This document shows positions 1 through 64,000 of a DNA stretch of 64,000 nucleotides, one piece after another (position 1 is the stretch's first letter; every line of letters starts with the position of its first letter). The notes beneath the pieces were generated by a model. The model worked only from the letters and a program-made list of their open reading frames with translations, was not told the origin of the DNA and ran no database searches. Made by a program: the position numbers and the translations under genes. This DNA is from Armatimonadota bacterium (lineage in GTDB: Bacteria; Armatimonadota; DTGP01; JAKQQT01): positions 62,001-126,000 of the forward strand of contig DASXVS010000040.1 of NCBI GenBank assembly GCA_036504095.1. The letters run 5' to 3'.

Positions 1-740
1 ACACCACCCTGGTGTCCGTGATGACGGCGAACAACGAGGTGGGGACGATCCAGCCGATCGCCGAACTCGCCGCGATAGCGCATGAAGCCGGCGCGCTGTT
101 CCATACCGATGCGGTTCAGGCGATTGGGGCGATTGATGTCGCTCCGAACGAGATGGGTGTGGATCTGCTGAGCCTCAGCGGGCACAAGCTGTACGGGCCG
201 AAGGGCATCGGCGCGTTGTGGGTGCGCCACGGTATGCGCCTGGCGGTTCAGATGACGGGTGGGGGACAGGAACGCGAGCGCCGCAGCGGCACGGAGAACG
301 TGGCGGCCATCGTCGGACTGGGCAAGGCGTGTGAAATGGCCGCGGAGGGACTGCTGAACGGGGCGCCTGGGCGCCTCTCCGCGCTGCGCGACCATCTGAT
401 ATCCGGTTTGATGTCCGCCGTTCCCGGCGCCGTCCTCACGGGACACCCCTCTCGGCGTCTGCCGGGAAGCGCGAGTTTCCTCTTCCCCTGGGTAGAGGGC
501 GAGGCTATCCTGCTGAACCTCGACTTCGAGGGCTTCTGTGTGAGCAGCGGCAGCGCGTGCAGCGCCGGCGCCATCGAACCGAGCCACGTGCTCCTGGCGA
601 TGGGCTTCAGCCCGGATGATGCGCGCGGCGCGCTGCGATTGACGCTCGGTCGTGATAACACGGAAGCGGACGTCGATCGACTGCTGGGCGTGCTTCCGGG
701 AATCGTCCAGCGGCTTCGAGACCTGCGGCCCGGCGGCTAA
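1..740 (+). CDS. Cysteine desulfurase (NifS/IscS family), C-terminal part, truncated at window start
   Basis: PLP enzyme that takes sulfur from L-cysteine for Fe-S clusters or thiolated tRNA. The reading frame is open from base 3, so the true start lies outside the window; about 245 residues are seen. Visible: the TANNEVG segment of class V aminotransferases, the PLP lysine in SGHK (codon 186-188), and the persulfide cysteine in GSACSAG (codon 558-560) within a loop typical of group I (NifS/IscS-like) enzymes. The end is complete (TAA). It is followed by a 155-nt spacer before a TPR/roadblock gene, so it is probably the last gene of its own unit. IscS, NifS and SufS-like roles cannot be separated without the neighbours. 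Confidence 0.93.
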
Positions 741-790
741 GAGCGCCGGACGCCCCCCATCCCCCGCCGCCCTGGCTGCTGCTCTCCGCC

Positions 791-822
791 ATTCATCATT
801 CATCACTCCGAATTCATCATTC
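791..822. repeat. Short-word repeat ATTCATCATT in the spacer
   Basis: The spacer between the desulfurase and the TPR/roadblock gene holds repeated words (ATTCATCATT, CATCACTCC, then ATTCATCATT again). The same words form the arms of the long palindrome at 16810-16930 and recur near 54900 and 63800. Here only one arm is present, so no hairpin forms. Confidence 0.6.
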
Positions 823-895
823 CCGCCCGAAATACCCTGCCAAATCCCTGGCCGTGGTGTGGAATAGTCCTGTAGACCAATAGGACGGAACACCC

Positions 896-1684
896 ATGGC
901 AGCAAACACCAAAGAAATGAGCATGGCGGTTAATATCCCGCCCAACGCCCCCCAGCACGTTTACGCGGCCGCCGCGGAACAGGCGCTGGAGTGGGGCCGA
1001 GCCGATGGCGCGCTCGAGGTGAGCAATCTCGGGCTTTCCCGCCACCCTGCTTACACGGGGCTCCGCGTGTTTCGCGGCGAAGCGCTGATCAAGCATAACC
1101 GCTACAGTGAGGCCGAAGAGGATCTGCGCGCGGTGCTCGCCTCCGAGCCGCAGCATCCACGCGCCCTGAAAGCGATCTGCTATCTCCTGATGGACCGGCA
1201 GCGCTACCGTGAGGCCCTTGTCTTCCTTGAGCGCGCCGAATTCGTCATCATGGGCGATGCTGAGATCATCGAATGGCTGGGCGTTGCCGAACAGCGGGCC
1301 GGGCAGGAGCCCGAGGCGCCACCGCCGCCGCCCAGTTTCCTGTTCTCGCCCGAGGCTCAGAGCCGGGTCCAGGAAGTGCTTGCACTGAATGGCGTGAAGT
1401 CCGTGCTGCTGGAGTGCGGGGGCGACAACAGGCTGTTTGGTGAAACCTCCACTCCCGCCGCCGACGATCTGAAGCGCATGGGGGTGCTGGAGGCCAGCGC
1501 GGCCGGCGTGCTGCACGATTGTGGTTTCGGCGACCTGACCGACGTTTCCCTGCACAGCGAGGAGACCATCTGTACATCCCGGCGCGGTCCGAAAGGCGTC
1601 ATGAGAGTCGCCGCGGATGCGCAGCTTCGGGAGGGCCTCATTGCGTGGCATCTGACGAAGGCATTAGCGGAGGGTACCGCGTGA
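896..1684 (+). CDS. TPR protein with C-terminal roadblock-like domain
   Basis: 262 residues, no signal peptide. Residues about 20-135 form helical TPR-like pairs; a proline stretch (141-147) links to a C-terminal region (about 150-262) with the alternating strand/helix pattern of a roadblock/LC7 fold (segment VKSVLLECG near 168). It is the first gene of a cluster with an MglA-like GTPase. By analogy with MglB (known family role: GTPase-activating partner of MglA) it may link GTPase state to other proteins; this is inference. The start at 896 has a weak AGGACGG ribosome site. The next gene overlaps by four bases (GTGA), implying translational coupling. The roadblock call for this protein is moderate. 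Confidence 0.7.
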   Translation: MAANTKEMSMAVNIPPNAPQHVYAAAAEQALEWGRADGALEVSNLGLSRHPAYTGLRVFRGEALIKHNRYSEAEEDLRAVLASEPQHPRALKAICYLLMDRQRYREALVFLERAEFVIMGDAEIIEWLGVAEQRAGQEPEAPPPPPSFLFSPEAQSRVQEVLALNGVKSVLLECGGDNRLFGETSTPAADDLKRMGVLEASAAGVLHDCGFGDLTDVSLHSEETICTSRRGPKGVMRVAADAQLREGLIAWHLTKALAEGTA

Positions 1685-2013
1685 AAACAGTTTTGCAGAG
1701 TCTGAACAAGACGCCCGGCGTCCTCGGCAGCGCGTATCTGTGCGGCGAGACCGAAGTGGCGGATTTCGGAGAGGCGATCGGCGGAGCGGCGGCGTTGCCC
1801 CTGGCGCGTCGGGCCGCCGATGCCTGCAGGCGATGGGTTGAAGGTGGGGGCACACCGCTGGACGCCGCCGTATTTGTCGGCACGGAAGGACGCCTGGTGG
1901 TGCGAACCGCCGGTCAAGGCCACTTGGTGGCTTTTGCGGAGAACGACGCGGCTGCCGGGCTCCTCAAGATGAGGATGCGGGATGCCGCGGCGCAGATGAA
2001 GGCCGTGGGGTAG
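1681..2013 (+). CDS. Small roadblock/LC7-like protein
   Basis: GTG start at 1681 overlaps the previous stop (GTGA), giving 110 residues; an upstream in-frame extension lies inside the preceding gene and is not needed. The sequence shows a single small alpha/beta domain with a central strand segment DAAVFVGTEGRLVV (about residues 60-73) followed by a helix, as in roadblock/LC7 proteins. No catalytic residues are expected. In this family such proteins dimerise and bind small GTPases; the gene lies 43 nt before an MglA-like GTPase. A structural match should be checked, since similarity here is judged from pattern only. Confidence 0.65.
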   Translation: MKTVLQSLNKTPGVLGSAYLCGETEVADFGEAIGGAAALPLARRAADACRRWVEGGGTPLDAAVFVGTEGRLVVRTAGQGHLVAFAENDAAAGLLKMRMRDAAAQMKAVG

Positions 2014-2056
2014 TCTCCCGGGGCTCAGGGACGGGATCGAGGCGTTAGGGACACAA

Positions 2057-2635
2057 ATGGCAACTATCAATTACGCGCTCAAGGAGATCAGCTACAAGAT
2101 CGTCTACTACGGCTGCGGGATGTGCGGAAAGACAACGAACCTGCAGGTCATCCACAGCATTTTGCCCGATACGGCGAAAGGCAATCTGGTGTCCCTGGCA
2201 ACGCAGCAGGACCGGACGCTGTTCTTCGATTTTCTGCCGGTAGACCTTGGCACGGTGAACGGCCTGAAGGCACGGTTTCAGGTGTACACAACGCCCGGAC
2301 AGAGTTTTTACAGCGCCACGCGAAAGATCGTGCTGCGCGGCGCGGACGGGGTGGTGTTCGTTGCGGACTCGCAGTGGGATCGCATGCGCGAAAACCTCGC
2401 ATCCTGGCAAAGCCTGGCAACGGACCTGGCTGAACACGGGATGGCAATCGCCGATATGCCGACGGTGATCCAGTACAATAAGCGAGACCTGCCGAATACC
2501 GCGCCGGTGGATTACCTGGAGAAACTGTTGAACCCGGATGGCCGGCAATCATTCTCCAGCATCGCCTCTTCCGGTGAAGGGGTTGTGAACACACTGAAGG
2601 CCATCAGTAAGGGAGTACTCATCCGGGCAACCTGA
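2057..2635 (+). CDS. mglA: MglA-like small Ras-family GTPase
   Basis: 192 residues, close to Myxococcus MglA (195). Visible: P-loop GCGMCGKT (19-26), switch region, TTPGQ in place of the Ras DxxGQ (78-82; MglA has TVPGQ), the segment RKIVLRGADGVVFVADSQ (89-106), very like MglA, and the guanine-specificity motif NKRD (141-144). In Myxococcus, MglA-GTP marks the leading pole and controls gliding and type IV pili, with the roadblock protein MglB as its GAP. Here it sits among several roadblock-type genes, which supports a polarity or signalling switch, but no motility gene is in the window. Ribosome site AGGGA lies 6 nt before ATG. Confidence 0.93.
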   Translation: MATINYALKEISYKIVYYGCGMCGKTTNLQVIHSILPDTAKGNLVSLATQQDRTLFFDFLPVDLGTVNGLKARFQVYTTPGQSFYSATRKIVLRGADGVVFVADSQWDRMRENLASWQSLATDLAEHGMAIADMPTVIQYNKRDLPNTAPVDYLEKLLNPDGRQSFSSIASSGEGVVNTLKAISKGVLIRAT

Positions 2636-2718
2636 ACCTGGAAGAGGTTACGTTGCGGCATGCGTCCGAGGATCTGGTGCTTCGAGCACCCCGCGGGACG
2701 CCCGGGAGGGATGACGTT

Positions 2719-3681
2719 ATGTCAACAGCACAATTCAATGCACTACACGCGGCCCTGGCCGAGGGATTGGCCTCGGTCAAAGCCGCCGGGCAATTCAAGA
2801 GCATAGCCCTGGCGGATGCGCGCGGGCTCGCCTGGGCATCCGATGGGGACGTGCCCATTCCGGACCACCTGGCCGCCATCCCGTCGCTGATCGCCCGAGC
2901 GTTCGCCGATCGCCAACCACTGCTCCGGTTCTACTCCGACAAGCGCATGCGGTTTGAGCACCGCAGCGACTCGCTGGCCTACATCAAGAAGGGCCTTCAG
3001 GGCGCACCGGCCGATCCGGTCTTTCAGCTGGATATGCCGGGCGACAAGGAAGCCGCGGAAGGCAACGAGTTTGTGGTGGGCTGGGACACCTCGCACCTGG
3101 TGATGCGCCAGATACGGGTCAGCGATGAGAAATGGTACCTACTGGGCGTAACCCCGAACGCCAACGCGGGCCGAGCCGCGCTGTCGAAGGCGTCTCCGGG
3201 CCTCGCCTCGATGCTCGACTCCGTCGCGAAAGCGGGCCGCGGGGACGCAGCAGTTTCCGCCGAAACCGAAGCGCTCCACCAGAGGCTGAACACGGCGATG
3301 AACGTGTTCCGCTCGTCCGCGCCTGACGTCCTCATGGCTGCGGTGACGAGCAAGGATGGCTTTGTCGTGGCCTCCCTCCAGGATGGCGCCGTTGATGCCG
3401 AACTTGTGGCGCCTCTGATGGGGCACTCATTCCTGGCCATTCAGGAATCCACGGAGCGCCTCTGCGGCGCCACCGAAAGCGCGATGCTGAAGATGGAACA
3501 GGGGATTCTCCTTTCACGGGAGTTGTCGGACGACCTGTTGTTTGCGGTCCTGCTCGCGCCGTCTGCGTGTATGGGTCTTGTTCTCAGCGCATTCGACAGG
3601 GCTGCGGTTGCGCTTCGCGATGCGCTGGAGGCACTGCCCGCGGCGGTAGCGGCCCCCCATGCCGAGGAGGTGATGGCGTGA
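2719..3681 (+). CDS. Roadblock-cluster protein, about 320 residues (probably two roadblock-like domains)
   Basis: Not recognised as a named family. ATG at 2719 is preferred because GGGAGGG ends 8 nt upstream; a TTG at 2653 would add 22 residues and has no clear ribosome site. The N-terminal half (residues 1-160) and C-terminal half (about 190-310) each show the strand-turn-strand pattern of roadblock/LC7 domains (for example SIALADARGLAWASDGD near 28 and LMAAVTSKDGFVVASLQDG near 205). Position directly after mglA and GTGA coupling to the next roadblock gene support a role in the same complex. Function is inferred from context only. Confidence 0.6.
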   Translation: MSTAQFNALHAALAEGLASVKAAGQFKSIALADARGLAWASDGDVPIPDHLAAIPSLIARAFADRQPLLRFYSDKRMRFEHRSDSLAYIKKGLQGAPADPVFQLDMPGDKEAAEGNEFVVGWDTSHLVMRQIRVSDEKWYLLGVTPNANAGRAALSKASPGLASMLDSVAKAGRGDAAVSAETEALHQRLNTAMNVFRSSAPDVLMAAVTSKDGFVVASLQDGAVDAELVAPLMGHSFLAIQESTERLCGATESAMLKMEQGILLSRELSDDLLFAVLLAPSACMGLVLSAFDRAAVALRDALEALPAAVAAPHAEEVMA

Positions 3682-4154
3682 GTTTCCAGGATGTGGTGAT
3701 CGGCGAGCAGGAGTTCGCTGCAATCAATGATTGTCTGCGTGGATTCCTGAGGGAGTCCGAGGCAAAATGCGCGATCCTCGTGGACCGCGATGGCCAGATG
3801 CTGGCGCGCCAGGGTTTTACACAAGACCTGGATACCGTTTCGCTCGCCGCGCTGACGGCCGGCGCCATCGCTTCCACGCAGGAGATTGCGCGACTGCTCG
3901 GGGAGCCCGAGTTCACGGTCCTCTTTCACCAGGGGCAGCGGGAGCATATTCACTTTTCGCTCGTGGGTACACGGGCAATCATGATGTCCGTGTTCGATGA
4001 CCGCACGACCATCGGTCTTATCCGGCTGGTGGCCTCCAAGGCGGTCGGTCTTCTGGCGGCGCAAATGTCGGCGCCTCATCTTCCGCCGCTCAATATCGGC
4101 GGCGAAGTCGCCGGTTTCGTCGAACGAATGGACAGCGTCATGGGGGTGGAATGA
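3678..4154 (+). CDS. Roadblock/LC7 domain protein (MglB-like)
   Basis: GTG start at 3678 overlaps the upstream stop (GTGA) and has GAGGAGG 7 nt before it; 158 residues. The central part (about 30-130) reads as one roadblock domain: CAILVDRDGQMLARQG (near 31-46), a helix with small residues, and a final beta hairpin HIHFSLVGTRAIMMSVFDD (near 91-109). This pattern matches MglB-type proteins, known dimers that act on MglA-GTP. Stop and next ATG overlap (ATGA), so expression of the three proteins from 2719 to 4546 is probably coupled. Confidence 0.8.
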   Translation: MSFQDVVIGEQEFAAINDCLRGFLRESEAKCAILVDRDGQMLARQGFTQDLDTVSLAALTAGAIASTQEIARLLGEPEFTVLFHQGQREHIHFSLVGTRAIMMSVFDDRTTIGLIRLVASKAVGLLAAQMSAPHLPPLNIGGEVAGFVERMDSVMGVE

Positions 4155-4546
4155 TGGTTGCTGAGCCGGTTGGCGAGTTTGAGGGCACAGTTGACCGCGT
4201 TACTCAACGGTTGCGCAGGCTGCGCCACGGATTGCCGGAAATTCTGGCGGTATTCGTGCTTACGGCGGACGGGTTGCCCGTTAGCGCCGTCGCCCGGATC
4301 GGCGTGGACGAAGAACTTGTGGCGGCATCCGCCGCGGCGTTGCTGGGCCTTGCCCGAAAAGTGGCCAGGACTCTGCGCCAGGGCCGCCTGAATCAGATGG
4401 TGATCCAGGGCGCCACGCACGATTTTATCATCGCCGGCGGGCCGGGAGATGCGGTTATGGCGGCGGTGCTGGATAAGGGCGCAACGCTTGGCCTCGTTGC
4501 CGTGGATGTACAGCGCGCCGCGGAGGAAGTCTTGAGCCTGGTGTGA
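4151..4546 (+). CDS. Roadblock/LC7 domain protein (MglB-like)
   Basis: 131 residues, one compact roadblock domain: LAVFVLTADGLPVSAVARIG (residues 32-51), a helix rich in alanine, then QMVIQGATHDFIIAGGPGDAVM and LGLVAVDV. Closest in pattern to classical MglB among the proteins of this cluster. ATG at 4151 overlaps the preceding stop; a second ATG follows at once (4154). Likely cytoplasmic partner of the MglA-like GTPase (2057). Which of the roadblock proteins is the actual GAP cannot be told from sequence. Confidence 0.82.
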   Translation: MMVAEPVGEFEGTVDRVTQRLRRLRHGLPEILAVFVLTADGLPVSAVARIGVDEELVAASAAALLGLARKVARTLRQGRLNQMVIQGATHDFIIAGGPGDAVMAAVLDKGATLGLVAVDVQRAAEEVLSLV

Positions 4547-4586
4547 CGGGATCGTTCGTTGGCCTGATGGCCGAAGGGGAGGGGAC

Positions 4587-4979
4587 GTGGGTATAAGCGG
4601 GTCATTGTCGGACGTTACGCTTCTCGAACTGCTGCAGTTGATGAGCTGGGGGCGGAAAACGGGTGTGGCAACCGTGTTCTGGCGTGGAACCAGCGGGCGC
4701 ATCTACGTGCAGGAAGGGCACGTCGTGCACGCTACGTTTGCAGGTGAGACCGGAGAGCCGGCCGCCCACAGGCTCCTCGCTCGGGAGGGGGGCAGTTTTA
4801 CGTGGGAGTCCGGCCCGGCCGCATGCCCGACAACCATTACGTCGAGCACAACGAATCTGCTCCTGGAAGCAACCCGCCTGATGGATGAAGGCTCCGACGC
4901 CTCAAGCGCCCCCGAACGCAGCTCGCCTGCCCAGGCGCGCCACCTCTCCGTTGCGGGGTTCTTTTACATGCCCAAGTAG
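4587..4979 (+). CDS. DUF4388 (PATAN domain) protein
   Basis: 130 residues from a GTG with a strong AGGGGAGGGG ribosome site. The first 95 residues fit the DUF4388/PATAN family: GISGSLSDVTLLELLQLMS (2-20), KTGVATVFWRGTSGRIYVQEG, HVVHATFAG and a G-x-FTWE segment. PATAN domains are known from response regulators of surface motility and biofilm (for example cyanobacterial PatA-type proteins). The last 35 residues are polar and probably disordered. It closes the MglA/roadblock operon and is followed by a terminator-like hairpin at 5015-5045. Role in reading or passing the GTPase signal is inference. Confidence 0.85.
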   Translation: MGISGSLSDVTLLELLQLMSWGRKTGVATVFWRGTSGRIYVQEGHVVHATFAGETGEPAAHRLLAREGGSFTWESGPAACPTTITSSTTNLLLEATRLMDEGSDASSAPERSSPAQARHLSVAGFFYMPK

Positions 4980-5014
4980 AGAGCGAATCCGCGCGAAGGG
5001 GTAAGGACAATACC

Positions 5015-5045
5015 GGCGGCTGGACGAATGAACCGTCCAACCGCC
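5015..5045 (+). terminator. Terminator-like hairpin after the MglA/roadblock operon
   Basis: GGCGG-c-TGGACG pairs with CGTCCA-a-CCGCC around a 7-nt loop, 35 nt after the DUF4388 stop, followed by ATTTG. It lies between convergent genes and could work for both strands. The T-run is short. Confidence 0.5.
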
Positions 5046-5074
5046 ATTTGCTGTCACACAGGCGCCAACCGGTT

Positions 5075-5392
5075 TCAGATCACCTTCACGGCGTGGAGGC
5101 AGGCGATGTGCCAGCCGCTGATCCCGAGCATGACAGCGTTGGCGAAGAAGAGGAGCCGCCTGGAAGCCGCGGGGCTCTGTCTATTTACCTGGCGCAACAG
5201 GAAAACCAGTGAGATGGTAACGGCGGTCTTGTATATGGCCAGGCCGAGCGCGAACGATGAGAACAATGCGGTGAACCCGTTGATAAACGGGTTGGCTTCG
5301 TCGGCGTAACCGTTTGTGACGAGGAAGACCGTGGCAGCGAAGTCCGCCACGGTGAGGAGAAGATACAAGCCAAACTGTGTTCGTCGAGACAT
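5075..5392 (-). CDS. DUF5658 family small membrane protein
   Basis: 105 residues with three predicted membrane segments (about 8-27, 38-66, 80-100). The sequence LTVADFAATVFLVTNGYADE then ANPF (residues 13-36) matches the DUF5658 pattern, in which a D...T motif in the first helix is followed by a conserved E-x-NP. No function is known for the family. It is on the same strand as rpoBC, downstream of the rpoC terminator, so it probably has its own promoter, which I could not identify. Confidence 0.8.
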   Translation of the reverse strand: MSRRTQFGLYLLLTVADFAATVFLVTNGYADEANPFINGFTALFSSFALGLAIYKTAVTISLVFLLRQVNRQSPAASRRLLFFANAVMLGISGWHIACLHAVKVI

Positions 5393-5461
5393 GTGTAAGT
5401 TCCTGTGTATGGTGTGGCCGGACGGCTACGGTATTCAAACAGGCACAGACCATGCCAAAAC

Positions 5462-5491
5462 GGCCAGGCATCGATAATTCGATGCCTGACC
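5462..5491 (-). terminator. Rho-independent terminator of rpoC
   Basis: On the minus strand GGTCAGGCATCGA and TCGATGCCTGGCC pair over 13 positions (one G-T wobble) around an ATTA loop, about 28 nt beyond the rpoC stop, followed by GTTTTGG. Good stem, modest T-run. Confidence 0.7.
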
Positions 5492-5519
5492 GCTTCCGTG
5501 TGTGGCGTTATTCCGTCGG

Positions 5520-8500
5520 TTATTCGTATTCGGCTGTCGTTGTCGGCAGCGGCTCGCCTGCATCATCGGTGATGATGAACGCAGACCCTGCCACGTCTTC
5601 CTCGGTGATGAGCTTCGTGTCGCCCCGGAGGACGGCGGTCAGTTCGTCGATCGTCGGGTCAACCGGCGTTCGGGAAGGATCGCGACGCCGCACGGCGTTG
5701 ACGCCCTCTCCGCCCACGGTCATCGCGGCGTACACCTTCAGGCCGGTGCCCGCCGGGATCAGGCGTCCGATGATGACGTTCTCCTTGAGGCCGACCAGGT
5801 TGTCCTTCTTGCCCTTCACGGCGGCGTCGGCCAGGACCTTGGTGGTCTTCTGGAACGACGCGGCGCTCAGGAACGAGTCGGTGGCCAGGCTGGCTTCGGT
5901 GATGCCGAGGAGCAGCCAATCGGCCGTGGCCTCGGTTCCACCGTTCTCGCGGATCTCGGTGTTGGAGTCTTCGAACGCGAACTTGTCCACCATCTGGCCC
6001 GGCAGGAACAGCGTGTCGCCGGGGTCCACGATCTTCCGCTTTTTGAGCATCTGGCGAACGATGACTTCGATGTGTTTGTCGTTGATATCGACGCCCTGGC
6101 TCTTGTAGACGCTCTGGACTTCCTTCACCATGTAGTCCTGAACCCCTGTGATGCCCTGGAGTTCGAGGACGCGGTCCGGGTCCAGCGGCCCTTCCGTCAG
6201 GCGGTCGCCCGCGTGTACTTCGTCGCCGATCTTCACTTCCAGAGAACCGCGGTAAGGTACGAGGTGGCTGTATCGGATGACCACGGATTCCACGTTCTTG
6301 TCGCGCAACAGGCGGCTCGCCTTCTCGTTCAGTTCGGTGCCGGCCTCGAGCAGGATCTCGCCCGTCTCCGGATGGATCACCGGCTCGCCGAGTACCTTCC
6401 CGTTGCATTCGCCGCTATCCACACGCAGATTGCTGTGGATGATCACGCGGCGGGAGCCCTTCTGTTCGATGTCAACGACTTTGCCGTCAACGTCCGTGAT
6501 GATGGCCTGGCCCTTGGGCTTCCGGCCTTCAACCAGTTCAACGACGCGAAGCAAGCCGCCGACCTGCTCTTCGAGAACCTTCAACATCGCTTGGACGGCG
6601 CGGCTTCTTTCGCGATCGCTGGCCGCCGTCCCCGGCGCCAGAGCGGCAAGGGAGATCGGCGCGATGTCCTCAACCGGCACATGCTCGGTTTCCGACGAAC
6701 CGCCGTCCTGCTTCTTCGAGCGGGACGGAGACCCTCCGGCGAATCCGCCTCCGCCTTCCAGCGTGACGTGGCCGCGCTCGATGTCGAGGTGGAGTTCGCG
6801 GAGCGCTTCCTGCTTCTTCTGCTTGACGTTGGCGACGCCTACGATGTTCTTGCCCGCAACGCCGCCGGTGTGGAATGTGCGCATCGTCAACTGCGTGCCC
6901 GGTTCACCGATGGACTGGGCGGCGATGATGCCGACAGCGGTTCCGATCTCAACGGTGCGCTGCGTGGCCATGTCGCGGCCGTAGCACGTGGCGCATATGC
7001 CCTGGCGCAGTTCGCAGGTCAGCGGACTGCGGAGGCCAACGCGGGTGATCGCCTTGATCGGCTTGCCCTCGGCATCCAACTTCGGCTTACCCTTGCCGTC
7101 TACGCGGACCGCTTCGTCGATGCTGCGCGCCTGAATATCCGAGATCTCCTCGCCTCCGGCGGCGAACACCTCGCCCGTGTCCGGATGGACAATCGCCTCG
7201 AGAGCCACGCGGCCGCGGATGCGGTCCCGCAGGGGCTCGATGATATCGCCCGCTTCGGTGATGGCGCCAACGTAGATTCCGCGGTTTGTGTTGCAGTCCA
7301 GATCCCGGACGATCACGTCCTGCGCCACGTCAACGAGGCGCCGCGTGAGGTAGCCGGCGTCCGCTGTGCGCAGCGCTGTGTCCGCGAGGCCTTTGCGCTG
7401 CCCGTGCGTGGATACGAAGTATTCCAGGATGTTCAGGCCGCGATGGAAGTTGGACTTGATCGGCAGTTCCTCGATGATTCCGCCGAACGGGTCCGACATC
7501 AATCCGCGCATACCGGACAACTGGGTGATCTGCGTGACGGAACCGCGGGCTCCGGAGTTGGTCATCATGAACAGCGGGTTCTCTCGCCCGATGGTCTTCA
7601 GGATGGCCTTGCCGATGTCCGCGGACGCTCCGGTCCACGCTTCCAGCACCTGGCCTTCGCGCTCGCCGGCGGTGATGGCGCCGCGGCGGTAACGACGGTT
7701 GATGTCCTTGACGCGGTCCTCCGCTTTCAGGATGATCGTTTCGCGCTCGGCCGGCTCATCCATGTCCGTGAGCGAAATGCTCATCCCGGAGCGGGTGGCG
7801 TATGTGAAGCCGTGTGTCTTGATGTCATCCAGCAGTTCGATGGTCTTGACGGCGCCGTAGTCTTCGTAGGTGTAGCGGATGAACGCGGCGACAGCCTTCT
7901 TGTCCATCTCGGCGTCGATGACGCCGCTGATCGACTCGACCTTCTTGTCGTAGTGTCGGTTCTTCTTCGCGTTGCGCTCGCACGGATAGCGCATCATCCA
8001 GGGAGCGATCTGGCTGATGATGAGGCGCCCCATCGTTGTGTCGTACAGTTTGCGGCGGGCGCGGGCCACGATGGGGGCCAGTTCCGGGCTCGCCGGGTCC
8101 AGCAGGTTGATCTGGCGGTCGGTGGCCTCCGGATTGGTTTCCAGGTAGCGCTTTGCCAGATCGTCCGGGTCATAGTCGCGGACGCGGATGGGTGCGTGCA
8201 GATGCACGATTCCGCTCTCGAGCGCCAGGAGGGCTTCCTGGACGGACGAGAACATCTGGCCGGCGCCTTTGGCGTTGTCCACCTTCTGGGTGAGGTAGTA
8301 AAGGCCGAGGACGATGTCCTGGATCGGCGCCACGATAGGCGCGCCGTCCGACGGCTTGAACAGGTTACGCGTGCTGAGCATCAGGCACTGGCCTTCGGCC
8401 TGCGCCAGGCTGGACAGCGGAACGTGAACGGCCATCTGGTCGCCGTCGAAGTCGGCGCCGAACGCCGCGCATACCAGCGGGTGCAGGCGAATCGCCTTGC

Positions 8501-10919
8501 CGTCCACCAGTACCGGTTCAAATGCCTGGATGCCCAGACGGTGCAGGGTGGGGGCGCGGTTCAGCAGAACCACGTGCTCTCCAACGACCTTCTCCAGCGC
8601 ATCCCAGACCTCCGGGCGCACACGGTCGATCATCCGTTTCGCGGTCTTGATGTTGGTTGTGCAGCCGGCGTCCACAAGCCCCTTCATAACGAATGGCTTG
8701 AAGAGTTCCAGCGCCATTTCCTTCGGCAAGCCGCACTGGTTCAGTTTCAGGGTCGGGCCGACGACGATGACGGACCGGCCGGAGTAGTCTACCCGTTTCC
8801 CGAGCAGGTTCTTCCGGAAGCGGCCTTCCTTGCCCTTCAGCATGTCGCTGAGTGAGCGGAGCGGGCGATTATTGCTGCCAACGACGGGCCGGGTGCGGCG
8901 GCCGTTGTCAATCAGCGCGTCAACCGCTTCCTGCAGAAGGCGCTTTTCGTGGTTGATGATGCTCTCCGGCGCCTTGATGTCCTGAATCTTCTTCAGCCGG
9001 TTGTTCCGGTTGATGATGCGGCGATACAGGTCGTTCAGGTCGGACGTGGCGAAGCGGCCGCCGTCCAACTGGACCATCGGTCGCAGTTCCGGCGGGATGA
9101 CGGGAATGGCGTCGAGAACCATCCATTCCGGGCGGCTCTTGCTTTCCAGGAATGCCCGGCAGATCTCGATTCGCTTGACCGCCCGGAGACGGCGCGGACC
9201 CTGTGTCTGGGCGATTTCCGTCTCGAGTTCGCGCTTCAGCGACTCCAGGTCGATCTCCTGAAGCAATTCGCGGACGGCAGCGGCGCCGAGGCCGGCCTTG
9301 ACGATGCCTTCGTAGGACTTGCCGAGGCGCTTGATGAGGACCTGGACCACACGCTCCAACTGGCGGAACTGATCTTCAACGAGCAACTCCTTCTTCTCTA
9401 CCTTCTGGAGAAGCGTGAGCCCGGATTCCAGGTCGTCGCCGGCGATCTCGTCCAGCATGCGTGGCGCGGAGGACAGTTCGGCGGGCATTTCGGAGCCGGC
9501 GGGCAGCGCGTGATACGCGGGGCGCACGCCCAACTCGTCCAGCACGGCCACGATGGCGGCGTTCAGACTCGTTTCGGCCGGAATCGTGAGTTCCTCGTCC
9601 TCGGCGATGGTCAGGTCCTCGAAGAGGGATTCCACTGCCACTGTGGTGACGGCGGACCGGTCCGGAACCTGAACCTCGATGGTGGCTTCCGTCATGTAGC
9701 GGAGGCTGTCGGCCAGTTCCGCGTTGAGGAGTGTGCCTTCAGGAAGGACTTCCACGTCCGCGTAGATTCCGCCCTTATCCTTCAACGCGAGTTTGAGGGC
9801 GTCCGCGGCTGCGGCGAGTCCGCCGGAGCGCAGGATGTTGTTCTTGTACGCTTTCTCGAGGGCGTTCTTCTTCTTGGTGACTTCCGTCACCTTTGTGGCC
9901 GGGTCAACGTCCATCTCCAGAATCTGGAAGAGGCGGATGACTTCCGGCTTCACGGGGCGAACGGAAACGTCGGCGGTTAAAATTCCGCCGATGACGCTCT
10001 TAATGTCCGCGTCAGTGGGTGGCGCGGCAACCTGTTTCATCACAAGCGCGCCGCTCTCGTCCGCGCCGCGAACCGCCATTTCAGTGATGCCCAGCTTGCG
10101 AAGCAGGCTGATGAGGCCGGTGGTGACGTAGGTGCCGTTCGGCAGGATGAACGTGATGGCTTCCGCCGTCGTCCGCAGTCCGGGCTCAAGCGGGTCGTCT
10201 TCCAGCAGTTCGGAACCCCGCTCAACTTCGACTTCGGCGATGCCGGCGTCGGCCAGAGCGTCCAGGCTTTCCTGAGTGAGCTCGTCGCCCGCCTCCAGGA
10301 TGATCTCGCCGGTCTCCGGGTCCACAATGGCGTCGCTGGCGATGCGTCCGATGAGAGACTCCTCATCATCCAGCGCGTCGAGCGGCAGGGTCACCGTTGC
10401 GAGCGGAGAAGTGGACGGTTCCGGCTCTTTCTCACGGTCGACGAGCTCATCGCGAATAGCCTGCTCGATGTCCGCCCAATCGTCCAGAATTTTCTTGCGG
10501 TCAACCTTGGTGACGATGTAGGAGCCGAAGTAGATGACCTTCTCCAGCGGGCGAGGGCTCAGGTCGAGCAGCAACGCCATGGGGCTGGGGACGCCCTTCA
10601 GGTACCAGATGTGGCTCACGGGGGCGCACAGCTCGATGTGCCCCATGCGCTCACGCCGAACCTTGCTGCGGGTCACTTCAACGCCGCAGCGGTCGCAGAT
10701 GATCCCCTTGAACTTTACCTTCTTATACCGGCCGCAATGGCACTCCCAGTCCTTGACAGGACCGAAGGTCCGCTCGCAAAACAGGCCGTCGCGCTCCGGC
10801 TTGAAGGTGCGATAGTTGATTGTTTCCGGTTTCTTAACTTCGCCATGTGACCAGCCGCGCACCTCTTCGGGCGAGGCCAGGCCAATGCGAATTTTATCGA
10901 ATGCTCTTGATTCCGCCAT
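5520..10919 (-). CDS. rpoC: DNA-directed RNA polymerase subunit beta'
   Basis: 1,799 residues, much longer than E. coli beta' (1,407). ATG at 10919 is preferred to the TTG 15 nt upstream, since GGAGG sits just before it. Visible: N-terminal zinc finger with CHCG and CDRC (about residues 60-80), catalytic DFDGD near 825, and the second zinc site ([11 protein letters not shown]). Between the N-terminal module and the [11 protein letters not shown] segment lies an insertion of several hundred residues, in the place where Thermus beta' also carries a large non-conserved domain. Three modules of the type DPETGEI-LEAG-ELT recur. Transcribed after rpoB from the promoter at 15.5 kb; terminator at 5462-5491. 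Confidence 0.98.
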
Positions 10920-10953
10920 TATGCTCCTCCGCAACAGGATTCGGAGTCCAGGG

Positions 10954-10989
10954 TTCAGGATTCAGCCTGAACACAGGCTGAATCCTGAA
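10954..10989. repeat. Perfect 16-bp hairpin between rpoB and rpoC
   Basis: TTCAGGATTCAGCCTG (10954-10969), loop AACA, then its exact complement (10974-10989). It lies in the 95-nt spacer between the rpoB stop and rpoC start. No T-run follows in either direction, so an mRNA processing or stability element, or a mobile intergenic palindrome, is more likely than a terminator. Confidence 0.9.
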
Positions 10990-11014
10990 TCCCGATTCCT
11001 GGATCCCAATCCAA

Positions 11015-14000
11015 CTACAGATCGCCGCCATATCGGGACTGGGCCAACCTTGGCGCGCCAGCGCGTTCCGCCGCCTCCAACTGCTCGTCTTCCTGCAGCC
11101 GAAGGTCGATTTCGCGGTCCGCCGCGTCTTCCACGGTGACCTTGAGGCACAGGCTCTGGAGTTCGTTCACCAGGATCTTGAACGACTCCGGAACGCCCGG
11201 CTCCATGATCTGATCGCCCTTGACGATGCTCTCGTATGTTTTCACGCGCCCCAGCACGTCGTCGGATTTGATGGTGAGTATCTCCTGGAGCGTGTAGGCA
11301 GCGCCATACGCTTCCAAAGCCCATACTTCCATCTCGCCGAAGCGCTGACCGCCGAACTGTGCCTTGCCACCCAACGGTTGCTGGGTCACGAGGCTGTACG
11401 GTCCGGTGCTCCGCGCGTGGATCTTGTCTTCCACCAGGTGGAGCAGTTTCAGCATATAGATTTGACCAACCATCGTCTCGCATTCGTACGGCTCACCGGT
11501 TTGACCGCTGATCAACTGGCACTTGCCGGTGTCCGGATTGAGGCCCACGCGCTCATAGACGTTTGCCTTGATGCGCGCCAGAATGTCCTCGGCCGTAATC
11601 GGTGTCTCCAGGTCCGTGACGATGGACGGGGAAAGGCGGATGATAGTGCCGTCCGCCGTCTTCTCCACCAGGTCGCCCGACGGGATCCTGCCGCCCACGC
11701 CGAGTTGTGTGGCGAGGGCATCGCTGTCTTCCGGCGACAGGCCCTTAAGCGCTTCCAGAATCTGCGAGAGAACCTCCGCTACAGGAGTGGTCTCGTCCGC
11801 GGCGATGTTCAGGCTCAGTTCGTCGTTCGCGTATTCGCGCAACCGGCGATTACGGAAGTGATCGACCAGAGTCCGGATCTCGTCGAGGATCTCGTGTTCC
11901 TTGTCGCCGCGGAAGATATGCTCGTCGTAAGTCTTGCCAAGCACGCGGCCAACCAGGCCCAGATGCGTTTCCATCACCTGGCCGATGTTCATTCGGCTCG
12001 GGACGCCCAACGGGTTCAGGACGATGTCCACCGGCGTTCCGTCCGGCATGAACGGCATTTCCTCGATCGGACAGATCCGCGAGATGACGCCCTTGTTACC
12101 GTGGCGCCCTGCCATTTTGTCGCCTTCCATGATCTTGCGCTTCTGGGCGATGTAGACCCGCACCAACTGATTGACTCCGGCGGGCAGTTCGTCGCCCGGG
12201 AGGCGCTCCAGGTCGCCGCCGCAACGGTCGCACAGGAGACGATCCGGCTTCTTGCTGTAATCGAAGATCGCTTTGCAGCGCTCGCACTCGTACTTGAAGC
12301 GGCTGAAGACTTTCACGTCGATGATCTTGCCCTTTTCGCCGTGGGGCACGCGGAGGCTCACGTCGCGAGTCTCCTCGGCCTTCTTGCCGAAAATGGCGAT
12401 GATCAGGCGTTCTTCAGCGCTCTGTTCACCCTGCGATTTGGGCGCGACCTTGCCCACGAGGATGTCCTCGGGCCCAACGTCCGCGCCGATGCGGATGATG
12501 CCGTATTCGTCCAGATCCTTCAGGCTGTCCTCGGAAACGTTCGGGATGTCCCGCGTAATCTCCTCGGGCCCCAGCTTGGTGTCGCGCGCCTCGACTTCGT
12601 ACTTCTCGATGTGGATCGAGGAGAAGATGTCCTCTTTGACGATGCGCTGGCTCAGGATAATGGCGTCTTCGTAGTTGTAGCCACCCCAGGTCATAAAGGC
12701 GACGAGAAGGTTCTGGCCGAGGGCCAGTCTGCCCTGGTCCGTACACGGGCCGTCCGCCATCGGCTGGCCAACGCGAACGCGCTGATCGGTCTTGACAATG
12801 GCTACCTGGCGAATACACGTCGCCTGGTTGCTGCGGCGCATGTTCTCCAGGCGGTATTCGTCGATTTCATATATCGCGTCAAGGCCCGGGGCCGGAACGT
12901 CAACGATGAAGCCCTCCGGCGCGCTCTCGACTGTTTTCGGCGTGATCTCGCCATCCGCCGGGGTGTAGAACACCTCGCCGGTTTCGGGGTCGACCAGATC
13001 GGTCAGCAGCGATTGCCCAAGCAGTTCCGACAGTGGGTGCGGCCCCGCCGTTACGGCTTTGGCCGCGAGGACTTCCACCTTGATCCGCTCGCTCGTAACA
13101 CTCTTAATCTTGCCCGCCCGCTTGGCGATGATGACGGCGCCGGAATCGACCGCGACCCTGGTTTCAAGCCCGGTGCCCACGATGGGAGCGTCGGTCTTGA
13201 TGACAGGCACGGCCTGGCGCTGCATGTTCGAGCCCATCAGGGCCCGGTTCGCGTCGTCGTTTTCCAGGAATGGGATCAGCGATGTGGCGGGTGAAAACAC
13301 CTGCATCGGCGAGATGTCCATCAGGTGGACCTCGCTCGGGTCAAGCGTCGGGAACCGGCCATGGTGGCGCACCTGAACCATGTCGGACAGGAAGGCGTGC
13401 GTGCCGTCGCCGTTGTCCTTCAGCGGTGTGCCGGACGGGACGATGTTGAACGCCTCTTCCGAGTCCGCCGTCAGGTAGACAACTTCTTCGGTGACGACTC
13501 CGTCTTTGACGACGTAATACGGCGCTTCCAGGAATCCGAACTCATTGATGTGCGTGTACACGGCCATCGAGCCGATGAGGCCGATGTTCGGGCCTTCCGG
13601 GGTCTCGATCGGACAGATGCGGCCGTAATGGCTGTGGTGGACGTCGCGGACTTCCAGTTTGGCGCTCTGGCGGCTCAAACCGCCGGGTCCGAGGGCGGAC
13701 AGGCGGCGCTTGTGCGTCAGCTCGGCCAGCGGATTGTGCTGATCCATGAACTGGCTCAACTGCGAACTGCCGAAGAACGACTTGATGCTGGCGGAGATCG
13801 GCTTGACGCTCAGGATGACCTGTGGGATCGCGTGGTCCGCGTCCACGGAAGTCATGCGCTCCCTGGCGACCTTCTCCATCCGAAGGAAGCCGAGGCGCAG
13901 CTGGTTCTGAAGGAGTTCACCGACGGAGCGGACGCGCTTGTTCGCCAGGTGGTCGATGTCGTCCACACTGGCGGTCGTGTCACCGTCGGCCAGACGGATG

Positions 14001-15274
14001 ATGTACCGGATGATCGCGATGATATCCGTGCGGGTAAGCGCCACGTTGCCGATATCCACATTGACGCCGAGCTTGCGATTCAGCTTGAAGCGTCCCACGC
14101 GCGCCAGGTCGTAACGGCGCACGTCGTAGTAAACGCTGCGCAACAGGTTGCGCGCGCTTTCCAGTGTGGCCGGATCGCCCGGGCGGATCTTCTTATAGAT
14201 ATCCAGCAGGGCGGTGTTTTCGTCCTTGGTGGGGTCCGCTTCCAGGGTGGCGGTTACGTAGCGGCTCACGTCCAGCAGTTCGAGCTGTTCGGGTTCGCCG
14301 GCGATGATGTCGTTTGCCTGCTTCTGCTCGATGCGCTTGTACGCGTGAGCAACCACCTTGCCGTCGATACCCTTCAGGTCCGCGATGGGCAGTTTGCCGA
14401 CGATGTCTTCCGCCTTCGGCTGTTCGATGACCACGCGCGTTCCGAACAGTTCCATGATCTCTGCGTCCGTAGTCGCCTTGAACGGCAGTTCGTGCACCAT
14501 TACGTTCGGGCCGAGGTTGGCTTTCTTCGCCTTCTTGATGGCCTCTGGCGTGATGATGGCCCCGCGCTCGACGATGACCTCGCCGGAGACCGGATCGGCC
14601 ATCCCGACGGCGGCGGGCAGGCCCTCCGCGGATTTCCAGGGTATCTCGGAGATGCTGGTGAGTTTCGGGTCCTGCATGAAGTTCAGGGCGCGAAGCAGGG
14701 TGGTGATGGGGAACTTCTTGGTCTGGCCGACGCGAACGGTGATTACGTCGGACGTTTCCGTTTCGACGTCGGTCCAGGCGCCTTCGCTGGGGATGACGGT
14801 GGCGTAATAAAGGGTGCGGCCGGAGTAGTCGATGTTGTCTCTGAAGTAAACACCGGGTGACCGTGCCAACTGGGAGACGACAACGCGCTCGGCGCCGTTA
14901 ATGATAAACGTGCCTTGCTCCGTCATAAGCGGAAGCGCGCCCATGTAGACCTCGCTCTCCACAACGTCCTTGAGGACACCGTCCTCGCGGGAGTGGAGGC
15001 GGACCTGCACCTTGATGGGCGCTTCATAGGTCATGTCACGCTGGCGGCACTCGTCCTGCGAGTACTTCGGCTGTTCCAGGTGGTAATCCACCAGTTCCAG
15101 TTCCAGCGTTTCGGTGAAGTCCTTGATAGGTGAGAAGTTGCGGAAAAGCCCTCGCAGTCCATCTTCCAGAAACCACTGGAAGGACGCGAGTTGAATTTCG
15201 ATCAGATTGGGGATAGGGACGACGGGCGAAAAGGCGGCATTTAGGCCGTCTTCCGTCCGAGGCTTGGTGGCCAT
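11015..15274 (-). CDS. rpoB: DNA-directed RNA polymerase subunit beta
   Basis: 1,419 residues from ATG at 15274 (GAGGAGGG 7 nt upstream); an upstream frame extension has no support. Typical segments: [11 protein letters not shown], the rifampicin region [25 protein letters not shown] (cluster I around [10 protein letters not shown]), [20 protein letters not shown], and the C-terminal [19 protein letters not shown]. Rifampicin-site residues look wild-type. Unusual: just before [13 protein letters not shown], residues 997-1018 carry C-x2-C-x14-C-x2-C, a zinc-ribbon-like insertion absent from E. coli and Thermus beta. rplK-A-J-L genes are not upstream; a divergent radical SAM gene lies there instead. 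Confidence 0.98.
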
Positions 15275-15329
15275 ATGGTAGCCCTCCTCGATATTGAGCC
15301 AGACGAGCGCGGGTGACGTTGGGAACGTT

Positions 15330-15356
15330 AAAAGCAAAAAGGGGGTTCAGGAACCC
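15330..15356 (-). promoter_or_regulatory. Possible attenuator in the rpoB leader
   Basis: Read on the minus strand, GGGTT-CCTG-AACCC (15356-15343) is followed by CC, five T, GC and four T. This is a weak intrinsic-terminator shape about 60-70 nt before the rpoB start and about 130 nt after the predicted transcription start. The stem is short, so the call is tentative. Confidence 0.4.
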
Positions 15357-15495
15357 AATCTACAGGAATGCTTTGGCTGCCACCCGCCGGGTTTCCGGCA
15401 GGGTAACGGGACGCTCAGGGGGATATGTATCACGGCGTCGCCCTCCAATGAAAGCCAAAAATATGGAACTGGGTTCGTAACAGACACGAGTGTAT

Positions 15496-15524
15496 ATTGT
15501 AGCAGACGACAGAAAGCGTGTCAA
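15496..15524 (-). promoter_or_regulatory. Sigma-70 type promoter of rpoBC
   Basis: On the minus strand a perfect -35 TTGACA (15524-15519) and TACAAT -10 (15501-15496) are separated by 17 nt. This is the best promoter in the window and fits a strongly expressed operon. Expected start near 15489, giving a leader of about 215 nt. Confidence 0.85.
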
Positions 15525-15647
15525 GCGAATTCTTTGGAATTCACTCAACATGTGTAAATTTGCGGGCTAATCCCGCTCATACGTGTGACGAGTTGCCCGC
15601 CGGGGAGGTTCCGGCGTTATGGCATCGGGGTCCGCCGCGTTACAATG

Positions 15648-15666
15648 AGTGTGGACAGACCACACT
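15648..15666 (+). promoter_or_regulatory. Inverted repeat abutting the AmrS start codon
   Basis: AGTGTGG-acaga-CCACACT, 7-bp perfect arms, ends one base before the ATG at 15668, and overlaps the expected transcription start of a TACAAT box at 15641-15646. It could be an operator or a hairpin that hides the start; no Shine-Dalgarno is visible. Confidence 0.4.
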
Positions 15667-15667
15667 T

Positions 15668-16810
15668 ATGTCACCAGTAAAGAAACCATCAGCCTGGAAG
15701 CACTATCAGCCGAAGGGCAACGAGCCCGGCCCGATCGAGGCCGTGCTCTGGGAGCGCATCGAAGCCAACCGCGTCCGGTGCGACCTCTGTGCATTCCGCT
15801 GCATCATCAGCCCCGGACACGTAGGCGTATGCAGCGTGCGCCACAACGTTGACGGCGCCCTGTATGCCCTGAACTACCTGAAGGCCACCGCGTTTCACGT
15901 CGATCCGATGGAGAAGAAGCCGCTCTACCACTTCCATCCGGGCTCCCCGATCCTGAGCATCGCCGCGCCGGGGTGCAACTTCCATTGCCGCTTCTGCCAG
16001 AACTCCGACGTGTCGCAGATGCCGGTCGAATACGACCGCATCGAAGGGCAGCCCCTGGCGCCTGAGTGGATCGTCGACCAGGCGATCGAGCGCGGGTGCA
16101 GGAGCATCGCCTACACCTACACCGAACCGACCATCTATGCGGAATATGCGATGGCGATCGGCGCTATCGCGAAGGATCGCGGGCTCACGAATGTGTGGGT
16201 GACCAACGGCTACCTCACCGAGGAGGGGATGGACCTTGTTGGACCCTACATCGACGCCGCCAATGTGGACCTGAAGGGCATGGACGACAAGTTTACGCTC
16301 AAGGTCTGCGGTGCGCGACACCAGCCGGTACTGGATACCATCCGCAGAATGCACGAGCGGGGAATCTGGGTCGAAGTGTCGTCCGTGGTCATCCCGGGCC
16401 ACAACGATGACGACGAACATATCAGGCAGGCCGCCGAATTCCTCGCGGGCGTCAGCCGGGACATCCCGTGGCACCTGACGGCGTTCCACCCGGATTACCA
16501 CATGATGGACGTGCCCTCAACCCCGCCGGACAGCCTCCTCCGCGCCGTCGAGATCGGCCGCGATGCGGGCCTGCGATACGTCTACACCGGCAACACCTTT
16601 GGCTGGGAATCCGAGAACACGCGTTGCCCGGATTGCGGTGAGACGGTAATCCGCCGGTCGGGTTTCTCGATCCGCGATTGGGGCCTGAACGAAGGCCGAT
16701 GCGGTAAGTGCGGATTCGCCGTCGCAGGTGTGGGCCTCGGTACACCGCCGCACATCCCTCAGAAATCGGCAGGGCTCCGCATGCCCAAGCCCGCAACACT
16801 GTGCGGATAG
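15668..16810 (+). CDS. amrS: AmmeMemoRadiSam system radical SAM enzyme (AmrS type)
   Basis: 380 residues from ATG 15668; an upstream extension to 15518 runs over the promoter region and is rejected. The radical SAM cluster motif CNFHCRFC is at 103-110 (C103, C107, C110). Before it are cysteines C38, C41, C45 and C55, found in AmrS/PflA-like proteins, and the C-terminus (about 318-355) has CPDCG and CGKCG pairs, a likely zinc ribbon. The family is named from co-occurrence with AMMECR1 and Memo-like proteins; those partners are not in this window. The substrate is unknown. The gene is separated from the convergent oxidoreductase by a 121-nt palindrome. Confidence 0.88.
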   Translation: MSPVKKPSAWKHYQPKGNEPGPIEAVLWERIEANRVRCDLCAFRCIISPGHVGVCSVRHNVDGALYALNYLKATAFHVDPMEKKPLYHFHPGSPILSIAAPGCNFHCRFCQNSDVSQMPVEYDRIEGQPLAPEWIVDQAIERGCRSIAYTYTEPTIYAEYAMAIGAIAKDRGLTNVWVTNGYLTEEGMDLVGPYIDAANVDLKGMDDKFTLKVCGARHQPVLDTIRRMHERGIWVEVSSVVIPGHNDDDEHIRQAAEFLAGVSRDIPWHLTAFHPDYHMMDVPSTPPDSLLRAVEIGRDAGLRYVYTGNTFGWESENTRCPDCGETVIRRSGFSIRDWGLNEGRCGKCGFAVAGVGLGTPPHIPQKSAGLRMPKPATLCG

Positions 16811-16930
16811 CGAATCACCACAAAGACACAGAGGAGTGATGAATGCTGAATGTCCGGTTCCGGATCCGGCACTCAGCATTCATCACTCCTAACTCATCAC
16901 TCTCTCCCTTGTGTCTTTGTGGTGATTCGC
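16810..16930. terminator. 121-nt nested palindrome between convergent genes
   Basis: Outer arms of 21 bp (16810-16830 and 16910-16930) are exact complements and include the words CACAAAGACACA. Inside are a second perfect pair of 18 bp (16832-16849 with 16873-16890, words GAGTGATGAATGCTGA) and a CCGG-rich core. The palindrome starts on the last base of the AmrS stop and ends one base before the oxidoreductase stop, so transcripts from both strands end in the same giant hairpin. Confidence 0.9.
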
Positions 16931-16931
16931 T

Positions 16932-18497
16932 TCACGCCGGCTGCATGATCGGCCATTCCAAAGGTACGCCGAGGCCTTCCAGCCCCTGCTGGAATTCCTT
17001 GAGGAGCGCTTTGTCTTCGTACACGGCGTGCGGTTCCGTTTGGTGGTCCATGCAGAAAACTGCGAGGGCGCCGGCGGATTCGCCGCAATTCCATTCCACC
17101 GGGTGCAGCCGGTAGGCGCCGTTGGTGATATGGGTGGTGCCGATGTTCTTGCAGGCGGCCATCAGGTTGCGTACCCGCACAGGGATCAACGCGCCGAGTG
17201 GGATCTGGTACGGGCGGCACCCGATATCGATGTAGTTGTAGCCGCCCGCCGAGGGGTGCAGGTCGATACGGTACAGCCCGATCCCCACGCTGTCCTCAAA
17301 CGGCTCGGCAAGCGGTGAATCGTTTCCTTCCGGCGAGATGTGCTGCTCAAGCACTCGGAAGAGAGGAACGATGCGGCGCGCCTCGCGGATGTAGGGGTAT
17401 TTTGCCAGGCCGTCCTCGGTGCCGACGGCATCCGCGCGCAGGCGGACTCCCGGATACCCGGCGCCGCCTTCCTGCCGAGGGGCCTCGGTCTGAAGCCAGT
17501 ACAGGAGGCTGAGGGACTGGCGCTTCGCCGCATCCAGATGTTTCGCAACCACGTCGTCCGGCTTGTCGATGATATTGCCGCCGATATAGTCGTTCATGGG
17601 CCAGTTGATCAGCGAGACGTCGCCTGCAAACGCCCCTTCGGCGAACTGCGCGGCGTCCACCACCCGCCGGTATGTCCACAGAGGAATCTCCTCGGACCAC
17701 GGCAGGCCGCGATCGAACATCCCGAACGGGCGGGGCTTGAGGGTATGCGGGTCCTCCTGGGTCCATGCGAACGGCGCGGCGTCGCGGAAGGCCTCGTACC
17801 CTTCCGGCTTGGCGATGGTCCAGTCCTCGCCTTCGAGATAGTCGGCCAGGAAGCAGTAAGTGAACGACTGTACGTTGTCAGGCTGCGCGGGGCCGTCAAC
17901 CGCGTGCGGTTCGCCGGTGTCCGTGCGGGATTCCGCGCCGCTCACATATTCCGTCCCGGAAAGTGGCAGCACATCGCCCAGTTCGGTGGCGTCAATCACG
18001 TACGGAGCGGTGATGTACACCGTATCCCCACTCGCGAGGGACTCAAATTCGACGCCGCTTATGAAATCGCCATCCGTTTCGGCGCGGACGGGTTTGTGGC
18101 GGTAGAGGATCTCGATGCGCCCCGAAGAGGTGTATGGCGCCAGAAGCTCGTCGATGACGGCCAGGCCGACGCGCGGTTCCTGACACAGGCGGCTCACCCA
18201 GCCGTTGCCGGGGCTGAAGAATGGATTGGCGGCGACTTCCGTGCGGAGCGGATAGTGCTTCCGGTAGTAGTTCCGGATACCGTCTCTCAGGGCGCGGTAC
18301 GTCTCCGTGCACCCGAAGTGCTCTATATAGCGGTTCTCGTCCGGGCAGCACACGGCCTGCGACGTCAGTTGCCCGCCAAGCCAGTCGGTTTCCTCCGTGA
18401 GGATAACCCGTTTCCCGAGCTTCGCCGCGCAAAGGGCCGCGGCAACGCCGCCCATGCTACCGCCGGCGACGAGGATATCACACTGCTTCTGCTTCAT
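16932..18497 (-). CDS. FAD-dependent oxidoreductase (FAD_oxidored family)
   Basis: 521 residues from ATG 18497 (CCGGAGA upstream). The N-terminus CDILVAGGSMGGVAAALCAA (6-25) is the dinucleotide-binding beta-alpha-beta with a serine in the glycine motif; TEETDWLGGQLTSQAV follows, typical of the PF12831 FAD-dependent oxidoreductases found in bacteria rich in carbohydrate-active enzymes. The C-terminal part has NIGTTHITNGAYRLHPVEWN and GESAGALA, the second FAD-binding segment. No signal peptide. The substrate is unknown. It could be co-transcribed after the cyclophilin (spacer 89 nt with its own hairpin at 18521-18570). Confidence 0.85.
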   Translation of the reverse strand: MKQKQCDILVAGGSMGGVAAALCAAKLGKRVILTEETDWLGGQLTSQAVCCPDENRYIEHFGCTETYRALRDGIRNYYRKHYPLRTEVAANPFFSPGNGWVSRLCQEPRVGLAVIDELLAPYTSSGRIEILYRHKPVRAETDGDFISGVEFESLASGDTVYITAPYVIDATELGDVLPLSGTEYVSGAESRTDTGEPHAVDGPAQPDNVQSFTYCFLADYLEGEDWTIAKPEGYEAFRDAAPFAWTQEDPHTLKPRPFGMFDRGLPWSEEIPLWTYRRVVDAAQFAEGAFAGDVSLINWPMNDYIGGNIIDKPDDVVAKHLDAAKRQSLSLLYWLQTEAPRQEGGAGYPGVRLRADAVGTEDGLAKYPYIREARRIVPLFRVLEQHISPEGNDSPLAEPFEDSVGIGLYRIDLHPSAGGYNYIDIGCRPYQIPLGALIPVRVRNLMAACKNIGTTHITNGAYRLHPVEWNCGESAGALAVFCMDHQTEPHAVYEDKALLKEFQQGLEGLGVPLEWPIMQPA

Positions 18498-18520
18498 CGA
18501 AATCTCCGGATGACGAGCAT

Positions 18521-18570
18521 TCAGCATCCGGCATTCAGGCTCGGGCGGCTCCCTGAATGCTGGATGCTGA
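18521..18570. repeat. Word-built hairpin upstream of the oxidoreductase
   Basis: 19-nt arms 18521-18539 and 18552-18570 pair throughout with one G-T wobble, built from CAGCATCC and GCATTCAG words. A further copy (GTGCTGGATGCTGAG) follows. It lies between the cyclophilin stop (18587) and the oxidoreductase start (18497), so it may end the first transcript or separate the two. Confidence 0.85.
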
Positions 18571-18586
18571 GTGCTGGATGCTGAGG

Positions 18587-19030
18587 TTACTCAGCGTCGA
18601 GTATTTTCACGCTGGTCATCTTGTCGCCAACGCGAATCTGTTTCACCACATCGAGCCCGTCGGTCACCTTGCCGAAGACCGCGTAGTTGTCGTCCAGGAA
18701 CGGGGTAGCGGCGAGGGTGATGTAGAACTGGCTCGACGCGCTGTTGGGGCTCTGTGAACGGGCCATGGCGAGTGTGCCGGCGGCGTCGTGCCTGGCGTTC
18801 GGGTGGATCTCCAGGGGAATGTTCTTCCCGCTGCCGCCCATGCCGGTTCCCTGCGGACAACCTCCCTGGATGACGAAGTTCGGCTCCACGCGGTGAAATT
18901 TCAGCCCGTCGTAGAAGCCCTTGCTCGCCAGGTCGATGAAATTCCCCGCCGTCACCGGGGTGATGTCCTCATAAAGAACGACGGTAATGTCGCCCTTCTC
19001 CGTCTTGATAACCGCGCTGCGATTTGCCAC
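18587..19030 (-). CDS. Peptidyl-prolyl cis-trans isomerase, cyclophilin type
   Basis: 147 residues, a minimal cytoplasmic cyclophilin without signal peptide. GTG at 19030 is chosen because GGGAGGT lies 5 nt upstream; a longer frame reading runs into hairpin repeats. Family segments are clear: [49 protein letters not shown] (active-site R and Q), [14 protein letters not shown] and [14 protein letters not shown]. Catalyses proline isomerisation in protein folding. Bacterial PpiB-like proteins of this size are common. The upstream spacer carries two GC-rich hairpins (19055-19104). Confidence 0.93.
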
Positions 19031-19054
19031 ACAAACCTCCCATACGACAGTAGC

Positions 19055-19104
19055 GCCGGCGTCACCGCCGGCATCCATTGAAAAGTCCGGCGGGGACGCC
19101 GGAC
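19055..19104. repeat. Two dispersed 7-8 bp hairpins upstream of the cyclophilin
   Basis: GCCGGCG-TCAC-CGCCGGC (19055-19072) and GTCCGGCG-GGGA-CGCCGGAC (19085-19104). The second has the same GGGA loop and stem core as the array units at 56904-57223 and 63761-63900, but with compensating base changes in the stem. Downstream (19120-19145) the phrase CAGCCCTCGGCCCT is repeated. Confidence 0.8.
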
Positions 19105-19149
19105 CTGCCTTGCAACCGGGATGAGATGCCTCTTCTCAGCCCTCGGCCC

Positions 19150-20061
19150 TCAGCCCTCGGCCCTGACTTGTTGAACCTGGTTCCACGCGTGGTATGAACT
19201 GCGGACAAGCGGACCGCTTTCCACGTGCGGGATACCCATACCTTCGCCCAGTTCCTTCCAGCGGGCGAACTCCTCCGGCGTCACATATCTATCCACCGGC
19301 AGATGCTGCATCGTCGGGCGCAGATACTGGCCCAGCGTCACGATGTCCACCCTTGCATCGACCAGATCGCGCAGCACGTCCTGCATTTCGTCACTGTTCT
19401 CGCCGATGCCCAGCATCAGGCCGGTCTTGGTGATGCCCTGTGGTTCGTATTCCCGCGCTTTCGCCAGCAGGTCCAGCGAACGGCGATATTTCGCCTGGGG
19501 GCGAACACGGTAGTACTGGCTCGGGACGGTTTCGAGGTTGTGATTCAAGATGTCCGGGCGGGCATCCATCACTACCTTGAGCGCCTCCCAATCGCCCTGG
19601 AAATCCGGGATCAGGACTTCCACGCTCGTGCGCGGCGACAATTCCTTCACCCGTCGAATCGTCTCGGCCCAGATCGCCGCTCCGCCATCGGGAAGTTCGT
19701 CGCGGTTTACCGAAGTGATCACCGCGTGAGCCAGATCCAGTTCGGCGAGCGCCTCCGCGACCCGGCGCGGCTCATCGGTATCGAGAATCGGTGGACGGCC
19801 CGTCTTGATCGCGCAAAACCCGCAGGACCGCGTGCACGTGTCGCCGAGGATCATGAAGGTCGCCGCCTTATGCTCCCAGCACTCACCCATATTGGGGCAT
19901 CGCGCTTCCTCGCACACAGTGTGGAGGTTCAGAGAGCGCATCATTCCGACCAACCGCGCATAGTTCACGCCACCGGGCGCGCGCACCTTAAGCCAGTCGG
20001 GCCGGCGGCCCGCGGCAGGCGTCGAAACGGGCTTCCTCTGGATTTGAATCGGGGTTTCCAT
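19150..20061 (-). CDS. lipA: Lipoyl synthase
   Basis: 303 residues from ATG 20061. Radical SAM enzyme that inserts sulfur into octanoyl groups on lipoyl domains. Both iron-sulfur sites are complete: auxiliary cluster C50-x4-C55-x5-C61 and SAM cluster C76-x3-C80-x2-C83; the C-terminal RSSYHA holds the conserved serine ligand. An upstream in-frame extension of 80 residues lacks family similarity, and the extended -10 box TGCTATACT (20080-20072) sits inside it, supporting the shorter start and a very short leader. The product would lipoylate the E2 subunit encoded at 23.1-24.3 kb. lipB is not in the window. Confidence 0.96.
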
Positions 20062-20071
20062 AACGGGTTCC

Positions 20072-20080
20072 AGTATAGCA
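20072..20080 (-). promoter_or_regulatory. Extended -10 promoter element of lipA
   Basis: TGC-TATACT on the minus strand, ending 10 nt before the lipA ATG; a CTGACC (4/6 match to -35) lies about 17 nt upstream. The transcript leader would be only a few bases. Confidence 0.5.
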
Positions 20081-20291
20081 ACCCCGGTTAAACGGTCAGC
20101 TCTCCCCTGGAAGCGGACGCCCTGAAGAGAACTCCAGCGCGGGCTGATCACCAGGTATGTGTTGCGGTCGAAGTCGGGGCGCCACCCGGCATCCGCGGGT
20201 ACTCGATGAAACCCTGGCAACCATACAGCAGTATGGGGATTGACAGTGCCGGAAGGTATGCCGAGAACCGGAATCGAGGGATCCAGGCAAA

Positions 20292-20714
20292 ATGAGTTCA
20301 ACCGTAACAGGAATCCGATGGAAGCACGTGGTTAGCGCGGCCCTTTCCGTCATCGCGATGGCGTTCCTTGTGCTCGTTATCATCATCGCGGGTTATGCGT
20401 TTGCCTTGGCCTTTCAGGTCCGGGGCACTCCCGACCAGATCGCCATCAATCATTTTGCTGCTCGTATCAGCCCGAGGTTGATGCCATGGCTTGTGGCGGT
20501 ATTCGCCTTCATGGCTGCCTGTTTTGTCGCTCGAAAACCGGGAGTGTCCGGCGTAACACACGGTTTGCTAATCGGCATATTGGCCGGCCTGCTGAGTGTG
20601 GCCGTCAGGCTGGCATTTGGAGCGCGCCTCGGACTGCACAGCGCCATTTTCCTCCTGATTGTGGCGGCACTGGGGTGGCTCGGCGGTGTTGCCGGTCACA
20701 GATCAAGAGCTTGA
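20292..20714 (+). CDS. Hypothetical four-helix membrane protein
   Basis: 140 residues, family not recognised. Four hydrophobic segments are visible: about 14-40, 61-79, 84-106 and 112-133, with short polar loops; the C-terminus is HRSRA. Starts ATG 20292 with only a weak CCAGG ribosome site. It stands alone on the plus strand between minus-strand genes. A small hairpin (CCATAC-AGCA-GTATGG) and a TTGACA lie 50-70 nt upstream, but no convincing -10 is at the right distance. Confidence 0.6.
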
Positions 20715-20772
20715 TATCCGCTCGATACAACTCGCGGTACCGGAGGGCGCTGTCCTGCTGCCGCTGGCGGCT

Positions 20773-21267
20773 TCAGTTCGCCTTACGCTGGTACGTCCGT
20801 AGTCGATACGGCGAGGGAACCACCCGTATCTTCGGCGGAGTTGGCCTGGCGAAGCTGGACAGCGGCGGTCCCAGTGTACGCTTGGACGCCGGCACGTAGG
20901 TGAGCGTGTAGACCTTCCCCGTACGGAACCACGTGAGGTCGTACAGGTTGGCCACGGCCAGCATGGCGTCGCGCAGTGGGGCGTCCCTGAGGTTCAGAGT
21001 GATCTTCTTGCGAGCTTTTGAACCCCCGGACGCAATGAGGCTGAGGTTCGCCGCGCGCCCCAGTGCGTCGATCGCGGCGTCGAGGTCCACACCCTTTATC
21101 ACGAGAGTGATCTTGCGGTCGAATTCGGCGTTGCTCCACCACGGTGGCGCGGTGCTCAGCGGGACGACGTTTGGGTTCGCCGTGCGAAGCGGAACAACCG
21201 GGGGAGCGGTCTGGGCCACTGCGAAATGCCCGGCAAAGAGCAAAACGGCAAGCGCGAGTGCGCGCAT
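20773..21267 (-). CDS. Secreted protein with STN (secretin/TonB short N-terminal) domain
   Basis: 164 residues from ATG 21267 (GGAGG upstream). Signal peptide MRALALAVLLFAGHFAVAQ (1-19). Residues about 50-125 match the STN fold: ITLVIKGVDLDAAIDALGRA, LSLIAS and KITLNLRDAPLRDAMLAVAN, as seen at the N-terminus of secretins and TonB-dependent receptors, but there is no secretin barrel or receptor after it. The tail is basic and proline-rich. A second STN-only protein is at 44668-45663. Likely periplasmic; the partner is unknown. Confidence 0.75.
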   Translation of the reverse strand: MRALALAVLLFAGHFAVAQTAPPVVPLRTANPNVVPLSTAPPWWSNAEFDRKITLVIKGVDLDAAIDALGRAANLSLIASGGSKARKKITLNLRDAPLRDAMLAVANLYDLTWFRTGKVYTLTYVPASKRTLGPPLSSFARPTPPKIRVVPSPYRLRTYQRKAN

Positions 21268-21364
21268 GGGTGCCTCCAGTGAACGATATGGGGGCGCCCG
21301 CGGCGCCTCCGGATGACGCCTCAATCATAGCCCGAGGTCGCCTGCCACGGCCAGCCGGCAGGCA

Positions 21365-23026
21365 TTACCGCCCCGCGAGGGCGTGGACTGCCTTCCACTT
21401 GGGAGTAGCCAAATCCGCGATGTCCTCGCTGAGGCCCCAGCAACCGTGGCGGCTGTAGACCCCGCAGTGGCTGAAGTACATATAGAGGCCGCCTCCGTCC
21501 GCGAACCAGTTGTCCCGCGCATCGTGCAGGATGAGGTCGCGCATGCGCGGGTCCCGGTTGGCCCGGATGCGGTTGGCGATGTTCACCGTGCTGCCGCCGC
21601 CCGTGTCCGGCCCGACTTCATACTGGAAATGCTTCAGTCCGTACTGATCCGCGATGCGCTGGATCGCCCGCCGGAACTTGGCCTGTTCATCAGAGCTTGC
21701 GCGCATGGCGGCCAGGATGGATGACACGTCTCCGTCCGACCCCGCCTTTTCCGCGTTGAAATAAGCCGCGCCGGCCACGGCATAGAAAAACTGCTTCGGC
21801 GGCCCGTAGGTATCGGACACCCACTTGAGCACGTCGGCGAAGTACGCATGCGGGTTGATGACCCACGAGGCGTAGACCGGCCGGATGCGATGGTTCAGGC
21901 TGCCGGCGCCGAAGGCCTTTTCGCAAATGCGCGCGATTTCAATGAGCCGTTTGGCGTGGCGGCGCCGCGCCCAGATCTCCTCGTCGGCCGACCCGCCGGC
22001 GGTCAAAATCGAACCGCCCCGTTTCACCTCGTCGATCGCCGCGAGCTTGTTGTATATGTACTGCGGGAAGCCGTAATTCCAGACTTCGTTGCTGTCCTCA
22101 ACGTAGACATTGAGCCTCGCATTGAGGCTTCCCTTGAGCAAGCGGGCGAGCTTGGTCACGTAGTCGTCGGTGGCGGCCACCGGGATGTTGATCCACAGGT
22201 CCTTTCCCGTCTCGTTGGCCAGTTCGATCACAGATTCCCACGCAACGCCATATCTTCCGCTGTCCGACTGCTGCGTCGCGTCTGTCGGCAGCCGGCGGTC
22301 GGCCCAATTCAGCACGTGGTGCCCGGCGTCGCCGTAGTAGCCGGGGTTGTGGTTGGTGTCGAGCCAATCCATGAACCGGAGGACCGAAAACGGCTTCAAC
22401 GATCTGATAAACTCGTCTGTGAACGTCTTGCGGGTGTCCGGTCGGTAGCCCGGACGGATGACGCGGAGGCCGGCGATCCCGCTGCCGGAGGGACTCGACG
22501 GGCCGCGCCTGGTCTGGGTGAAAGAGAGGATCAGCAGCCCCGCGCCCTTCGGTACCACGATCTCGCCGGTCGTGGTGTTCGCGGAAGGGTCGTAGTGGAG
22601 GCGGCGGATTTGAACGCTCGTGTCCTCAACCGTCTTGAGCACGGCGCTCCCCTTGAACGACAGGGCGTAGACGCCGCTCCAGTCAGGCATGAAGCGGTCG
22701 GGATCGTCCGCCGGCGGCGCCCAGGTGTAGGCGGGCCGCACGTCAAAGAGGACGGTCTCAGCGTCAGACGTTGGCCAGCCGTGCGTATCCACTGGGGCCG
22801 GGCCGGAACCGTCGGCGCGGGTCCACGGCCGGAGTGTCCGGGCAAGATCGACGAACGGCTTAGCGCGATTTCCGTCGCCGATTCCGTCCAATTCAACGCC
22901 TAACCGGCCAGCGCCAATCGCCTTGCCGGTGCGTCCAACCGGAGGGTCCGGCGCCGCCGCGGCCGGCGCCGAGAGCGCAAGGAGCAGGATCGCGCACGTG
23001 CCCGCCCATCGGAGCATCTCGTTCAC
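21365..23026 (-). CDS. Secreted glycoside-hydrolase-like TIM-barrel protein
   Basis: 553 residues. Signal peptide at residues 1-24 (LLLALSAPAAAA). After a beta-rich region (about 85-190) a barrel-like region has SVLRFMDWLDTNHN, WESVIELANETGKDLWINIP, YVEDSNEVWN and FQYEVGPDT, the conserved segments of a family of secreted cellulose-binding/glycoside-hydrolase-like proteins; the E-V-W-N and late E-V-G acidic residues are candidate catalytic groups. Substrate unknown. It begins 31 nt after the pdhC stop on the same strand, so it may be read through from the pdh genes. Family assignment is by pattern. Confidence 0.6.
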   Translation of the reverse strand: MNEMLRWAGTCAILLLALSAPAAAAPDPPVGRTGKAIGAGRLGVELDGIGDGNRAKPFVDLARTLRPWTRADGSGPAPVDTHGWPTSDAETVLFDVRPAYTWAPPADDPDRFMPDWSGVYALSFKGSAVLKTVEDTSVQIRRLHYDPSANTTTGEIVVPKGAGLLILSFTQTRRGPSSPSGSGIAGLRVIRPGYRPDTRKTFTDEFIRSLKPFSVLRFMDWLDTNHNPGYYGDAGHHVLNWADRRLPTDATQQSDSGRYGVAWESVIELANETGKDLWINIPVAATDDYVTKLARLLKGSLNARLNVYVEDSNEVWNYGFPQYIYNKLAAIDEVKRGGSILTAGGSADEEIWARRRHAKRLIEIARICEKAFGAGSLNHRIRPVYASWVINPHAYFADVLKWVSDTYGPPKQFFYAVAGAAYFNAEKAGSDGDVSSILAAMRASSDEQAKFRRAIQRIADQYGLKHFQYEVGPDTGGGSTVNIANRIRANRDPRMRDLILHDARDNWFADGGGLYMYFSHCGVYSRHGCWGLSEDIADLATPKWKAVHALAGR

Positions 23027-23057
23027 GGGGCTACCTCCTCAATCGTCGCTCTCTGTC

Positions 23058-24287
23058 CTATTGGAGGAGAAGCAGCGGGCTTTCCAGGCGGCGCTTCACT
23101 TCCTGAAGGAAGCGCGCGCCCACCGCGCCATCCACCACCCGGTGATCGGCGCTGAGCGTGACCTTCATCCGGGTTCCGACGGCGATTTCTCCATTCTCGA
23201 CGACGGGCACATCCGCAACCGCGCTGACGGCGAGGATCCCTGGCTCGGGAGGGTTGATGATGGCGCTGAAGTCCTCGACCCCGAACATCCCGAGGTTTGT
23301 CACTGTAAAGGTCCCGCCGGCGTAATCATCGGGCAGCAGTTTGCCGGCGCGCGCCCGCTCCGCAAGCGATCGGACCTGCGTCGCGATCGCGTTGAGGCTC
23401 AGGGCGTCAGCATCGCGAATCACCGGAACAATCAGCCCGTCCGGCAGCGCCACGGCGACTCCGAGGTTGACGCGCTCCGTGGTGAGAACCGACTCTCCGC
23501 CGAAGGACACGCGCATCGTGGATTCGCTGCGGAGGGCGTCCGCCACCGCTTTCAGAACGAGGTCGTTAGGGCTGAGTTTCACGAATTCATCGCCGCGGGT
23601 GTTCAACTGTGTCCGAAGCTCCATCGCCGGACCCATGTTGATGTCCATCGTTGCGTAAAAATGCGGAACCTGCTGCTTGCTTTCCGTCAGCCGCCGCGCG
23701 ATCACCTGCCGCATTTTGCTGGCTGGCTTTCCGGAGGTCCAGACATCTCCGGCGGGTACGGGAGCTTGCGCAGGCGCCTGCGCGGACTTCGGAGCCGCCT
23801 TGCCGGCGCGGCTCTTGATCCACGCTTCCACGTCCTCGGCCACGATGCGGTCGCCGGGTCCGGTTCCGCGGATGAGGCGAAGGTCGATATCGTTTTCCTT
23901 GGCGATGCGCTTGGCGAGGGGGGACGCGATCACACGAGCCTTGTTCGGTGCGGGGGGCAGAATCAACGGAGGCGCCTGCATCGGGGCCGGCGCGATCGGA
24001 GCGGACGCCTCCGCCGCGGCCTGTGGCGCCACGGCCTCGGCGGGCTGGCCGGCATCGTCGCCGATCTGTGCGATCGGCGCCCCGACAGGCACCGTCTCGC
24101 CTTCGTGGACGATGACCTTGGTGAGGATCCCGCTTTCGAACGCCTCGATCTCGATGGCGGCTTTCTCCGTCTCGATCTCCGCGATGACATCGCCCTCCTT
24201 CACCATGTCGCCTTCCTTCTTGATCCAGGTGACAATAGTGCCTTCGTTCATCGTGTCGCCCATTTTGGGCATCGTAATAATTGCCAT
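23058..24287 (-). CDS. pdhC: Pyruvate dehydrogenase complex E2 (dihydrolipoamide acetyltransferase)
   Basis: 409 residues. Domains in order: one lipoyl domain (1-77, lipoyl lysine K42 in ETEKAAIE), an alanine/proline linker (80-120), the peripheral subunit-binding domain (about 124-165, VIASPLAKRIAKENDIDL), a second linker, and the catalytic acetyltransferase domain ending with DHRVVDG (H382, D386). Moves acetyl groups to CoA in the cytoplasm. It follows pdhB by 15 nt. A single lipoyl domain and Gram-positive/mitochondrial style architecture fit an alpha2beta2-type E1. E3 (lpd) is not in the window. Confidence 0.96.
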   Translation of the reverse strand: MAIITMPKMGDTMNEGTIVTWIKKEGDMVKEGDVIAEIETEKAAIEIEAFESGILTKVIVHEGETVPVGAPIAQIGDDAGQPAEAVAPQAAAEASAPIAPAPMQAPPLILPPAPNKARVIASPLAKRIAKENDIDLRLIRGTGPGDRIVAEDVEAWIKSRAGKAAPKSAQAPAQAPVPAGDVWTSGKPASKMRQVIARRLTESKQQVPHFYATMDINMGPAMELRTQLNTRGDEFVKLSPNDLVLKAVADALRSESTMRVSFGGESVLTTERVNLGVAVALPDGLIVPVIRDADALSLNAIATQVRSLAERARAGKLLPDDYAGGTFTVTNLGMFGVEDFSAIINPPEPGILAVSAVADVPVVENGEIAVGTRMKVTLSADHRVVDGAVGARFLQEVKRRLESPLLLLQ

Positions 24288-24302
24288 GGAAACTCCCGAA
24301 TT

Positions 24303-25310
24303 TCAGCGATAGAGCGGGGCCAACTCCCCGGGGCGGGCCAAAGTGCGGTGAACAGCGGATTTGATAGCTTCTACGTCAGGGATGGCCAGTTGCTCGAGAT
24401 TCCTGGCGTACGGCATCGGCACCGGCGCGCCGCATACCTCTTCCACAGGCGCGTCCAGGTCGTCGAAGCCATGCTGGTATATGAGCCCGCTGAGTTCTCT
24501 TGCCATGCCTGATGGCTGCCAATCCTCGGTGACGACTACGGCTCGATGTGTCTTCGCCACGCTCTTCAGGATGGTATCCAGGTCGAGCGGTCGGAGGCTG
24601 CGCAGATCAATGACTTCCACGCTGATCTCGTCCGCTTCCAACGCCTTGGCGGCCTCCAGCGCGGGATAGAGCATCTTGCTGTACGTCAGGAGTGTGACGT
24701 CCTGACCGGGGCGCTTGATGTCCGCCACGCCGATGGGGACGAGCAGGTCCGGGCCATCCGGCACTTCACCCTTCATATTGTAGAGCCCCAGGTGCTCCAG
24801 AAATATCACCGGGTTGTCGTTCCGTATCGCGCTCTTGAGCAGCCCTTTCGCATCGGCCGGGGTAGCGGCGGAGACCACATAGAGCCCCGGACAATGCATG
24901 TACCAGGACTCCACGCACTGGCTGTGCTGCGCGGTGAGTTGCTGCCCGCCACCCTGTGGCCCGCGGAGCACCATCGGCGCTCCAAACTGGGCGTTGGACA
25001 TGTAACGCGCCTTGGCCACGTGGTTGATGATCATGTCGTACGCAACGAGGCTGAAATTCCACGTCATGTACTCCACGATGGGCCGGAGGCCGACCATCGC
25101 GGCGCCCAGCGCCATCCCGGTGAAGCCTTCCTCGGCGATGGGTGTGTCCAGCACGCGCATGCGGCCGAACTGGTCCATCAGGCCTTCGGAAATACGGTAG
25201 GCGCCGTTATAGCCGCCCACCTCTTCACCGATCAGGCACACGCGGTCATCCCGCTCCATCTCCTCGCGCATCGCGGCGCGCAGCGCCTCGCGGTATTGAA
25301 TAACTGGCAT
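24303..25310 (-). CDS. pdhB: Pyruvate dehydrogenase E1 component, beta subunit
   Basis: 335 residues. Transketolase pyrimidine-binding domain and C-terminal domain in the usual order: REALRAAMREEM, LIGEEVGGYNGAYRISEGL, DTPIAEEGFTGMALGAAMVG, EYMTWNFSLVAYDMIINHVA, GGQQLTAQHSQC and the C-terminal EVIDLRSLRPLDLDTI. Together with the alpha subunit it decarboxylates pyruvate with TPP and transfers acetyl to the E2 lipoyl group. 55 nt after pdhA and 15 nt before pdhC, the typical A-B-C order. A branched-chain 2-oxoacid role cannot be excluded from sequence alone. Confidence 0.95.
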   Translation of the reverse strand: MPVIQYREALRAAMREEMERDDRVCLIGEEVGGYNGAYRISEGLMDQFGRMRVLDTPIAEEGFTGMALGAAMVGLRPIVEYMTWNFSLVAYDMIINHVAKARYMSNAQFGAPMVLRGPQGGGQQLTAQHSQCVESWYMHCPGLYVVSAATPADAKGLLKSAIRNDNPVIFLEHLGLYNMKGEVPDGPDLLVPIGVADIKRPGQDVTLLTYSKMLYPALEAAKALEADEISVEVIDLRSLRPLDLDTILKSVAKTHRAVVVTEDWQPSGMARELSGLIYQHGFDDLDAPVEEVCGAPVPMPYARNLEQLAIPDVEAIKSAVHRTLARPGELAPLYR

Positions 25311-25365
25311 AAAAGGTCTCAGTAATCAGTAATCAGCAGTCGGGTCCCCCCTGTATGCTGAATGC

Positions 25366-26388
25366 TCATGCATAGACGTTTTCGTAAAGAGCGCCCGCTT
25401 CCGGCGCGGGACTGTTCTCTGCGAAGTCCACCGCTTCTTTCATCTCGTGGCGCACTTCATCATTGATGTGACCGATCTGGTCCTCGGTGAGTATCCCGTG
25501 CTCCTTGAGGTAGCCCTCTAGCCACTCCAGAGGATCGCGGTCGCGCCATTCCTGAACTTCTTCCTTGGTCCGGTACTGCCCGGCATCCGCCATACTGTGC
25601 CCGCGAAAACGGTATGTGATCGATTCAACCAATTGCGGGCGCCCCTGGCGGGCCTTCTCGATGACGTCAACAGCGCACCGGCGGACCGCGAAAAGGTCCA
25701 TTCCATCCACTGCGCGGTGGTCCATCCCGTAAGCTTCCCCGTACATATGCAGGTCCGTTCGGGAATTGGTGTACTTGAGGGCGGTTCCCATGGCGTAGGC
25801 GTTATTTTCAATAATGAAAACGATGGGGAGGTCGAGGATTCCCGCCAGGTTCAACGATTCGTGGAACGCTCCGATCGGGGCGGCGCCGTCACCGATGAAG
25901 CACAATGTGACGCGGTCCTCGTTGCGGTACTTGGATGCGTAAGCCAGGCCGATCGCGATCGGGATTTGTCCGCCCACGATGCCCCATCCGCCCATAAATC
26001 CGCGGGGGGCGTCGTACATGTGCATGCTGCCGCCCTTGCCGCCCGAAACTCCGGTGGCTTTGCCGTACAGCTCGGCCATCAACGGCCCGGCAGGCGTTCC
26101 CATGAACAACGGCGCAACGTGGTCGCGATACGCGGTGATGGCATAGTCCCAACCGAGGCGGATGGAAGAGAGGAACCCCGCGCCCGACGCCTCCTGGCCG
26201 ATGTACAGGTGGCAATATCCACCGATCTTCGCCTGTGTATACGCCTGCGCGGCCCGCTCTTCAAACCGTCTTGCGGCCAGCACTTTGCGGTATACGTCCA
26301 CCAACTGGTCGTTGCTGAAGGGGGCTTCATCGCTTGCGCCACCGGAAGCAGGTGCTTCCTTCAGGGCAGCGGCGCCACGTCTTGGCAT
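25366..26388 (-). CDS. pdhA: Pyruvate dehydrogenase E1 component, alpha subunit
   Basis: 340 residues from ATG 26388, chosen for its AAGGAGAT ribosome site 8 nt upstream; a start 57 nt earlier is less likely. TPP-binding motif GDG (166-168) through NN (195-196), AYRDH for the active-site loop, and the phosphorylation-loop region YRFRGHSMADAGQYR are all present. First gene of pdhA-pdhB-pdhC on the minus strand. The N-terminal 25 residues are low in complexity. lipA, which makes the E2 cofactor, is nearby on the same strand. Confidence 0.96.
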   Translation of the reverse strand: MPRRGAAALKEAPASGGASDEAPFSNDQLVDVYRKVLAARRFEERAAQAYTQAKIGGYCHLYIGQEASGAGFLSSIRLGWDYAITAYRDHVAPLFMGTPAGPLMAELYGKATGVSGGKGGSMHMYDAPRGFMGGWGIVGGQIPIAIGLAYASKYRNEDRVTLCFIGDGAAPIGAFHESLNLAGILDLPIVFIIENNAYAMGTALKYTNSRTDLHMYGEAYGMDHRAVDGMDLFAVRRCAVDVIEKARQGRPQLVESITYRFRGHSMADAGQYRTKEEVQEWRDRDPLEWLEGYLKEHGILTEDQIGHINDEVRHEMKEAVDFAENSPAPEAGALYENVYA

Positions 26389-26524
26389 CGTAGATATCTC
26401 CTTGGGGGCGTGCCGGGATCCGGCAAGTGCGCCATCCATTGTCATCGGTTACACTAGCATTCTGTCACGGTGATTGAATCACCGGCCCTGGAAGCGGCCC
26501 AGCCTGGGCCGCATTGCGCGAGCC

Positions 26525-27010
26525 TCATCCGGGCTTAAATGCCGGCGCTCCATCGTCCGCCGGGCACAGCAACACGGGCGCGGCGCCAACCCGCTCCGCG
26601 ATACTGCGGGACAGATCATTATAGGCCTGCCTATTGAATCCCACAATCGCCTGCGCGATCGTGCCGCCCCGTTCGATTAAGAGCACCGTTGGGACGTTTG
26701 TCAGGCCGTAAGCCTCGGACGTTTCATATGGCGGAGGCTCCGTGAGCGTCTCCATTGATACGCCGAACTTACGCTGGAAATCATGGATCGCCTCCGGCGG
26801 GTCTTCCGCGATGGCGACGGCCTCAAACTCCGCCGAGTCGTACAATTTCAGTTTGTCCAGGCAGGGCACACCCAGTTGGCACGTTGGACACGTGACCTTG
26901 AAAAACACAAGCAAAGTCAGGCGGTCAAACGTGACCCTGGCCGGCGTTTCATTTTCCAACCTATTCAATGCAAAATGCGGCGCCATCGTTCCCGGTTCAA
27001 GCACTGCCAT
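26525..27010 (-). CDS. Thioredoxin-fold peroxiredoxin/TlpA-like protein
   Basis: 161 residues, no signal peptide. MAVLEPGTMAPHFAL opens like AhpC/TSA or TlpA proteins; the active site is FFKVTCPTCQLGVP (C41, C44), and a cis-proline segment NVPTVLLIERGG follows near residue 104-115. Two cysteines in CPTC suggest a disulfide reductase or bacterioferritin-comigratory-like role rather than a one-Cys peroxidase. The last 20 residues contain another cysteine (LLCPADD). The electron partner is not known. It stands upstream of pdhA on the same strand, about 136 nt away. Confidence 0.8.
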   Translation of the reverse strand: MAVLEPGTMAPHFALNRLENETPARVTFDRLTLLVFFKVTCPTCQLGVPCLDKLKLYDSAEFEAVAIAEDPPEAIHDFQRKFGVSMETLTEPPPYETSEAYGLTNVPTVLLIERGGTIAQAIVGFNRQAYNDLSRSIAERVGAAPVLLCPADDGAPAFKPG

Positions 27011-27234
27011 TTTGCCCCTCCCTCGTGCGCAGATGTGATGCCGGCAAATCCCGCGATGCCGGATACAACAACCTCAAATATAGCCAAATACCCGCTATGG
27101 GACCGAAGCAAAGGAACTTAACCCTTCCTGGCATCGACATAAACAGTGGGACTTGAGAGTCCAGCGGCGACCGATCGACGATGAATGGACGCGCCGCGCG
27201 CCGGGCAATTTCGAGGAAAGAAGAGGAGTTAAGT

Positions 27235-27672
27235 ATGAAACGACCCAACACCAGGACAATCGTCGCGTTATCGTTTTTGGCATTCACGACGGCTGTTGCG
27301 CCGATTGCCACCCAGGCGGGCAACCCCCTGGGGCGAATTCTGGAAGGCGGAGGTATCGCGCTGGCCGTCTCGAAGTTCGGGCCCCAGGTGAACGATTTTG
27401 TCAACAAGATGACCGGGATGAAGGACGACAACCTGGAAGTTACGAAGGTTGTGCCCATCATCAGCGCGGGCAAAGGTGTCTACCTTGGCGCGGTCCAGGT
27501 AGCGGGGCCGAGACTGGCGGTTTCCAAGGTGAAAGCCGTGGCGCAGCTTGAGGGCAAGTTGTCCAATTTCCGGATCAAGGCACTGGTCCCTGTTGATACC
27601 ACCAACCCCACCGATAAGCCCAGCCGCGTGCGCGGCGTGGGTGTGACCGGCGTGATTGACGTGAAACTGTAA
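27235..27672 (+). CDS. Secreted hypothetical protein
   Basis: 145 residues from ATG 27235, with GAGGAG 7 nt upstream. A signal peptide covers about 1-27 (IVALSFLAFTTAVAPIATQA). The mature part is glycine- and valine-rich with a mid-segment DDNLEVTKVVPIISAGKG and a C-terminal GVGVTGVIDVKL, suggesting a small beta-rich periplasmic domain. No family recognised. Alone on the plus strand; a 15-bp hairpin with one wobble (27682-27735) follows its stop. Confidence 0.65.
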   Translation: MKRPNTRTIVALSFLAFTTAVAPIATQAGNPLGRILEGGGIALAVSKFGPQVNDFVNKMTGMKDDNLEVTKVVPIISAGKGVYLGAVQVAGPRLAVSKVKAVAQLEGKLSNFRIKALVPVDTTNPTDKPSRVRGVGVTGVIDVKL

Positions 27673-27681
27673 CTATGCGGT

Positions 27682-27735
27682 GAGGGTTGAGCGCTGGGGC
27701 GAAAGAGCGGAATTCGTCCACAGCGCTTAACCCTC
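27682..27735 (+). terminator. Terminator-like hairpin after the secreted hypothetical gene
   Basis: GAGGGTTGAGCGCTG (27682-27696) pairs with CAGCGCTTAACCCTC (27721-27735), 15 positions with one G-T wobble, around a 24-nt loop. It starts 10 nt after the stop. No T-run follows. Confidence 0.5.
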
Positions 27736-27787
27736 CCTCCGCAGATCCTCCTCGCTACGATTTGGCTCGACCTGCCAGACTGTGTGT

Positions 27788-28978
27788 ATGAGCCAAACCC
27801 TCACAGTCGGCGACCGGGCTATGCCGGAGACGCTTCAACGGGACTGGCGGCTGTTCACGCTGCTGACGTTCCTCTTTGGTTTCGGATTCGCCGTGTATAA
27901 CGGCGTGTTCCAGAATTTCTTCGGGAACTCCCTTCACGGCACCCCCTGGCAGTTGGGGAAACTGGAGTCGATGCGCGAGGTGCCGGGCCTGCTGGCGGCG
28001 CTGACGGCCGGCACGGTTGTTATGCTGGCCGAATCGCGCGTGGCGGGCCTGGGCCTCCTGATCACTGCGGTTGGCGTGGGCGTTACCGGTTTCATGCCCG
28101 GATACGCCGGCCTCGTGGCGATCTCGGTCTTCTGGTCCATCGGATTCCACCTGTACTCGTCGGTTTCCCCCGCCATCACGCTGGCACTGGCGAAGGGAAG
28201 GGAGGGCGGCAGGCATCTGGGGCGCATGTCCGCCGTCGGCTCGGCATCCACCCTCGTGGCCCTGGGTCTGGCGTGGCTGGTGTCCCATTTCCTGCCAAAA
28301 TTGCCGTACCACCTCTACTTTGCGCTGGCGGGATTGTCCATCGGTACGGCGGCATTTCTCTGCATGCGGCTCTCAACGCACGCCGAGGGTGCGCCGAGGG
28401 CCCGGCTGGTTGTCCGGAGGGAGTATCGCCTCTACTATCTGCTGGTCTTTCTCGAGGGGTGCCGGCGCCAGATATTCTCCATCTTCGCTTCGTTCGCGCT
28501 GATCAAGCAGTATCACGTCTCGCTTTCGGTGATGCTCCTGCTAGCGTTCGTCAACTCCATCCTGATCTCGCTCACCGCCCCGAGGATGGGACGCCTGATC
28601 GACCGTCACGGCGAACGCGGGCCTCTGACCTGGTATGCCATCGGCCTGATCATCGTGTTCGCCGGCTATGCCATCACGCGCTCGCTGGCGATGCTGTTCA
28701 CGCTGTATCTGATAGACAACGTCCTCTTCACCTTCAGCGTTGGATTCACTACGTACCTGCACCGCATCGTGCGGACGGATGAGCTCACCCCTTGTCTCGC
28801 TATGGGGACAACGATGAATCATATCGCGGCCGTGACGGTTCCCCTGGGCGGGGCGTGGCTCTGGAACCACTTCCAGAACTATCAGATTCCGTTCTGGGTG
28901 GGAGTGGGCATTGCGATGGTCTCGCTGGTCGCGACGCGATGGCTGCCCCGTGGCCGGGCTGTGAGCGTGACGGATTAG
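27788..28978 (+). CDS. Major facilitator superfamily transporter
   Basis: 396 residues with 11-12 predicted membrane helices. ATG at 27788 is preferred to a GTG two codons earlier. The loop after helix 2-3 and the middle of the protein have MFS-like features (GKLESMREVPGLLAAL, PRMGRLIDRHGERGPLTWY as the conserved A-loop of the second half). Substrate unknown; the sequence resembles uncharacterised MFS proteins without drug-resistance signature motifs. Alone between the secreted hypothetical and a convergent GyrI-like gene, whose end is 3 nt away. Confidence 0.85.
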   Translation: MSQTLTVGDRAMPETLQRDWRLFTLLTFLFGFGFAVYNGVFQNFFGNSLHGTPWQLGKLESMREVPGLLAALTAGTVVMLAESRVAGLGLLITAVGVGVTGFMPGYAGLVAISVFWSIGFHLYSSVSPAITLALAKGREGGRHLGRMSAVGSASTLVALGLAWLVSHFLPKLPYHLYFALAGLSIGTAAFLCMRLSTHAEGAPRARLVVRREYRLYYLLVFLEGCRRQIFSIFASFALIKQYHVSLSVMLLLAFVNSILISLTAPRMGRLIDRHGERGPLTWYAIGLIIVFAGYAITRSLAMLFTLYLIDNVLFTFSVGFTTYLHRIVRTDELTPCLAMGTTMNHIAAVTVPLGGAWLWNHFQNYQIPFWVGVGIAMVSLVATRWLPRGRAVSVTD

Positions 28979-28981
28979 CCG

Positions 28982-29455
28982 TCACTTGAGGAGATAAAAG
29001 ACATCCGTCCGGAGTTGAGCCGGATCATCGATCCAGTGTCCGTAGACTTCCCAGTTCGTGCCCTGCAAGTCGCATCCGTTGGCCGCGCACCATTCAACGA
29101 TGGCGCTGTGCGCGTCACCCATTCGGTCGTACGGGCCGACGTGAGTGGTTGACGCCGTTCGCCCACCGGGCGTTTCCAACTGCCTGACTTCGCCCTCTTC
29201 GGTGAACGTCCCAGGCATGAGGACGCCTGCCTGCATCAAGACCTGGCCAGCCGGAAGCGATTTGCCGTGGTCGTCTACGTTCAGGTATACCGCCACGTTG
29301 AGGCCCTGGCTTTGAAGATCGCTGCCCTTCAGAAATGCCCAGACCTTATCCAGGAGCGGTATGATTCTCGCGGGAATCTGTGAGGGCGCAACCCTCTCGC
29401 TTGCGCCCGCGAAAACCTGTGATTCAACCTGCTGAACACGAATCTCGTACGGCAT
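28982..29455 (-). CDS. GyrI-like (effector-binding domain) small-molecule binding protein
   Basis: 157 residues: a stand-alone GyrI-like/AraC effector-binding domain. Visible: YEIRVQQVESQVFAGASERV (3-22) as first strand, GLNVAVYLN, a beta-rich middle, RTASTTHVGPYDRMGDAHSA (the conserved H-x-G-P-Y motif) and NWEVYGHWIDDP with the conserved acidic residue near the end. Such domains bind drugs or other hydrophobic molecules, either fused to a DNA-binding part (absent here) or alone. Convergent with the MFS gene, a pairing that might reflect small-molecule handling, but this is only suggestive. Confidence 0.85.
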   Translation of the reverse strand: MPYEIRVQQVESQVFAGASERVAPSQIPARIIPLLDKVWAFLKGSDLQSQGLNVAVYLNVDDHGKSLPAGQVLMQAGVLMPGTFTEEGEVRQLETPGGRTASTTHVGPYDRMGDAHSAIVEWCAANGCDLQGTNWEVYGHWIDDPAQLRTDVFYLLK

Positions 29456-29518
29456 TCAATGACCCTCCCTCAGGAGAACCTATACCCGACCGGGGCGCGC
29501 AATCCACGTTTCTGTCGA

Positions 29519-30616
29519 CTATGTTATCTCAAGCATCCGGTCCAGCGCCAGTTTGGCGGCGGACCGCGTTGGTTCAGGCACGCTGATGCGGTTCACGACC
29601 TTGCCGGCCATCAGGTTGTCCAGCACCCACAGCAGAAAACTGGGGTGGATGCGGTACATCGTGCTGCACGGGCAGACAACCGGATCGAGGCAGAAGATGG
29701 TCTTGTCCGGGTGCTCGCAGGCGAGGCGGTTGACCAGGTTGATCTCGGTTCCCACTCCGATGACGCTTCCGGCAGATGCTTCCCGAATGAACTTCACGAT
29801 GAACTCAGTGGAACCGTTGGCATCTGAAGCTTGTACGACATCCAGGGGACACTCCGGGTGGACGACAATCCGGACCTCCGGGTGGATGGAGCGCGCGAGG
29901 GCAATCTGCTTAGTCGTGAAGCGGCCGTGCACCGAGCAGTGGCCTTTCCACAGGATGAATTTTGCGGCGCGGATGGCATCGGGCTCAAGGCCGCCCAAGG
30001 GCTCGTTCGGATCCCAAACCACCATCTGGTCTGGGGTATAGCCCAACGCGACGCCGCTGTTACGTCCGAGATGCTGGTCGGGGAAGAACAGTACCCGATC
30101 TTTGCGGTTGAGCGCCCACCGAATCGCGGCCTGAGCGTTCGAGGATGTGCAGACGGTGCCGCCGTTCCCGCCGACGAAGGCCTTGAGGCTGGCGGTGCTG
30201 TTCACATACGTGATCGGGAGGATGTCTTCGTCGAGAATCGGAACGATCTGATTCCAGCAGTCGTTGACCTGGTCGATATCCGCCATATCGGCCATGGAGC
30301 AGCCGGCCGAGAGGTTGGGAAGGATGACGTCCTGGTCGCCTGGCTTCAGGATGTCCGCGGACTCGGCCATAAAATGGACGCCGCAGAACACAATATGCCG
30401 GGCCTCGGGGCGCGTTGACGCTTCGCGGGCGAGTTTGAAGGAGTCACCGCGGTAGTCCGCGAATCGGATCACCTCGTCGCGCTGATAGTGGTGGCCGAGA
30501 ATTAGAAGGTCCGGCCCCAGTTCGCCTTTGGCCTGAGCGATGCGGGACAAGGTATCGCCTTCTGAAAGGGTCGTATATTCAGGCCCCAGGGGCCGTTGGT
30601 ATAGCAGGTTCAACAT
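29519..30616 (-). CDS. nadA: Quinolinate synthase
   Basis: 365 residues from ATG 30616. Condenses iminoaspartate with dihydroxyacetone phosphate to quinolinate, using a [4Fe-4S] cluster. Cluster cysteine candidates: C106 (LSAGCSMADM), one in GTVCTSS, and one in VVCPCSTMYR. Other family segments: GHHYQRDEVI, VFCGVHFMAESA, FFPDQHLGRNSG, WKGHCSVHGRF and EINLVNRLA. The start is 6 nt after a TATCAT box (30628-30623), so the mRNA is probably leaderless; an in-frame extension upstream crosses this promoter. Divergent from ccmE; its partner nadB is at 37297-38856. Confidence 0.97.
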   Translation of the reverse strand: MLNLLYQRPLGPEYTTLSEGDTLSRIAQAKGELGPDLLILGHHYQRDEVIRFADYRGDSFKLAREASTRPEARHIVFCGVHFMAESADILKPGDQDVILPNLSAGCSMADMADIDQVNDCWNQIVPILDEDILPITYVNSTASLKAFVGGNGGTVCTSSNAQAAIRWALNRKDRVLFFPDQHLGRNSGVALGYTPDQMVVWDPNEPLGGLEPDAIRAAKFILWKGHCSVHGRFTTKQIALARSIHPEVRIVVHPECPLDVVQASDANGSTEFIVKFIREASAGSVIGVGTEINLVNRLACEHPDKTIFCLDPVVCPCSTMYRIHPSFLLWVLDNLMAGKVVNRISVPEPTRSAAKLALDRMLEIT

Positions 30617-30622
30617 AGTCCC

Positions 30623-30628
30623 ATGATA
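30623..30628 (-). promoter_or_regulatory. -10 box of nadA (probably leaderless)
   Basis: TATCAT preceded by GC on the minus strand, 6 nt before the nadA ATG. No good -35 is seen. The context GCTATCAT also occurs before 49949 and 62572. Confidence 0.45.
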
Positions 30629-30703
30629 GCGCGGGTTAACTCGGCGGAGCGCCGGTGTGCTCGGACGAAACACGAATTCCCGGCGCTTCGTGCGTGCGCA
30701 TCG

Positions 30704-30712
30704 TGATATAGT
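30704..30712 (+). promoter_or_regulatory. Extended -10 promoter element of the ccm/hem operon
   Basis: TGA-TATAGT on the plus strand, about 40 nt before the ccmE start. It has the TG of an extended -10; no -35 match is clear. The leader would be about 35 nt and contains GGGAGG. Confidence 0.4.
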
Positions 30713-30752
30713 TATCAGTGTCATAAACGGACCGCATGGGGAGGGTTAGCAC

Positions 30753-31124
30753 TTGAGTAAGTCCACCGTAATTGGCCTGTTCCTGATTCTCGGCTTTGCC
30801 GCATTGGGCGCCGTTGCGTTCAAGAAAACGGTGACGCCGTACGTTACCGTTTCGGAGGCTAAGACGAGCCAGGACGTCGTGCAGGTCTACGGCGCCATCG
30901 ACCAGGCGCACCTCAAATACGACAGGAAGTCCGCCGAGATCACCTTCCCGCTCACGGATCTGAAGAATAACACGATGGTCGTTGCCTACCGGGGCGTGCG
31001 ACCGGGCAATATGGCTCAAGCCACCCACTGCGTGGCTACTGGTCAATGGAGTGGAGACCATTTTGAGGCTTCCACGCTCCTCATCAAATGCCCGTCGAAG
31101 TATCAGGGAGAGAAGAAAGCGTGA
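30753..31124 (+). CDS. ccmE: Cytochrome c maturation protein CcmE, CxxxY variant
   Basis: 123 residues from a TTG start with GGGAGGG upstream. One N-terminal membrane anchor (5-23), then an OB-fold heme-chaperone domain (about 30-112) with KTSQDVVQVYGAIDQAHLKYD and the late TLLIKCPSKY. Classical CcmE binds heme by the histidine of HxxxY; here that place is C113-P-S-K-Y117, the CxxxY form known from the variant System I of archaea and some bacteria. The protein would pass heme from the CcmABC side to CcmF in the cell envelope. The next gene, ccmF, overlaps by GTGA, confirming the pairing. CcmABC are not in the window. Confidence 0.85.
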   Translation: MSKSTVIGLFLILGFAALGAVAFKKTVTPYVTVSEAKTSQDVVQVYGAIDQAHLKYDRKSAEITFPLTDLKNNTMVVAYRGVRPGNMAQATHCVATGQWSGDHFEASTLLIKCPSKYQGEKKA

Positions 31125-33403
31125 CCACGCTAGGGTATGCGTTCATAGTGGCGGCGCTTCTGTCCGTGCTGGGTGGCAGCGCCGCATATGTTGTCTCCGA
31201 AATCACATCCGGGCAAAAGTCGGATACTTTCAGGGAATGGGGCCGGCACGGCTTCCGGATGGCCGCGCTGATGACCGGGCTGGCATCAATCTACCTGATG
31301 TCGTTCTTCGTGAACAGGCATTACGAGGTCGACTACGTCTTCCACAACAGTTCCCGCGACCTTCCGCTCATCTTCCGCGTGAGTTCGTTCTGGGCGGGGC
31401 AGGAGGGATCGTTCCTTCTGTGGGGGATGTGGACCGGCGTGTTGGGCCTGATCCTTTACCGGAAAGCGGGCAAGGATGAGGCCAGCGTGATGCCGTTCTA
31501 CGGGCTGACGTATGCTTTCATCCTGGCCATGGTGGCGATGATCAACCCGTTCAAGGTCAGCGCGGCGCCGCGCCTTGACGGCAACGGTCTCAACCCGCTG
31601 TTGCAGGATTACTGGATGGCAATCCACCCCCCGACGCTGTTCCTGGGCTATGCCCTGATGGCGGTGCCGTTCGCCTTCGCGATGGGAGCGCTGTGGCGGA
31701 AAGACTACCGCGACTGGATCCGCGCCGCGGCGCCGTGGGCGATTATGGGCGCGACAGTCCTCGCCCTGGCGCTGAGCATGGGCGGCCACTGGGCCTATCG
31801 CACGCTGGGGTGGGGGGGATTCTGGGGCTGGGACCCCGTTGAGAACGCGTCCTTCGTGCCGATGCTCTGCGGGATCGCGCTCTTGCACGGGCTTTACCTC
31901 CAACGCGGCGCAAACGCTGCCGGCCAGCGGATGAACATCGGCCTGGCGATCACCGGCTTCATCGCGGTGATGTACGCCAGTTACCTGACTCGGAGCGGAG
32001 TCCTCACCCAGTTCAGCAACCACTCGTTCTCCGAGATGAAACACTCGTGGTTCCTTCTGGCGTCGCTCCTCTTCTTCGTATTCCTGGGGTCGGTGTGGTA
32101 CCTGGCCCGGTTTGCGCGGATACCCGCTCCCAAACTGTACGACTCGCTGTCCTCCCGGGAGTTCGGGTTCTATCTGAGCGTGGTCGTGACCATGATCGCG
32201 GCCGTGATGGTGGCTGTCGGGACGAGCACCCCCATCATCACAGGCTGGTTTGCGAAAAAGCCGTATTCCGCTCCGCCGGCCTTCTACAATTGGACGATGG
32301 CGCCGATCGGCTTTCTAATGGCGCTGATGGTGGCCGTCTATCCGCTTGCCGCTCGCAACGGCATCTCGGTGGCCGACCTTCGCCGCAGGATAGCCATCCC
32401 GCTGATCGCCGGCCTCCTCGCGAGCGCCGCCGCGCTGTTAGCCGCTCGTGGCATACCCGGCCTGCAACCGCCTCAGATTGTGGCGGCGACAGGTCTGGCG
32501 TTCGGCGGCGTGCTGGCAGCCACGCTGAACGTGATGCTCCTCGTGCGCGTCATCCGCACCGGCGGCGTGGCGTCATCGGGGGGCTACCTGGCGCACATCG
32601 GTTTCGGCGTGCTTCTGGTCGGTGTGGTCTGCTCATCTGTATACTCAACCACCAGACGGTTGACGGTCGCCATGGGAAAGCCGGCTTTCGCCGATGGGTA
32701 CTCGTTCCAGTTGCTCGATCGCGGCGAAAGCCCCAATCCGCAGAAGGTTGTGATCCCGTTGCGCGTGACCGGGGCCTCGCAGCCGGGAAGAGCCTTCGAG
32801 GTGCGTCCATTCATGTCGCAGGACCGCAATGGCATGCAGATGACCTCGCCCGGCATCCATAGCAACTGGCATCACGATCTTTACGTGGCGCCGGTGCAGT
32901 TCGACCCCGGCGGTCTCCAGACGATGCCGATCACCTTGAAGCGGGGGCAGATCTATGTGTTCGGCCCGCTGAAGCTCTATTTCGCCGGCGTCGATCAAAT
33001 TGGCCAGCCGGGTTCGCCGGATTTCGGGATGAGGGCGAACCTGCTGGCGATTCGCGGCAAGGTTCACGCGCCGGTGAGCCCGGAGATCAACTTCCAGACG
33101 TCACGAGGCACAATTGTCGGATTACCGGGCGGTTCGAGGATCAATATCAGCCCGGACAACGATTTTCAGAATGGCGTTGTGTTCGACCTTGCCGGGCCAA
33201 ACTCCACCATGACTGCCGCATATGCTATCGTGGATGTAACGGTCAAGCCCCTCATCTGGTTGACGTGGCTCGGAATGGTCACGACCGTCGCGGGTGGCCT
33301 CATCTCGGTGAGGCGGCGAGCGAAAGACAGAAAACGGGTGGTGGAAACAGCCGTTCTCATAGAACGGCCGGCTGAGCATGCGGTATTATCCAATCTTCAT
33401 TGA
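31121..33403 (+). CDS. ccmF: Cytochrome c maturation protein CcmF (heme lyase subunit)
   Basis: 760 residues from GTG 31121, overlapping the ccmE stop. About 14 membrane helices; the tryptophan-rich heme-handling motif WGGFWGWDPVENASFVPMLC is near residues 229-248, and histidines for heme-b/heme-c binding occur in loops (MAIHPPTLFLGY; NHSFSEMKHSWF). A large periplasmic domain lies before the last helix (about 515-710). Joins heme to apocytochrome c. No ccmH or ccmG is seen next to it, in line with the CxxxY-type system. The 3' end overlaps the next gene by 26 nt in another frame. Confidence 0.93.
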   Translation: MTTLGYAFIVAALLSVLGGSAAYVVSEITSGQKSDTFREWGRHGFRMAALMTGLASIYLMSFFVNRHYEVDYVFHNSSRDLPLIFRVSSFWAGQEGSFLLWGMWTGVLGLILYRKAGKDEASVMPFYGLTYAFILAMVAMINPFKVSAAPRLDGNGLNPLLQDYWMAIHPPTLFLGYALMAVPFAFAMGALWRKDYRDWIRAAAPWAIMGATVLALALSMGGHWAYRTLGWGGFWGWDPVENASFVPMLCGIALLHGLYLQRGANAAGQRMNIGLAITGFIAVMYASYLTRSGVLTQFSNHSFSEMKHSWFLLASLLFFVFLGSVWYLARFARIPAPKLYDSLSSREFGFYLSVVVTMIAAVMVAVGTSTPIITGWFAKKPYSAPPAFYNWTMAPIGFLMALMVAVYPLAARNGISVADLRRRIAIPLIAGLLASAAALLAARGIPGLQPPQIVAATGLAFGGVLAATLNVMLLVRVIRTGGVASSGGYLAHIGFGVLLVGVVCSSVYSTTRRLTVAMGKPAFADGYSFQLLDRGESPNPQKVVIPLRVTGASQPGRAFEVRPFMSQDRNGMQMTSPGIHSNWHHDLYVAPVQFDPGGLQTMPITLKRGQIYVFGPLKLYFAGVDQIGQPGSPDFGMRANLLAIRGKVHAPVSPEINFQTSRGTIVGLPGGSRINISPDNDFQNGVVFDLAGPNSTMTAAYAIVDVTVKPLIWLTWLGMVTTVAGGLISVRRRAKDRKRVVETAVLIERPAEHAVLSNLH

Positions 33404-34001
33404 TCTGAACGGCAAGAGGGCTGTGGTTGTGGGCGGTGGTCACATCGCCGAACGCAAAGTAGGCACGCTGCTTGAATGCGGCGCCCTCGTGACCGTGGTA
33501 TCGCCTGAGATTACACCAGGCCTCCGGGAAGCCGTCGATAACGGGCGCATTTCGTGGATCGCCCGCACATACCAGGCGGGTGACCTTTCCGGCGCGTTCT
33601 GCACCTATGCGGCGACTGACGAAAACGCCGTCAATACCGCGGTCTTCGCGGAAGCGAGCCGCAACAGCCAGTTGTGCAATGTGGTTGACGTTCCCCCGCT
33701 GTGCAACTTCATCGTTCCCAGCATCGTGGACCGGGGGGATCTGACCATCGCGATCAGTAGTTCAGGCAACAGTCCTGCGCTGGCGAAGCGCCTCAAATCC
33801 CGCCTCGGAGAAGAGTATGGCGAAGAGTGGCGAGCTTTGAACGACCTCCTCGGCCGCCTGAGGCCGGAGGTCAAGCGCAGGTATCCCGAAGAGGCTCCCA
33901 GAAACGACCTGCTGGCGCGCCTCATGGACGCCGGCGTTCTGGAAATGCTGCGGGAAGGGCGAGCCGCCGAAGCGGAGGAACTGGCTTGGCAGGTACTCTA
34001 A
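33378..34001 (+). CDS. Precorrin-2 dehydrogenase / siroheme ferrochelatase-like (Met8/CysG N-terminal type)
   Basis: 207 residues. N-terminal Rossmann fold with YYPIFIDLNGKRAVVVGGGHIAERK (G-x-G-x2-A for NAD at 18-25) and the FCTYAATDENAVN segment, followed by CNVVDVPPLCNFIVPSI, where the family has its catalytic aspartate, and TIAISSSGNSPALAKRLK. The C-terminal helical part (150-207) matches the dimerisation/chelatase region. Oxidises precorrin-2 to sirohydrochlorin in siroheme or heme d1-type routes. It sits between ccmF and hemA, in a typical tetrapyrrole setting. Overlap of 26 nt with ccmF suggests coupled translation. Confidence 0.9.
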   Translation: MRYYPIFIDLNGKRAVVVGGGHIAERKVGTLLECGALVTVVSPEITPGLREAVDNGRISWIARTYQAGDLSGAFCTYAATDENAVNTAVFAEASRNSQLCNVVDVPPLCNFIVPSIVDRGDLTIAISSSGNSPALAKRLKSRLGEEYGEEWRALNDLLGRLRPEVKRRYPEEAPRNDLLARLMDAGVLEMLREGRAAEAEELAWQVL

Positions 34002-34058
34002 TGCAGACTTCATTCGGCACTTCGCGACGCAGGTCAAGCAACGGCCGCCCGAATCCCT

Positions 34059-34098
34059 CGTCCGGAGGACGATTGGCCGATGGCCCTTCAGACCGGTA
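34059..34098 (+). repeat. 40-nt two-hairpin element, copy 1 (before hemA)
   Basis: CGTCC-GGA-GGACG, then ATT, then GGCC-GAT-GGCC, then CTTCAGACCGGTA. It matches 39 of 40 bases of 47149-47188 before hisG; the one change is in the second loop, leaving both stems intact. It starts 57 nt after the met8 stop and ends 40 nt before the hemA start. Confidence 0.85.
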
Positions 34099-34137
34099 CT
34101 TCCGTGTCGGGCCGGCAGCGGCGTATTGGAGTAGCCA

Positions 34138-35478
34138 ATGCATCTGATCGTGCTGGGGTTGAGCCATAAGACCGCGCCGGTTGCCGTCCGGGAACTGGTG
34201 GCGCTCACACCCGCGCGCATCCCCGAAGCCCTCATGGCGATCCGCCGGATTTCCAGCGTGCGCGAAGCAGCCATCATCTCCACGTGCAATCGGACTGAGT
34301 TGTATGTCGTCAGCGAATCGCGGGACGAAGAGCTGCTGGCGGACATCCTGTGTCACGGTGAGCACGGCGCCGAGGCGAGGGACCACCTCTATTCATACCT
34401 GGACGAGGCCATGGTCCGGCATCTGTTCCGCGTTGCATCGGGCGTTGACAGCATGGTGCTTGGCGAAGGGCAAATCCTCGGCCAGGTGCGCGAAGCAGCC
34501 CGCTTCGCCAATGAGGAATCGGGCGCGGGGCCGGTCCTTCGACGCCTGTTCGACCAGGCCATCTCGTGCGGCCGGCGTGTTCGAACCGAAACGGACATCG
34601 CGCGCGGGGCCGTCTCGGTCAGCCATGTGGCGGTGGAACTGGCGAGGCAGATTTTTGGTGACCTGAAAGGTCGCACCGTATTGCTTCTCGGCGCCGGTGA
34701 AACCGCGGAAATGACAGCGCGCCTGATGGTGAAGTTCGGGGTTTCTTTCGTTACGGTTGCCAACCGGACCTTCGAACGCGCGGAAGCCCTTGCGACGGTT
34801 CTGGGCGGACAGGCCGTGCGGTACGATCAGTTCCCCGAAAAGATGGAACGCGCGGACGTAGTTGTCTGCAGCACCGCGGCGCCGCATGCCATCATCACCC
34901 GGGATGTGGCCCGTCAGGCGGCCGCGCGCCGCCGGGGCCGCCCGGTGTTCTTGATCGATCTCGCCATTCCGCGCGACGTCGAACCGTCGGTCGCCGATCT
35001 GGACAACGTCTTCCTGTACAATCTGGACAACCTTCAGGACCTCGTCAGCCAGAATGTGGAAACCCGGCGGGACGAAATCCATCTGGTGGAGCAGATCGTT
35101 GAGCAGGAGGTGGCATCGTACATGCAGTGGGTGGGATCCCTGCAGGTGGTGCCGGTGCTCACCGAGTTGCAGCGTCGGTTCGAGGACATCCGCCAGGCGG
35201 AAATGGAGCGCACACGGCGGCGCCTGGAGGGTTTGACCCCGGACGAGCGCGACGCCGTGGACCAGATGACGAGGGCGATGGTCAAAAAAATGCTGCACGA
35301 CCCGTGGCGCTTCATGAGGTCCTCCGATGAATCCGGAACGGCCGGGGCCCTGCAAGCGTTGGTCGACGTCTTCGGGCTGGAACTGTCCGGTACTGCATCG
35401 CCTCTGCCCACTGTAGAGATAATCGAGCCGGAGCCGCTCCCAACGGAGCCCGAGGTGCCGGTGGGACAAACGCGATGA
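34138..35478 (+). CDS. hemA: Glutamyl-tRNA reductase
   Basis: 446 residues. First step of C5 tetrapyrrole synthesis: reduces Glu-tRNA to glutamate-1-semialdehyde with NADPH. Catalytic cysteine C50 in IISTCNRTELY; GVDSMVLGEGQILGQVREA for substrate recognition; NADPH domain with LLLGAGETAEMTARLM; C-terminal dimerisation helices (about 310-400). Its product goes to HemL (40446) in the same block. The last base pairs overlap the next start (ATGA), so it is coupled to the CcsA/HemX-like gene, an arrangement seen in many bacteria where HemX controls GluTR level. Confidence 0.98.
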   Translation: MHLIVLGLSHKTAPVAVRELVALTPARIPEALMAIRRISSVREAAIISTCNRTELYVVSESRDEELLADILCHGEHGAEARDHLYSYLDEAMVRHLFRVASGVDSMVLGEGQILGQVREAARFANEESGAGPVLRRLFDQAISCGRRVRTETDIARGAVSVSHVAVELARQIFGDLKGRTVLLLGAGETAEMTARLMVKFGVSFVTVANRTFERAEALATVLGGQAVRYDQFPEKMERADVVVCSTAAPHAIITRDVARQAAARRRGRPVFLIDLAIPRDVEPSVADLDNVFLYNLDNLQDLVSQNVETRRDEIHLVEQIVEQEVASYMQWVGSLQVVPVLTELQRRFEDIRQAEMERTRRRLEGLTPDERDAVDQMTRAMVKKMLHDPWRFMRSSDESGTAGALQALVDVFGLELSGTASPLPTVEIIEPEPLPTEPEVPVGQTR

Positions 35479-36299
35479 ACTTCGGACAGATCTCCTTCAC
35501 AATCGCACTGGTTCTCTATTTCGTGAGCGCCGGGCTCTACCACGTTCCCGTTTTACTGAATGGGAAGCGCGGCGCCCGTCCGGCACAGATCGCCGCGCTG
35601 GTGGGGTGGCTCTTTCAGACGGCCGGCATCGCACATCGCAGCCTCACGTTGGGCCTTCCTCCATATGTGGAATTGCGCGGCGCCGTAATGACCGTTGCCT
35701 GGGTGATCGTTCTCTTGACTCTCGTCGTGGAGTGGCGCCTTCACACGGCCACGCTGGGCGTACCGGCCATGCCGGTTGCAGCATTGGCGATGGTGATGGC
35801 GGACACCCTGCCGTTGTTCGGTGGAATCCACCCGCTCATGCCGTCATTGTACCGGGACCCGATGTCGGCGCACGTAGGTTCCATCGTCGCCGCGTTCGGC
35901 TGTTTTGCGCTTGCTTTCTGCCTGGCGCTGCTATACATGGTTCAGGAACGACGCCTGAAGCGCCATACACTGCGCACGACGCGGCCCGGAGCGCTTTCAC
36001 TGACCGATATCGAGCACCTCGCCAACACCTTTGCGGCTTTCGGCTTCTCGATGCTCACGCTGGGCTTGCTTCTGGGGTTCGTCTGGGCCGCCAGCGGCGT
36101 GTGGAAGGGCAATTGGTACATGGAGCCGATCGTGCTCGCTACCATCGCGACCTGGGCAGTGTACGCCGGCTACCTCTACATCAGAGGCGTGAAGGGGTCG
36201 CGCGGCAGAGGCAACATGTATTTCCTTATCATCGGCTTCACACTCGCGGTGTTCACCTTGCTGGTAGTGCGCCCCATTCTGCCGGGACAACACGGTTAG
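35475..36299 (+). CDS. CcsA/HemX-like cytochrome c assembly membrane protein
   Basis: 274 residues with eight predicted membrane helices. Similar in length and order to CcsA/CcmC/HemX proteins (CytC_asm family). The tryptophan-rich motif is degenerate here (VWAASGVWKGNWYMEPI near 204-220 instead of WGxYWxWD), which points to a HemX-type regulatory or heme-handling protein more than a heme lyase. Conserved histidines occur in loops (GIAHRS; MSAHVGS). Coupled to hemA by ATGA overlap and 4 nt before hemC. If the cell uses System I, a separate CcmC should exist elsewhere. Confidence 0.8.
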   Translation: MNFGQISFTIALVLYFVSAGLYHVPVLLNGKRGARPAQIAALVGWLFQTAGIAHRSLTLGLPPYVELRGAVMTVAWVIVLLTLVVEWRLHTATLGVPAMPVAALAMVMADTLPLFGGIHPLMPSLYRDPMSAHVGSIVAAFGCFALAFCLALLYMVQERRLKRHTLRTTRPGALSLTDIEHLANTFAAFGFSMLTLGLLLGFVWAASGVWKGNWYMEPIVLATIATWAVYAGYLYIRGVKGSRGRGNMYFLIIGFTLAVFTLLVVRPILPGQHG

Positions 36300-36303
36300 C
36301 GAT

Positions 36304-37212
36304 ATGAGATTGACGATTGGCACACGCGGCAGCCTGTTGGCGCGCACTCAGACGGATTGGGTTGCCCGGCGCTTTCGCGAAGCGCACCCGGATGCCGTCG
36401 TCGACATCGAGGTCATCACAACCCAGGGCGATGTCGTGCTCGATCGCCCCCTGACTGCGTTTGACGACAAGGGGCTGTTTACGCGCGAGATCGAACGGGC
36501 GCTGCTGGACGGTATCCTCGACTGTGCGGTCCACAGTTTGAAAGACCTGCCGACCGAAATGCCTCCGGGTCTCACCATCGCCGCCATTCCTGAGCGCGAG
36601 GACGCGCGGGACGCGATTGTGGTGAACGGGGTGGCGCGGTCCGACGATGGCGCCGCGGTCCTTGCGGCGCTTCCCGAGGGCGCCACGGTTGGAACTTCGT
36701 CGCTCCGACGGCAGGCGCAGTTGCTGCGCGTGCGGCCCGATCTCAACGTTGCCGATATCCGCGGAAATGTGGACACGCGCCTCCGCAAACTGCATGAGGG
36801 GCAGTATGACGCTATCCTGTTGGCCGCCGCGGGGCTGCATCGCCTCAATAGGACGGACGAGATCACGGCCTATCTTCCGTTCAGCGTGATGCTGCCGGCG
36901 CCGGGCCAGGGGGCTCTGGCAATTCAGGCGCGGGACAACGACATGGAAACGCTCGGCTGGCTCAATGAGCTGGACCACTGGGCGACCAGGCACGCCGTGA
37001 CGGCCGAACGTGCCTATCTTGAGGCCCTCGGCGGCGGATGCCACAATCCAATTGCCGCATATGCCGAGGTTGCGGGCCACAATATGGAGTTCCAGGCCTT
37101 TGTCGCGGACGAAGACGGTTCCAATGGCTCTCGCGATCGGTTCAACGCGCGTTCGGAGGAGGCCGAGTGGGCCGGACGAAAACTCGCCCGCAAAATGAGA
37201 CCGCTCTTTTAG
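36304..37212 (+). CDS. hemC: Porphobilinogen deaminase (hydroxymethylbilane synthase)
   Basis: 302 residues. Builds hydroxymethylbilane from four porphobilinogens. Dipyrromethane cofactor cysteine is C246 in ALGGGCHNPIAAYAE; catalytic aspartate is in the HSLKDLPTEMP segment; GTSSLRRQAQL and DIRGNVDTRLRKL for substrate binding are intact. Starts 4 nt after the previous stop. The C-terminus ends with KLARKMRPLF. hemB and hemD are not in the window. Confidence 0.98.
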   Translation: MRLTIGTRGSLLARTQTDWVARRFREAHPDAVVDIEVITTQGDVVLDRPLTAFDDKGLFTREIERALLDGILDCAVHSLKDLPTEMPPGLTIAAIPEREDARDAIVVNGVARSDDGAAVLAALPEGATVGTSSLRRQAQLLRVRPDLNVADIRGNVDTRLRKLHEGQYDAILLAAAGLHRLNRTDEITAYLPFSVMLPAPGQGALAIQARDNDMETLGWLNELDHWATRHAVTAERAYLEALGGGCHNPIAAYAEVAGHNMEFQAFVADEDGSNGSRDRFNARSEEAEWAGRKLARKMRPLF

Positions 37213-37272
37213 GGTGTAGGGTTTGGGGTCTAGGTTCGGATACGGCACCCCAAACCCCAAACCCAACACCCT
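37211..37272. repeat. Word-built hairpin between hemC and nadB
   Basis: AGGGTGTAGGGTTTGGGG (37211-37228) pairs with 37255-37272 at 17 of 18 positions; the words GGGTTT and CCCAAAC repeat. It begins within the hemC stop codon. The following tandem CCTATACC (37269-37291) includes a possible -10 (TATACC) 5 nt before the nadB ATG. Confidence 0.75.
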
Positions 37273-37296
37273 ATACCGTACACCCTATACCTTACT

Positions 37297-38856
37297 ATGA
37301 ACTGCAACACACTCGTTATCGGATCGGGAATCGCCGGGCTATGGGCCGCGTTGAAGGCGGCGGACCACGGCGACGTGATCGTCCTCACGAAGAAGGAAGA
37401 GTCCGAGTCCAACACCAACTACGCTCAGGGCGGGATCGCCGGCGTGCTGGCCGCGGATGACGCCCCTCGTCTCCATCTGGACGATACGCTGGAGGCGGGC
37501 GCAGGCCTGTGCCACGAAGACGCGGTGGACGTCCTGGTGCGCGAGGGGCCTGATCGCATCCGCGAACTCATCGATTTTGGCGCCCACTTCACGACCATTC
37601 CCGGCGAAAAGGGCGAAACACTGGCACTCGGCCGTGAAGGCGGGCACTCCAGGCGCCGCATCGTTCACGCCAAGGATTTGACCGGCCGCGAGGTCGAGCG
37701 CGCCCTGCTGACTGCGGTCCGGCTCCATCCCCGTATAACGGTCCTCGAAAACCACCTGGCGCTGGACCTCCTGATTAGCGATGGAGAGTGCCGTGGCGCC
37801 GCCGCCTTGAACCGCCGTACGCGCGAAAGCAGTGTCTATCAGGCAAAGGCCACCGTTCTCGCCAGCGGGGGCGTTGGGCAGGTTTATCCGCATACGACCA
37901 ACCCGGCGATCGCGACCGGTGATGGCGTGGCGATAGGCTGGCGCGCCGGCGCCGTGCTCGCGAACCTCGAGTTTATCCAGTTTCACCCCACTACCCTCTA
38001 CCATCCCGACGCTCAGTCGTTCCTCATCAGCGAGGCCGTGCGCGGCGAAGGCGGAATCCTGAAGCTGAGCGATGGTTCGACCTTTATGGAGAAATACCAC
38101 CGCCTCGCCAGCCTGGCGCCGCGCGACATCGTGGCGCGGGCCATCGACGCCGAGGTGAAGAAGCGCAGCGAGGCTTGCGCCTACCTCGATGTGACCCATC
38201 TCGGTGCGGCGCGGCTGGAGGAGCGGTTCCCGCACATCGTCGCAACGTGCCGCCAATTTGGAATCGACCCCGCCACGCAGTGGATTCCGGTTGTCCCGGC
38301 CGCGCACTACAGCTGCGGTGGCGTGGTCACGGATCTCGCCGGACGAACAAACATCCCCCGCCTTTACGCCAGCGGCGAAGTCTCGTGCACAGGTGTCCAC
38401 GGGGCAAACCGCCTGGCCAGCAACTCATTGCTCGAGGCGGTGGTCTTCAGTGAGCGCGCCGCGGCGGACATCGCCACGCTGAAACCCGTGAAGGCAGATG
38501 AACTCCGCTACAAAGCGTTCGGTGATGAGGACTCGAACGGGGTAGAGGACCTGACGCGCCGTCTTCGCGAGGAGATGTGGGCCAGGGTTGGGATCGTGCG
38601 GACGGATGCGGGACTTGCGGGAGCTTCGTGCGTCGTGGGCGGCATTCTGGAAGAGGCCGAGGCGATGGTGGCGCGGTGCCGTCCGAGTGGCGCGTTGATC
38701 GAACTCCGCAACATGGCCGAGACAGCCGCGCTGATCGTGAAGTGTGCATCCCACCGCAAGGAAAGCCGGGGGCTGCACTACAACACCGATCATCCCGAGC
38801 GCGTAGAATCGGAACGCCACGACAGCGTTCTCGATCCGGCCAGGGAAGCGCTCTGA
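37297..38856 (+). CDS. nadB: L-aspartate oxidase
   Basis: 519 residues. FAD enzyme that oxidises aspartate to iminoaspartate for NadA. Visible: FAD motif VIGSGIAGLWAALKAA (6-21), NYAQGGIAGVL, the active-site HSRRRIVHAKDLTGREVER, FIQFHPTTLYHP, EAVRGEGGIL and SCTGVHGANRLASNSLLEAVVF. The C-terminal helical domain is complete. Separated from hemC by the palindrome at 37211-37272. nadA is 7 kb upstream on the other strand; nadC is not in the window. The stop overlaps the ubiX start by one base (TGATG). Confidence 0.97.
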   Translation: MNCNTLVIGSGIAGLWAALKAADHGDVIVLTKKEESESNTNYAQGGIAGVLAADDAPRLHLDDTLEAGAGLCHEDAVDVLVREGPDRIRELIDFGAHFTTIPGEKGETLALGREGGHSRRRIVHAKDLTGREVERALLTAVRLHPRITVLENHLALDLLISDGECRGAAALNRRTRESSVYQAKATVLASGGVGQVYPHTTNPAIATGDGVAIGWRAGAVLANLEFIQFHPTTLYHPDAQSFLISEAVRGEGGILKLSDGSTFMEKYHRLASLAPRDIVARAIDAEVKKRSEACAYLDVTHLGAARLEERFPHIVATCRQFGIDPATQWIPVVPAAHYSCGGVVTDLAGRTNIPRLYASGEVSCTGVHGANRLASNSLLEAVVFSERAAADIATLKPVKADELRYKAFGDEDSNGVEDLTRRLREEMWARVGIVRTDAGLAGASCVVGGILEEAEAMVARCRPSGALIELRNMAETAALIVKCASHRKESRGLHYNTDHPERVESERHDSVLDPAREAL

Positions 38857-39467
38857 TGTCGAGGCCGCGGGCGGAATCCGTGGTAGTGGCGGTCACCGGC
38901 GCGACGGGCGCCCTCTACGCCAAACGGCTGCTGGAGCTGATCCTCCCGCAGGTGCAGGCGGTCCATCTCACGATGAGCCGGCGCGGCCTCCAGGTGTTGA
39001 ACTACGAACTCGGACTCGACCTCAGCCTCAAGGCGTTCGACCCCGAGCCGCTGCTCGGGCGCCGGCCGGACAACCTTCATTTCTGGCACCCCGCCGACTT
39101 GAATGCCCCCTTCGCCAGCGGCAGCGCCGTGTGCGACGCGATGGTCATCGTGCCGTGCAGCATGAGCAAGGCCGGCGTCATCGCATCGGGCTACTCGGAA
39201 GACCTCATCGCAAGGGGCGCCGACGTTGCCCTCAAGGAGCGGCGCCAGCTCATCCTCGTGCCGCGCGAATCCCCTTTGCACCTCCTGCATTTGCGGCACC
39301 TCACGGCGCTGGCAGAGGCCGGCGCCACCATCATGCCGGCCATGCCGGGCTTCTACCAGTTGCCGAAGTCGATCGACGACCTCGTCGATTCGGTGGTGTA
39401 CCGCATCGTGGATCACCTTGGCCTGAACGTCCCCGATGCCTCCAGGTGGTCCGGCGAGTTGCGGTGA
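38856..39467 (+). CDS. ubiX: Flavin prenyltransferase, UbiX family
   Basis: 203 residues from ATG 38856, sharing one base with the nadB stop. Makes prenylated FMN, the cofactor of UbiD-type decarboxylases. Conserved segments: VAVTGATGALYAKRLLELI (FMN binding), MVIVPCSMSKAGVIASGYSEDLIARGADVALKERR and VPRESPLHLLHLRHL. Next to a UbiA-type prenyltransferase, so it probably serves quinone synthesis; a UbiD partner is not in the window. In bacteria without ubiquinone, such pairs usually belong to the futalosine menaquinone route (MqnL/MqnP region); that assignment is inference. Confidence 0.94.
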   Translation: MSRPRAESVVVAVTGATGALYAKRLLELILPQVQAVHLTMSRRGLQVLNYELGLDLSLKAFDPEPLLGRRPDNLHFWHPADLNAPFASGSAVCDAMVIVPCSMSKAGVIASGYSEDLIARGADVALKERRQLILVPRESPLHLLHLRHLTALAEAGATIMPAMPGFYQLPKSIDDLVDSVVYRIVDHLGLNVPDASRWSGELR

Positions 39468-39532
39468 CACGATACCCCAGTTTGACTGCCGTGTGATGAA
39501 AGGTTCGAACACCATCACCCGGCGCAGACCCC

Positions 39533-39541
39533 TGCTATACT
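39533..39541 (+). promoter_or_regulatory. Extended -10 promoter element of ubiA
   Basis: TGC-TATACT ends 8 nt before the ATG at 39550, so the transcript would start at or next to the start codon. The same TGC-TATACT string precedes lipA. Confidence 0.45.
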
Positions 39542-39549
39542 CATCCTCG

Positions 39550-40449
39550 ATGCAAGCCGCTTCTCCACAACACCCTCCGCTGGGCAAAGTGGGCGTGTTG
39601 CTGGAGATGATAAAATTCCAGCACACGGTCTTTGCCATGCCTTTCGCGCTGATGAGCATGCTTGTGGCGTCTCACGGCCGCCCCGGTTGGGGCACCCTTG
39701 GCTGGATCGTCCTCGCCATGATTGGGGCCCGTTCCAGCGCCATGACGTTCAACCGCATCGTGGATCGGGCGATTGACGCCCGTAACCCCCGCACATCGGC
39801 CCGCGCTCTGCCAGCCGGAACGGTTTCTGTCGTCGAAGCCTGGGTCTTCCTCCTGGTGATGACAGCCCTTTTCGTCGTCGCCGCCTGGCGCCTCAACTCG
39901 CTGGCGCTGGAGCTGTCGCCGCTGGCGTTGGCGGTGATCTGGGGCTACTCCCTTTCGAAGCGCTTCACCAAATGGTCGCACGCCTTGCTGGGTCTGGCGC
40001 TCGGCGTGGCTCCGGTCGGCGCCTGGGTGGCCGTCACCAGCGCCATCGGCTTCCCATCCGTCGTGCTTTCCGCGTCGGTTGTGCTCTGGGTTGCGGGATT
40101 CGATGTCATCTACTCCCTTCAGGACATCGAGCACGACAAATCCGAAGGCCTCCACTCCATTCCGTCTCGATGGGGCCCGGCGAAAGCCCTCATGGCGTCG
40201 CGGGTGATGCACCTTCTAAGCGCCGGCCTGCTTTTCGCGTTCGGCATCGTGGCAGGGCTGGGGCCGATCTACGCCGTTGGCGCGGCGCTGTCCACGATAC
40301 TCCTCGCATATGAGCACTCTCTCGTAAGCGCCCGCGATTTCACGAACGTGAACGCGGCGTTCTTCACGGTAAACGGCATTCTGAGCATCGGCATGCTGGC
40401 CTTCACGGCCGCGGCCGTTAACCTCCCACTGCTGATGGCACAAAGATGA
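39550..40449 (+). CDS. ubiA: UbiA-family prenyltransferase (4-hydroxybenzoate polyprenyltransferase-like)
   Basis: 299 residues from ATG 39550; a longer frame starting at 39436 overlaps ubiX and crosses the promoter box. Eight to nine membrane helices. Two aspartate-rich motifs for Mg-diphosphate are present: NRIVDRAIDARNPRT (in the first loop) and DVIYSLQDIEHDKSEG. Adds a prenyl tail to an aromatic acid in the membrane. With UbiX next to it, probably the MqnP-type enzyme of menaquinone synthesis or a true UbiA. Stop and next start overlap (ATGA) with hemL. Confidence 0.93.
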   Translation: MQAASPQHPPLGKVGVLLEMIKFQHTVFAMPFALMSMLVASHGRPGWGTLGWIVLAMIGARSSAMTFNRIVDRAIDARNPRTSARALPAGTVSVVEAWVFLLVMTALFVVAAWRLNSLALELSPLALAVIWGYSLSKRFTKWSHALLGLALGVAPVGAWVAVTSAIGFPSVVLSASVVLWVAGFDVIYSLQDIEHDKSEGLHSIPSRWGPAKALMASRVMHLLSAGLLFAFGIVAGLGPIYAVGAALSTILLAYEHSLVSARDFTNVNAAFFTVNGILSIGMLAFTAAAVNLPLLMAQR

Positions 40450-41747
40450 ACACAACAATATCCAGCGAACTGATGGCAGAGGCGGTTGGCCTCATCCCGG
40501 GCGGCGTGAACAGCCCCGTGCGCGCGTTCGGCGGAGTGGGCGGCACGCCGCGATTCATGGCGCGCGGACAGGGCGCCTGGATGTGGGACGTTGATGGAAA
40601 CCGCTATCTCGATTGTGTTGGGTCCTGGGGCCCGCTGATTCTCGGCCACGCTTATCCGGCCGTGGTGAAGGCGGCACAGGCCGCGGTGGCTGATGGCAGT
40701 TCCTTTGGCGCGCCCACGGAGGCGGAAGTCTCCTTCGCACGGGAGATTGTCGAATGGGTGCCGTCGGTCGAGATGGTGCGCCTCGTGAACAGCGGGACCG
40801 AGGCCGTTCTGTCCGCCATCCGCCTAGCGCGCGGGTTCACAGGGCGGGACAAGCTGGTCAAGTTCGAAGGCTGCTACCACGGCCACGTGGACGCCCTGCT
40901 GGCGTCCGCCGGTTCGGGCCTGGCGACGTTCGGCCTTCCATCATCGCCGGGCGTGACGAAGGCCGCGGCGGCGGACACGTTGCTCGTACCGTATAACGAC
41001 GCTGCGGCGGTGGAGAAGGTCTTCGCCGAGTACGGCTCGGAGATCGCGGCGGTCATCGTCGAACCGGTTGCCGGCAACATGGGAACCGTGCTTCCCGAGC
41101 CCGGCTTTCTGGAGACGCTGCGTGACCTTTGCACCCGGTCCGGAGCCATGCTGATCCTGGACGAGGTGATGACCGGATTCCGCGTTGCCGCCGGCGGTGC
41201 TCAGGCGCTCTTAGGGATCACACCGGATATTACGACGATGGGCAAGATCATCGGCGGCGGATTCCCCTTGGCCGCGTACGGCGGACGACGCGACGTGATG
41301 AACTGTGTGTCGCCCGCCGGTCCCGTATACCAGGCCGGAACGCTCAGCGGAAATCCCGTGGCAGTGGCGGCCGGCCGGGCGCAGTTGGCCGCGATGAAGG
41401 CGCACCCGGATGCCTACGCGTTCCTGGACTCGGCAGGGGAGCGTGCCGAAGCCGCCCTGCTCTCTTCAGCCAGGGCTGCGGGCGTGCCGGTGACGGTCAA
41501 CCGCTGCGGGTCGATGTTGACGTGCTTCTTCACAAATCAGCCCGTCACGGATTTCGCATCCGCCAAGCAAAGTGACACCGCCCGGTATGCGACGTTCTTC
41601 CACGCCATGCTCGACCGGGGCGTATACCTGCCGCCGAGCCAGTTTGAGGCGTTCTTCCTGTCGCTGGCGCACGGCGACGAGGAAATGTCGTTCTTTGAAG
41701 CCGCCTGCAAATCAAGTATGGCGGCACTGACACGTGAGGCATCCTGA
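40446..41747 (+). CDS. hemL: Glutamate-1-semialdehyde 2,1-aminomutase
   Basis: 433 residues. PLP enzyme making 5-aminolevulinate from the HemA product. PLP lysine K267 in TTMGKIIGGGFPLAAYGG; GGVNSPVRAF at 18-27, NSGTEAVLSAIRLARG, CYHGHVDALLA and DEVMTGFR are intact. Overlaps the ubiA stop (ATGA). It ends the cofactor block; after it come three small hairpins (41.77-41.87 kb) and a new transcription unit. That hemA and hemL are in one 11-kb block supports the C5 route of tetrapyrrole synthesis. Confidence 0.98.
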   Translation: MNTTISSELMAEAVGLIPGGVNSPVRAFGGVGGTPRFMARGQGAWMWDVDGNRYLDCVGSWGPLILGHAYPAVVKAAQAAVADGSSFGAPTEAEVSFAREIVEWVPSVEMVRLVNSGTEAVLSAIRLARGFTGRDKLVKFEGCYHGHVDALLASAGSGLATFGLPSSPGVTKAAAADTLLVPYNDAAAVEKVFAEYGSEIAAVIVEPVAGNMGTVLPEPGFLETLRDLCTRSGAMLILDEVMTGFRVAAGGAQALLGITPDITTMGKIIGGGFPLAAYGGRRDVMNCVSPAGPVYQAGTLSGNPVAVAAGRAQLAAMKAHPDAYAFLDSAGERAEAALLSSARAAGVPVTVNRCGSMLTCFFTNQPVTDFASAKQSDTARYATFFHAMLDRGVYLPPSQFEAFFLSLAHGDEEMSFFEAACKSSMAALTREAS

Positions 41748-41789
41748 TCGTAGACTCCATCCGTGCGGACGACTGTCAAACCGAACCGG

Positions 41790-41864
41790 ATGAAACCGGT
41801 TGATCCGCAGTCGGCTTCAGACGACTTTGGGGTTCAACAGCCGCCGACTTCAGTCGGTGGAGCC
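41790..41864. repeat. Triple-hairpin cluster after hemL
   Basis: Three hairpins in tandem: AACCGG-atgaaa-CCGGTT, AGTCG-gcttcaga-CGACT, and CCGCCGACT/AGTCGGTGG with a tight loop. Words CGGCTTCAG and ACTTCAGTCGG resemble the cluster at 59350-59474. It lies between hemL and the metallophosphoesterase gene. Confidence 0.7.
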
Positions 41865-41893
41865 AAACCAATACATTACCATTGGAGACAACT

Positions 41894-44017
41894 TTGAAGA
41901 CCCTCACTATCCTTCTGCTTGCCTGCTGCGCCTCCGCCGCAATCGCGGAGGTCACCCCCTTCACGTTCGCCCACATTTCGGACACCCACATTACGACCGG
42001 GACTCCGGCGCACGATGCCAATCTGAAGGCGGCGGTCGCCGAGCTCAACGCGATGGAGCCGCGTCCGGCCTTCGCCATCCATACCGGTGATATGACCGAA
42101 ATGGGCTCCGAAGCGGACTTCAAGCTGTACGAGGCCGACATCAAGGACGCGAAGATGCCGTTCAAGAACACGTGCGGCAATCACGAGACGCGCTGGGCGG
42201 ACATGAGCGTCAATCGCTTCAACCAGCACTTCGGGAGTTCCAACATCTCGTTCCTGCACAATGGGGTCCGCTTCATCGGGTTCAACGCGGCCATCTGGCT
42301 GGAGCATCACGGCGCCGTCAGCGGTGACACGCGCCGGTGGATTGTGAGTGAGCTCAAGAAGGACCCCAAGGGCACGCCCGCCGTGCTGTTCTGCCACCAG
42401 TCGCCGATGTACCCGGATGGCCTGTACATCACCGGCGATGTCGAACTGTGGGACGCCATTGCCCCGTACAATGTGCGCCTGTTTCTGAACGGCCACGGCC
42501 ACATCTTCAAGTCGTGGACCGTGAACGGCGTCTTCTGCCACATGACGAAGGGCATGATGAACGAGAACGGCGGCTACAGCCTGTACGAGTTCACCAAGGA
42601 CGACATCAAGGTCTACGACAAGCTCAACGGTGAGGGTAAGAAGCTCATCGCCACGCTGCCACTGGTCACCCCCAGAGTGTCAATCACTATTAAGCCTGAC
42701 ATGATTGTCGACACCGACCCGCCCTTCTATACGTATAAAGTGACCGTCACGTCGAAAGGGCCAAAGGTTGCTCGTATCGAGGAACTGATGGATCATCATC
42801 AACGCCCAGACGACAAAAACTGGAAACCGATTAAGTTGGGTGACGACGGGAGTTACACATTCGAAGAGGAAGAATCGCGTGTGCCAGGCAAACATACCCT
42901 CGCTGTCCGCGCCGTTGACAGTGATGGAGGCGTTTGGCTGAGGACAATCAGCATGCCGGTCGTGACTGGGTATAAGGTTGGTGACATTGACCCTTGGTTG
43001 TCCCTCAAAGCCTCGGTCTTTGACGCCGGCACGGCACTGCAAGGTCCGTGCGCGGTGGACGACACTTCCGTCTACGCCGGCGGTTGGGATGGCGTGCTGT
43101 ACAACCTGGACAAGGCTACGCTGAAGAAGCGCTGGACGTTCGCCACGAAGGGCGCGATCATCGGCCGGCCCGATGTGGACGGCAAAGCGGTGTACTTCGG
43201 CAGCACGGATCAGAAGATCTACGCCGTGAACAAAAAGACCGGAAAGTGGATCTGGTCAGTCGCTACCGGCGGGCCCATCCAGGGACACACGCTCGTTGCC
43301 GACGGCGCCGTGTTCGTTGGCTCTGGCGACCACAAGCTCTACGCGCTGGACGCTGCGACGGGCAACCAGCGTTGGGCCTATGAGATGGGGATGCATACCC
43401 AGTCGAAGCCGGCGTATGCGGACGGCATGATCTACTGCGGCGCCTGGGATAACTACTTCTACGCCATCGACGCGAAAACTGGCGATCTGAAGTGGAAGAA
43501 GAAGATCGGCACCAGCATCTTCTTTGCCCCGGCAGTCAACTCCCCGATCGTTATCGATGGCAAGATCATCACCTGCGCCTCGAAGCCTGCGTCCGACAAG
43601 GTCAACCCCAACGTATATTGCCTGGACGCGAAGACGGGCGACACGCTCTGGGGATTCACGCCGGAGGCCGGCGCCTGTTCCTACGCGTCGCCCACAAGCG
43701 ATGGCGAGCGCGTTTACCTGAGCACGCTGGAGGGCGAACTGCACGCTCTGAACCTGAAGGACGGATCCGTGGCGTGGCGGTCGCAGATGGGTGAAGGCGC
43801 CTACGATTGCCGCCCGACCGTGCACAACGGCCAGGTCATCTGCAACACGCTGTACGGCGGCGTAGAGGCCGTCAATGCCGCCACCGGCGGCAAGCTCTGG
43901 AGCTTCAAGACCGGCGCGGGCCTCACATTCGCCTGGCCGACCGTCGATGGGGACACCGTGTACGAGCCGTCCATGGATGGAACACTGACAGCCATTCGGA
44001 TCCCGTCAGCGAAATGA
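41894..44017 (+). CDS. Secreted metallophosphoesterase fused to a PQQ-type beta-propeller
   Basis: 707 residues. TTG at 41894 is chosen because GGAG lies 6-8 nt upstream and it puts the signal peptide at the start (LTILLLACCASAAIA, about 4-18); a TTG at 41882 is the alternative. N-terminal calcineurin-like phosphoesterase (22-270) has DTH, GDMTE, GNHE, CHQSP and NGHGH, the full metal-ligand set. A beta-sandwich linker (about 275-370) leads to PQQ-like repeats (380-705) with VYAGGWDGVLYNLDKATLKK-type blades. Probably periplasmic. Substrate unknown; the propeller more likely binds a ligand or protein than PQQ. Confidence 0.85.
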   Translation: MKTLTILLLACCASAAIAEVTPFTFAHISDTHITTGTPAHDANLKAAVAELNAMEPRPAFAIHTGDMTEMGSEADFKLYEADIKDAKMPFKNTCGNHETRWADMSVNRFNQHFGSSNISFLHNGVRFIGFNAAIWLEHHGAVSGDTRRWIVSELKKDPKGTPAVLFCHQSPMYPDGLYITGDVELWDAIAPYNVRLFLNGHGHIFKSWTVNGVFCHMTKGMMNENGGYSLYEFTKDDIKVYDKLNGEGKKLIATLPLVTPRVSITIKPDMIVDTDPPFYTYKVTVTSKGPKVARIEELMDHHQRPDDKNWKPIKLGDDGSYTFEEEESRVPGKHTLAVRAVDSDGGVWLRTISMPVVTGYKVGDIDPWLSLKASVFDAGTALQGPCAVDDTSVYAGGWDGVLYNLDKATLKKRWTFATKGAIIGRPDVDGKAVYFGSTDQKIYAVNKKTGKWIWSVATGGPIQGHTLVADGAVFVGSGDHKLYALDAATGNQRWAYEMGMHTQSKPAYADGMIYCGAWDNYFYAIDAKTGDLKWKKKIGTSIFFAPAVNSPIVIDGKIITCASKPASDKVNPNVYCLDAKTGDTLWGFTPEAGACSYASPTSDGERVYLSTLEGELHALNLKDGSVAWRSQMGEGAYDCRPTVHNGQVICNTLYGGVEAVNAATGGKLWSFKTGAGLTFAWPTVDGDTVYEPSMDGTLTAIRIPSAK

Positions 44018-44020
44018 GAT

Positions 44021-44076
44021 AACCACAAAGGCACAAAGACACAAAGTTAGTCTTCGTGCCTTTGTGTCTTTGTGGT
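44021..44076. repeat. CACAAAG word hairpin between the phosphoesterase and ruvC
   Basis: ACCACAAAGGCACAAAGACAC (44022-44042) pairs with 44056-44076 at 19 of 21 positions. The outer words CACCACAAAG/CTTTGTGGTG are the same as in the outer arms of the 16810-16930 palindrome. It starts 4 nt after the stop. Confidence 0.85.
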
Positions 44077-44093
44077 GAAATCGGTGAAATCAG

Positions 44094-44600
44094 ATGGTCA
44101 TTTTAGGCCTCGATCCCGGCACTGCCATCACCGGGTTTGGTCTCCTCCGCGTCGAGGGGAGCAAGCTGACGGTGATGGATTTCGGCACCCTGGAAACGCA
44201 AAAGGGGCCGACCGACGCTGCTCGTCTCCTGGACGTGTTCGAGCAGGCGGAGGGCTTGATCGCGCGTGCAAAGCCCGACGCGGTCGCCATCGAGCACCTG
44301 TTTTTCGGGCGCAACGTGAATACGATGCTCAGCGTCGGGCGCGCGTCCGGCGTCCTCATCCTTTCGGCGGCGCGTGCCGGCATCGAGGTCATCGAATACA
44401 CCCCCATGCAGGTCAAGATGGCCGTCGTGGGGTATGGCGCCGCCGACAAGAAGCAGGTGCAGTACATGGTCCAGCGGATCCTTTCATTGCCGGAGGTCCC
44501 GAAGCCGGACGATGTGGCGGACGCCCTCGCCCTCGCCATCTGCCATGCCCACACCTACAAGCTGGCGGAGTACAAACCCAGCCGCGTGGGGAAGCGCTAG
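44094..44600 (+). CDS. ruvC: Crossover junction endodeoxyribonuclease RuvC
   Basis: 168 residues. Holliday-junction resolvase with RNase-H fold. Acidic active site: D7 in ILGLDPGTAITGFG, E in AIEHLFFGRN, and the DDVADALALAICHAH pair near the C-terminus. Length and motif order are standard. It is separated from ruvAB (48241-49883) by the ECF sigma operon and hisG, unlike the common ruvC-ruvA-ruvB order. Starts right after the CACAAAG hairpin; a terminator-like stem follows at 44610-44635. Confidence 0.97.
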   Translation: MVILGLDPGTAITGFGLLRVEGSKLTVMDFGTLETQKGPTDAARLLDVFEQAEGLIARAKPDAVAIEHLFFGRNVNTMLSVGRASGVLILSAARAGIEVIEYTPMQVKMAVVGYGAADKKQVQYMVQRILSLPEVPKPDDVADALALAICHAHTYKLAEYKPSRVGKR

Positions 44601-44609
44601 CGACGAGAA

Positions 44610-44635
44610 GCACCCCGGCCAATCGGTCGAGGTGC
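44610..44635 (+). terminator. Terminator-like hairpin after ruvC
   Basis: GCACC and GGTGC (44610-44614, 44631-44635) enclose a further imperfect 5-bp stem with a one-pair mismatch; CTCTTTGCG follows. It lies between convergent genes. Confidence 0.5.
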
Positions 44636-44667
44636 CTCTTTGCGTTCCCGGGCAGCGGTTAGCGCTG

Positions 44668-45663
44668 TTACTTGGCAGGCTTGGCCGTGATGCTGGCGCC
44701 TTCGGTGGAGCCATGTGCTTTGTGGAACGTGACGCTCGACTCCACGAGGTCCTCCCCCTGCAGGCGGTAGACCGTCAGCCAGGTGCCTTGTTCGCCTTTC
44801 GCGTTGACGCCCGGCTCGGCTACCACGATGTGGTCCTGCACGCTCGTTACCGCAACACCTGTGTCGGCCGACGAACCCTTTGGCGCCGACAGGAAACTCT
44901 CAACGAAGGACGGGGCTTTCGAGACCGCGGGACCGCCCAGGTACGGCATGGCGAACGCCGAGAGTCCGCCCGCTCCGGGGGGGAGGGCGCCCCATCCGGA
45001 GCTCCACGGCCAGTTTCTGATCGAATGAATCTGGTCTTCGCCGTTGACCGACAGGGAAGGCCGTGCCTGGAGCAGCACGCCCTCACCGTCCGGGACGATG
45101 AGCAGGTCCGCCTGCCGCGCGATCGCTTCCAGCACTGTGGACAACGCCACACGCCTGGCTTCCAGCGTGATCCGTGTCTTCTTCGGGACACTGGAGTCCA
45201 CGCGAATGGAAACTCCGGATCCCCGCGAGAGCGCCTGGGCCGTCTGCTCCACAGTCGCGTCTTTCAACTGAACGTCAACCGGGCTGGCCAGTTTCTTCAT
45301 TCTCTGGCTGGACCCATACAACTGCCTGGATTTCTCCAGGGCGTTTTCGGCGATGGACAGGCGCGTCTTGACGTCGGTCAGGTCTCCTGTAGGCGCTGCG
45401 CCGACGTCGATCATGCGCTGCATGGTGCCCATCTTCTCCCGCAGCCCTTCAACGGTCGCCTTCACGGCCGCAAGGTCGGTATCGGTAACGTCCGCCGGGA
45501 GGCCGTTCAGGGACTGGAGCACCTCGGTGATCGGATCCTCGATATTTACGGGTTTGGGGGCACTCTCGTCGGCCGTCGTGGTGGTCTGCCCCTGCGCCGG
45601 TAACGAAGCCGGCGCGAGGGCGAAAACCAGCAGCCCAGCGGCCAACCATGATAGGTTCTTCAT
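44668..45663 (-). CDS. Secreted STN-domain protein of the ECF sigma operon
   Basis: 331 residues. Signal peptide at 1-23 (LSWLAAGLLVFALAPASLPA). Residues 40-110 are helical, possibly coiled coil (LAAVKATVEGLREKMGTMQR). Residues about 125-200 form an STN domain: VDVQLKDATVEQTAQALSRG, ITLEARRVALSTVLEAIARQ and LLIVPDGEGVLL. The C-terminal 130 residues are beta-rich (VAVTSVQDHIVVAEPG, VYRLQGEDLVESSV). No secretin or receptor channel follows. Coupled to the upstream anti-sigma-like gene (ATGA), so it is probably under control of the sigma factor at 46438. A relative is at 20773-21267. Confidence 0.75.
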   Translation of the reverse strand: MKNLSWLAAGLLVFALAPASLPAQGQTTTTADESAPKPVNIEDPITEVLQSLNGLPADVTDTDLAAVKATVEGLREKMGTMQRMIDVGAAPTGDLTDVKTRLSIAENALEKSRQLYGSSQRMKKLASPVDVQLKDATVEQTAQALSRGSGVSIRVDSSVPKKTRITLEARRVALSTVLEAIARQADLLIVPDGEGVLLQARPSLSVNGEDQIHSIRNWPWSSGWGALPPGAGGLSAFAMPYLGGPAVSKAPSFVESFLSAPKGSSADTGVAVTSVQDHIVVAEPGVNAKGEQGTWLTVYRLQGEDLVESSVTFHKAHGSTEGASITAKPAK

Positions 45664-46451
45664 TCGTTTGATCCTTCCGTTTCTGCTGGTCCCGCCTTGT
45701 CAACGGAGACTCTCAGCAATGCTTCAGGTCTGTCCTGTGATGCAGCCTTCAGCGAAAATGACGTTTGTATCGCGCCGGACCCCGGTCCGGCCACGGTATA
45801 CTCGAGCATCGCACCGGATGCCTGGTCAGGCGTAGCGTAAGCGGATACGCGGGCAAATCCCGGGTCGGCCGGCTCCGCGGTGCGCGAAGACACTTTTATC
45901 GGCGCCTGTTGCGCGGTCACCACGAGGATCCGGGCGAGTTGTGCCTGGGACGCTGGCCCCGTGTAGCGTGGGTGCCGGGCTTCGGGCTGTCGTCCCGTGT
46001 GCGCGCCGGACGCTGCCCCTTTGCGGACGCGCCGTCCGAACGTGGCCCGCGAACTCTCTTTGGAGCTTCGTCCGGGTAACTTGTTCGTGATCCGTCGGGC
46101 GACTGCGGTTGTAGCCCGTAATGCGGCCGTCTTCTCTGAATTGACCTGTGGAGGAGGATTCCGCGCGATGACCTGTGGGCGCGGCGTGAATTGCGAGCGG
46201 TGCGACCAGAGTACGATCCCCAGGAGCGCCACCGCGAGGGCGAAGGCCGGGATGAGCGGGCGTTTTCGGGCCGGCGGGTAGGCGCTGTGCTCTGCGGCAG
46301 ACAGTGCCGCGGCGAGAATGCGGCTGGACCGTTCCGAGGTCAGGCGCGGGATCTCCGGCGCCGCGCGGCCGAGGATGTTTTCAACATCGTCTTCGCGACG
46401 CTCCTCGGGCACTCCGCCCAACAATTTGGCAAGCCAGTTAGTGCCTTTCAT
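45660..46451 (-). CDS. Single-pass membrane protein, anti-sigma-like
   Basis: 263 residues from ATG 46451 (GGGGAG just upstream; an ATG at 46463 is possible). No family recognised. The first 60 residues are cytoplasmic in type, then one membrane segment (about 64-82, RPLIPAFALAVALLGIVLW), then a basic, proline-rich stretch and a beta-rich periplasmic part with RILVVTAQQAP. Position directly after an ECF sigma gene, with which it overlaps, and the single-span topology fit an anti-sigma factor, but no ZAS zinc motif (HxxxCxxC) is seen. So the role is inferred from context. Confidence 0.55.
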   Translation of the reverse strand: MKGTNWLAKLLGGVPEERREDDVENILGRAAPEIPRLTSERSSRILAAALSAAEHSAYPPARKRPLIPAFALAVALLGIVLWSHRSQFTPRPQVIARNPPPQVNSEKTAALRATTAVARRITNKLPGRSSKESSRATFGRRVRKGAASGAHTGRQPEARHPRYTGPASQAQLARILVVTAQQAPIKVSSRTAEPADPGFARVSAYATPDQASGAMLEYTVAGPGSGAIQTSFSLKAASQDRPEALLRVSVDKAGPAETEGSNE

Positions 46452-47037
46452 CAGACTCCCCATACACCGATCTGAACTCGTCCTTTGCCCGCTTCAGGCG
46501 CATTTTGACCGTGCTCAGCGGCACACGAAGCAGGTCGGCGATTTCATCGTAGCTCAGTTGCTGCCAGAACCGCAGCACAAGCACTACGTAATGGTCCCTG
46601 CGAACGCCCCGGAGCGCCTCCTGAACCGCCAGCCGCTCGGCCAGATGGTGAGAGTCATCCAGGCCGCAGGCATCTTCAATGAGTTCGAGCGGCGAGGACT
46701 TGCGCTTCCGCAGAATCTCGATGGATTGGTTTACCGCGATGCGATGAAGCCAGGTCTTCAGCGCGCATTCCCCGCGAAATCGGCCAATTGAACGAAACGC
46801 CTTGATGAACGTCGTCTGCACCGCGTCCTCGGCGTCTTCGTGGCGGCACAACAGGCGATAGCACAATCCGTAAACCGCGTCGCTGTGCGCGGTATACATC
46901 GACTCGAGCGCCCACGGCGCCCCTGCCTGTGCGGAACGGAGCCAATCCGGATTTCCGATGCCGTCGGTCGCTCGCGGCGCAGGTTCCATAAGCAACTGGT
47001 CCACCGTGCACGCCTCCGGGGCGCCTCTGACTGCCAT
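46438..47037 (-). CDS. ECF-type RNA polymerase sigma factor
   Basis: 199 residues from ATG 47037 (GAGGAGA upstream). Region 2 (about 40-110): YTAHSDAVYGLCYRLLCRHE, DAEDAVQTTFIKAFRSIGRF and LKTWLHRIAVNQ. Region 4 (about 135-190): LVLRFWQQLSYDEIADLLRV then STVKMRLKRAKDEFR as recognition helix. Regions 1.1 and 3 are absent, typical of ECF sigmas. It heads a three-gene operon (sigma, anti-sigma-like, STN protein). A possible ECF-type autoregulatory promoter lies at 47064-47090. Confidence 0.93.
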   Translation of the reverse strand: MAVRGAPEACTVDQLLMEPAPRATDGIGNPDWLRSAQAGAPWALESMYTAHSDAVYGLCYRLLCRHEDAEDAVQTTFIKAFRSIGRFRGECALKTWLHRIAVNQSIEILRKRKSSPLELIEDACGLDDSHHLAERLAVQEALRGVRRDHYVVLVLRFWQQLSYDEIADLLRVPLSTVKMRLKRAKDEFRSVYGESDERH

Positions 47038-47063
47038 GCGCTGTCTCCTCAATCTTCACAGCA

Positions 47064-47090
47064 TAGACGCCGCCGCCACGCAAAAAGTCA
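47064..47090 (-). promoter_or_regulatory. Candidate ECF-type promoter of the sigma operon
   Basis: On the minus strand TGACTT (47090-47085) and CGTCTA (47069-47064) are 15 nt apart, 27 nt before the sigma start. The CGTC-type -10 is common for ECF promoters. No second copy of this promoter was found in the window. Confidence 0.3.
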
Positions 47091-47148
47091 CGAACTTCTC
47101 CCGGCAGTGTGCTGCAGCAGACTAGATGAACCAACCTCCCGCTACCAT

Positions 47149-47188
47149 CGTCCGGAGGACGATTGGCCGAAGGCCCTTCAGACCGGTA
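47149..47188 (+). repeat. 40-nt two-hairpin element, copy 2 (before hisG)
   Basis: Same as 34059-34098 at 39 of 40 bases. Here the second hairpin is GGCC-GAA-GGCC. The element ends 85 nt before the hisG start, in the divergent spacer with the ECF sigma gene. TTACAAT follows directly after it. Confidence 0.85.
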
Positions 47189-47236
47189 TTACAATGCCGC
47201 GTCGGCGTCACCTCCTGTCTCCTGCCCCCTCCCCAT

Positions 47237-47266
47237 TTGACCCTTCATCCCGCCCGTTCCTATCAT
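47237..47266 (+). promoter_or_regulatory. Promoter of hisG (probably leaderless)
   Basis: TTGACC (47237-47242), 18-nt spacer, TATCAT (47261-47266). The GTG start is 7 nt after the -10, so transcription would begin at the start codon. Confidence 0.65.
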
Positions 47267-47273
47267 CAGCACC

Positions 47274-48155
47274 GTGAAACAAGAACAAACCCTCAAAATC
47301 GGGCTGCCCAAAGGCAGCCTTCAGGAAGCAACTCTCAACCTGTTCAAAAAGGCCGGCTACTCGTTCGTCGCGGGCGGGCGGTCTTACGTACCCTCCGTCG
47401 ACGACCCCGAAATGGAACCGCTCCTCCTTCGCCCGCAGGAAATGCCACGTTACGTGGAGCAGGGGATTCTGGATTGCGGGCTCACGGGCTTCGACTGGGT
47501 ACAGGACAACGGCTCACCCGTAAAGATTCTCTCCCGTCTCACCTACGGCAAGCAAACGCTGAACCCCATCCGCATCGTTCTCGCCGTGCAGAAAGGCGGC
47601 CCCATCCAAGCGGTTAAGGATCTGGAAGGCAAGCGAATCGCAACCGAGTACGTCCGTCTCACAGAGCGCTTTCTCGCCGAGCGTGGCGTCACCGCCAGCG
47701 TGGAGTTCTCATGGGGCGCCGACGAAGTGAAGGTCCCGGAACTGGTGGATGCCATCGTGGTCAACACCGAGACCGGCTCCTCGCTGCGCGCGCACAATCT
47801 GCTTGTCATTGAAGAGCTGATGCAGAGCACCACCGTTTTCGTGTGCAACGAGGCGGCGTGGGAGGACAAATGGAAGCGCTCCAAGATGGAGAGCCTCGTT
47901 ATGCTGCTGGAAGGCGCGCTGAATGCCGAGCGCCTCGTCGGGCTCAAGATGAACGTGCCCAAGGCGTCCATGCATCGCATTTCCAGCCTGTTGCCGGCCC
48001 TCAAGAAACCGACGGTGTCGCCCCTCGCGGACGACGATTGGGTTGCCGTTGAGGTGATTCTCGACGAGACGACGGTTCGCGACTTGATCCCCCGCCTCAA
48101 ACGCGCCGGAGCCGAAGGCCTCGTGGAATACCCGCTGAACAAGGTGATTTACTGA
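47274..48155 (+). CDS. hisG: ATP phosphoribosyltransferase, long form
   Basis: 293 residues. First enzyme of histidine synthesis. LKIGLPKGSLQEATLNLFKKAGY at 6-28, CGLTGFDWV, RIATEYVRLTERFLAERGV and the VVNTETGSSLRAHNL phosphate-binding segment are present; the C-terminal 75 residues form the ACT-like HisG_C regulatory domain (histidine feedback) that marks the long, HisZ-independent form. GTG start at 47274. No other his gene is in the window. Confidence 0.97.
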   Translation: MKQEQTLKIGLPKGSLQEATLNLFKKAGYSFVAGGRSYVPSVDDPEMEPLLLRPQEMPRYVEQGILDCGLTGFDWVQDNGSPVKILSRLTYGKQTLNPIRIVLAVQKGGPIQAVKDLEGKRIATEYVRLTERFLAERGVTASVEFSWGADEVKVPELVDAIVVNTETGSSLRAHNLLVIEELMQSTTVFVCNEAAWEDKWKRSKMESLVMLLEGALNAERLVGLKMNVPKASMHRISSLLPALKKPTVSPLADDDWVAVEVILDETTVRDLIPRLKRAGAEGLVEYPLNKVIY

Positions 48156-48161
48156 GTAGTC

Positions 48162-48237
48162 AGGAGACAGCAGGCAGGCGGCAGCCGCCGGTATCGGCCT
48201 CTTCTTCCTGTCTCCTGTCTCCTGCCTCCTGTCTCCT
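48162..48237. repeat. CCTGTCT word hairpin between hisG and ruvA
   Basis: AGGAGACAGCAGGCAG (48162-48177) pairs with 48222-48237 at 15 of 16 positions; the right arm is made of CCTGTCTCCTG repeats. The loop has a GGCGGCAGCCGCC stem. It fills the whole spacer between hisG and ruvA. Confidence 0.8.
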
Positions 48238-48240
48238 CCA

Positions 48241-48843
48241 ATGATCGCATTTTTATCAGGCAAGCTCCGAATGGCGGGGTTCAATTACGTTGTCGTAGAC
48301 GCGGGGGGCGTCGGTTACCGCGTCTCCGTCCCGCTTTCGCTCATGGCCCAGTTGCCGGTCATCGGGCAGCCGGTTGAATTGTTCATCCACACCCAGGTCC
48401 GCGATGACGCGATCCAGTTGTTCGGGTTCCCCGCTCTTCAGGACCAGGAACTGTTTGAGAGCCTCATCTGCGTGAACGGCGTCGGCCCCAAGGTGGCGCT
48501 AGGCATGATGAGCGTGCTGCCGTCCGATCAGATTTTGCAGGCCATCGTATCCGAGGACGCTGCGACGCTGCAAAGGGTGCCGGGCGTCGGAGGAAAAACG
48601 GCGCAGCGCATCGTGCTGGAACTCAAAGACAAAATGGCCGAGATATCCTGGGAACGGAGGGCTTCCGGCGCCGGAGAGCCCGACGGCCCGGCCGGCAGCG
48701 CCCTCAAGGATGCCGTCGAGGCGCTGGTCGGGCTTGGCTACAACCGGCCGCAAGCCCGCACCGCGGCGGAGCGGTGCGCCGTTCCCGGCCTTGACGTCGG
48801 CGGCATCGTGCGCGCGGCGCTTCAGATGCTTACCGCCCGCTGA
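48241..48843 (+). CDS. ruvA: Holliday junction branch migration protein RuvA
   Basis: 200 residues. Domain I OB fold (1-65, MIAFLSGKLRMAG, VVDAGGVGYRVSVPLS), domain II with two helix-hairpin-helix motifs (LICVNGVGPKVALGMMS and LQRVPGVGGKTAQRIVLEL), acidic pin region, and a short C-terminal domain III (148-200) that binds RuvB. It has no clear ribosome site and starts directly after a word hairpin. 20 nt before ruvB. Confidence 0.97.
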   Translation: MIAFLSGKLRMAGFNYVVVDAGGVGYRVSVPLSLMAQLPVIGQPVELFIHTQVRDDAIQLFGFPALQDQELFESLICVNGVGPKVALGMMSVLPSDQILQAIVSEDAATLQRVPGVGGKTAQRIVLELKDKMAEISWERRASGAGEPDGPAGSALKDAVEALVGLGYNRPQARTAAERCAVPGLDVGGIVRAALQMLTAR

Positions 48844-48863
48844 CCCGGGTGACGTAAATCCCT

Positions 48864-49883
48864 ATGCAAGACGATGAACGATTGGTATCGCCGGAGACAC
48901 ACGAGGCAGACGATCGGGAGCTCTCCCTTCGCCCGAAGCGTCTGCGCGAGTATATCGGCCAGGCGAAAATAAAGGACAACCTCGAGATCTCTATCGAAGC
49001 TGCGTGCCGGCGGGGCGAAGCGCTCGACCATTTGCTGCTGTACGGTCCCCCCGGGCTCGGCAAAACGACCCTTGCCCACATCGTGGCGAACGAAATGGGC
49101 GCGACGCTCAGGACGTCCAGCGGGCCGGCCATTGAGCGCCCGGGAGACCTTGCGGCCATCCTCACCAACCTCGAACCGGGCAGCGTGCTGTTCATCGACG
49201 AAATCCATCGACTGAACCGCCTGGTGGAAGAGATTCTCTATCCGGCGATGGAGGACTACCAGCTCGATCTGGTCATCGGCAAGGGGCCCAGCGCGCGCAC
49301 GCTGAAGCTTGACCTCCCACAGTTCACGCTGATCGGCGCCACCACGCGCGCCGGGTTGCTATCGTCGCCGCTCCGCGACCGGTTTGGCATACATCATTAC
49401 TTCGCGTTCTACACGGTGCCGGAACTGCACACCATCGTTCTGCGCTCGGCGGAAATCCTCGACGTCGAGATTGAAGACAGCGGCGCCGGGGAGATCGCGC
49501 GTCGCAGCCGGGGAACGCCTCGCATAGCGAACCGCCTGCTGAAACGCGTTCGCGATTACGCCGAGGTCCGTGCCGACGGAGTGATCACGGCGCGCGTGGC
49601 GGATGAAGCGCTGAGTAAACTGGAGGTCGACGCCCTCGGGCTGGATGAGTTCGACCGCAAACTCCTCCGTGTGATGATCGAGAAGTACAATGGGGGGCCG
49701 GTTGGCGTGGAGACGCTGGCGGCGGCAACGTCGGAGGAGCGCGACACCATCGAGGATATGTACGAGCCGTACCTTCTGCAGCTTGGTTTCATCGCCCGCA
49801 CTCCCCGCGGACGGATGGCAACCCCGGATGCGTACAAGCACCTCGGCTTCACCGCACCCCGCAACGGGCTCTTTGCCGAGTGA
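48864..49883 (+). CDS. ruvB: Holliday junction branch migration ATPase RuvB
   Basis: 339 residues. AAA+ motor. Walker [12 protein letters not shown] (residues 61-71), Walker [10 protein letters not shown], sensor 1 ATTRAG, arginine finger in SPLRDRFGI and sensor 2 in [16 protein letters not shown] are all present; C-terminal winged helix reads [20 protein letters not shown]. Transcribed with ruvA. Followed by an extended -10 box for the next gene at 49922. Confidence 0.98.
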
Positions 49884-49921
49884 GGATTACAGGCAGCGGC
49901 CGGGAACATTTTACGCACGCG

Positions 49922-49930
49922 TGCTATCAT
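49922..49930 (+). promoter_or_regulatory. Extended -10 promoter element before the zinc-ribbon TPR gene
   Basis: TGC-TATCAT, 18 nt before the ATG, followed by AGGAGAT as ribosome site. No -35 match. Confidence 0.4.
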
Positions 49931-49948
49931 CCTTAGGTAGGAGATACC

Positions 49949-51241
49949 ATGGCGGACCCAAGCAATTCAACAACGATGCCCGGAAACCGCGGGTGCGTCG
50001 CGTGCGGAGCGAGTAACCTGCCCACGGCGCAGTTTTGCGCACAGTGCGGCGCGTCACTGCCGCCGATCGGCGGCCAGCCGGCGGGCAACACCAAGTCGGC
50101 GCGCCTGGTCATAGAAGCGCGCGAGCACCTCACCCTTCGCCGGTACGAGGAGGCCGCGCTCACCGCGGAGGCCGCGCTCGTCCTAGACGCAAACTCGGCC
50201 GAGGCGCACCACATCGCCGCGCAGGCCAGGCTGAAGCAGGGCATGAATGCCTCCGCATTGCGCCATGCGGAACGCGCCGTGGCGCTGGACCCGGGAAACC
50301 CGGAGTATCACGCCACCTTGCTCGCAGTGCAGGGGCACGCGGGCTCCGGTTCCTTCGACTGGAATCGTCCGGGTGTGATTGCCGCCGGAGTGGCGCTGCT
50401 GGTCTTGCTGATCATCACCGTCGTGGGGCTCAATATGATGTCCTTGAGGGCTGGCCGCGACACGCAGGCTGATGTCCGACCAACGTCCCCCACGGGCCAG
50501 TTGTCCCCTTATTCCGCCACCGCCGTCCCGGGGCAGGCAACGCCGCAGCCTGTTCGCCCGACCGGTGTCCTCGCGGGCAGGCCTCGTGTTCCATCTCGTG
50601 CCGCGACGCCGCGTGCCTCGGATTTGACGGCGGACTCCGGGACGCCGTCGGGCCAATTCAATCCGACGACCGCGGTCCTGCCGCCGGTGAGCAGCTCGGC
50701 GGTCGGCCTAGCCCCCGCGCCGGTGGACGCTTCTCCTCTGAATCGTTTCTCCACTCCGCAGCCGGCGGCGCCTTCGGCCCGCGCTTCCGCTGCGCCCGCT
50801 CCGGCGCCGCGCGCCGTTGTCGAACCCCCGGCGGCCCACCCGGGTGGGGGAACGCTGTTCGGCGGCAATTCCTTCCCGACACAGCCTGCCGTCACGACCC
50901 CTGCGCCGGACACTACGGAAACCCCTTCCATAACCGCGAATACAGCCGCGACGGTGACGCCGAGGCCGTCGTCACCGCAGCAGGCGTATATGTTGCGGGA
51001 CTATGGCGCCGCGATCCGGGGCTTCCAGCAGCGGATTGACAACGGTGAAGCAACCGGCGCCAATTATCAGCAGCTTGGCCTGGCGTATGAGCGCGTCTCG
51101 GACAAGCGAAACGCCGCGGCCGCCTACCGCGCGGCGATTCTCGCCTACCAGGCGCAGTTGCAATCCGGCGCCGACGCGGACGTTGCCCAGCGTGGCCTTC
51201 GCTCCACGCAACGCGCTTTGATGATGCTGGAGACCCGATGA
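49949..51241 (+). CDS. Zinc-ribbon, TPR and single-span membrane protein
   Basis: 430 residues. N-terminal zinc ribbon CVACGASNLPTAQFCAQCG (16-34), TPR-like helices (about 48-125, ARLVIEAREHLTLRRYEEAA), one membrane helix (about 146-166, AAGVALLVLLIITVVGLNMM), a long proline/alanine/threonine-rich linker (170-345) and a second TPR-like part (350-430). The ribbon and first TPRs would be cytoplasmic and the second TPR set extracytoplasmic. Family not recognised. Overlaps the next TPR gene (ATGA), so the two probably act together in the envelope. Confidence 0.75.
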   Translation: MADPSNSTTMPGNRGCVACGASNLPTAQFCAQCGASLPPIGGQPAGNTKSARLVIEAREHLTLRRYEEAALTAEAALVLDANSAEAHHIAAQARLKQGMNASALRHAERAVALDPGNPEYHATLLAVQGHAGSGSFDWNRPGVIAAGVALLVLLIITVVGLNMMSLRAGRDTQADVRPTSPTGQLSPYSATAVPGQATPQPVRPTGVLAGRPRVPSRAATPRASDLTADSGTPSGQFNPTTAVLPPVSSSAVGLAPAPVDASPLNRFSTPQPAAPSARASAAPAPAPRAVVEPPAAHPGGGTLFGGNSFPTQPAVTTPAPDTTETPSITANTAATVTPRPSSPQQAYMLRDYGAAIRGFQQRIDNGEATGANYQQLGLAYERVSDKRNAAAAYRAAILAYQAQLQSGADADVAQRGLRSTQRALMMLETR

Positions 51242-52275
51242 AACGCAGCCTGATCTTTCTGCTCGCGGGCAGCCTGCTCCTGGCGCCCTCCGTATTGGCG
51301 TCGGAATTCGACGCGGCCCAGACCGCTTCGAGGGAAGGCCGCTGGAAGGACGCGCTCGTGCTCTGGCAGGCCGCTTCGGATAAGTATCCCGCGGATGCGG
51401 AGGTCGCGGCCCAGGTGGGCTTCGCGGAACTGAACACGGGCCGGCTTCCGGATGCCAAACGCACACTGACCCGCGCGGCGCGGCTTTCGCCCTCCAACCT
51501 TCTCGCTCAATCGGGACTGGTTCAGGTGGCGATCCGGGAGCATCGCTTTGATGATGCGGTCAATATCGCATCCCGTGCGGCGAGGGCGCACCCGGACAGC
51601 GCGGACGCCTACCGCTCACTGGGAGATGCCCAGAAAGCAGCGTCCCGCCGATCGGATGCGGAGGATTCCTATCGACGGGCGACCGTGCTGGGCCCCGACG
51701 ATTGGCAGAACCATGCCAGCCTTGCCGACGCAGTGCTGATGCGGAATAAGGCGGATGAGGCGGTGAAGGAGTATCGTCAGGCGGTGCGCCTGAACCCGAA
51801 CGATGGCGCATTGCGAGAGGCGCTGGGTCGGGCCGCCATGCAGGGCGACCTGTACGGCGAGGCGGCGAAGTGCTATGTGGACGCGATCGATTTCGCGCGA
51901 AAGCCGGCTCCGGATTGGGAACGCATTGACAGACTGACCCTTCTGGCCATCGATGCCCTGGGTCGCGCGGCCGTCGCGTTGCGCGATGGCGACCAGGCCC
52001 GCCAGGACGTTTTCGATGCAAACACCAGAGCCCTGACAGTCGCGGACGCGCTGCTCGAACTGCCGATCGTGGCGGATTCCGATCCCCGCGCCAATCCCGC
52101 GATGGCCCAGCGCGCCACGGCATACGCTCTGTTGAGCCAGGCCGCCGCCGCTGACCTTGCGGCTCTTAGAAAGTCAACCGGTTCCGATGCCGCGGACGCG
52201 GCGGTGTATCGCGAACAAGCCAGGCGAGCGGTTGTGGCCGCCCGCGCGGCGGGATTGAAACCCGTCGCTCTCTAA
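51238..52275 (+). CDS. Secreted TPR-repeat protein
   Basis: 345 residues. Signal peptide 1-20 (SLIFLLAGSLLLAPSVLA). About five or six TPR units from 25 to 225 (EAEVAAQVGFAELNTG, AHPDSADAYRSLGDAQKAAS, LGPDDWQNHASLADAVLMRN, LNPNDGALREALGRAA), then an alanine-rich helical region to the end. Likely a periplasmic scaffold. Start overlaps the stop of the zinc-ribbon TPR gene. Downstream is a GC hairpin (52287-52304) before the GH76-like gene. Confidence 0.8.
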   Translation: MKRSLIFLLAGSLLLAPSVLASEFDAAQTASREGRWKDALVLWQAASDKYPADAEVAAQVGFAELNTGRLPDAKRTLTRAARLSPSNLLAQSGLVQVAIREHRFDDAVNIASRAARAHPDSADAYRSLGDAQKAASRRSDAEDSYRRATVLGPDDWQNHASLADAVLMRNKADEAVKEYRQAVRLNPNDGALREALGRAAMQGDLYGEAAKCYVDAIDFARKPAPDWERIDRLTLLAIDALGRAAVALRDGDQARQDVFDANTRALTVADALLELPIVADSDPRANPAMAQRATAYALLSQAAAADLAALRKSTGSDAADAAVYREQARRAVVAARAAGLKPVAL

Positions 52276-52311
52276 CCCTTCGCATCGGCCGCGTGTGCGG
52301 CCGCAGTATCC

Positions 52312-53631
52312 ATGACAATGACAGAACCTCAACCCTCCGCCGCGTCCTACTGGGCCATGGCGGAACAGCAATCCGCGTTCGTCCAATCGCACTACTACGA
52401 TCCGTCCGCGGGCCTGTACCGGCCGTGGAGCCCCATGAAATCGGACGCCAACCCGTATGATTTCATGTGGGGAAACGGTGTGCAGTTCTCCTCGCTGGTT
52501 GGCGCCATCCGGTACGATCCGGATACGTATCTCCCGATCCTCACGGCTTTCTCCGGCGGCCTTCGCAAATACTGGGATGAGTCCGCCGCCATACCGGGGT
52601 TCGACGCGTACTGGGCCTCACCGGGCCATAGCGACAAGTACTACGACGATAACGCATGGCTCGTCATCGGCTTCGCCGAGGCGTACGGCGTGACGCGGGA
52701 CGAGACGTACCTGGACTGGTCGAAGCGGACGCAAGCGCAGGTGCTGAGCGGCTGGGACGCGGTGCTGGGCGGCGGAATCTACTGGCACGAATCGCACAAG
52801 AGCAAAAATACCTGCTCCAATGCGCCGGCCGCGACCGGGGCGTTGTGCCTGTACCGGTGGACGAAGGACGAGTCCTATCTCGACTGGGCCGTCAAGATAC
52901 GGAATTGGGTTCGGGCGCATCTGCAGGATACGGACGGGCTGTACTGGGACAACGTGGATCTCGACGGGGCGATCAACCGCACCAAGTGGACGTACAACAC
53001 CGCTCTGATGATCCGCACGGAAGTCCTCCTTTACGAATTCACCGGCGACAAGCAGTATCTCGCGGAAGCCCGGAAGTCCGCGGACGCGGGGATCAAACTC
53101 TGGGTTGACCCTGCGACCGGCGCCATCGCGAACACGGCCAGATTCAACCACCTCTTCGCGGAATCGCTTCTCCGTCTTGACGATGTGACGGGAGACAGCC
53201 GTTATCTGAACGTGGTCCGCGCGCACGCGGCGTTCGGCGCTCGTTACGTTCGCGATCCGAAGGGCGGCTACGGAAACTCGTGGGAACGCGGTGTGAACGG
53301 TCCCGAAGCGCCCAGGGAATTGATCGAGAACGCCGCCGCCGCGCGCCTGTTGTGGCTCCTGGCCCCGTATCCCGATTCCGATGAACTGATGGCTGCCGCG
53401 TTGCTCGCCACACGGCAAGGCGACGAAGCCGCGGCGGAGTCGCTGCTTCGGGATGCGGTTGCCGGCGACGCGGAAGCCGTTGAAGCGCGCTATCGCCTGT
53501 GGGAGGTCCTCGTACGCCGCGGAAAGGCGCTGGAGGCCGATGGTCTTGCTGCACGGTTGGGCGCTGCGGCGGACGGATCTCCCGCCGTTCGCGACAGGTT
53601 GCTCGCCTTGGGCTGGAAAGGCGCCGGGTAG
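52312..53631 (+). CDS. Glycoside hydrolase family 76-like protein
   Basis: 439 residues without signal peptide. An (alpha/alpha) barrel with repeated tyrosine/tryptophan motifs; the paired acidic motif YYDDNAWLVIGFAEAYG (about 105-121) is the hallmark of GH76 alpha-1,6-mannanases, and GGGIYWHESHKSKNTCSNAP follows in the expected place. A C-terminal helical part (about 360-439) resembles a TPR tail (GDEAAAESLLRDAVAGDAEA). The cytoplasmic prediction is odd for a GH76 and may mean another substrate. Starts at ATG 52312 or 52318; no clear ribosome site. Confidence 0.75.
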   Translation: MTMTEPQPSAASYWAMAEQQSAFVQSHYYDPSAGLYRPWSPMKSDANPYDFMWGNGVQFSSLVGAIRYDPDTYLPILTAFSGGLRKYWDESAAIPGFDAYWASPGHSDKYYDDNAWLVIGFAEAYGVTRDETYLDWSKRTQAQVLSGWDAVLGGGIYWHESHKSKNTCSNAPAATGALCLYRWTKDESYLDWAVKIRNWVRAHLQDTDGLYWDNVDLDGAINRTKWTYNTALMIRTEVLLYEFTGDKQYLAEARKSADAGIKLWVDPATGAIANTARFNHLFAESLLRLDDVTGDSRYLNVVRAHAAFGARYVRDPKGGYGNSWERGVNGPEAPRELIENAAAARLLWLLAPYPDSDELMAAALLATRQGDEAAAESLLRDAVAGDAEAVEARYRLWEVLVRRGKALEADGLAARLGAAADGSPAVRDRLLALGWKGAG

Positions 53632-53636
53632 CCGGT

Positions 53637-53852
53637 ATGTCGAGGGTTCTGTTCAGCGTCGGTCTGGTCTGCCTCAGCCTGGGCGCCATCGCATGGGCCA
53701 TGGAGCGGGCGGGCCTGAAACCGGGTCGGCTGCCCGGCGATATTGTCGCCGGTTCGGGCGGCGCGCGCCTCTACATCCCGATCACAACCTGCATACTGCT
53801 CAGCGTGGTCCTGAGCGCCATCATGGCTGTCGCGAGGGCCCTCCGCAAGTGA
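53637..53852 (+). CDS. DUF2905 family small membrane protein
   Basis: 71 residues from ATG 53637, with two membrane helices (5-22 and 45-66). LGAIAWAMERAGLKPGRLPGDI and IPITTCILLSVVLS match the DUF2905 pattern, a small protein often encoded beside ruvB and queA. Function unknown. It begins 5 nt after the GH76-like stop and overlaps queA (GTGA). Confidence 0.85.
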   Translation: MSRVLFSVGLVCLSLGAIAWAMERAGLKPGRLPGDIVAGSGGARLYIPITTCILLSVVLSAIMAVARALRK

Positions 53853-54865
53853 GTGACCACCTCTCGGATTACGATTACCTCCTGCCGCAGGACCGTATTG
53901 CCCAAACTCCCGTGGAACCTCGCGATGCTTCGCGTCTCCTTGTTGTGGACCGCAAGACAGGCGCACTCACCCACCGGATCTTCCGCGACATCGTCGAGTA
54001 CCTTTCCCCGGGCGATGTTCTGGTCGTGAATTCCTCACGCGTCCGATCGGCGCGGCTATGGGGGCGAAAGCCCACCGGCGGCCGGGTCGAGGTTTTCCTG
54101 TTGAAACCGCACGGAAATGACGTTTGGGAGACCCTCGTTTCACCGGGGAAACGGGTCCCCCCGGGGACGCATTTGGAGTTCGACGCCGGGTTCACGGCGC
54201 GCGTGCTGGAGCGCACCGACGCCGGTGGGCGCATCGTGCGGTTTGAAGGCGCGGATTCATTGGATGAGGCTCTCGAGGCGGCGGGCGAGGTGCCCCTGCC
54301 GCCGTACATCACGGAGCGACTGGAAGACCCGGAACGATATCAGACCGTTTACGCGCGCACCCTGGGTTCCGCGGCCGCGCCGACCGCCGGCCTTCACTTC
54401 ACGCCGGAGTTGCTGAAAACCGTGCGCGACAAGGGCGTTCAGGTTGCGGAAGTTGTGTTGCACATCGGGCTCGACACGTTCCGCCCGGTGAAGGTGGAAG
54501 ATCTCGATAAGCACGTGATGCATTCGGAGTGGTACGAGATCAGCGAGGCTGACGCCCGTATCATCAACGAGGCAGTCGGGAGGGTGTTCGCCGTCGGAAC
54601 GACAACCGTCAGGGCTCTGGAAAGCTCGGCCCGGGCCGACGGCTTGGTCCACCCGGGGGTGGCGGAGACCCGGCTTTTCCTCCGCCCGGGGTCGGAATTC
54701 CGGGTAGTGGATGCTATGGTCACGAATTTCCACCTTCCAAAGTCAACCTTGGTCATGTTGGTTTCCGCTTTTTCTCGTTTGGAATTGATAATGAAAGCGT
54801 ACCGTGAGGCCGTTGAGTGCGATTACCGCTTTTTCAGTTTCGGCGATGCCATGCTGATCCTGTGA
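53849..54865 (+). CDS. queA: S-adenosylmethionine:tRNA ribosyltransferase-isomerase
   Basis: 338 residues from GTG 53849, overlapping the DUF2905 stop; longer in-frame readings lie inside the GH76-like gene. Makes epoxyqueuosine in tRNA from preQ1. Segments: YDYLLPQDRIAQTPVEPRDASRLL, RGRKPTGGRVEVFLL-type core (WGRKPTGGRVEVFLL), GSAAAPTAGLHFT, VLHIGLDTFRPVK, HSEWYEIS and TNFHLPKSTLVMLVSAF. Length is normal. No other queuosine gene is in the window. Confidence 0.97.
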   Translation: MSDHLSDYDYLLPQDRIAQTPVEPRDASRLLVVDRKTGALTHRIFRDIVEYLSPGDVLVVNSSRVRSARLWGRKPTGGRVEVFLLKPHGNDVWETLVSPGKRVPPGTHLEFDAGFTARVLERTDAGGRIVRFEGADSLDEALEAAGEVPLPPYITERLEDPERYQTVYARTLGSAAAPTAGLHFTPELLKTVRDKGVQVAEVVLHIGLDTFRPVKVEDLDKHVMHSEWYEISEADARIINEAVGRVFAVGTTTVRALESSARADGLVHPGVAETRLFLRPGSEFRVVDAMVTNFHLPKSTLVMLVSAFSRLELIMKAYREAVECDYRFFSFGDAMLIL

Positions 54866-54930
54866 GAGGGGTGGCTTCGGCACTCGCGTCGGATCTTTCC
54901 ATCATTCATTCATAATTGGGGGGGCAAGGG

Positions 54931-55512
54931 ATGGCCAGGTTCCAGGGCAGTCTGAGGGATTGGCGGCGCTATATTGACGAGAAGACCCAGGCGGTCAAAG
55001 ATCGGCAGGAATCGACCACTGCCGTCGCCGAGGCGGAGAGGCCCGCGGCGCCGGTAGTATCACCCCCTGAGCCGCCGGTGCAGACAGCGTCGCAGGACGT
55101 AGAGACGGCTTTGGCGAAGCATCGCGCGATCGCCGAAGAGATCGACCGGACGCCGGACGCGCCGGCCCCGGTTTCGCCTCCTGTATCGGCATCCGATGCA
55201 GAAGCCGCGGGGATGTTCGCCCGCCTCCCGCGCCACGTTCAACTGCTGATGCGCCCCGCCAAGGGCGAAGTGGCGCAGAACTCCTACAAAGGCAAATTCA
55301 GCGAGACCCGCGAGGAACTCATCTACCGCCTGCTGGACCCGCAGTTGACCCTGGAGGAAACGGCGCGGATACTGAATGTTTGCCCGACGACCGTAAGGCG
55401 GTATACCAACCGTGGTCTCCTGCCGCAGGAGCGCACACAGGGGAACCATCGACGTTTCCGCATGTCGAAAGTGCTGGAGTTCCTCGAGGCGCACGTTCCC
55501 ACCGACGACTGA
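54931..55512 (+). CDS. MerR-type helix-turn-helix protein with disordered N-terminal region
   Basis: 193 residues from ATG 54931 (GGGGGGG/AAGGG upstream). Residues 1-90 are charged or proline/alanine-rich; residues 95-130 hold a basic segment (HVQLLMRPAKGEVAQNSYKG), and the C-terminal 55 residues form a winged HTH: LTLEETARILNVCPTTVRRY then TNRGLLP and NHRRFRMSKVLEFLE, the excisionase/MerR N-terminal pattern. Likely DNA-binding; target unknown. 18 nt before a glycosyltransferase gene, which it may control or be co-transcribed with. Confidence 0.8.
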   Translation: MARFQGSLRDWRRYIDEKTQAVKDRQESTTAVAEAERPAAPVVSPPEPPVQTASQDVETALAKHRAIAEEIDRTPDAPAPVSPPVSASDAEAAGMFARLPRHVQLLMRPAKGEVAQNSYKGKFSETREELIYRLLDPQLTLEETARILNVCPTTVRRYTNRGLLPQERTQGNHRRFRMSKVLEFLEAHVPTDD

Positions 55513-55530
55513 TCCGGGGTTGGGTTTGCA

Positions 55531-56763
55531 TTGAACATCGCTATTTTCTCGGAAAGCTACAAGCCCTACGTCAACGGCGTATCGGTGTCCGTAACCACGT
55601 TCACCGAGCAACTGAGGAACCACGGCGATACCGTTCACATCTTCGCTCCCTATATGCCGGACTACGAGGATGAAGACCCGCTTGTGACGCGGTACCCCTC
55701 GGTCCGCTTCAAGTCGCGGTGGCTGCAATACGAGCCCGAATACACGATGGCGCTGGGCCGCTTTCCGGGGCTGCAGTGGATATTGCGCATCGGGTTTGGC
55801 GCAACTGTGTATCGCCTGAACACCCGGCGCGCCCTCGACGATATGCTGGGCCGCCTGGACATAGACCTCATTCACACGCAATCCCCGTTCGCGATGGGCG
55901 CCGAGGGGCGGCGCTGGGCGAAGCGGAGGGGCGTTCCGCTGGTGACGACCTTCCACACCCTCTACACGGAGTACACGCACTACACGCCGTTCATCCCGCG
56001 GTGGATTTCGCTGCCCAGCATCCTCCGCTGGACCAGGATGAACTGCAACGCGGCGGACAGGATCATCGCGCCCACCGAAGCGGCCCGCGACGTGCTGGCC
56101 TCGTGGGGGGTGACGCAGCCTGTATCCATCTTGGCGACCGGTATCCGCACCGCCATGTTCCGCGGCGGCGACCGGGCCGGCATTAGAGAGCGATGGGGCA
56201 TCCCGGACGGCTCGCTGGTGCTGTTGTACGCGGGGCGCGTGGCGCCGGAGAAGAACATCCCGCTGTTGCTGGATGTGCTGGAGAATGTGGCCGCCTCGTA
56301 TCCCGACATCGTCCTCTTGTTTGCCGGGGGCGGCCCCGACCTCGCGCCAACCGAGGCCGCGGCCAATCAGCGCGGGCTGGGGGACCGGGTGCGCTTTGCC
56401 GGTTACGCGAAGCGCGAAGAGATGCGAGACTACTACGCCGCCGCCGACATCCTGGCGTTTCCATCGTTCACGGAGACGCAGGGCCTGGTGCTGTGCGAGG
56501 CGATGGCCGCCGGCCTGCCGTTCGTGGCGGTGGAGTCCCCGGGCGCCCGGTCGGTGCTTCCGGAGGGCTATGAGCGCTATCTGATCCCGAACGACGCTTC
56601 GCTGATGACGCAGCGGGTGCTGGAGTTGGCCGGCGATGCGGACAAGCGGCGGCGCCTGGCGGATCTGGGCCGGGATTCCGCGGAGCGGTTCAGCGAGGAA
56701 GGGGCGGGGGAGCGGCTTCGTGAGATCTACGCGGATGTGATCGCGGAGAAGCGGGGTAGGTGA
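55531..56763 (+). CDS. Glycosyltransferase family 4 protein
   Basis: 410 residues from TTG 55531. GT-B fold. N-terminal domain: IAIFSESYKPYVNGVSVSVT (3-22, the glycine-rich acceptor loop), THTQSPFAMGAEGRRWAKRR and TFHTLYTEYTHY. C-terminal nucleotide-sugar domain: LLYAGRVAPEKNIPLLLDVL, FAGGGPDL, and FPSFTETQGLVLCEAMAAGLPF, which has the E-x7-E motif. It resembles enzymes that add glucose or mannose to diacylglycerol or phosphatidyl-inositol. Cytoplasmic, membrane associated. The lipid kinase at 62815 would fit a glycolipid role, but this is inference. Confidence 0.92.
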   Translation: MNIAIFSESYKPYVNGVSVSVTTFTEQLRNHGDTVHIFAPYMPDYEDEDPLVTRYPSVRFKSRWLQYEPEYTMALGRFPGLQWILRIGFGATVYRLNTRRALDDMLGRLDIDLIHTQSPFAMGAEGRRWAKRRGVPLVTTFHTLYTEYTHYTPFIPRWISLPSILRWTRMNCNAADRIIAPTEAARDVLASWGVTQPVSILATGIRTAMFRGGDRAGIRERWGIPDGSLVLLYAGRVAPEKNIPLLLDVLENVAASYPDIVLLFAGGGPDLAPTEAAANQRGLGDRVRFAGYAKREEMRDYYAAADILAFPSFTETQGLVLCEAMAAGLPFVAVESPGARSVLPEGYERYLIPNDASLMTQRVLELAGDADKRRRLADLGRDSAERFSEEGAGERLREIYADVIAEKRGR

Positions 56764-57239
56764 CGGCCGCCAGATGAACCACGGAGGGCACGGAGGGCAC
56801 GGAGGTTCACGGAGGAAGCGATGAATTCGGAATGCCGACCGGCGTAGCGCGGGCGCCCTCGCCCGTCTCACGGTAGGGACGCCGACGACGGTTGCCGATG
56901 TTTGTCGGCGAGGACGCCGACGACGATTGCCGATGTATGTCGGCGGGGACGCCGACACTACCTGGCGGTTGTCGGCGGGGACGCCGACGACGATTGCCGC
57001 TTTATGTCGGCGGGGACGCCGACACTACCGTGACGGTTGTCGGCGGGGACGCCGACGACGATTGCTGGTGTTTGTCGGCGGGGACGCCGACACTACCTTG
57101 CGGTTGTCGGCGGGGACGCCGACACTACCTGGCGGTTGTCGGCGGGGACGCCGACGACGATTGCCGGTGTTTGTCGGCGGGGACGCCGACACTACCGTGG
57201 CGGTTGTCGGCGGGGACGCCGACACTACTGTGGGTAGGG
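56764..57239. repeat. Array of ten GNRA-loop hairpins between convergent genes
   Basis: 476 nt without a gene. At 56774-56816 the word CACGGAGGG repeats. From 56904 to 57223 an 18-nt unit GTCGGCG-GGGA-CGCCGAC occurs ten times (starts 56904, 56939, 56971, 57006, 57039, 57074, 57106, 57138, 57173, 57206); the first has loop AGGA. Spacers are of two kinds, CGACGATTGCCG-type (17 nt) and ACTACC-type (14-15 nt), which mostly alternate, giving a 67-nt higher-order unit. The GT4 gene ends before it and the macro-domain gene ends at 57240. Confidence 0.95.
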
Positions 57240-57812
57240 TCAGTTGTACGATGCGGCGAACTCGGCACGCCAGGCGGTGTCGAACGCGTCGAAGGTCGCC
57301 TCGTCGATCACCACGAACCGCACATCGCGGATGCTTGAAGACGGGGCGTCGTCCAGCCAGGAGACGGCGGCGCGGAGCATGATTTCGGCGCACCGGTCCT
57401 TGGGGAAGCCGTAGATGCCGCTGGATATGGCCGGAAAGGCGATGCTGACCAACGATTTGGCGTCCGCCAGGTCCAGTGAACACTCAACCGCACTGGCGAG
57501 GAGGCTGTCCGCCTCGAACTCGTCGTGCTGGCTCCAGATCGGGCCCACCGCGTGGATGACGAAGCGGCTCGGGAGGTCGCCGGCGCCGGTCATCGCCGCG
57601 GTGCCGGTCTCCACGATTCCCACCTGGTTGCTTTCGCGCTGGATCGACGGGCCACCCTTTCGCGATATCGCTCCCGCCACGCCGCCGCCGTGCTGCAGGT
57701 GCTCATTGGCCGCGTTGACGATGGCATCCACCGCCTCCTCGGTCAAATCGCCTTTCCGAAGGCTCACACGGGCCCCGGACGCCAGCATCGTGTCGTAGAT
57801 TACCTCGCTCAT
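57240..57812 (-). CDS. Macro-domain (ADP-ribose binding) protein
   Basis: 190 residues. Core macro domain: SLRKGDLTEEAVDAIVNAAN, EHLQHGGGVAGAISRKGG (ADP-ribose loop 1), RFVIHAVGPIW and VSIAFPAISSGIYGFPKD (loop 2), then LRAAVSWLDDA. Similar to stand-alone bacterial O-acetyl-ADP-ribose deacetylases or ADP-ribosyl hydrolases. Both loops are intact, so binding is likely; catalysis is unproven. It overlaps the upstream exchanger gene by ATGA. The stop lies at the edge of the hairpin array. Confidence 0.92.
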   Translation of the reverse strand: MSEVIYDTMLASGARVSLRKGDLTEEAVDAIVNAANEHLQHGGGVAGAISRKGGPSIQRESNQVGIVETGTAAMTGAGDLPSRFVIHAVGPIWSQHDEFEADSLLASAVECSLDLADAKSLVSIAFPAISSGIYGFPKDRCAEIMLRAAVSWLDDAPSSSIRDVRFVVIDEATFDAFDTAWRAEFAASYN

Positions 57813-59053
57813 TGCCCTCCCTCACTTCCCTTGAATTCCCCGAGAGGCTGTAAACGCATCCCCCGCCCGGCTGCCGGCGGCGGGAGCCAACTTGTCGTGC
57901 TGCCCGACGGAGCCGGCGCGACCGCCGGACGCCCCTCCGTGGGAATGTAGTAAAACGCCAGCGCGATGACGATATACGCCGCCAGAAGCAGAACGCCCTC
58001 CATCCAGTGGGTCTGGCCGTCCAGGCTGATCACGGTCACGATCGTGACCGCGAACGCGATGCTCACCAGCTCGAACGTGTTGAATATGAACGTCATGGGG
58101 TGGCCCATCGCCAGGCTGGCGAACACGAGGAGCGGGGCCACGAAAAGGGCGATCTGCGTGCTGGAGCCGATCGCGATCTTCAGCGCCAGGTCCATCTGGT
58201 TTCGCCGGGCGAACACGACGGCCGTCACATGCTCGGCCGCATTGCCGATGATCGCGACCACCACCACGCCGACGAAAACCTGGCTCAGGTGCAGCGCCTT
58301 CGTGACGCCGTCGATGCTACCCACGAGGAACTCACTCTCGAGGGCGACGAACAGCGTGCTCCCCAACAGCAGGCCAACCGCCGCCGGCAGCCCCCGCGGC
58401 GCCCGATCCTCACCGGCCTCGGGTTCGATGCCGGTGAGCAGGCTCTCGTGCGTCTTGAGCGAAAAGAACAGCGAGAGGCCATAGACAACGATGAGCACAC
58501 CGGCCACCGCAAGGCTGAGGCTTTCGACTCGCGGGTCCCGGTTCCCGCCGATGAGACCCGGCGCCGACCGCACAAATACCGCCGGCACCATCAGCGCCAG
58601 CACGCTCATCACCAGCAGCGACGAGTGCAGCCCGGCCGAATGCTGGTTGAACGACTGCGTCTTGTGCCGGATACCGCCCAGCAGAACGGCCAGGCCGACA
58701 ACCAGCAGCAGGTTGCCGATGATGCTCCCGGTGATGCTGGCCTTCACGACCCCCGGAAGCCCGGCCCGAAGAGCCAGCATCGCGATGATGAGCTCCGGCG
58801 CATTGCCGAACGTCGCGTTGAGCAGGCCGCCCCACGTCGATCCGATGCGGCCGGCGACGTCCTCCGTGGCGCCGCCCATCAGCCCGGCCAACGGGACGAT
58901 GGCCAGACACGATGACACGAAGACGAGAGTCGGCGACAAGTGCAGCCACTCGAGGACGATGCTCACCGGCACGAAGGCGAGCAGAACGTTGAGCCGATTT
59001 GCGCGCCGGTATGGCGCGCGCTTCCTGATGTTGGCGGGCTTGGCAGTACGCAT
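57809..59053 (-). CDS. Ca2+/H+ exchanger (CaCA/CAX family)
   Basis: 414 residues from ATG 59053 (CCGGAGC upstream); a start 39 nt earlier is possible. Eleven or so membrane helices in two halves; the acidic alpha-repeat motifs are clear: NATFGNAPELIIAMLALRAG in the first half and IIGNAAEHVTAVVFARRNQM in the second, both in the CAX form. A cytoplasmic acidic loop (ETHESL, EPEAGEDRAPRG) separates the halves. Exports Ca2+ (or other cations) in exchange for protons. The coupling to a macro-domain gene is unusual. Confidence 0.92.
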   Translation of the reverse strand: MRTAKPANIRKRAPYRRANRLNVLLAFVPVSIVLEWLHLSPTLVFVSSCLAIVPLAGLMGGATEDVAGRIGSTWGGLLNATFGNAPELIIAMLALRAGLPGVVKASITGSIIGNLLLVVGLAVLLGGIRHKTQSFNQHSAGLHSSLLVMSVLALMVPAVFVRSAPGLIGGNRDPRVESLSLAVAGVLIVVYGLSLFFSLKTHESLLTGIEPEAGEDRAPRGLPAAVGLLLGSTLFVALESEFLVGSIDGVTKALHLSQVFVGVVVVAIIGNAAEHVTAVVFARRNQMDLALKIAIGSSTQIALFVAPLLVFASLAMGHPMTFIFNTFELVSIAFAVTIVTVISLDGQTHWMEGVLLLAAYIVIALAFYYIPTEGRPAVAPAPSGSTTSWLPPPAAGRGMRLQPLGEFKGSEGGQ

Positions 59054-59349
59054 AATGCTCCGGTAAGCACGGGTCGGGACGGAATGCGGCACGACCCGGT
59101 AGACCCCTTAAGCATAGCAGACAGGGGCGGCGCCCGCCCTTCGGGAACCATTTCTCGGGCTCCGAAGTCAGTATTGTAAGAACGCCCGGTTACATGGAAT
59201 GAACCTCACAATCAGGAACAGAAGAACTGAAACCTGGAATCGCATAGCGTCGATCAGCGCCCGCCTCCTCCGAAATGAGGGGGCGGGCGCCGTCGATTTG
59301 GGTGGGTGGACGTGTCCAGACAGTGATGTGCGTTGGGTCGCGTTACACC

Positions 59350-59474
59350 CCATCGGCTGAAGCCGACGGCTGGTTGCACAAAGTCGGCTAAAGCCGACTG
59401 ATACGCGCATACTGGGTCGGAAACCAACCGGCTTGAGCCGGTTTCGTCTGGCGGCCGTCGGCTTCAGCCGATGG
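59350..59474. repeat. Inverted 20-bp repeats enclosing two hairpins
   Basis: CCATCGGCTGAAGCCGACGG (59350-59369) and its exact complement (59455-59474) enclose AGTCGGC-TAAA-GCCGACT (59382-59399) and AACCGGC-TTGA-GCCGGTT (59426-59443). Each 20-bp arm is also a hairpin by itself, so the locus can fold as four small hairpins or one long stem. Confidence 0.9.
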
Positions 59475-59484
59475 GACGCAGCCC

Positions 59485-59528
59485 GATTGAAGAGGCTGTC
59501 CCGAGCTCTCGGGACAGCCTCTTCAATC
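59485..59528. terminator. 44-nt palindrome downstream of the beta-helix gene
   Basis: 21-bp perfect arms, 59485-59505 and 59508-59528, with GAGGCTGTCCCGAG words. It lies 35 nt after the stop of the minus-strand gene at 59564, in terminator position, but no T-run follows on either strand. Confidence 0.7.
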
Positions 59529-59563
59529 GCCGGTGGCAAGAGCGTCCTTTCCCCTGAACGATC

Positions 59564-62500
59564 CTACGGGTTCGGGTCCAGCCCGGCGGCCCGGCGGGCG
59601 AGGAGGATGGCGTCGCCCACGTCGATCCCGCCAGGTCCCTCGGGGCGCAGGCGCAGCGCATCCAGCAGGCTCGCTGCCTGCAGCCCGCCTGCGAACGCCA
59701 GCGCCGAGGCCGCGTCCGTCAGGGTGTACGGCACAGCCACCTCGTCCGCGCCGATGTCCACACCTGGCCCCATCACGCGCGGCTGTCCGTCTATATCGGT
59801 CTCGCCGGGCCGTATCGCCGTAACGTCGCCCCTGTCCATGAGTTGCGACCCGGGGGGAAGGTGGAAGTTCCCGGCGGCCGCGTTGACGAACGTGACGGCA
59901 GCATTGAAGTTGCCGTTGGAGCCGTCGGGATTCGGCAGCTCGTTGGCCACCGCCGCGCCGGGTACGTAGTCGTTGTGGCTGAAGGTGGGTGTGCCGGCGA
60001 TGCGCTCGATGGCGGCATGGTTCTCGATGATGTTGTTGATGAATGCCGTGGAGCCGTTCACGATGTAGATGTCGCCCTGGCCGACCGGACACTGATTGAC
60101 CGAAAACGTGTTGTTGTGCACGTTCTGCGTGCCGCCGAGGACCATCGCGCCGCCGACGCTGGGTACATGCGCGGTCGTTTCACCCGTGGCGGTGTTGCCG
60201 ACGATGAAGTTGTCGGCAATCACGGTACCGTTGCCTGCTCCGATATAGACGCCTCCGCCCCCTCCGATCAGGTTGGTCATCGCGGCAACGTTGTTGATCT
60301 CGATGACGTTGCCCAGGACTTCGGGCCTGCCGCCGTCGATGGCGATGCCGCCGCCCAACGTGGCGCTGTTCCCCGTGATGAGGTTGTTGGCGATGGTCGG
60401 GCTGGCGCTGCGCACGTAGACGCCGCCGCCTTCGCGATGCGTGGACAGCAGCGAAGTCGCCACGGGCGCGCCGATGCCGTTGGTGATCTTGCAGCCGTTG
60501 ATGCCGTTTCCGGTTCCGGAAAGGAAGCGGACGGCGGCGTTTACGTGTCCGCCATCGATCACGGTGCGCCTGCTCTGGGCGTTCCGCTGGTCCAGGCTCG
60601 TTTCGGTCCCGCTGAATCCGCCGTACAGCGTGACGCCGTCCGGGATGTCCACCGGGCCGGCGTACGTACCGATGGCGGCCCAGACCTCCCCGTTCGGCCC
60701 GCCGGTGATGTCGAAGGCGGCTTTCGGCGTCTGCCGGGCCGTGGCCCAGGTGATGCCGTCCTGGGTGTCGCTGCCGGTCGGCGTCACGTAGGAGCGTGCG
60801 TATAGGACGTCGAACGGTATGCTGTCACCGCTTTCAAACGGAATGCCCAGCGCGCGCATCACGTACCCGCGATACGGTTTGTCAATGGAAAGATCCGTGA
60901 ACGTTGCCACGCCGTTGACCGTGTTCACCTGCGTCGTCCCGTGGATGATCGCGCTGCCCGCGAAGGGCGTACTGATGATCATCGTTACCGGCGCATTGTA
61001 GCCGGACACGGGGTTGCCGGCCCTGTCCATCACCGTCACCACGGGCTGAGAGGGTAGAAGCTGCCCCGGTCGGGCGTTCCCCGGCTGTTGCGTGAATACA
61101 AGCGTGGGCATGAACTCATCCGCGCCGATGTCCACACTCGGTCCCTGGATGCGCGGCTCACCGTCGTAGTCGTATGGCCCCGCGTAGGCCGATGCGTCCG
61201 ACGTATTGCCGGCATCAATACACGGCGACGACCCCTGGAGGTGGAAGTCGGCTCCGGCGTGGTTGACGAAGACCGGATCCTTGCGAATGTTGCCGCTGGT
61301 GCCTGTTGGGTCGGCGATGCCTCCGTAATCGCCGCCGGTGTTCCCGAAGACGTCGTTGTTGTGGATCGGCCCGGGTACGATGCTGGAATCCACGGTGACT
61401 GCCACGCCGTTGAAGGCGAATATATTGTTCGCCGTAAAGGAGGGCGAGGATATCGACAGCGCGCTGCCGGGACTGTCCGCGAAGGTGTTGTTGACCACGT
61501 AGGCGCCGCCGGAGACAATGCCGCCGCCGTTGATGCCGGTGAAGGAGAAGGCGTTCGCCACGTTGCCGGCCAGGACGTTGTTGTTGATCGCCACGGAGGT
61601 GGCGCCGGGGGTGTCGGCGTAGATTCCGCCCCCGTATGACTCGGCGGTGTTCGCGCTGAACAGGTTCAGCTCCACCAGCACGGGATCGCTCTTCTCGATC
61701 ATCAGCGCCCCGCCATTGCCGTATGGGTGGGCCTTGTTGGAAGTGAACACATTGCCGGCGATGGTCTGGTTGGTGGCGTTGTCCAGTTCGATCGCGCCGC
61801 CGAACAACGCGGTGTTGGTGGTGAATGTGCTGTTGGTGACGGCGCCCTTGTAGAATGGTCCTTTCACATAGATTGCGCCGCCCGCGGTTCCCTGGCCGTT
61901 GTTGTTGAAGTTGCAGTGGTCGACGGTGAAGGTGCTGAAGCTTCCAGCCGTCGCCAGGGCGCCGATGGCGCCGCCATACACCGCCGAGTTGCCGGAGAAC
62001 GCGCAGTTCTGGACGAGCAGGCCGTCGTTTCCGGGACATGCGATGGCGCCCCCGTAGGAGGGGCTGCTGGGTGCGCTGTTGTTGACGAAATAGCAGTTCG
62101 AGATCGTACCGTACGTGTCCCAGATGACGCCACCCCCCAGGGCCTGTCCGAGGTAGACCTTCCCGGCGCCGTTCTGGATGGTGAATCCATCGAGAAAGTT
62201 ACCATACTGCGACGCGGGAAATAGCGTGAAGACGGCCGCGGGTCCCTTGCCGCCGCCGTCAATCGTCGTTGGGTACGACGCCGCATCACGGGTGGTCGCG
62301 TCGGTCCCGGCGTAACCGCCGCGCAGTGAGACCGCCTTACCGACGGTGAGGTTCTCCGCATATATGCCGGTCGCCACGTACACATCGTCGCTGTCCGCGG
62401 AAGCGTCGATTCCCGCCTGGATGGTGTGGAATCCTTGCGCGAAAGAGGACCCGTCCTGTGGGGACTGGGTGGAGCCCGCGTTGACGTACCAGACGCGAGC

Positions 62501-62572
62501 GAGGGTCGGGGCGGGCAATATGGCGGCGCACAAGAAGAAAACCGCCCGCCACGATATGATTAATCGTGACAT
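59564..62572 (-). CDS. Large secreted right-handed beta-helix protein with choice-of-anchor Q type repeats
   Basis: 1,002 residues from ATG 62572 (AAGGAGATT upstream). Signal peptide 1-25 (AVFFLCAAILPAPTLA). Two parallel beta-helix blocks (about 27-460 and 580-940) rich in N-N and G-G turns; each ends with the signature DYDGEPRIQGPSVDIGADEF or DIDGQPRVMGPGVDIGADEV, as in choice-of-anchor Q proteins. Between them is an Ig-like domain (about 490-580). The last 55 residues have GIDVGDAILLARRAAGLDP, a single dockerin-like calcium half-site. Probably a cell-surface or extracellular carbohydrate-binding protein; no catalytic residues are evident. Confidence 0.85.
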   Translation of the reverse strand: MSRLIISWRAVFFLCAAILPAPTLARVWYVNAGSTQSPQDGSSFAQGFHTIQAGIDASADSDDVYVATGIYAENLTVGKAVSLRGGYAGTDATTRDAASYPTTIDGGGKGPAAVFTLFPASQYGNFLDGFTIQNGAGKVYLGQALGGGVIWDTYGTISNCYFVNNSAPSSPSYGGAIACPGNDGLLVQNCAFSGNSAVYGGAIGALATAGSFSTFTVDHCNFNNNGQGTAGGAIYVKGPFYKGAVTNSTFTTNTALFGGAIELDNATNQTIAGNVFTSNKAHPYGNGGALMIEKSDPVLVELNLFSANTAESYGGGIYADTPGATSVAINNNVLAGNVANAFSFTGINGGGIVSGGAYVVNNTFADSPGSALSISSPSFTANNIFAFNGVAVTVDSSIVPGPIHNNDVFGNTGGDYGGIADPTGTSGNIRKDPVFVNHAGADFHLQGSSPCIDAGNTSDASAYAGPYDYDGEPRIQGPSVDIGADEFMPTLVFTQQPGNARPGQLLPSQPVVTVMDRAGNPVSGYNAPVTMIISTPFAGSAIIHGTTQVNTVNGVATFTDLSIDKPYRGYVMRALGIPFESGDSIPFDVLYARSYVTPTGSDTQDGITWATARQTPKAAFDITGGPNGEVWAAIGTYAGPVDIPDGVTLYGGFSGTETSLDQRNAQSRRTVIDGGHVNAAVRFLSGTGNGINGCKITNGIGAPVATSLLSTHREGGGVYVRSASPTIANNLITGNSATLGGGIAIDGGRPEVLGNVIEINNVAAMTNLIGGGGGVYIGAGNGTVIADNFIVGNTATGETTAHVPSVGGAMVLGGTQNVHNNTFSVNQCPVGQGDIYIVNGSTAFINNIIENHAAIERIAGTPTFSHNDYVPGAAVANELPNPDGSNGNFNAAVTFVNAAAGNFHLPPGSQLMDRGDVTAIRPGETDIDGQPRVMGPGVDIGADEVAVPYTLTDAASALAFAGGLQAASLLDALRLRPEGPGGIDVGDAILLARRAAGLDPNP

Positions 62573-62588
62573 CGTGTTAATCTCCTTC

Positions 62589-62612
62589 AGCGTGCCTGAT
62601 CAGCGGCACGCT
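62589..62612 (-). promoter_or_regulatory. Hairpin in the leader of the beta-helix gene
   Basis: AGCGTGCC and GGCACGCT, 8 bp, around an 8-nt loop, immediately before the AAGGAG ribosome site on the minus strand. A TATCAT box is at 62672-62667, giving a leader of about 90 nt. On the plus strand CTCTGTTTT follows the stem, so it could also serve as a plus-strand terminator. Confidence 0.45.
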
Positions 62613-62814
62613 CTGTTTTGCGGCCACTGAACACGAGGCAATCCATGGATGAGCCGGATAGCGCGTATGATAGCCGGCCAGTGCGGGTCGAGTCTATCAG
62701 GCAGGCAGGGGCGCAGGTGCGGTACCGTGTTGCACGCTCGTTCCGGCGTGCGGGCCTGGACGATGAGGCGCCGTTTCAGGGTACCATATAGGCGTCCCTA
62801 GGGAGGATTCCGGA

Positions 62815-63726
62815 ATGGGTCGCAGCAGTGCCTTTGTGCTCGTGAATCCCAGCGCGGCGGGCGGGCGCGGCGCCCGCGAATGGGAGCAGTTCGCCGGCCA
62901 CCAGGCCGTGCCCGACCACGGCTTCACCACTCCCACGGAAGGCGCCGAGATCCTCGTGCGCCGGGCGTGCGATGACGGATACCGCACCATCCTCGTCTGC
63001 GGCGGCGACGGCACGGTGAGCGAAGCGGCGAACGCGCTGATGGAGATTCATCGAACGGAACGCCCGACGCTGGGAATTCTGCCCGCCGGCACCGCTAATG
63101 ATTTCGCCCGCGCGATCGGACACACAAGTTGGTCCCGGGTCCTGGCCGCCGTGGAGCGGCCGGCCCGGATGGTGGACGTGGGCCTCGCCGAGGGCGCGTT
63201 CGGCCGCCGCCATTTCCTGGTCGCGGCATTCATCGGGACACCGGCCGAGATCGCCGGAAGGGCGAACGAGGGCGGGAAGCCTGTGCGCGGCCTGGCGGGC
63301 TACCTTCCTTATCTGCGGAAAGCCGCGCTGATGACCGTGCCCGTCATCGTTGAATTCGACTCAGATACGTGGGCCGGCAGCGCCACTACGGCCGTCGTCT
63401 CGAACACGCGGAACGGAGCGGGAGGGATCCGTATCTGCCCCGATGCGCGCGTGGACGACGGACGGCTGGACCTTCTCTTCATCGAACACCGCCGGCGGCG
63501 CGGGCTCACCGTGACGCTCGCCTTGGATGCGCTGCTCGTGCTGACGTGTTTCGTTTCGCCCGGCCTCTCGAGCCTCGTTCCGGGGGTGGATGTTCGCCGC
63601 GCCACGGCGACGCGGGTCGAGTTGAAAGCCGATGGCGCACAGTTGGCGCTGGATGGGGAAATCGTGGGCCAACTGCCGGCGACCATCGAGGTGCTGCCGT
63701 CGGCGCTGGATGTGGTGGGGGTGTAA
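62815..63726 (+). CDS. Diacylglycerol/lipid kinase family protein (DagK/YegS type)
   Basis: 303 residues from ATG 62815 (GGGAGGA upstream). VLVNPSAAGGRGAREW (8-23) and TILVCGGDGTVSEAANALM with the catalytic GGDGT, then LGILPAGTANDFARAIG are the signature of the DAGK catalytic family; the C-terminal beta domain has GGIRICPDARVDDGRLDLLFI and the LDGEIVGQLPATIEVLP end. Phosphorylates a lipid such as diacylglycerol at the membrane. It might work with the GT4 enzyme at 55531 in lipid turnover (inference). Followed by the 61-bp tandem repeats. Confidence 0.93.
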   Translation: MGRSSAFVLVNPSAAGGRGAREWEQFAGHQAVPDHGFTTPTEGAEILVRRACDDGYRTILVCGGDGTVSEAANALMEIHRTERPTLGILPAGTANDFARAIGHTSWSRVLAAVERPARMVDVGLAEGAFGRRHFLVAAFIGTPAEIAGRANEGGKPVRGLAGYLPYLRKAALMTVPVIVEFDSDTWAGSATTAVVSNTRNGAGGIRICPDARVDDGRLDLLFIEHRRRRGLTVTLALDALLVLTCFVSPGLSSLVPGVDVRRATATRVELKADGAQLALDGEIVGQLPATIEVLPSALDVVGV

Positions 63727-63742
63727 GGGGGCGCGAGGCGCC

Positions 63743-63900
63743 CGGTATATCGGACGGTTTGTCGGCGGGGACGCCGACACTACCGTGTTCGGCATTCATC
63801 GTTCATCATATCGGACGGTTTGTCGGCGGGGACGCCGACACTACCGTGTTCGGCATTCATCGTCCGTTATATCGGACGGTTTGTCGGCGGGGACGCCGAC
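63743..63900. repeat. 61-bp tandem repeat with GGGA-loop hairpins
   Basis: Three copies of GTCGGCG-GGGA-CGCCGAC at 63761, 63822 and 63883, exactly 61 nt apart, each preceded by ATATCGGACGGTTT (or CATATCGG) and followed (first two) by ACTACCGTGTTCGGCATTCATCG. The hairpin unit is the same as in the array at 56904-57223. Confidence 0.95.
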
Positions 63901-63914
63901 ACTGCCTGTGACGA

Positions 63915-64000
63915 TCATCGCAGCGTGTAGGCCGTCACGGTGGCGTGGCGTCCGGTGGCGGCGTTCAGAGCCATGGCCAGCGCCCAGAACTTGTCCGCGT
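63915..64000 (-). CDS. C-terminal end of a truncated gene (possibly phage terminase large-subunit-like)
   Basis: Read from the window edge on the minus strand, an open frame of 27 residues ends with TGA at 63917-63915; its last residues include DKFWALAMALNAATGRH. The D-x-F-W-A-L-A-x-A-L segment resembles the end of Mu-gp28-like terminase large subunits, where a conserved acidic residue precedes FWA. This is only 28 codons, so the family call is weak; that a protein-coding end lies here is likelier than the name. Confidence 0.4.
   Translation of the reverse strand, partial: ADKFWALAMALNAATGRHATVTAYTLR

Follow-up and report, generated by a model that had tools for sequence, protein, structure and literature searches.

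A row of ten hairpins in an Armatimonadota genome is best explained as a cluster of GTAG-type REPs seeded by a RAYT

Why should ten nearly identical hairpins stand in a row between two bacterial genes? The locus lies in a stretch of 64,000 nucleotides of an Armatimonadota genome (the window), in the gap between two convergent genes, a glycosyltransferase gene on the plus strand that ends at 56763 and a gene for a macro-domain protein on the minus strand with its stop codon at 57240. The original prediction had already noted this convergent setting, and proposed that the array, if transcribed, forms a chain of RNA hairpins with GNRA loops. We find a different reading better: the array is a BIME-like cluster of GTAG-type REPs, which would have begun as a REPIN (two REPs with their GTAGs outward) seeded by a RAYT encoded on contig C50 and would then have expanded in tandem. 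We put the probability of this reading at about 0.9. REPs are small palindromic DNA repeats. RAYTs, the REP-associated tyrosine transposases, are HUH single-strand nucleases that are thought to copy REPs around bacterial genomes. An origin as GTAG-type REPs beside a RAYT explains the anatomy of the array and largely replaces the RNA interpretation.

There are indeed ten 18-nt palindromes at 56904-57223. They had been described as identical, which holds for nine of them (GTCGGCG-GGGA-CGCCGAC), while the first has the loop AGGA. The units recur every 32-35 nt from start to start and are separated, as predicted, by two mostly alternating spacer types, in the order B A B A B A A B A. The type-B spacer is 17 nt long (GACGATTGCCGATGTAT at 56922-56938; pattern GACGATTGC...T). 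The type-A spacer is 14-15 nt long (ACTACCTGGCGGTT at 56957-56970; pattern ACTACC...GGTT), contains, as CTAC, the GTAG that belongs to the REP before it, and would mark the junction between repeat units. A palindromic repeat at a regular 32-35 nt spacing could suggest a CRISPR array, but the spacers are 14-17 nt long and not unique, single copies of the repeat are dispersed elsewhere in the genome, and none of the neighbouring genes examined is a cas gene. The two recurrent spacer types contradict CRISPR, in agreement with the original prediction, and we give this identity practically no credence.

The ends of the array carry GTAGs that point outward. At the left end (56869-56886) lies what reads as a truncated eleventh unit, CACGGTAG fused to the last part of the hairpin, GGACGCCGAC, with an outward GTAG of its own at 56873-56876. 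At the right end, a GTAG on the minus strand (ACTAC on the plus strand, 57224-57228) directly follows the last unit and ends 12 nt short of the macro-domain gene's stop codon. Six of the ten units have a GTAG (CTAC on the plus strand); the four that lack it count against the REP-RAYT explanation. Matches to the unit with up to three mismatches number 15 in the whole window, against 0.39 expected from shuffles. The assembly is a fragmented draft of 80 contigs, and the exact copy number of the array could be collapsed, which we also count against our reading. A second REP family, GTAGCGCGGGCGCCCTCGCCCGT, is represented by one copy at 56844-56866 on the plus strand, right next to the array; this is the family that flanks a RAYT gene on contig C45. 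Also beside the cluster, at 56780-56815, is a short 9-nt tandem repeat, CACGGAGGG, which is unrelated to the hairpins and recurs, exactly or nearly so, at nine further sites of the genome.

Which strand carries the unit? Because the stem is palindromic, direction is readable from the loop and flanks only. In 38 of 39 copies with a GTAG on one side only (from the window array and the REP regions fetched genome-wide), the GTAG is on the strand whose loop reads TCCN; the minus strand of the window is therefore the strand of the REP unit. The corresponding binomial P of 1.5e-10 is a rough guide only, as it treats copies as independent and tandem copies are not. The unit is GGTAG-TGTCGGCG-TCCN-CGCCGACA, of the GTAG type: GGTAG, then a perfect 8-bp stem with a 4-nt TCCN loop, a layout that most copies show. 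The ten hairpins at 56904-57223, read on the minus strand as (GGTAG)TGTCGGCG-TCCC-CGCCGACA, all agree in loop polarity. Only the first hairpin of a locus on C41 breaks the rule, which would be expected had copying switched between identical arms of adjacent hairpins.

This polarity bears directly on the RNA proposal, in which a chain of GNRA hairpins, transcribed as part of the 3' end of either neighbouring gene or of both, would dock into receptors or proteins. The plus strand does fold strongly as RNA (z = -11.3), and the array stands between convergent genes with its right end 12 nt from a stop codon. On that strand, however, the loop is NGGA, with 27 GGGA and 27 AGGA among 56 genome copies, and since AGGA does not fit GNRA, the loop is not conserved as such. 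Moreover, loop polarity follows the GTAG on the other strand, and the minimum-free-energy fold of the full plus strand as RNA pairs neighbouring units with each other instead of forming ten separate hairpins. Ten separate hairpins are predicted for the minus strand folded as single-stranded DNA. No Rfam family reaches its gathering score, a search at relaxed thresholds gave nothing convincing either, and the pattern is absent from 60 relatives. These results do not support a chain of GNRA hairpins in RNA, and we consider such an RNA role very improbable.

How widely is the unit spread in the genome? A count of this kind had been suggested with the original prediction. The 18-mer is present in about 50 copies when one mismatch is allowed (reversed control, 0). 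The GTAG-bearing 24-mer GTAGTGTCGGCGTCCCCGCCGACA has 45 copies at up to three mismatches (reversed control, 0). In nine of them the stem is preserved by paired changes, at two stem positions: the first stem pair changes from T-A to G-C in four copies (GTAGGG...CC), and the third from T-A to G-C in two copies (GTAGTGGC...GCCA) and from T-A to C-G in three (GTAGCGCC...GGCA). A second array, at 63761-63900 on the minus strand, has three units of the same REP in the same direction with a 61-nt period, and it too lies between convergent gene ends. In the 17 stretches examined, all REP clusters are outside called genes (approximate calls with a simple codon model). On contig C24 (L084, 3986-4158) the REPs are interleaved with another repeat, GGCACGGAGGCCCGACCTACCGATG, which itself resembles a GTAG hairpin (GTAGGTCGGGCCTCCGTGCC on the other strand).

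Could the array be a plain tandem expansion of a chance palindrome, unlinked to any mobile element? Its copies are regularly spaced and were probably multiplied locally. But the same oriented unit recurs between genes at many further sites and flanks a RAYT gene on either side, and compensatory stem variants exist, so that we hold this explanation to be extremely improbable. The REP 23-mer at up to one mismatch was found in none of 60 relatives, ranging from the same family to the same phylum, and by this measure the window REP family is lineage-restricted. The dispersed copies beside the RAYT gene contradict an unlinked repeat. As for the gap between the glycosyltransferase and macro-domain genes, the sole relative in the same family is too distant for an empty-site comparison.

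Which gene could have moved these REPs? There are seven Y1_Tnp genes in the genome, and a scan of their flanks shows that inverted pairs of GTAG hairpins bracket only two, each with its own REP family. One of the two, on contig C50 (51097-51555), stands between copies of the window REP at 51023-51046 (minus strand) and 51599-51622 (plus strand), with further copies outside this inverted pair. The other, on contig C45, is intact and is bracketed by GTAGCGCGGGCGCCCTCGCCCGC, the second REP family. The five IS200-type genes are flanked by neither family, and all pass the IS200 cut-off of NCBIfam; the L032 gene has, about 1 kb away, one isolated GTAG hairpin that is unrelated. With the NCBIfam model REP_Tyr_transpos, the two RAYT-like genes score best (76.0 and 79.5 bits), both just below the cut-off of 80, which counts against our explanation. 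The sole PDB match of the C50 protein is TnpA-REP 4er8. Its motifs DHVH, WQ and YVAGNP are like those of class 2 enzymes, whose motif list includes HxH, W[QE] and Y-x-x-x-NP (PMC6006769). These motifs come from a read-through translation: the C50 gene has one in-frame TGA, which was read through for the searches only. Because TGA terminates other genes of this genome, e.g., the glycosyltransferase gene at 56763, the C50 gene is probably broken, unless the TGA base is an assembly error. The RAYT may thus no longer be active, a further point against our reading, and no intact RAYT was found for the window REP family, the intact one on C45 having the other family. Beside the interrupted gene on C50 (L036, 1926-2080) there is also a decaying row of hairpins with a 43-nt period.

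We infer mobilisation by the C50 RAYT followed by local expansion. By recognising GTAG and the hairpin in single-stranded DNA, the RAYT would have planted a REPIN in the gap between the convergent genes. The type-B spacer was probably the internal spacer of this ancestral REPIN, because close copies of it occur at C41:13969-14056, a locus of three hairpins with outward GTAGs. With a palindrome this close to perfect, an inverted pair doubles as a direct repeat, and replication slippage or unequal recombination could therefore have expanded the REPIN to ten or eleven hairpins. In the course of this expansion, the right-hand unit would have spread through the array together with its loop polarity, and the type-A spacers would be the joints between expanded units. 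Loci with one hairpin (C10:602, GTAG on both sides), two outward-facing REPs (C24:44220 and C71:231435), three hairpins (C41) and ten or eleven (the window) form a contraction-expansion series, which hints at how a direct array can arise from an inverted REP pair.

Does the array now serve the genes beside it? It might have been recruited as a bidirectional terminator or 3'-end stabiliser for both convergent genes, with the hairpins under selection in the transcripts; this is compatible with a REP origin and concerns present function. Both arrays are in convergent gaps near stop codons, and the hairpin varies in fewer columns than the type-B spacer (1/18 versus 4/17; not significant, P = 0.18). 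Such roles are described in the literature, where effects of REPs on mRNA stability, on Rho-dependent termination and on supercoiling are reported (PMC2817692, PMC3733652). However, a search of the array region found no promoters, no intrinsic terminators and no T-tract, many loci of the same REP family sit between codirectional genes, and recent spread and homogenisation would make the hairpins uniform as well. Lying between convergent gene ends is consistent with a role in transcripts but is no proof of one. We regard recruitment as unlikely; in the REP-RAYT explanation, any influence on transcripts nearby, be it 3'-end protection, Rho-dependent termination or gyrase binding, would be a putative by-product.

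Are RAYT relatives elsewhere accompanied by similar hairpins? We scanned 29 loci of RAYT homologues in the phylum (L042-L070, of which L067 is the C45 gene of this genome) and found 39 GTAG hairpins in their flanks, compared with 1.6 in shuffles; in the 64 kb of the window there is just 1 once its two arrays are set aside. A different family of the phylum (L057 in relative G025, 977-2852) has thirteen GTAG hairpins of two kinds and in both orientations around a RAYT homologue, a BIME-like layout. The closest RAYT homologue found (51% identity) is from an Omnitrophota MAG and sits between long arrays of its own REP, GTAGGACAGGCCTCCGTGCCTGTC, which has 261 copies in that genome; the two arrays fetched have 13 exact copies each, all in one direction. 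A second homologue with 51% identity, from an Azospirillaceae MAG (L082), has no GTAG hairpins nearby, which counts against the REP-RAYT explanation. It is tempting to hypothesize a RAYT clade, represented here and in the Omnitrophota MAG, with REPs that typically build up into long arrays of one direction, perhaps through insertion of REPs beside REPs by the RAYT and not through passive slippage. We offer this as speculation that is unlikely to hold. A literature search for RAYTs in MAGs returned unrelated matches only. More generally, the locus is a warning that regular hairpin arrays in draft genomes can mimic structured RNA or CRISPR while being REP clusters.

How does the array compare with known systems? 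E. coli BIME-2 is a tandem array with alternating spacer types, whose units alternate in orientation. Two spacer types are common to both, but the alternating orientation is not, as the loops here face the same way in 10/10 units. With the GTAG-type REPs and BIMEs described in the sections covered of Di Nocera 2013 (PMC3733652) and Nunvar 2010 (PMC2817692), the window family shares a GTAG 5' of a short GC-rich palindrome and extragenic, multicopy, clustered occurrence; its dispersed extragenic copies also show compensatory stem changes. The Stenotrophomonas REPs given there (e.g., GGTAGTGCCGGCCGCTGGCCGGCA; PMC2817692) likewise have a perfect 8-bp stem right after GTAG, while the stem and TCCN loop of the window REP were not found among the families compared from these sections (PMC3733652, PMC2817692). 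REPINs are inverted REP pairs mobilised by a RAYT, and tandem clusters of REPs and REPINs have been described (PMC3116915, PMC3733652). Unlike the REPIN/REPtron systems, the RAYT here has an in-frame stop, and the array is a ten-unit direct one with four units that lack GTAG. The kind of system is already well known, and what is added is a new GTAG-REP family and two RAYT/REP pairs from a little-studied lineage. They have in common with the REPIN/RAYT/REPtron systems (Bertels and Rainey 2011, PMC3116915; PMC8266576) a RAYT gene bracketed by two inverted copies of the same REP, doublets with outward GTAGs, and tandem REPIN clusters, including clusters beside RAYT genes.
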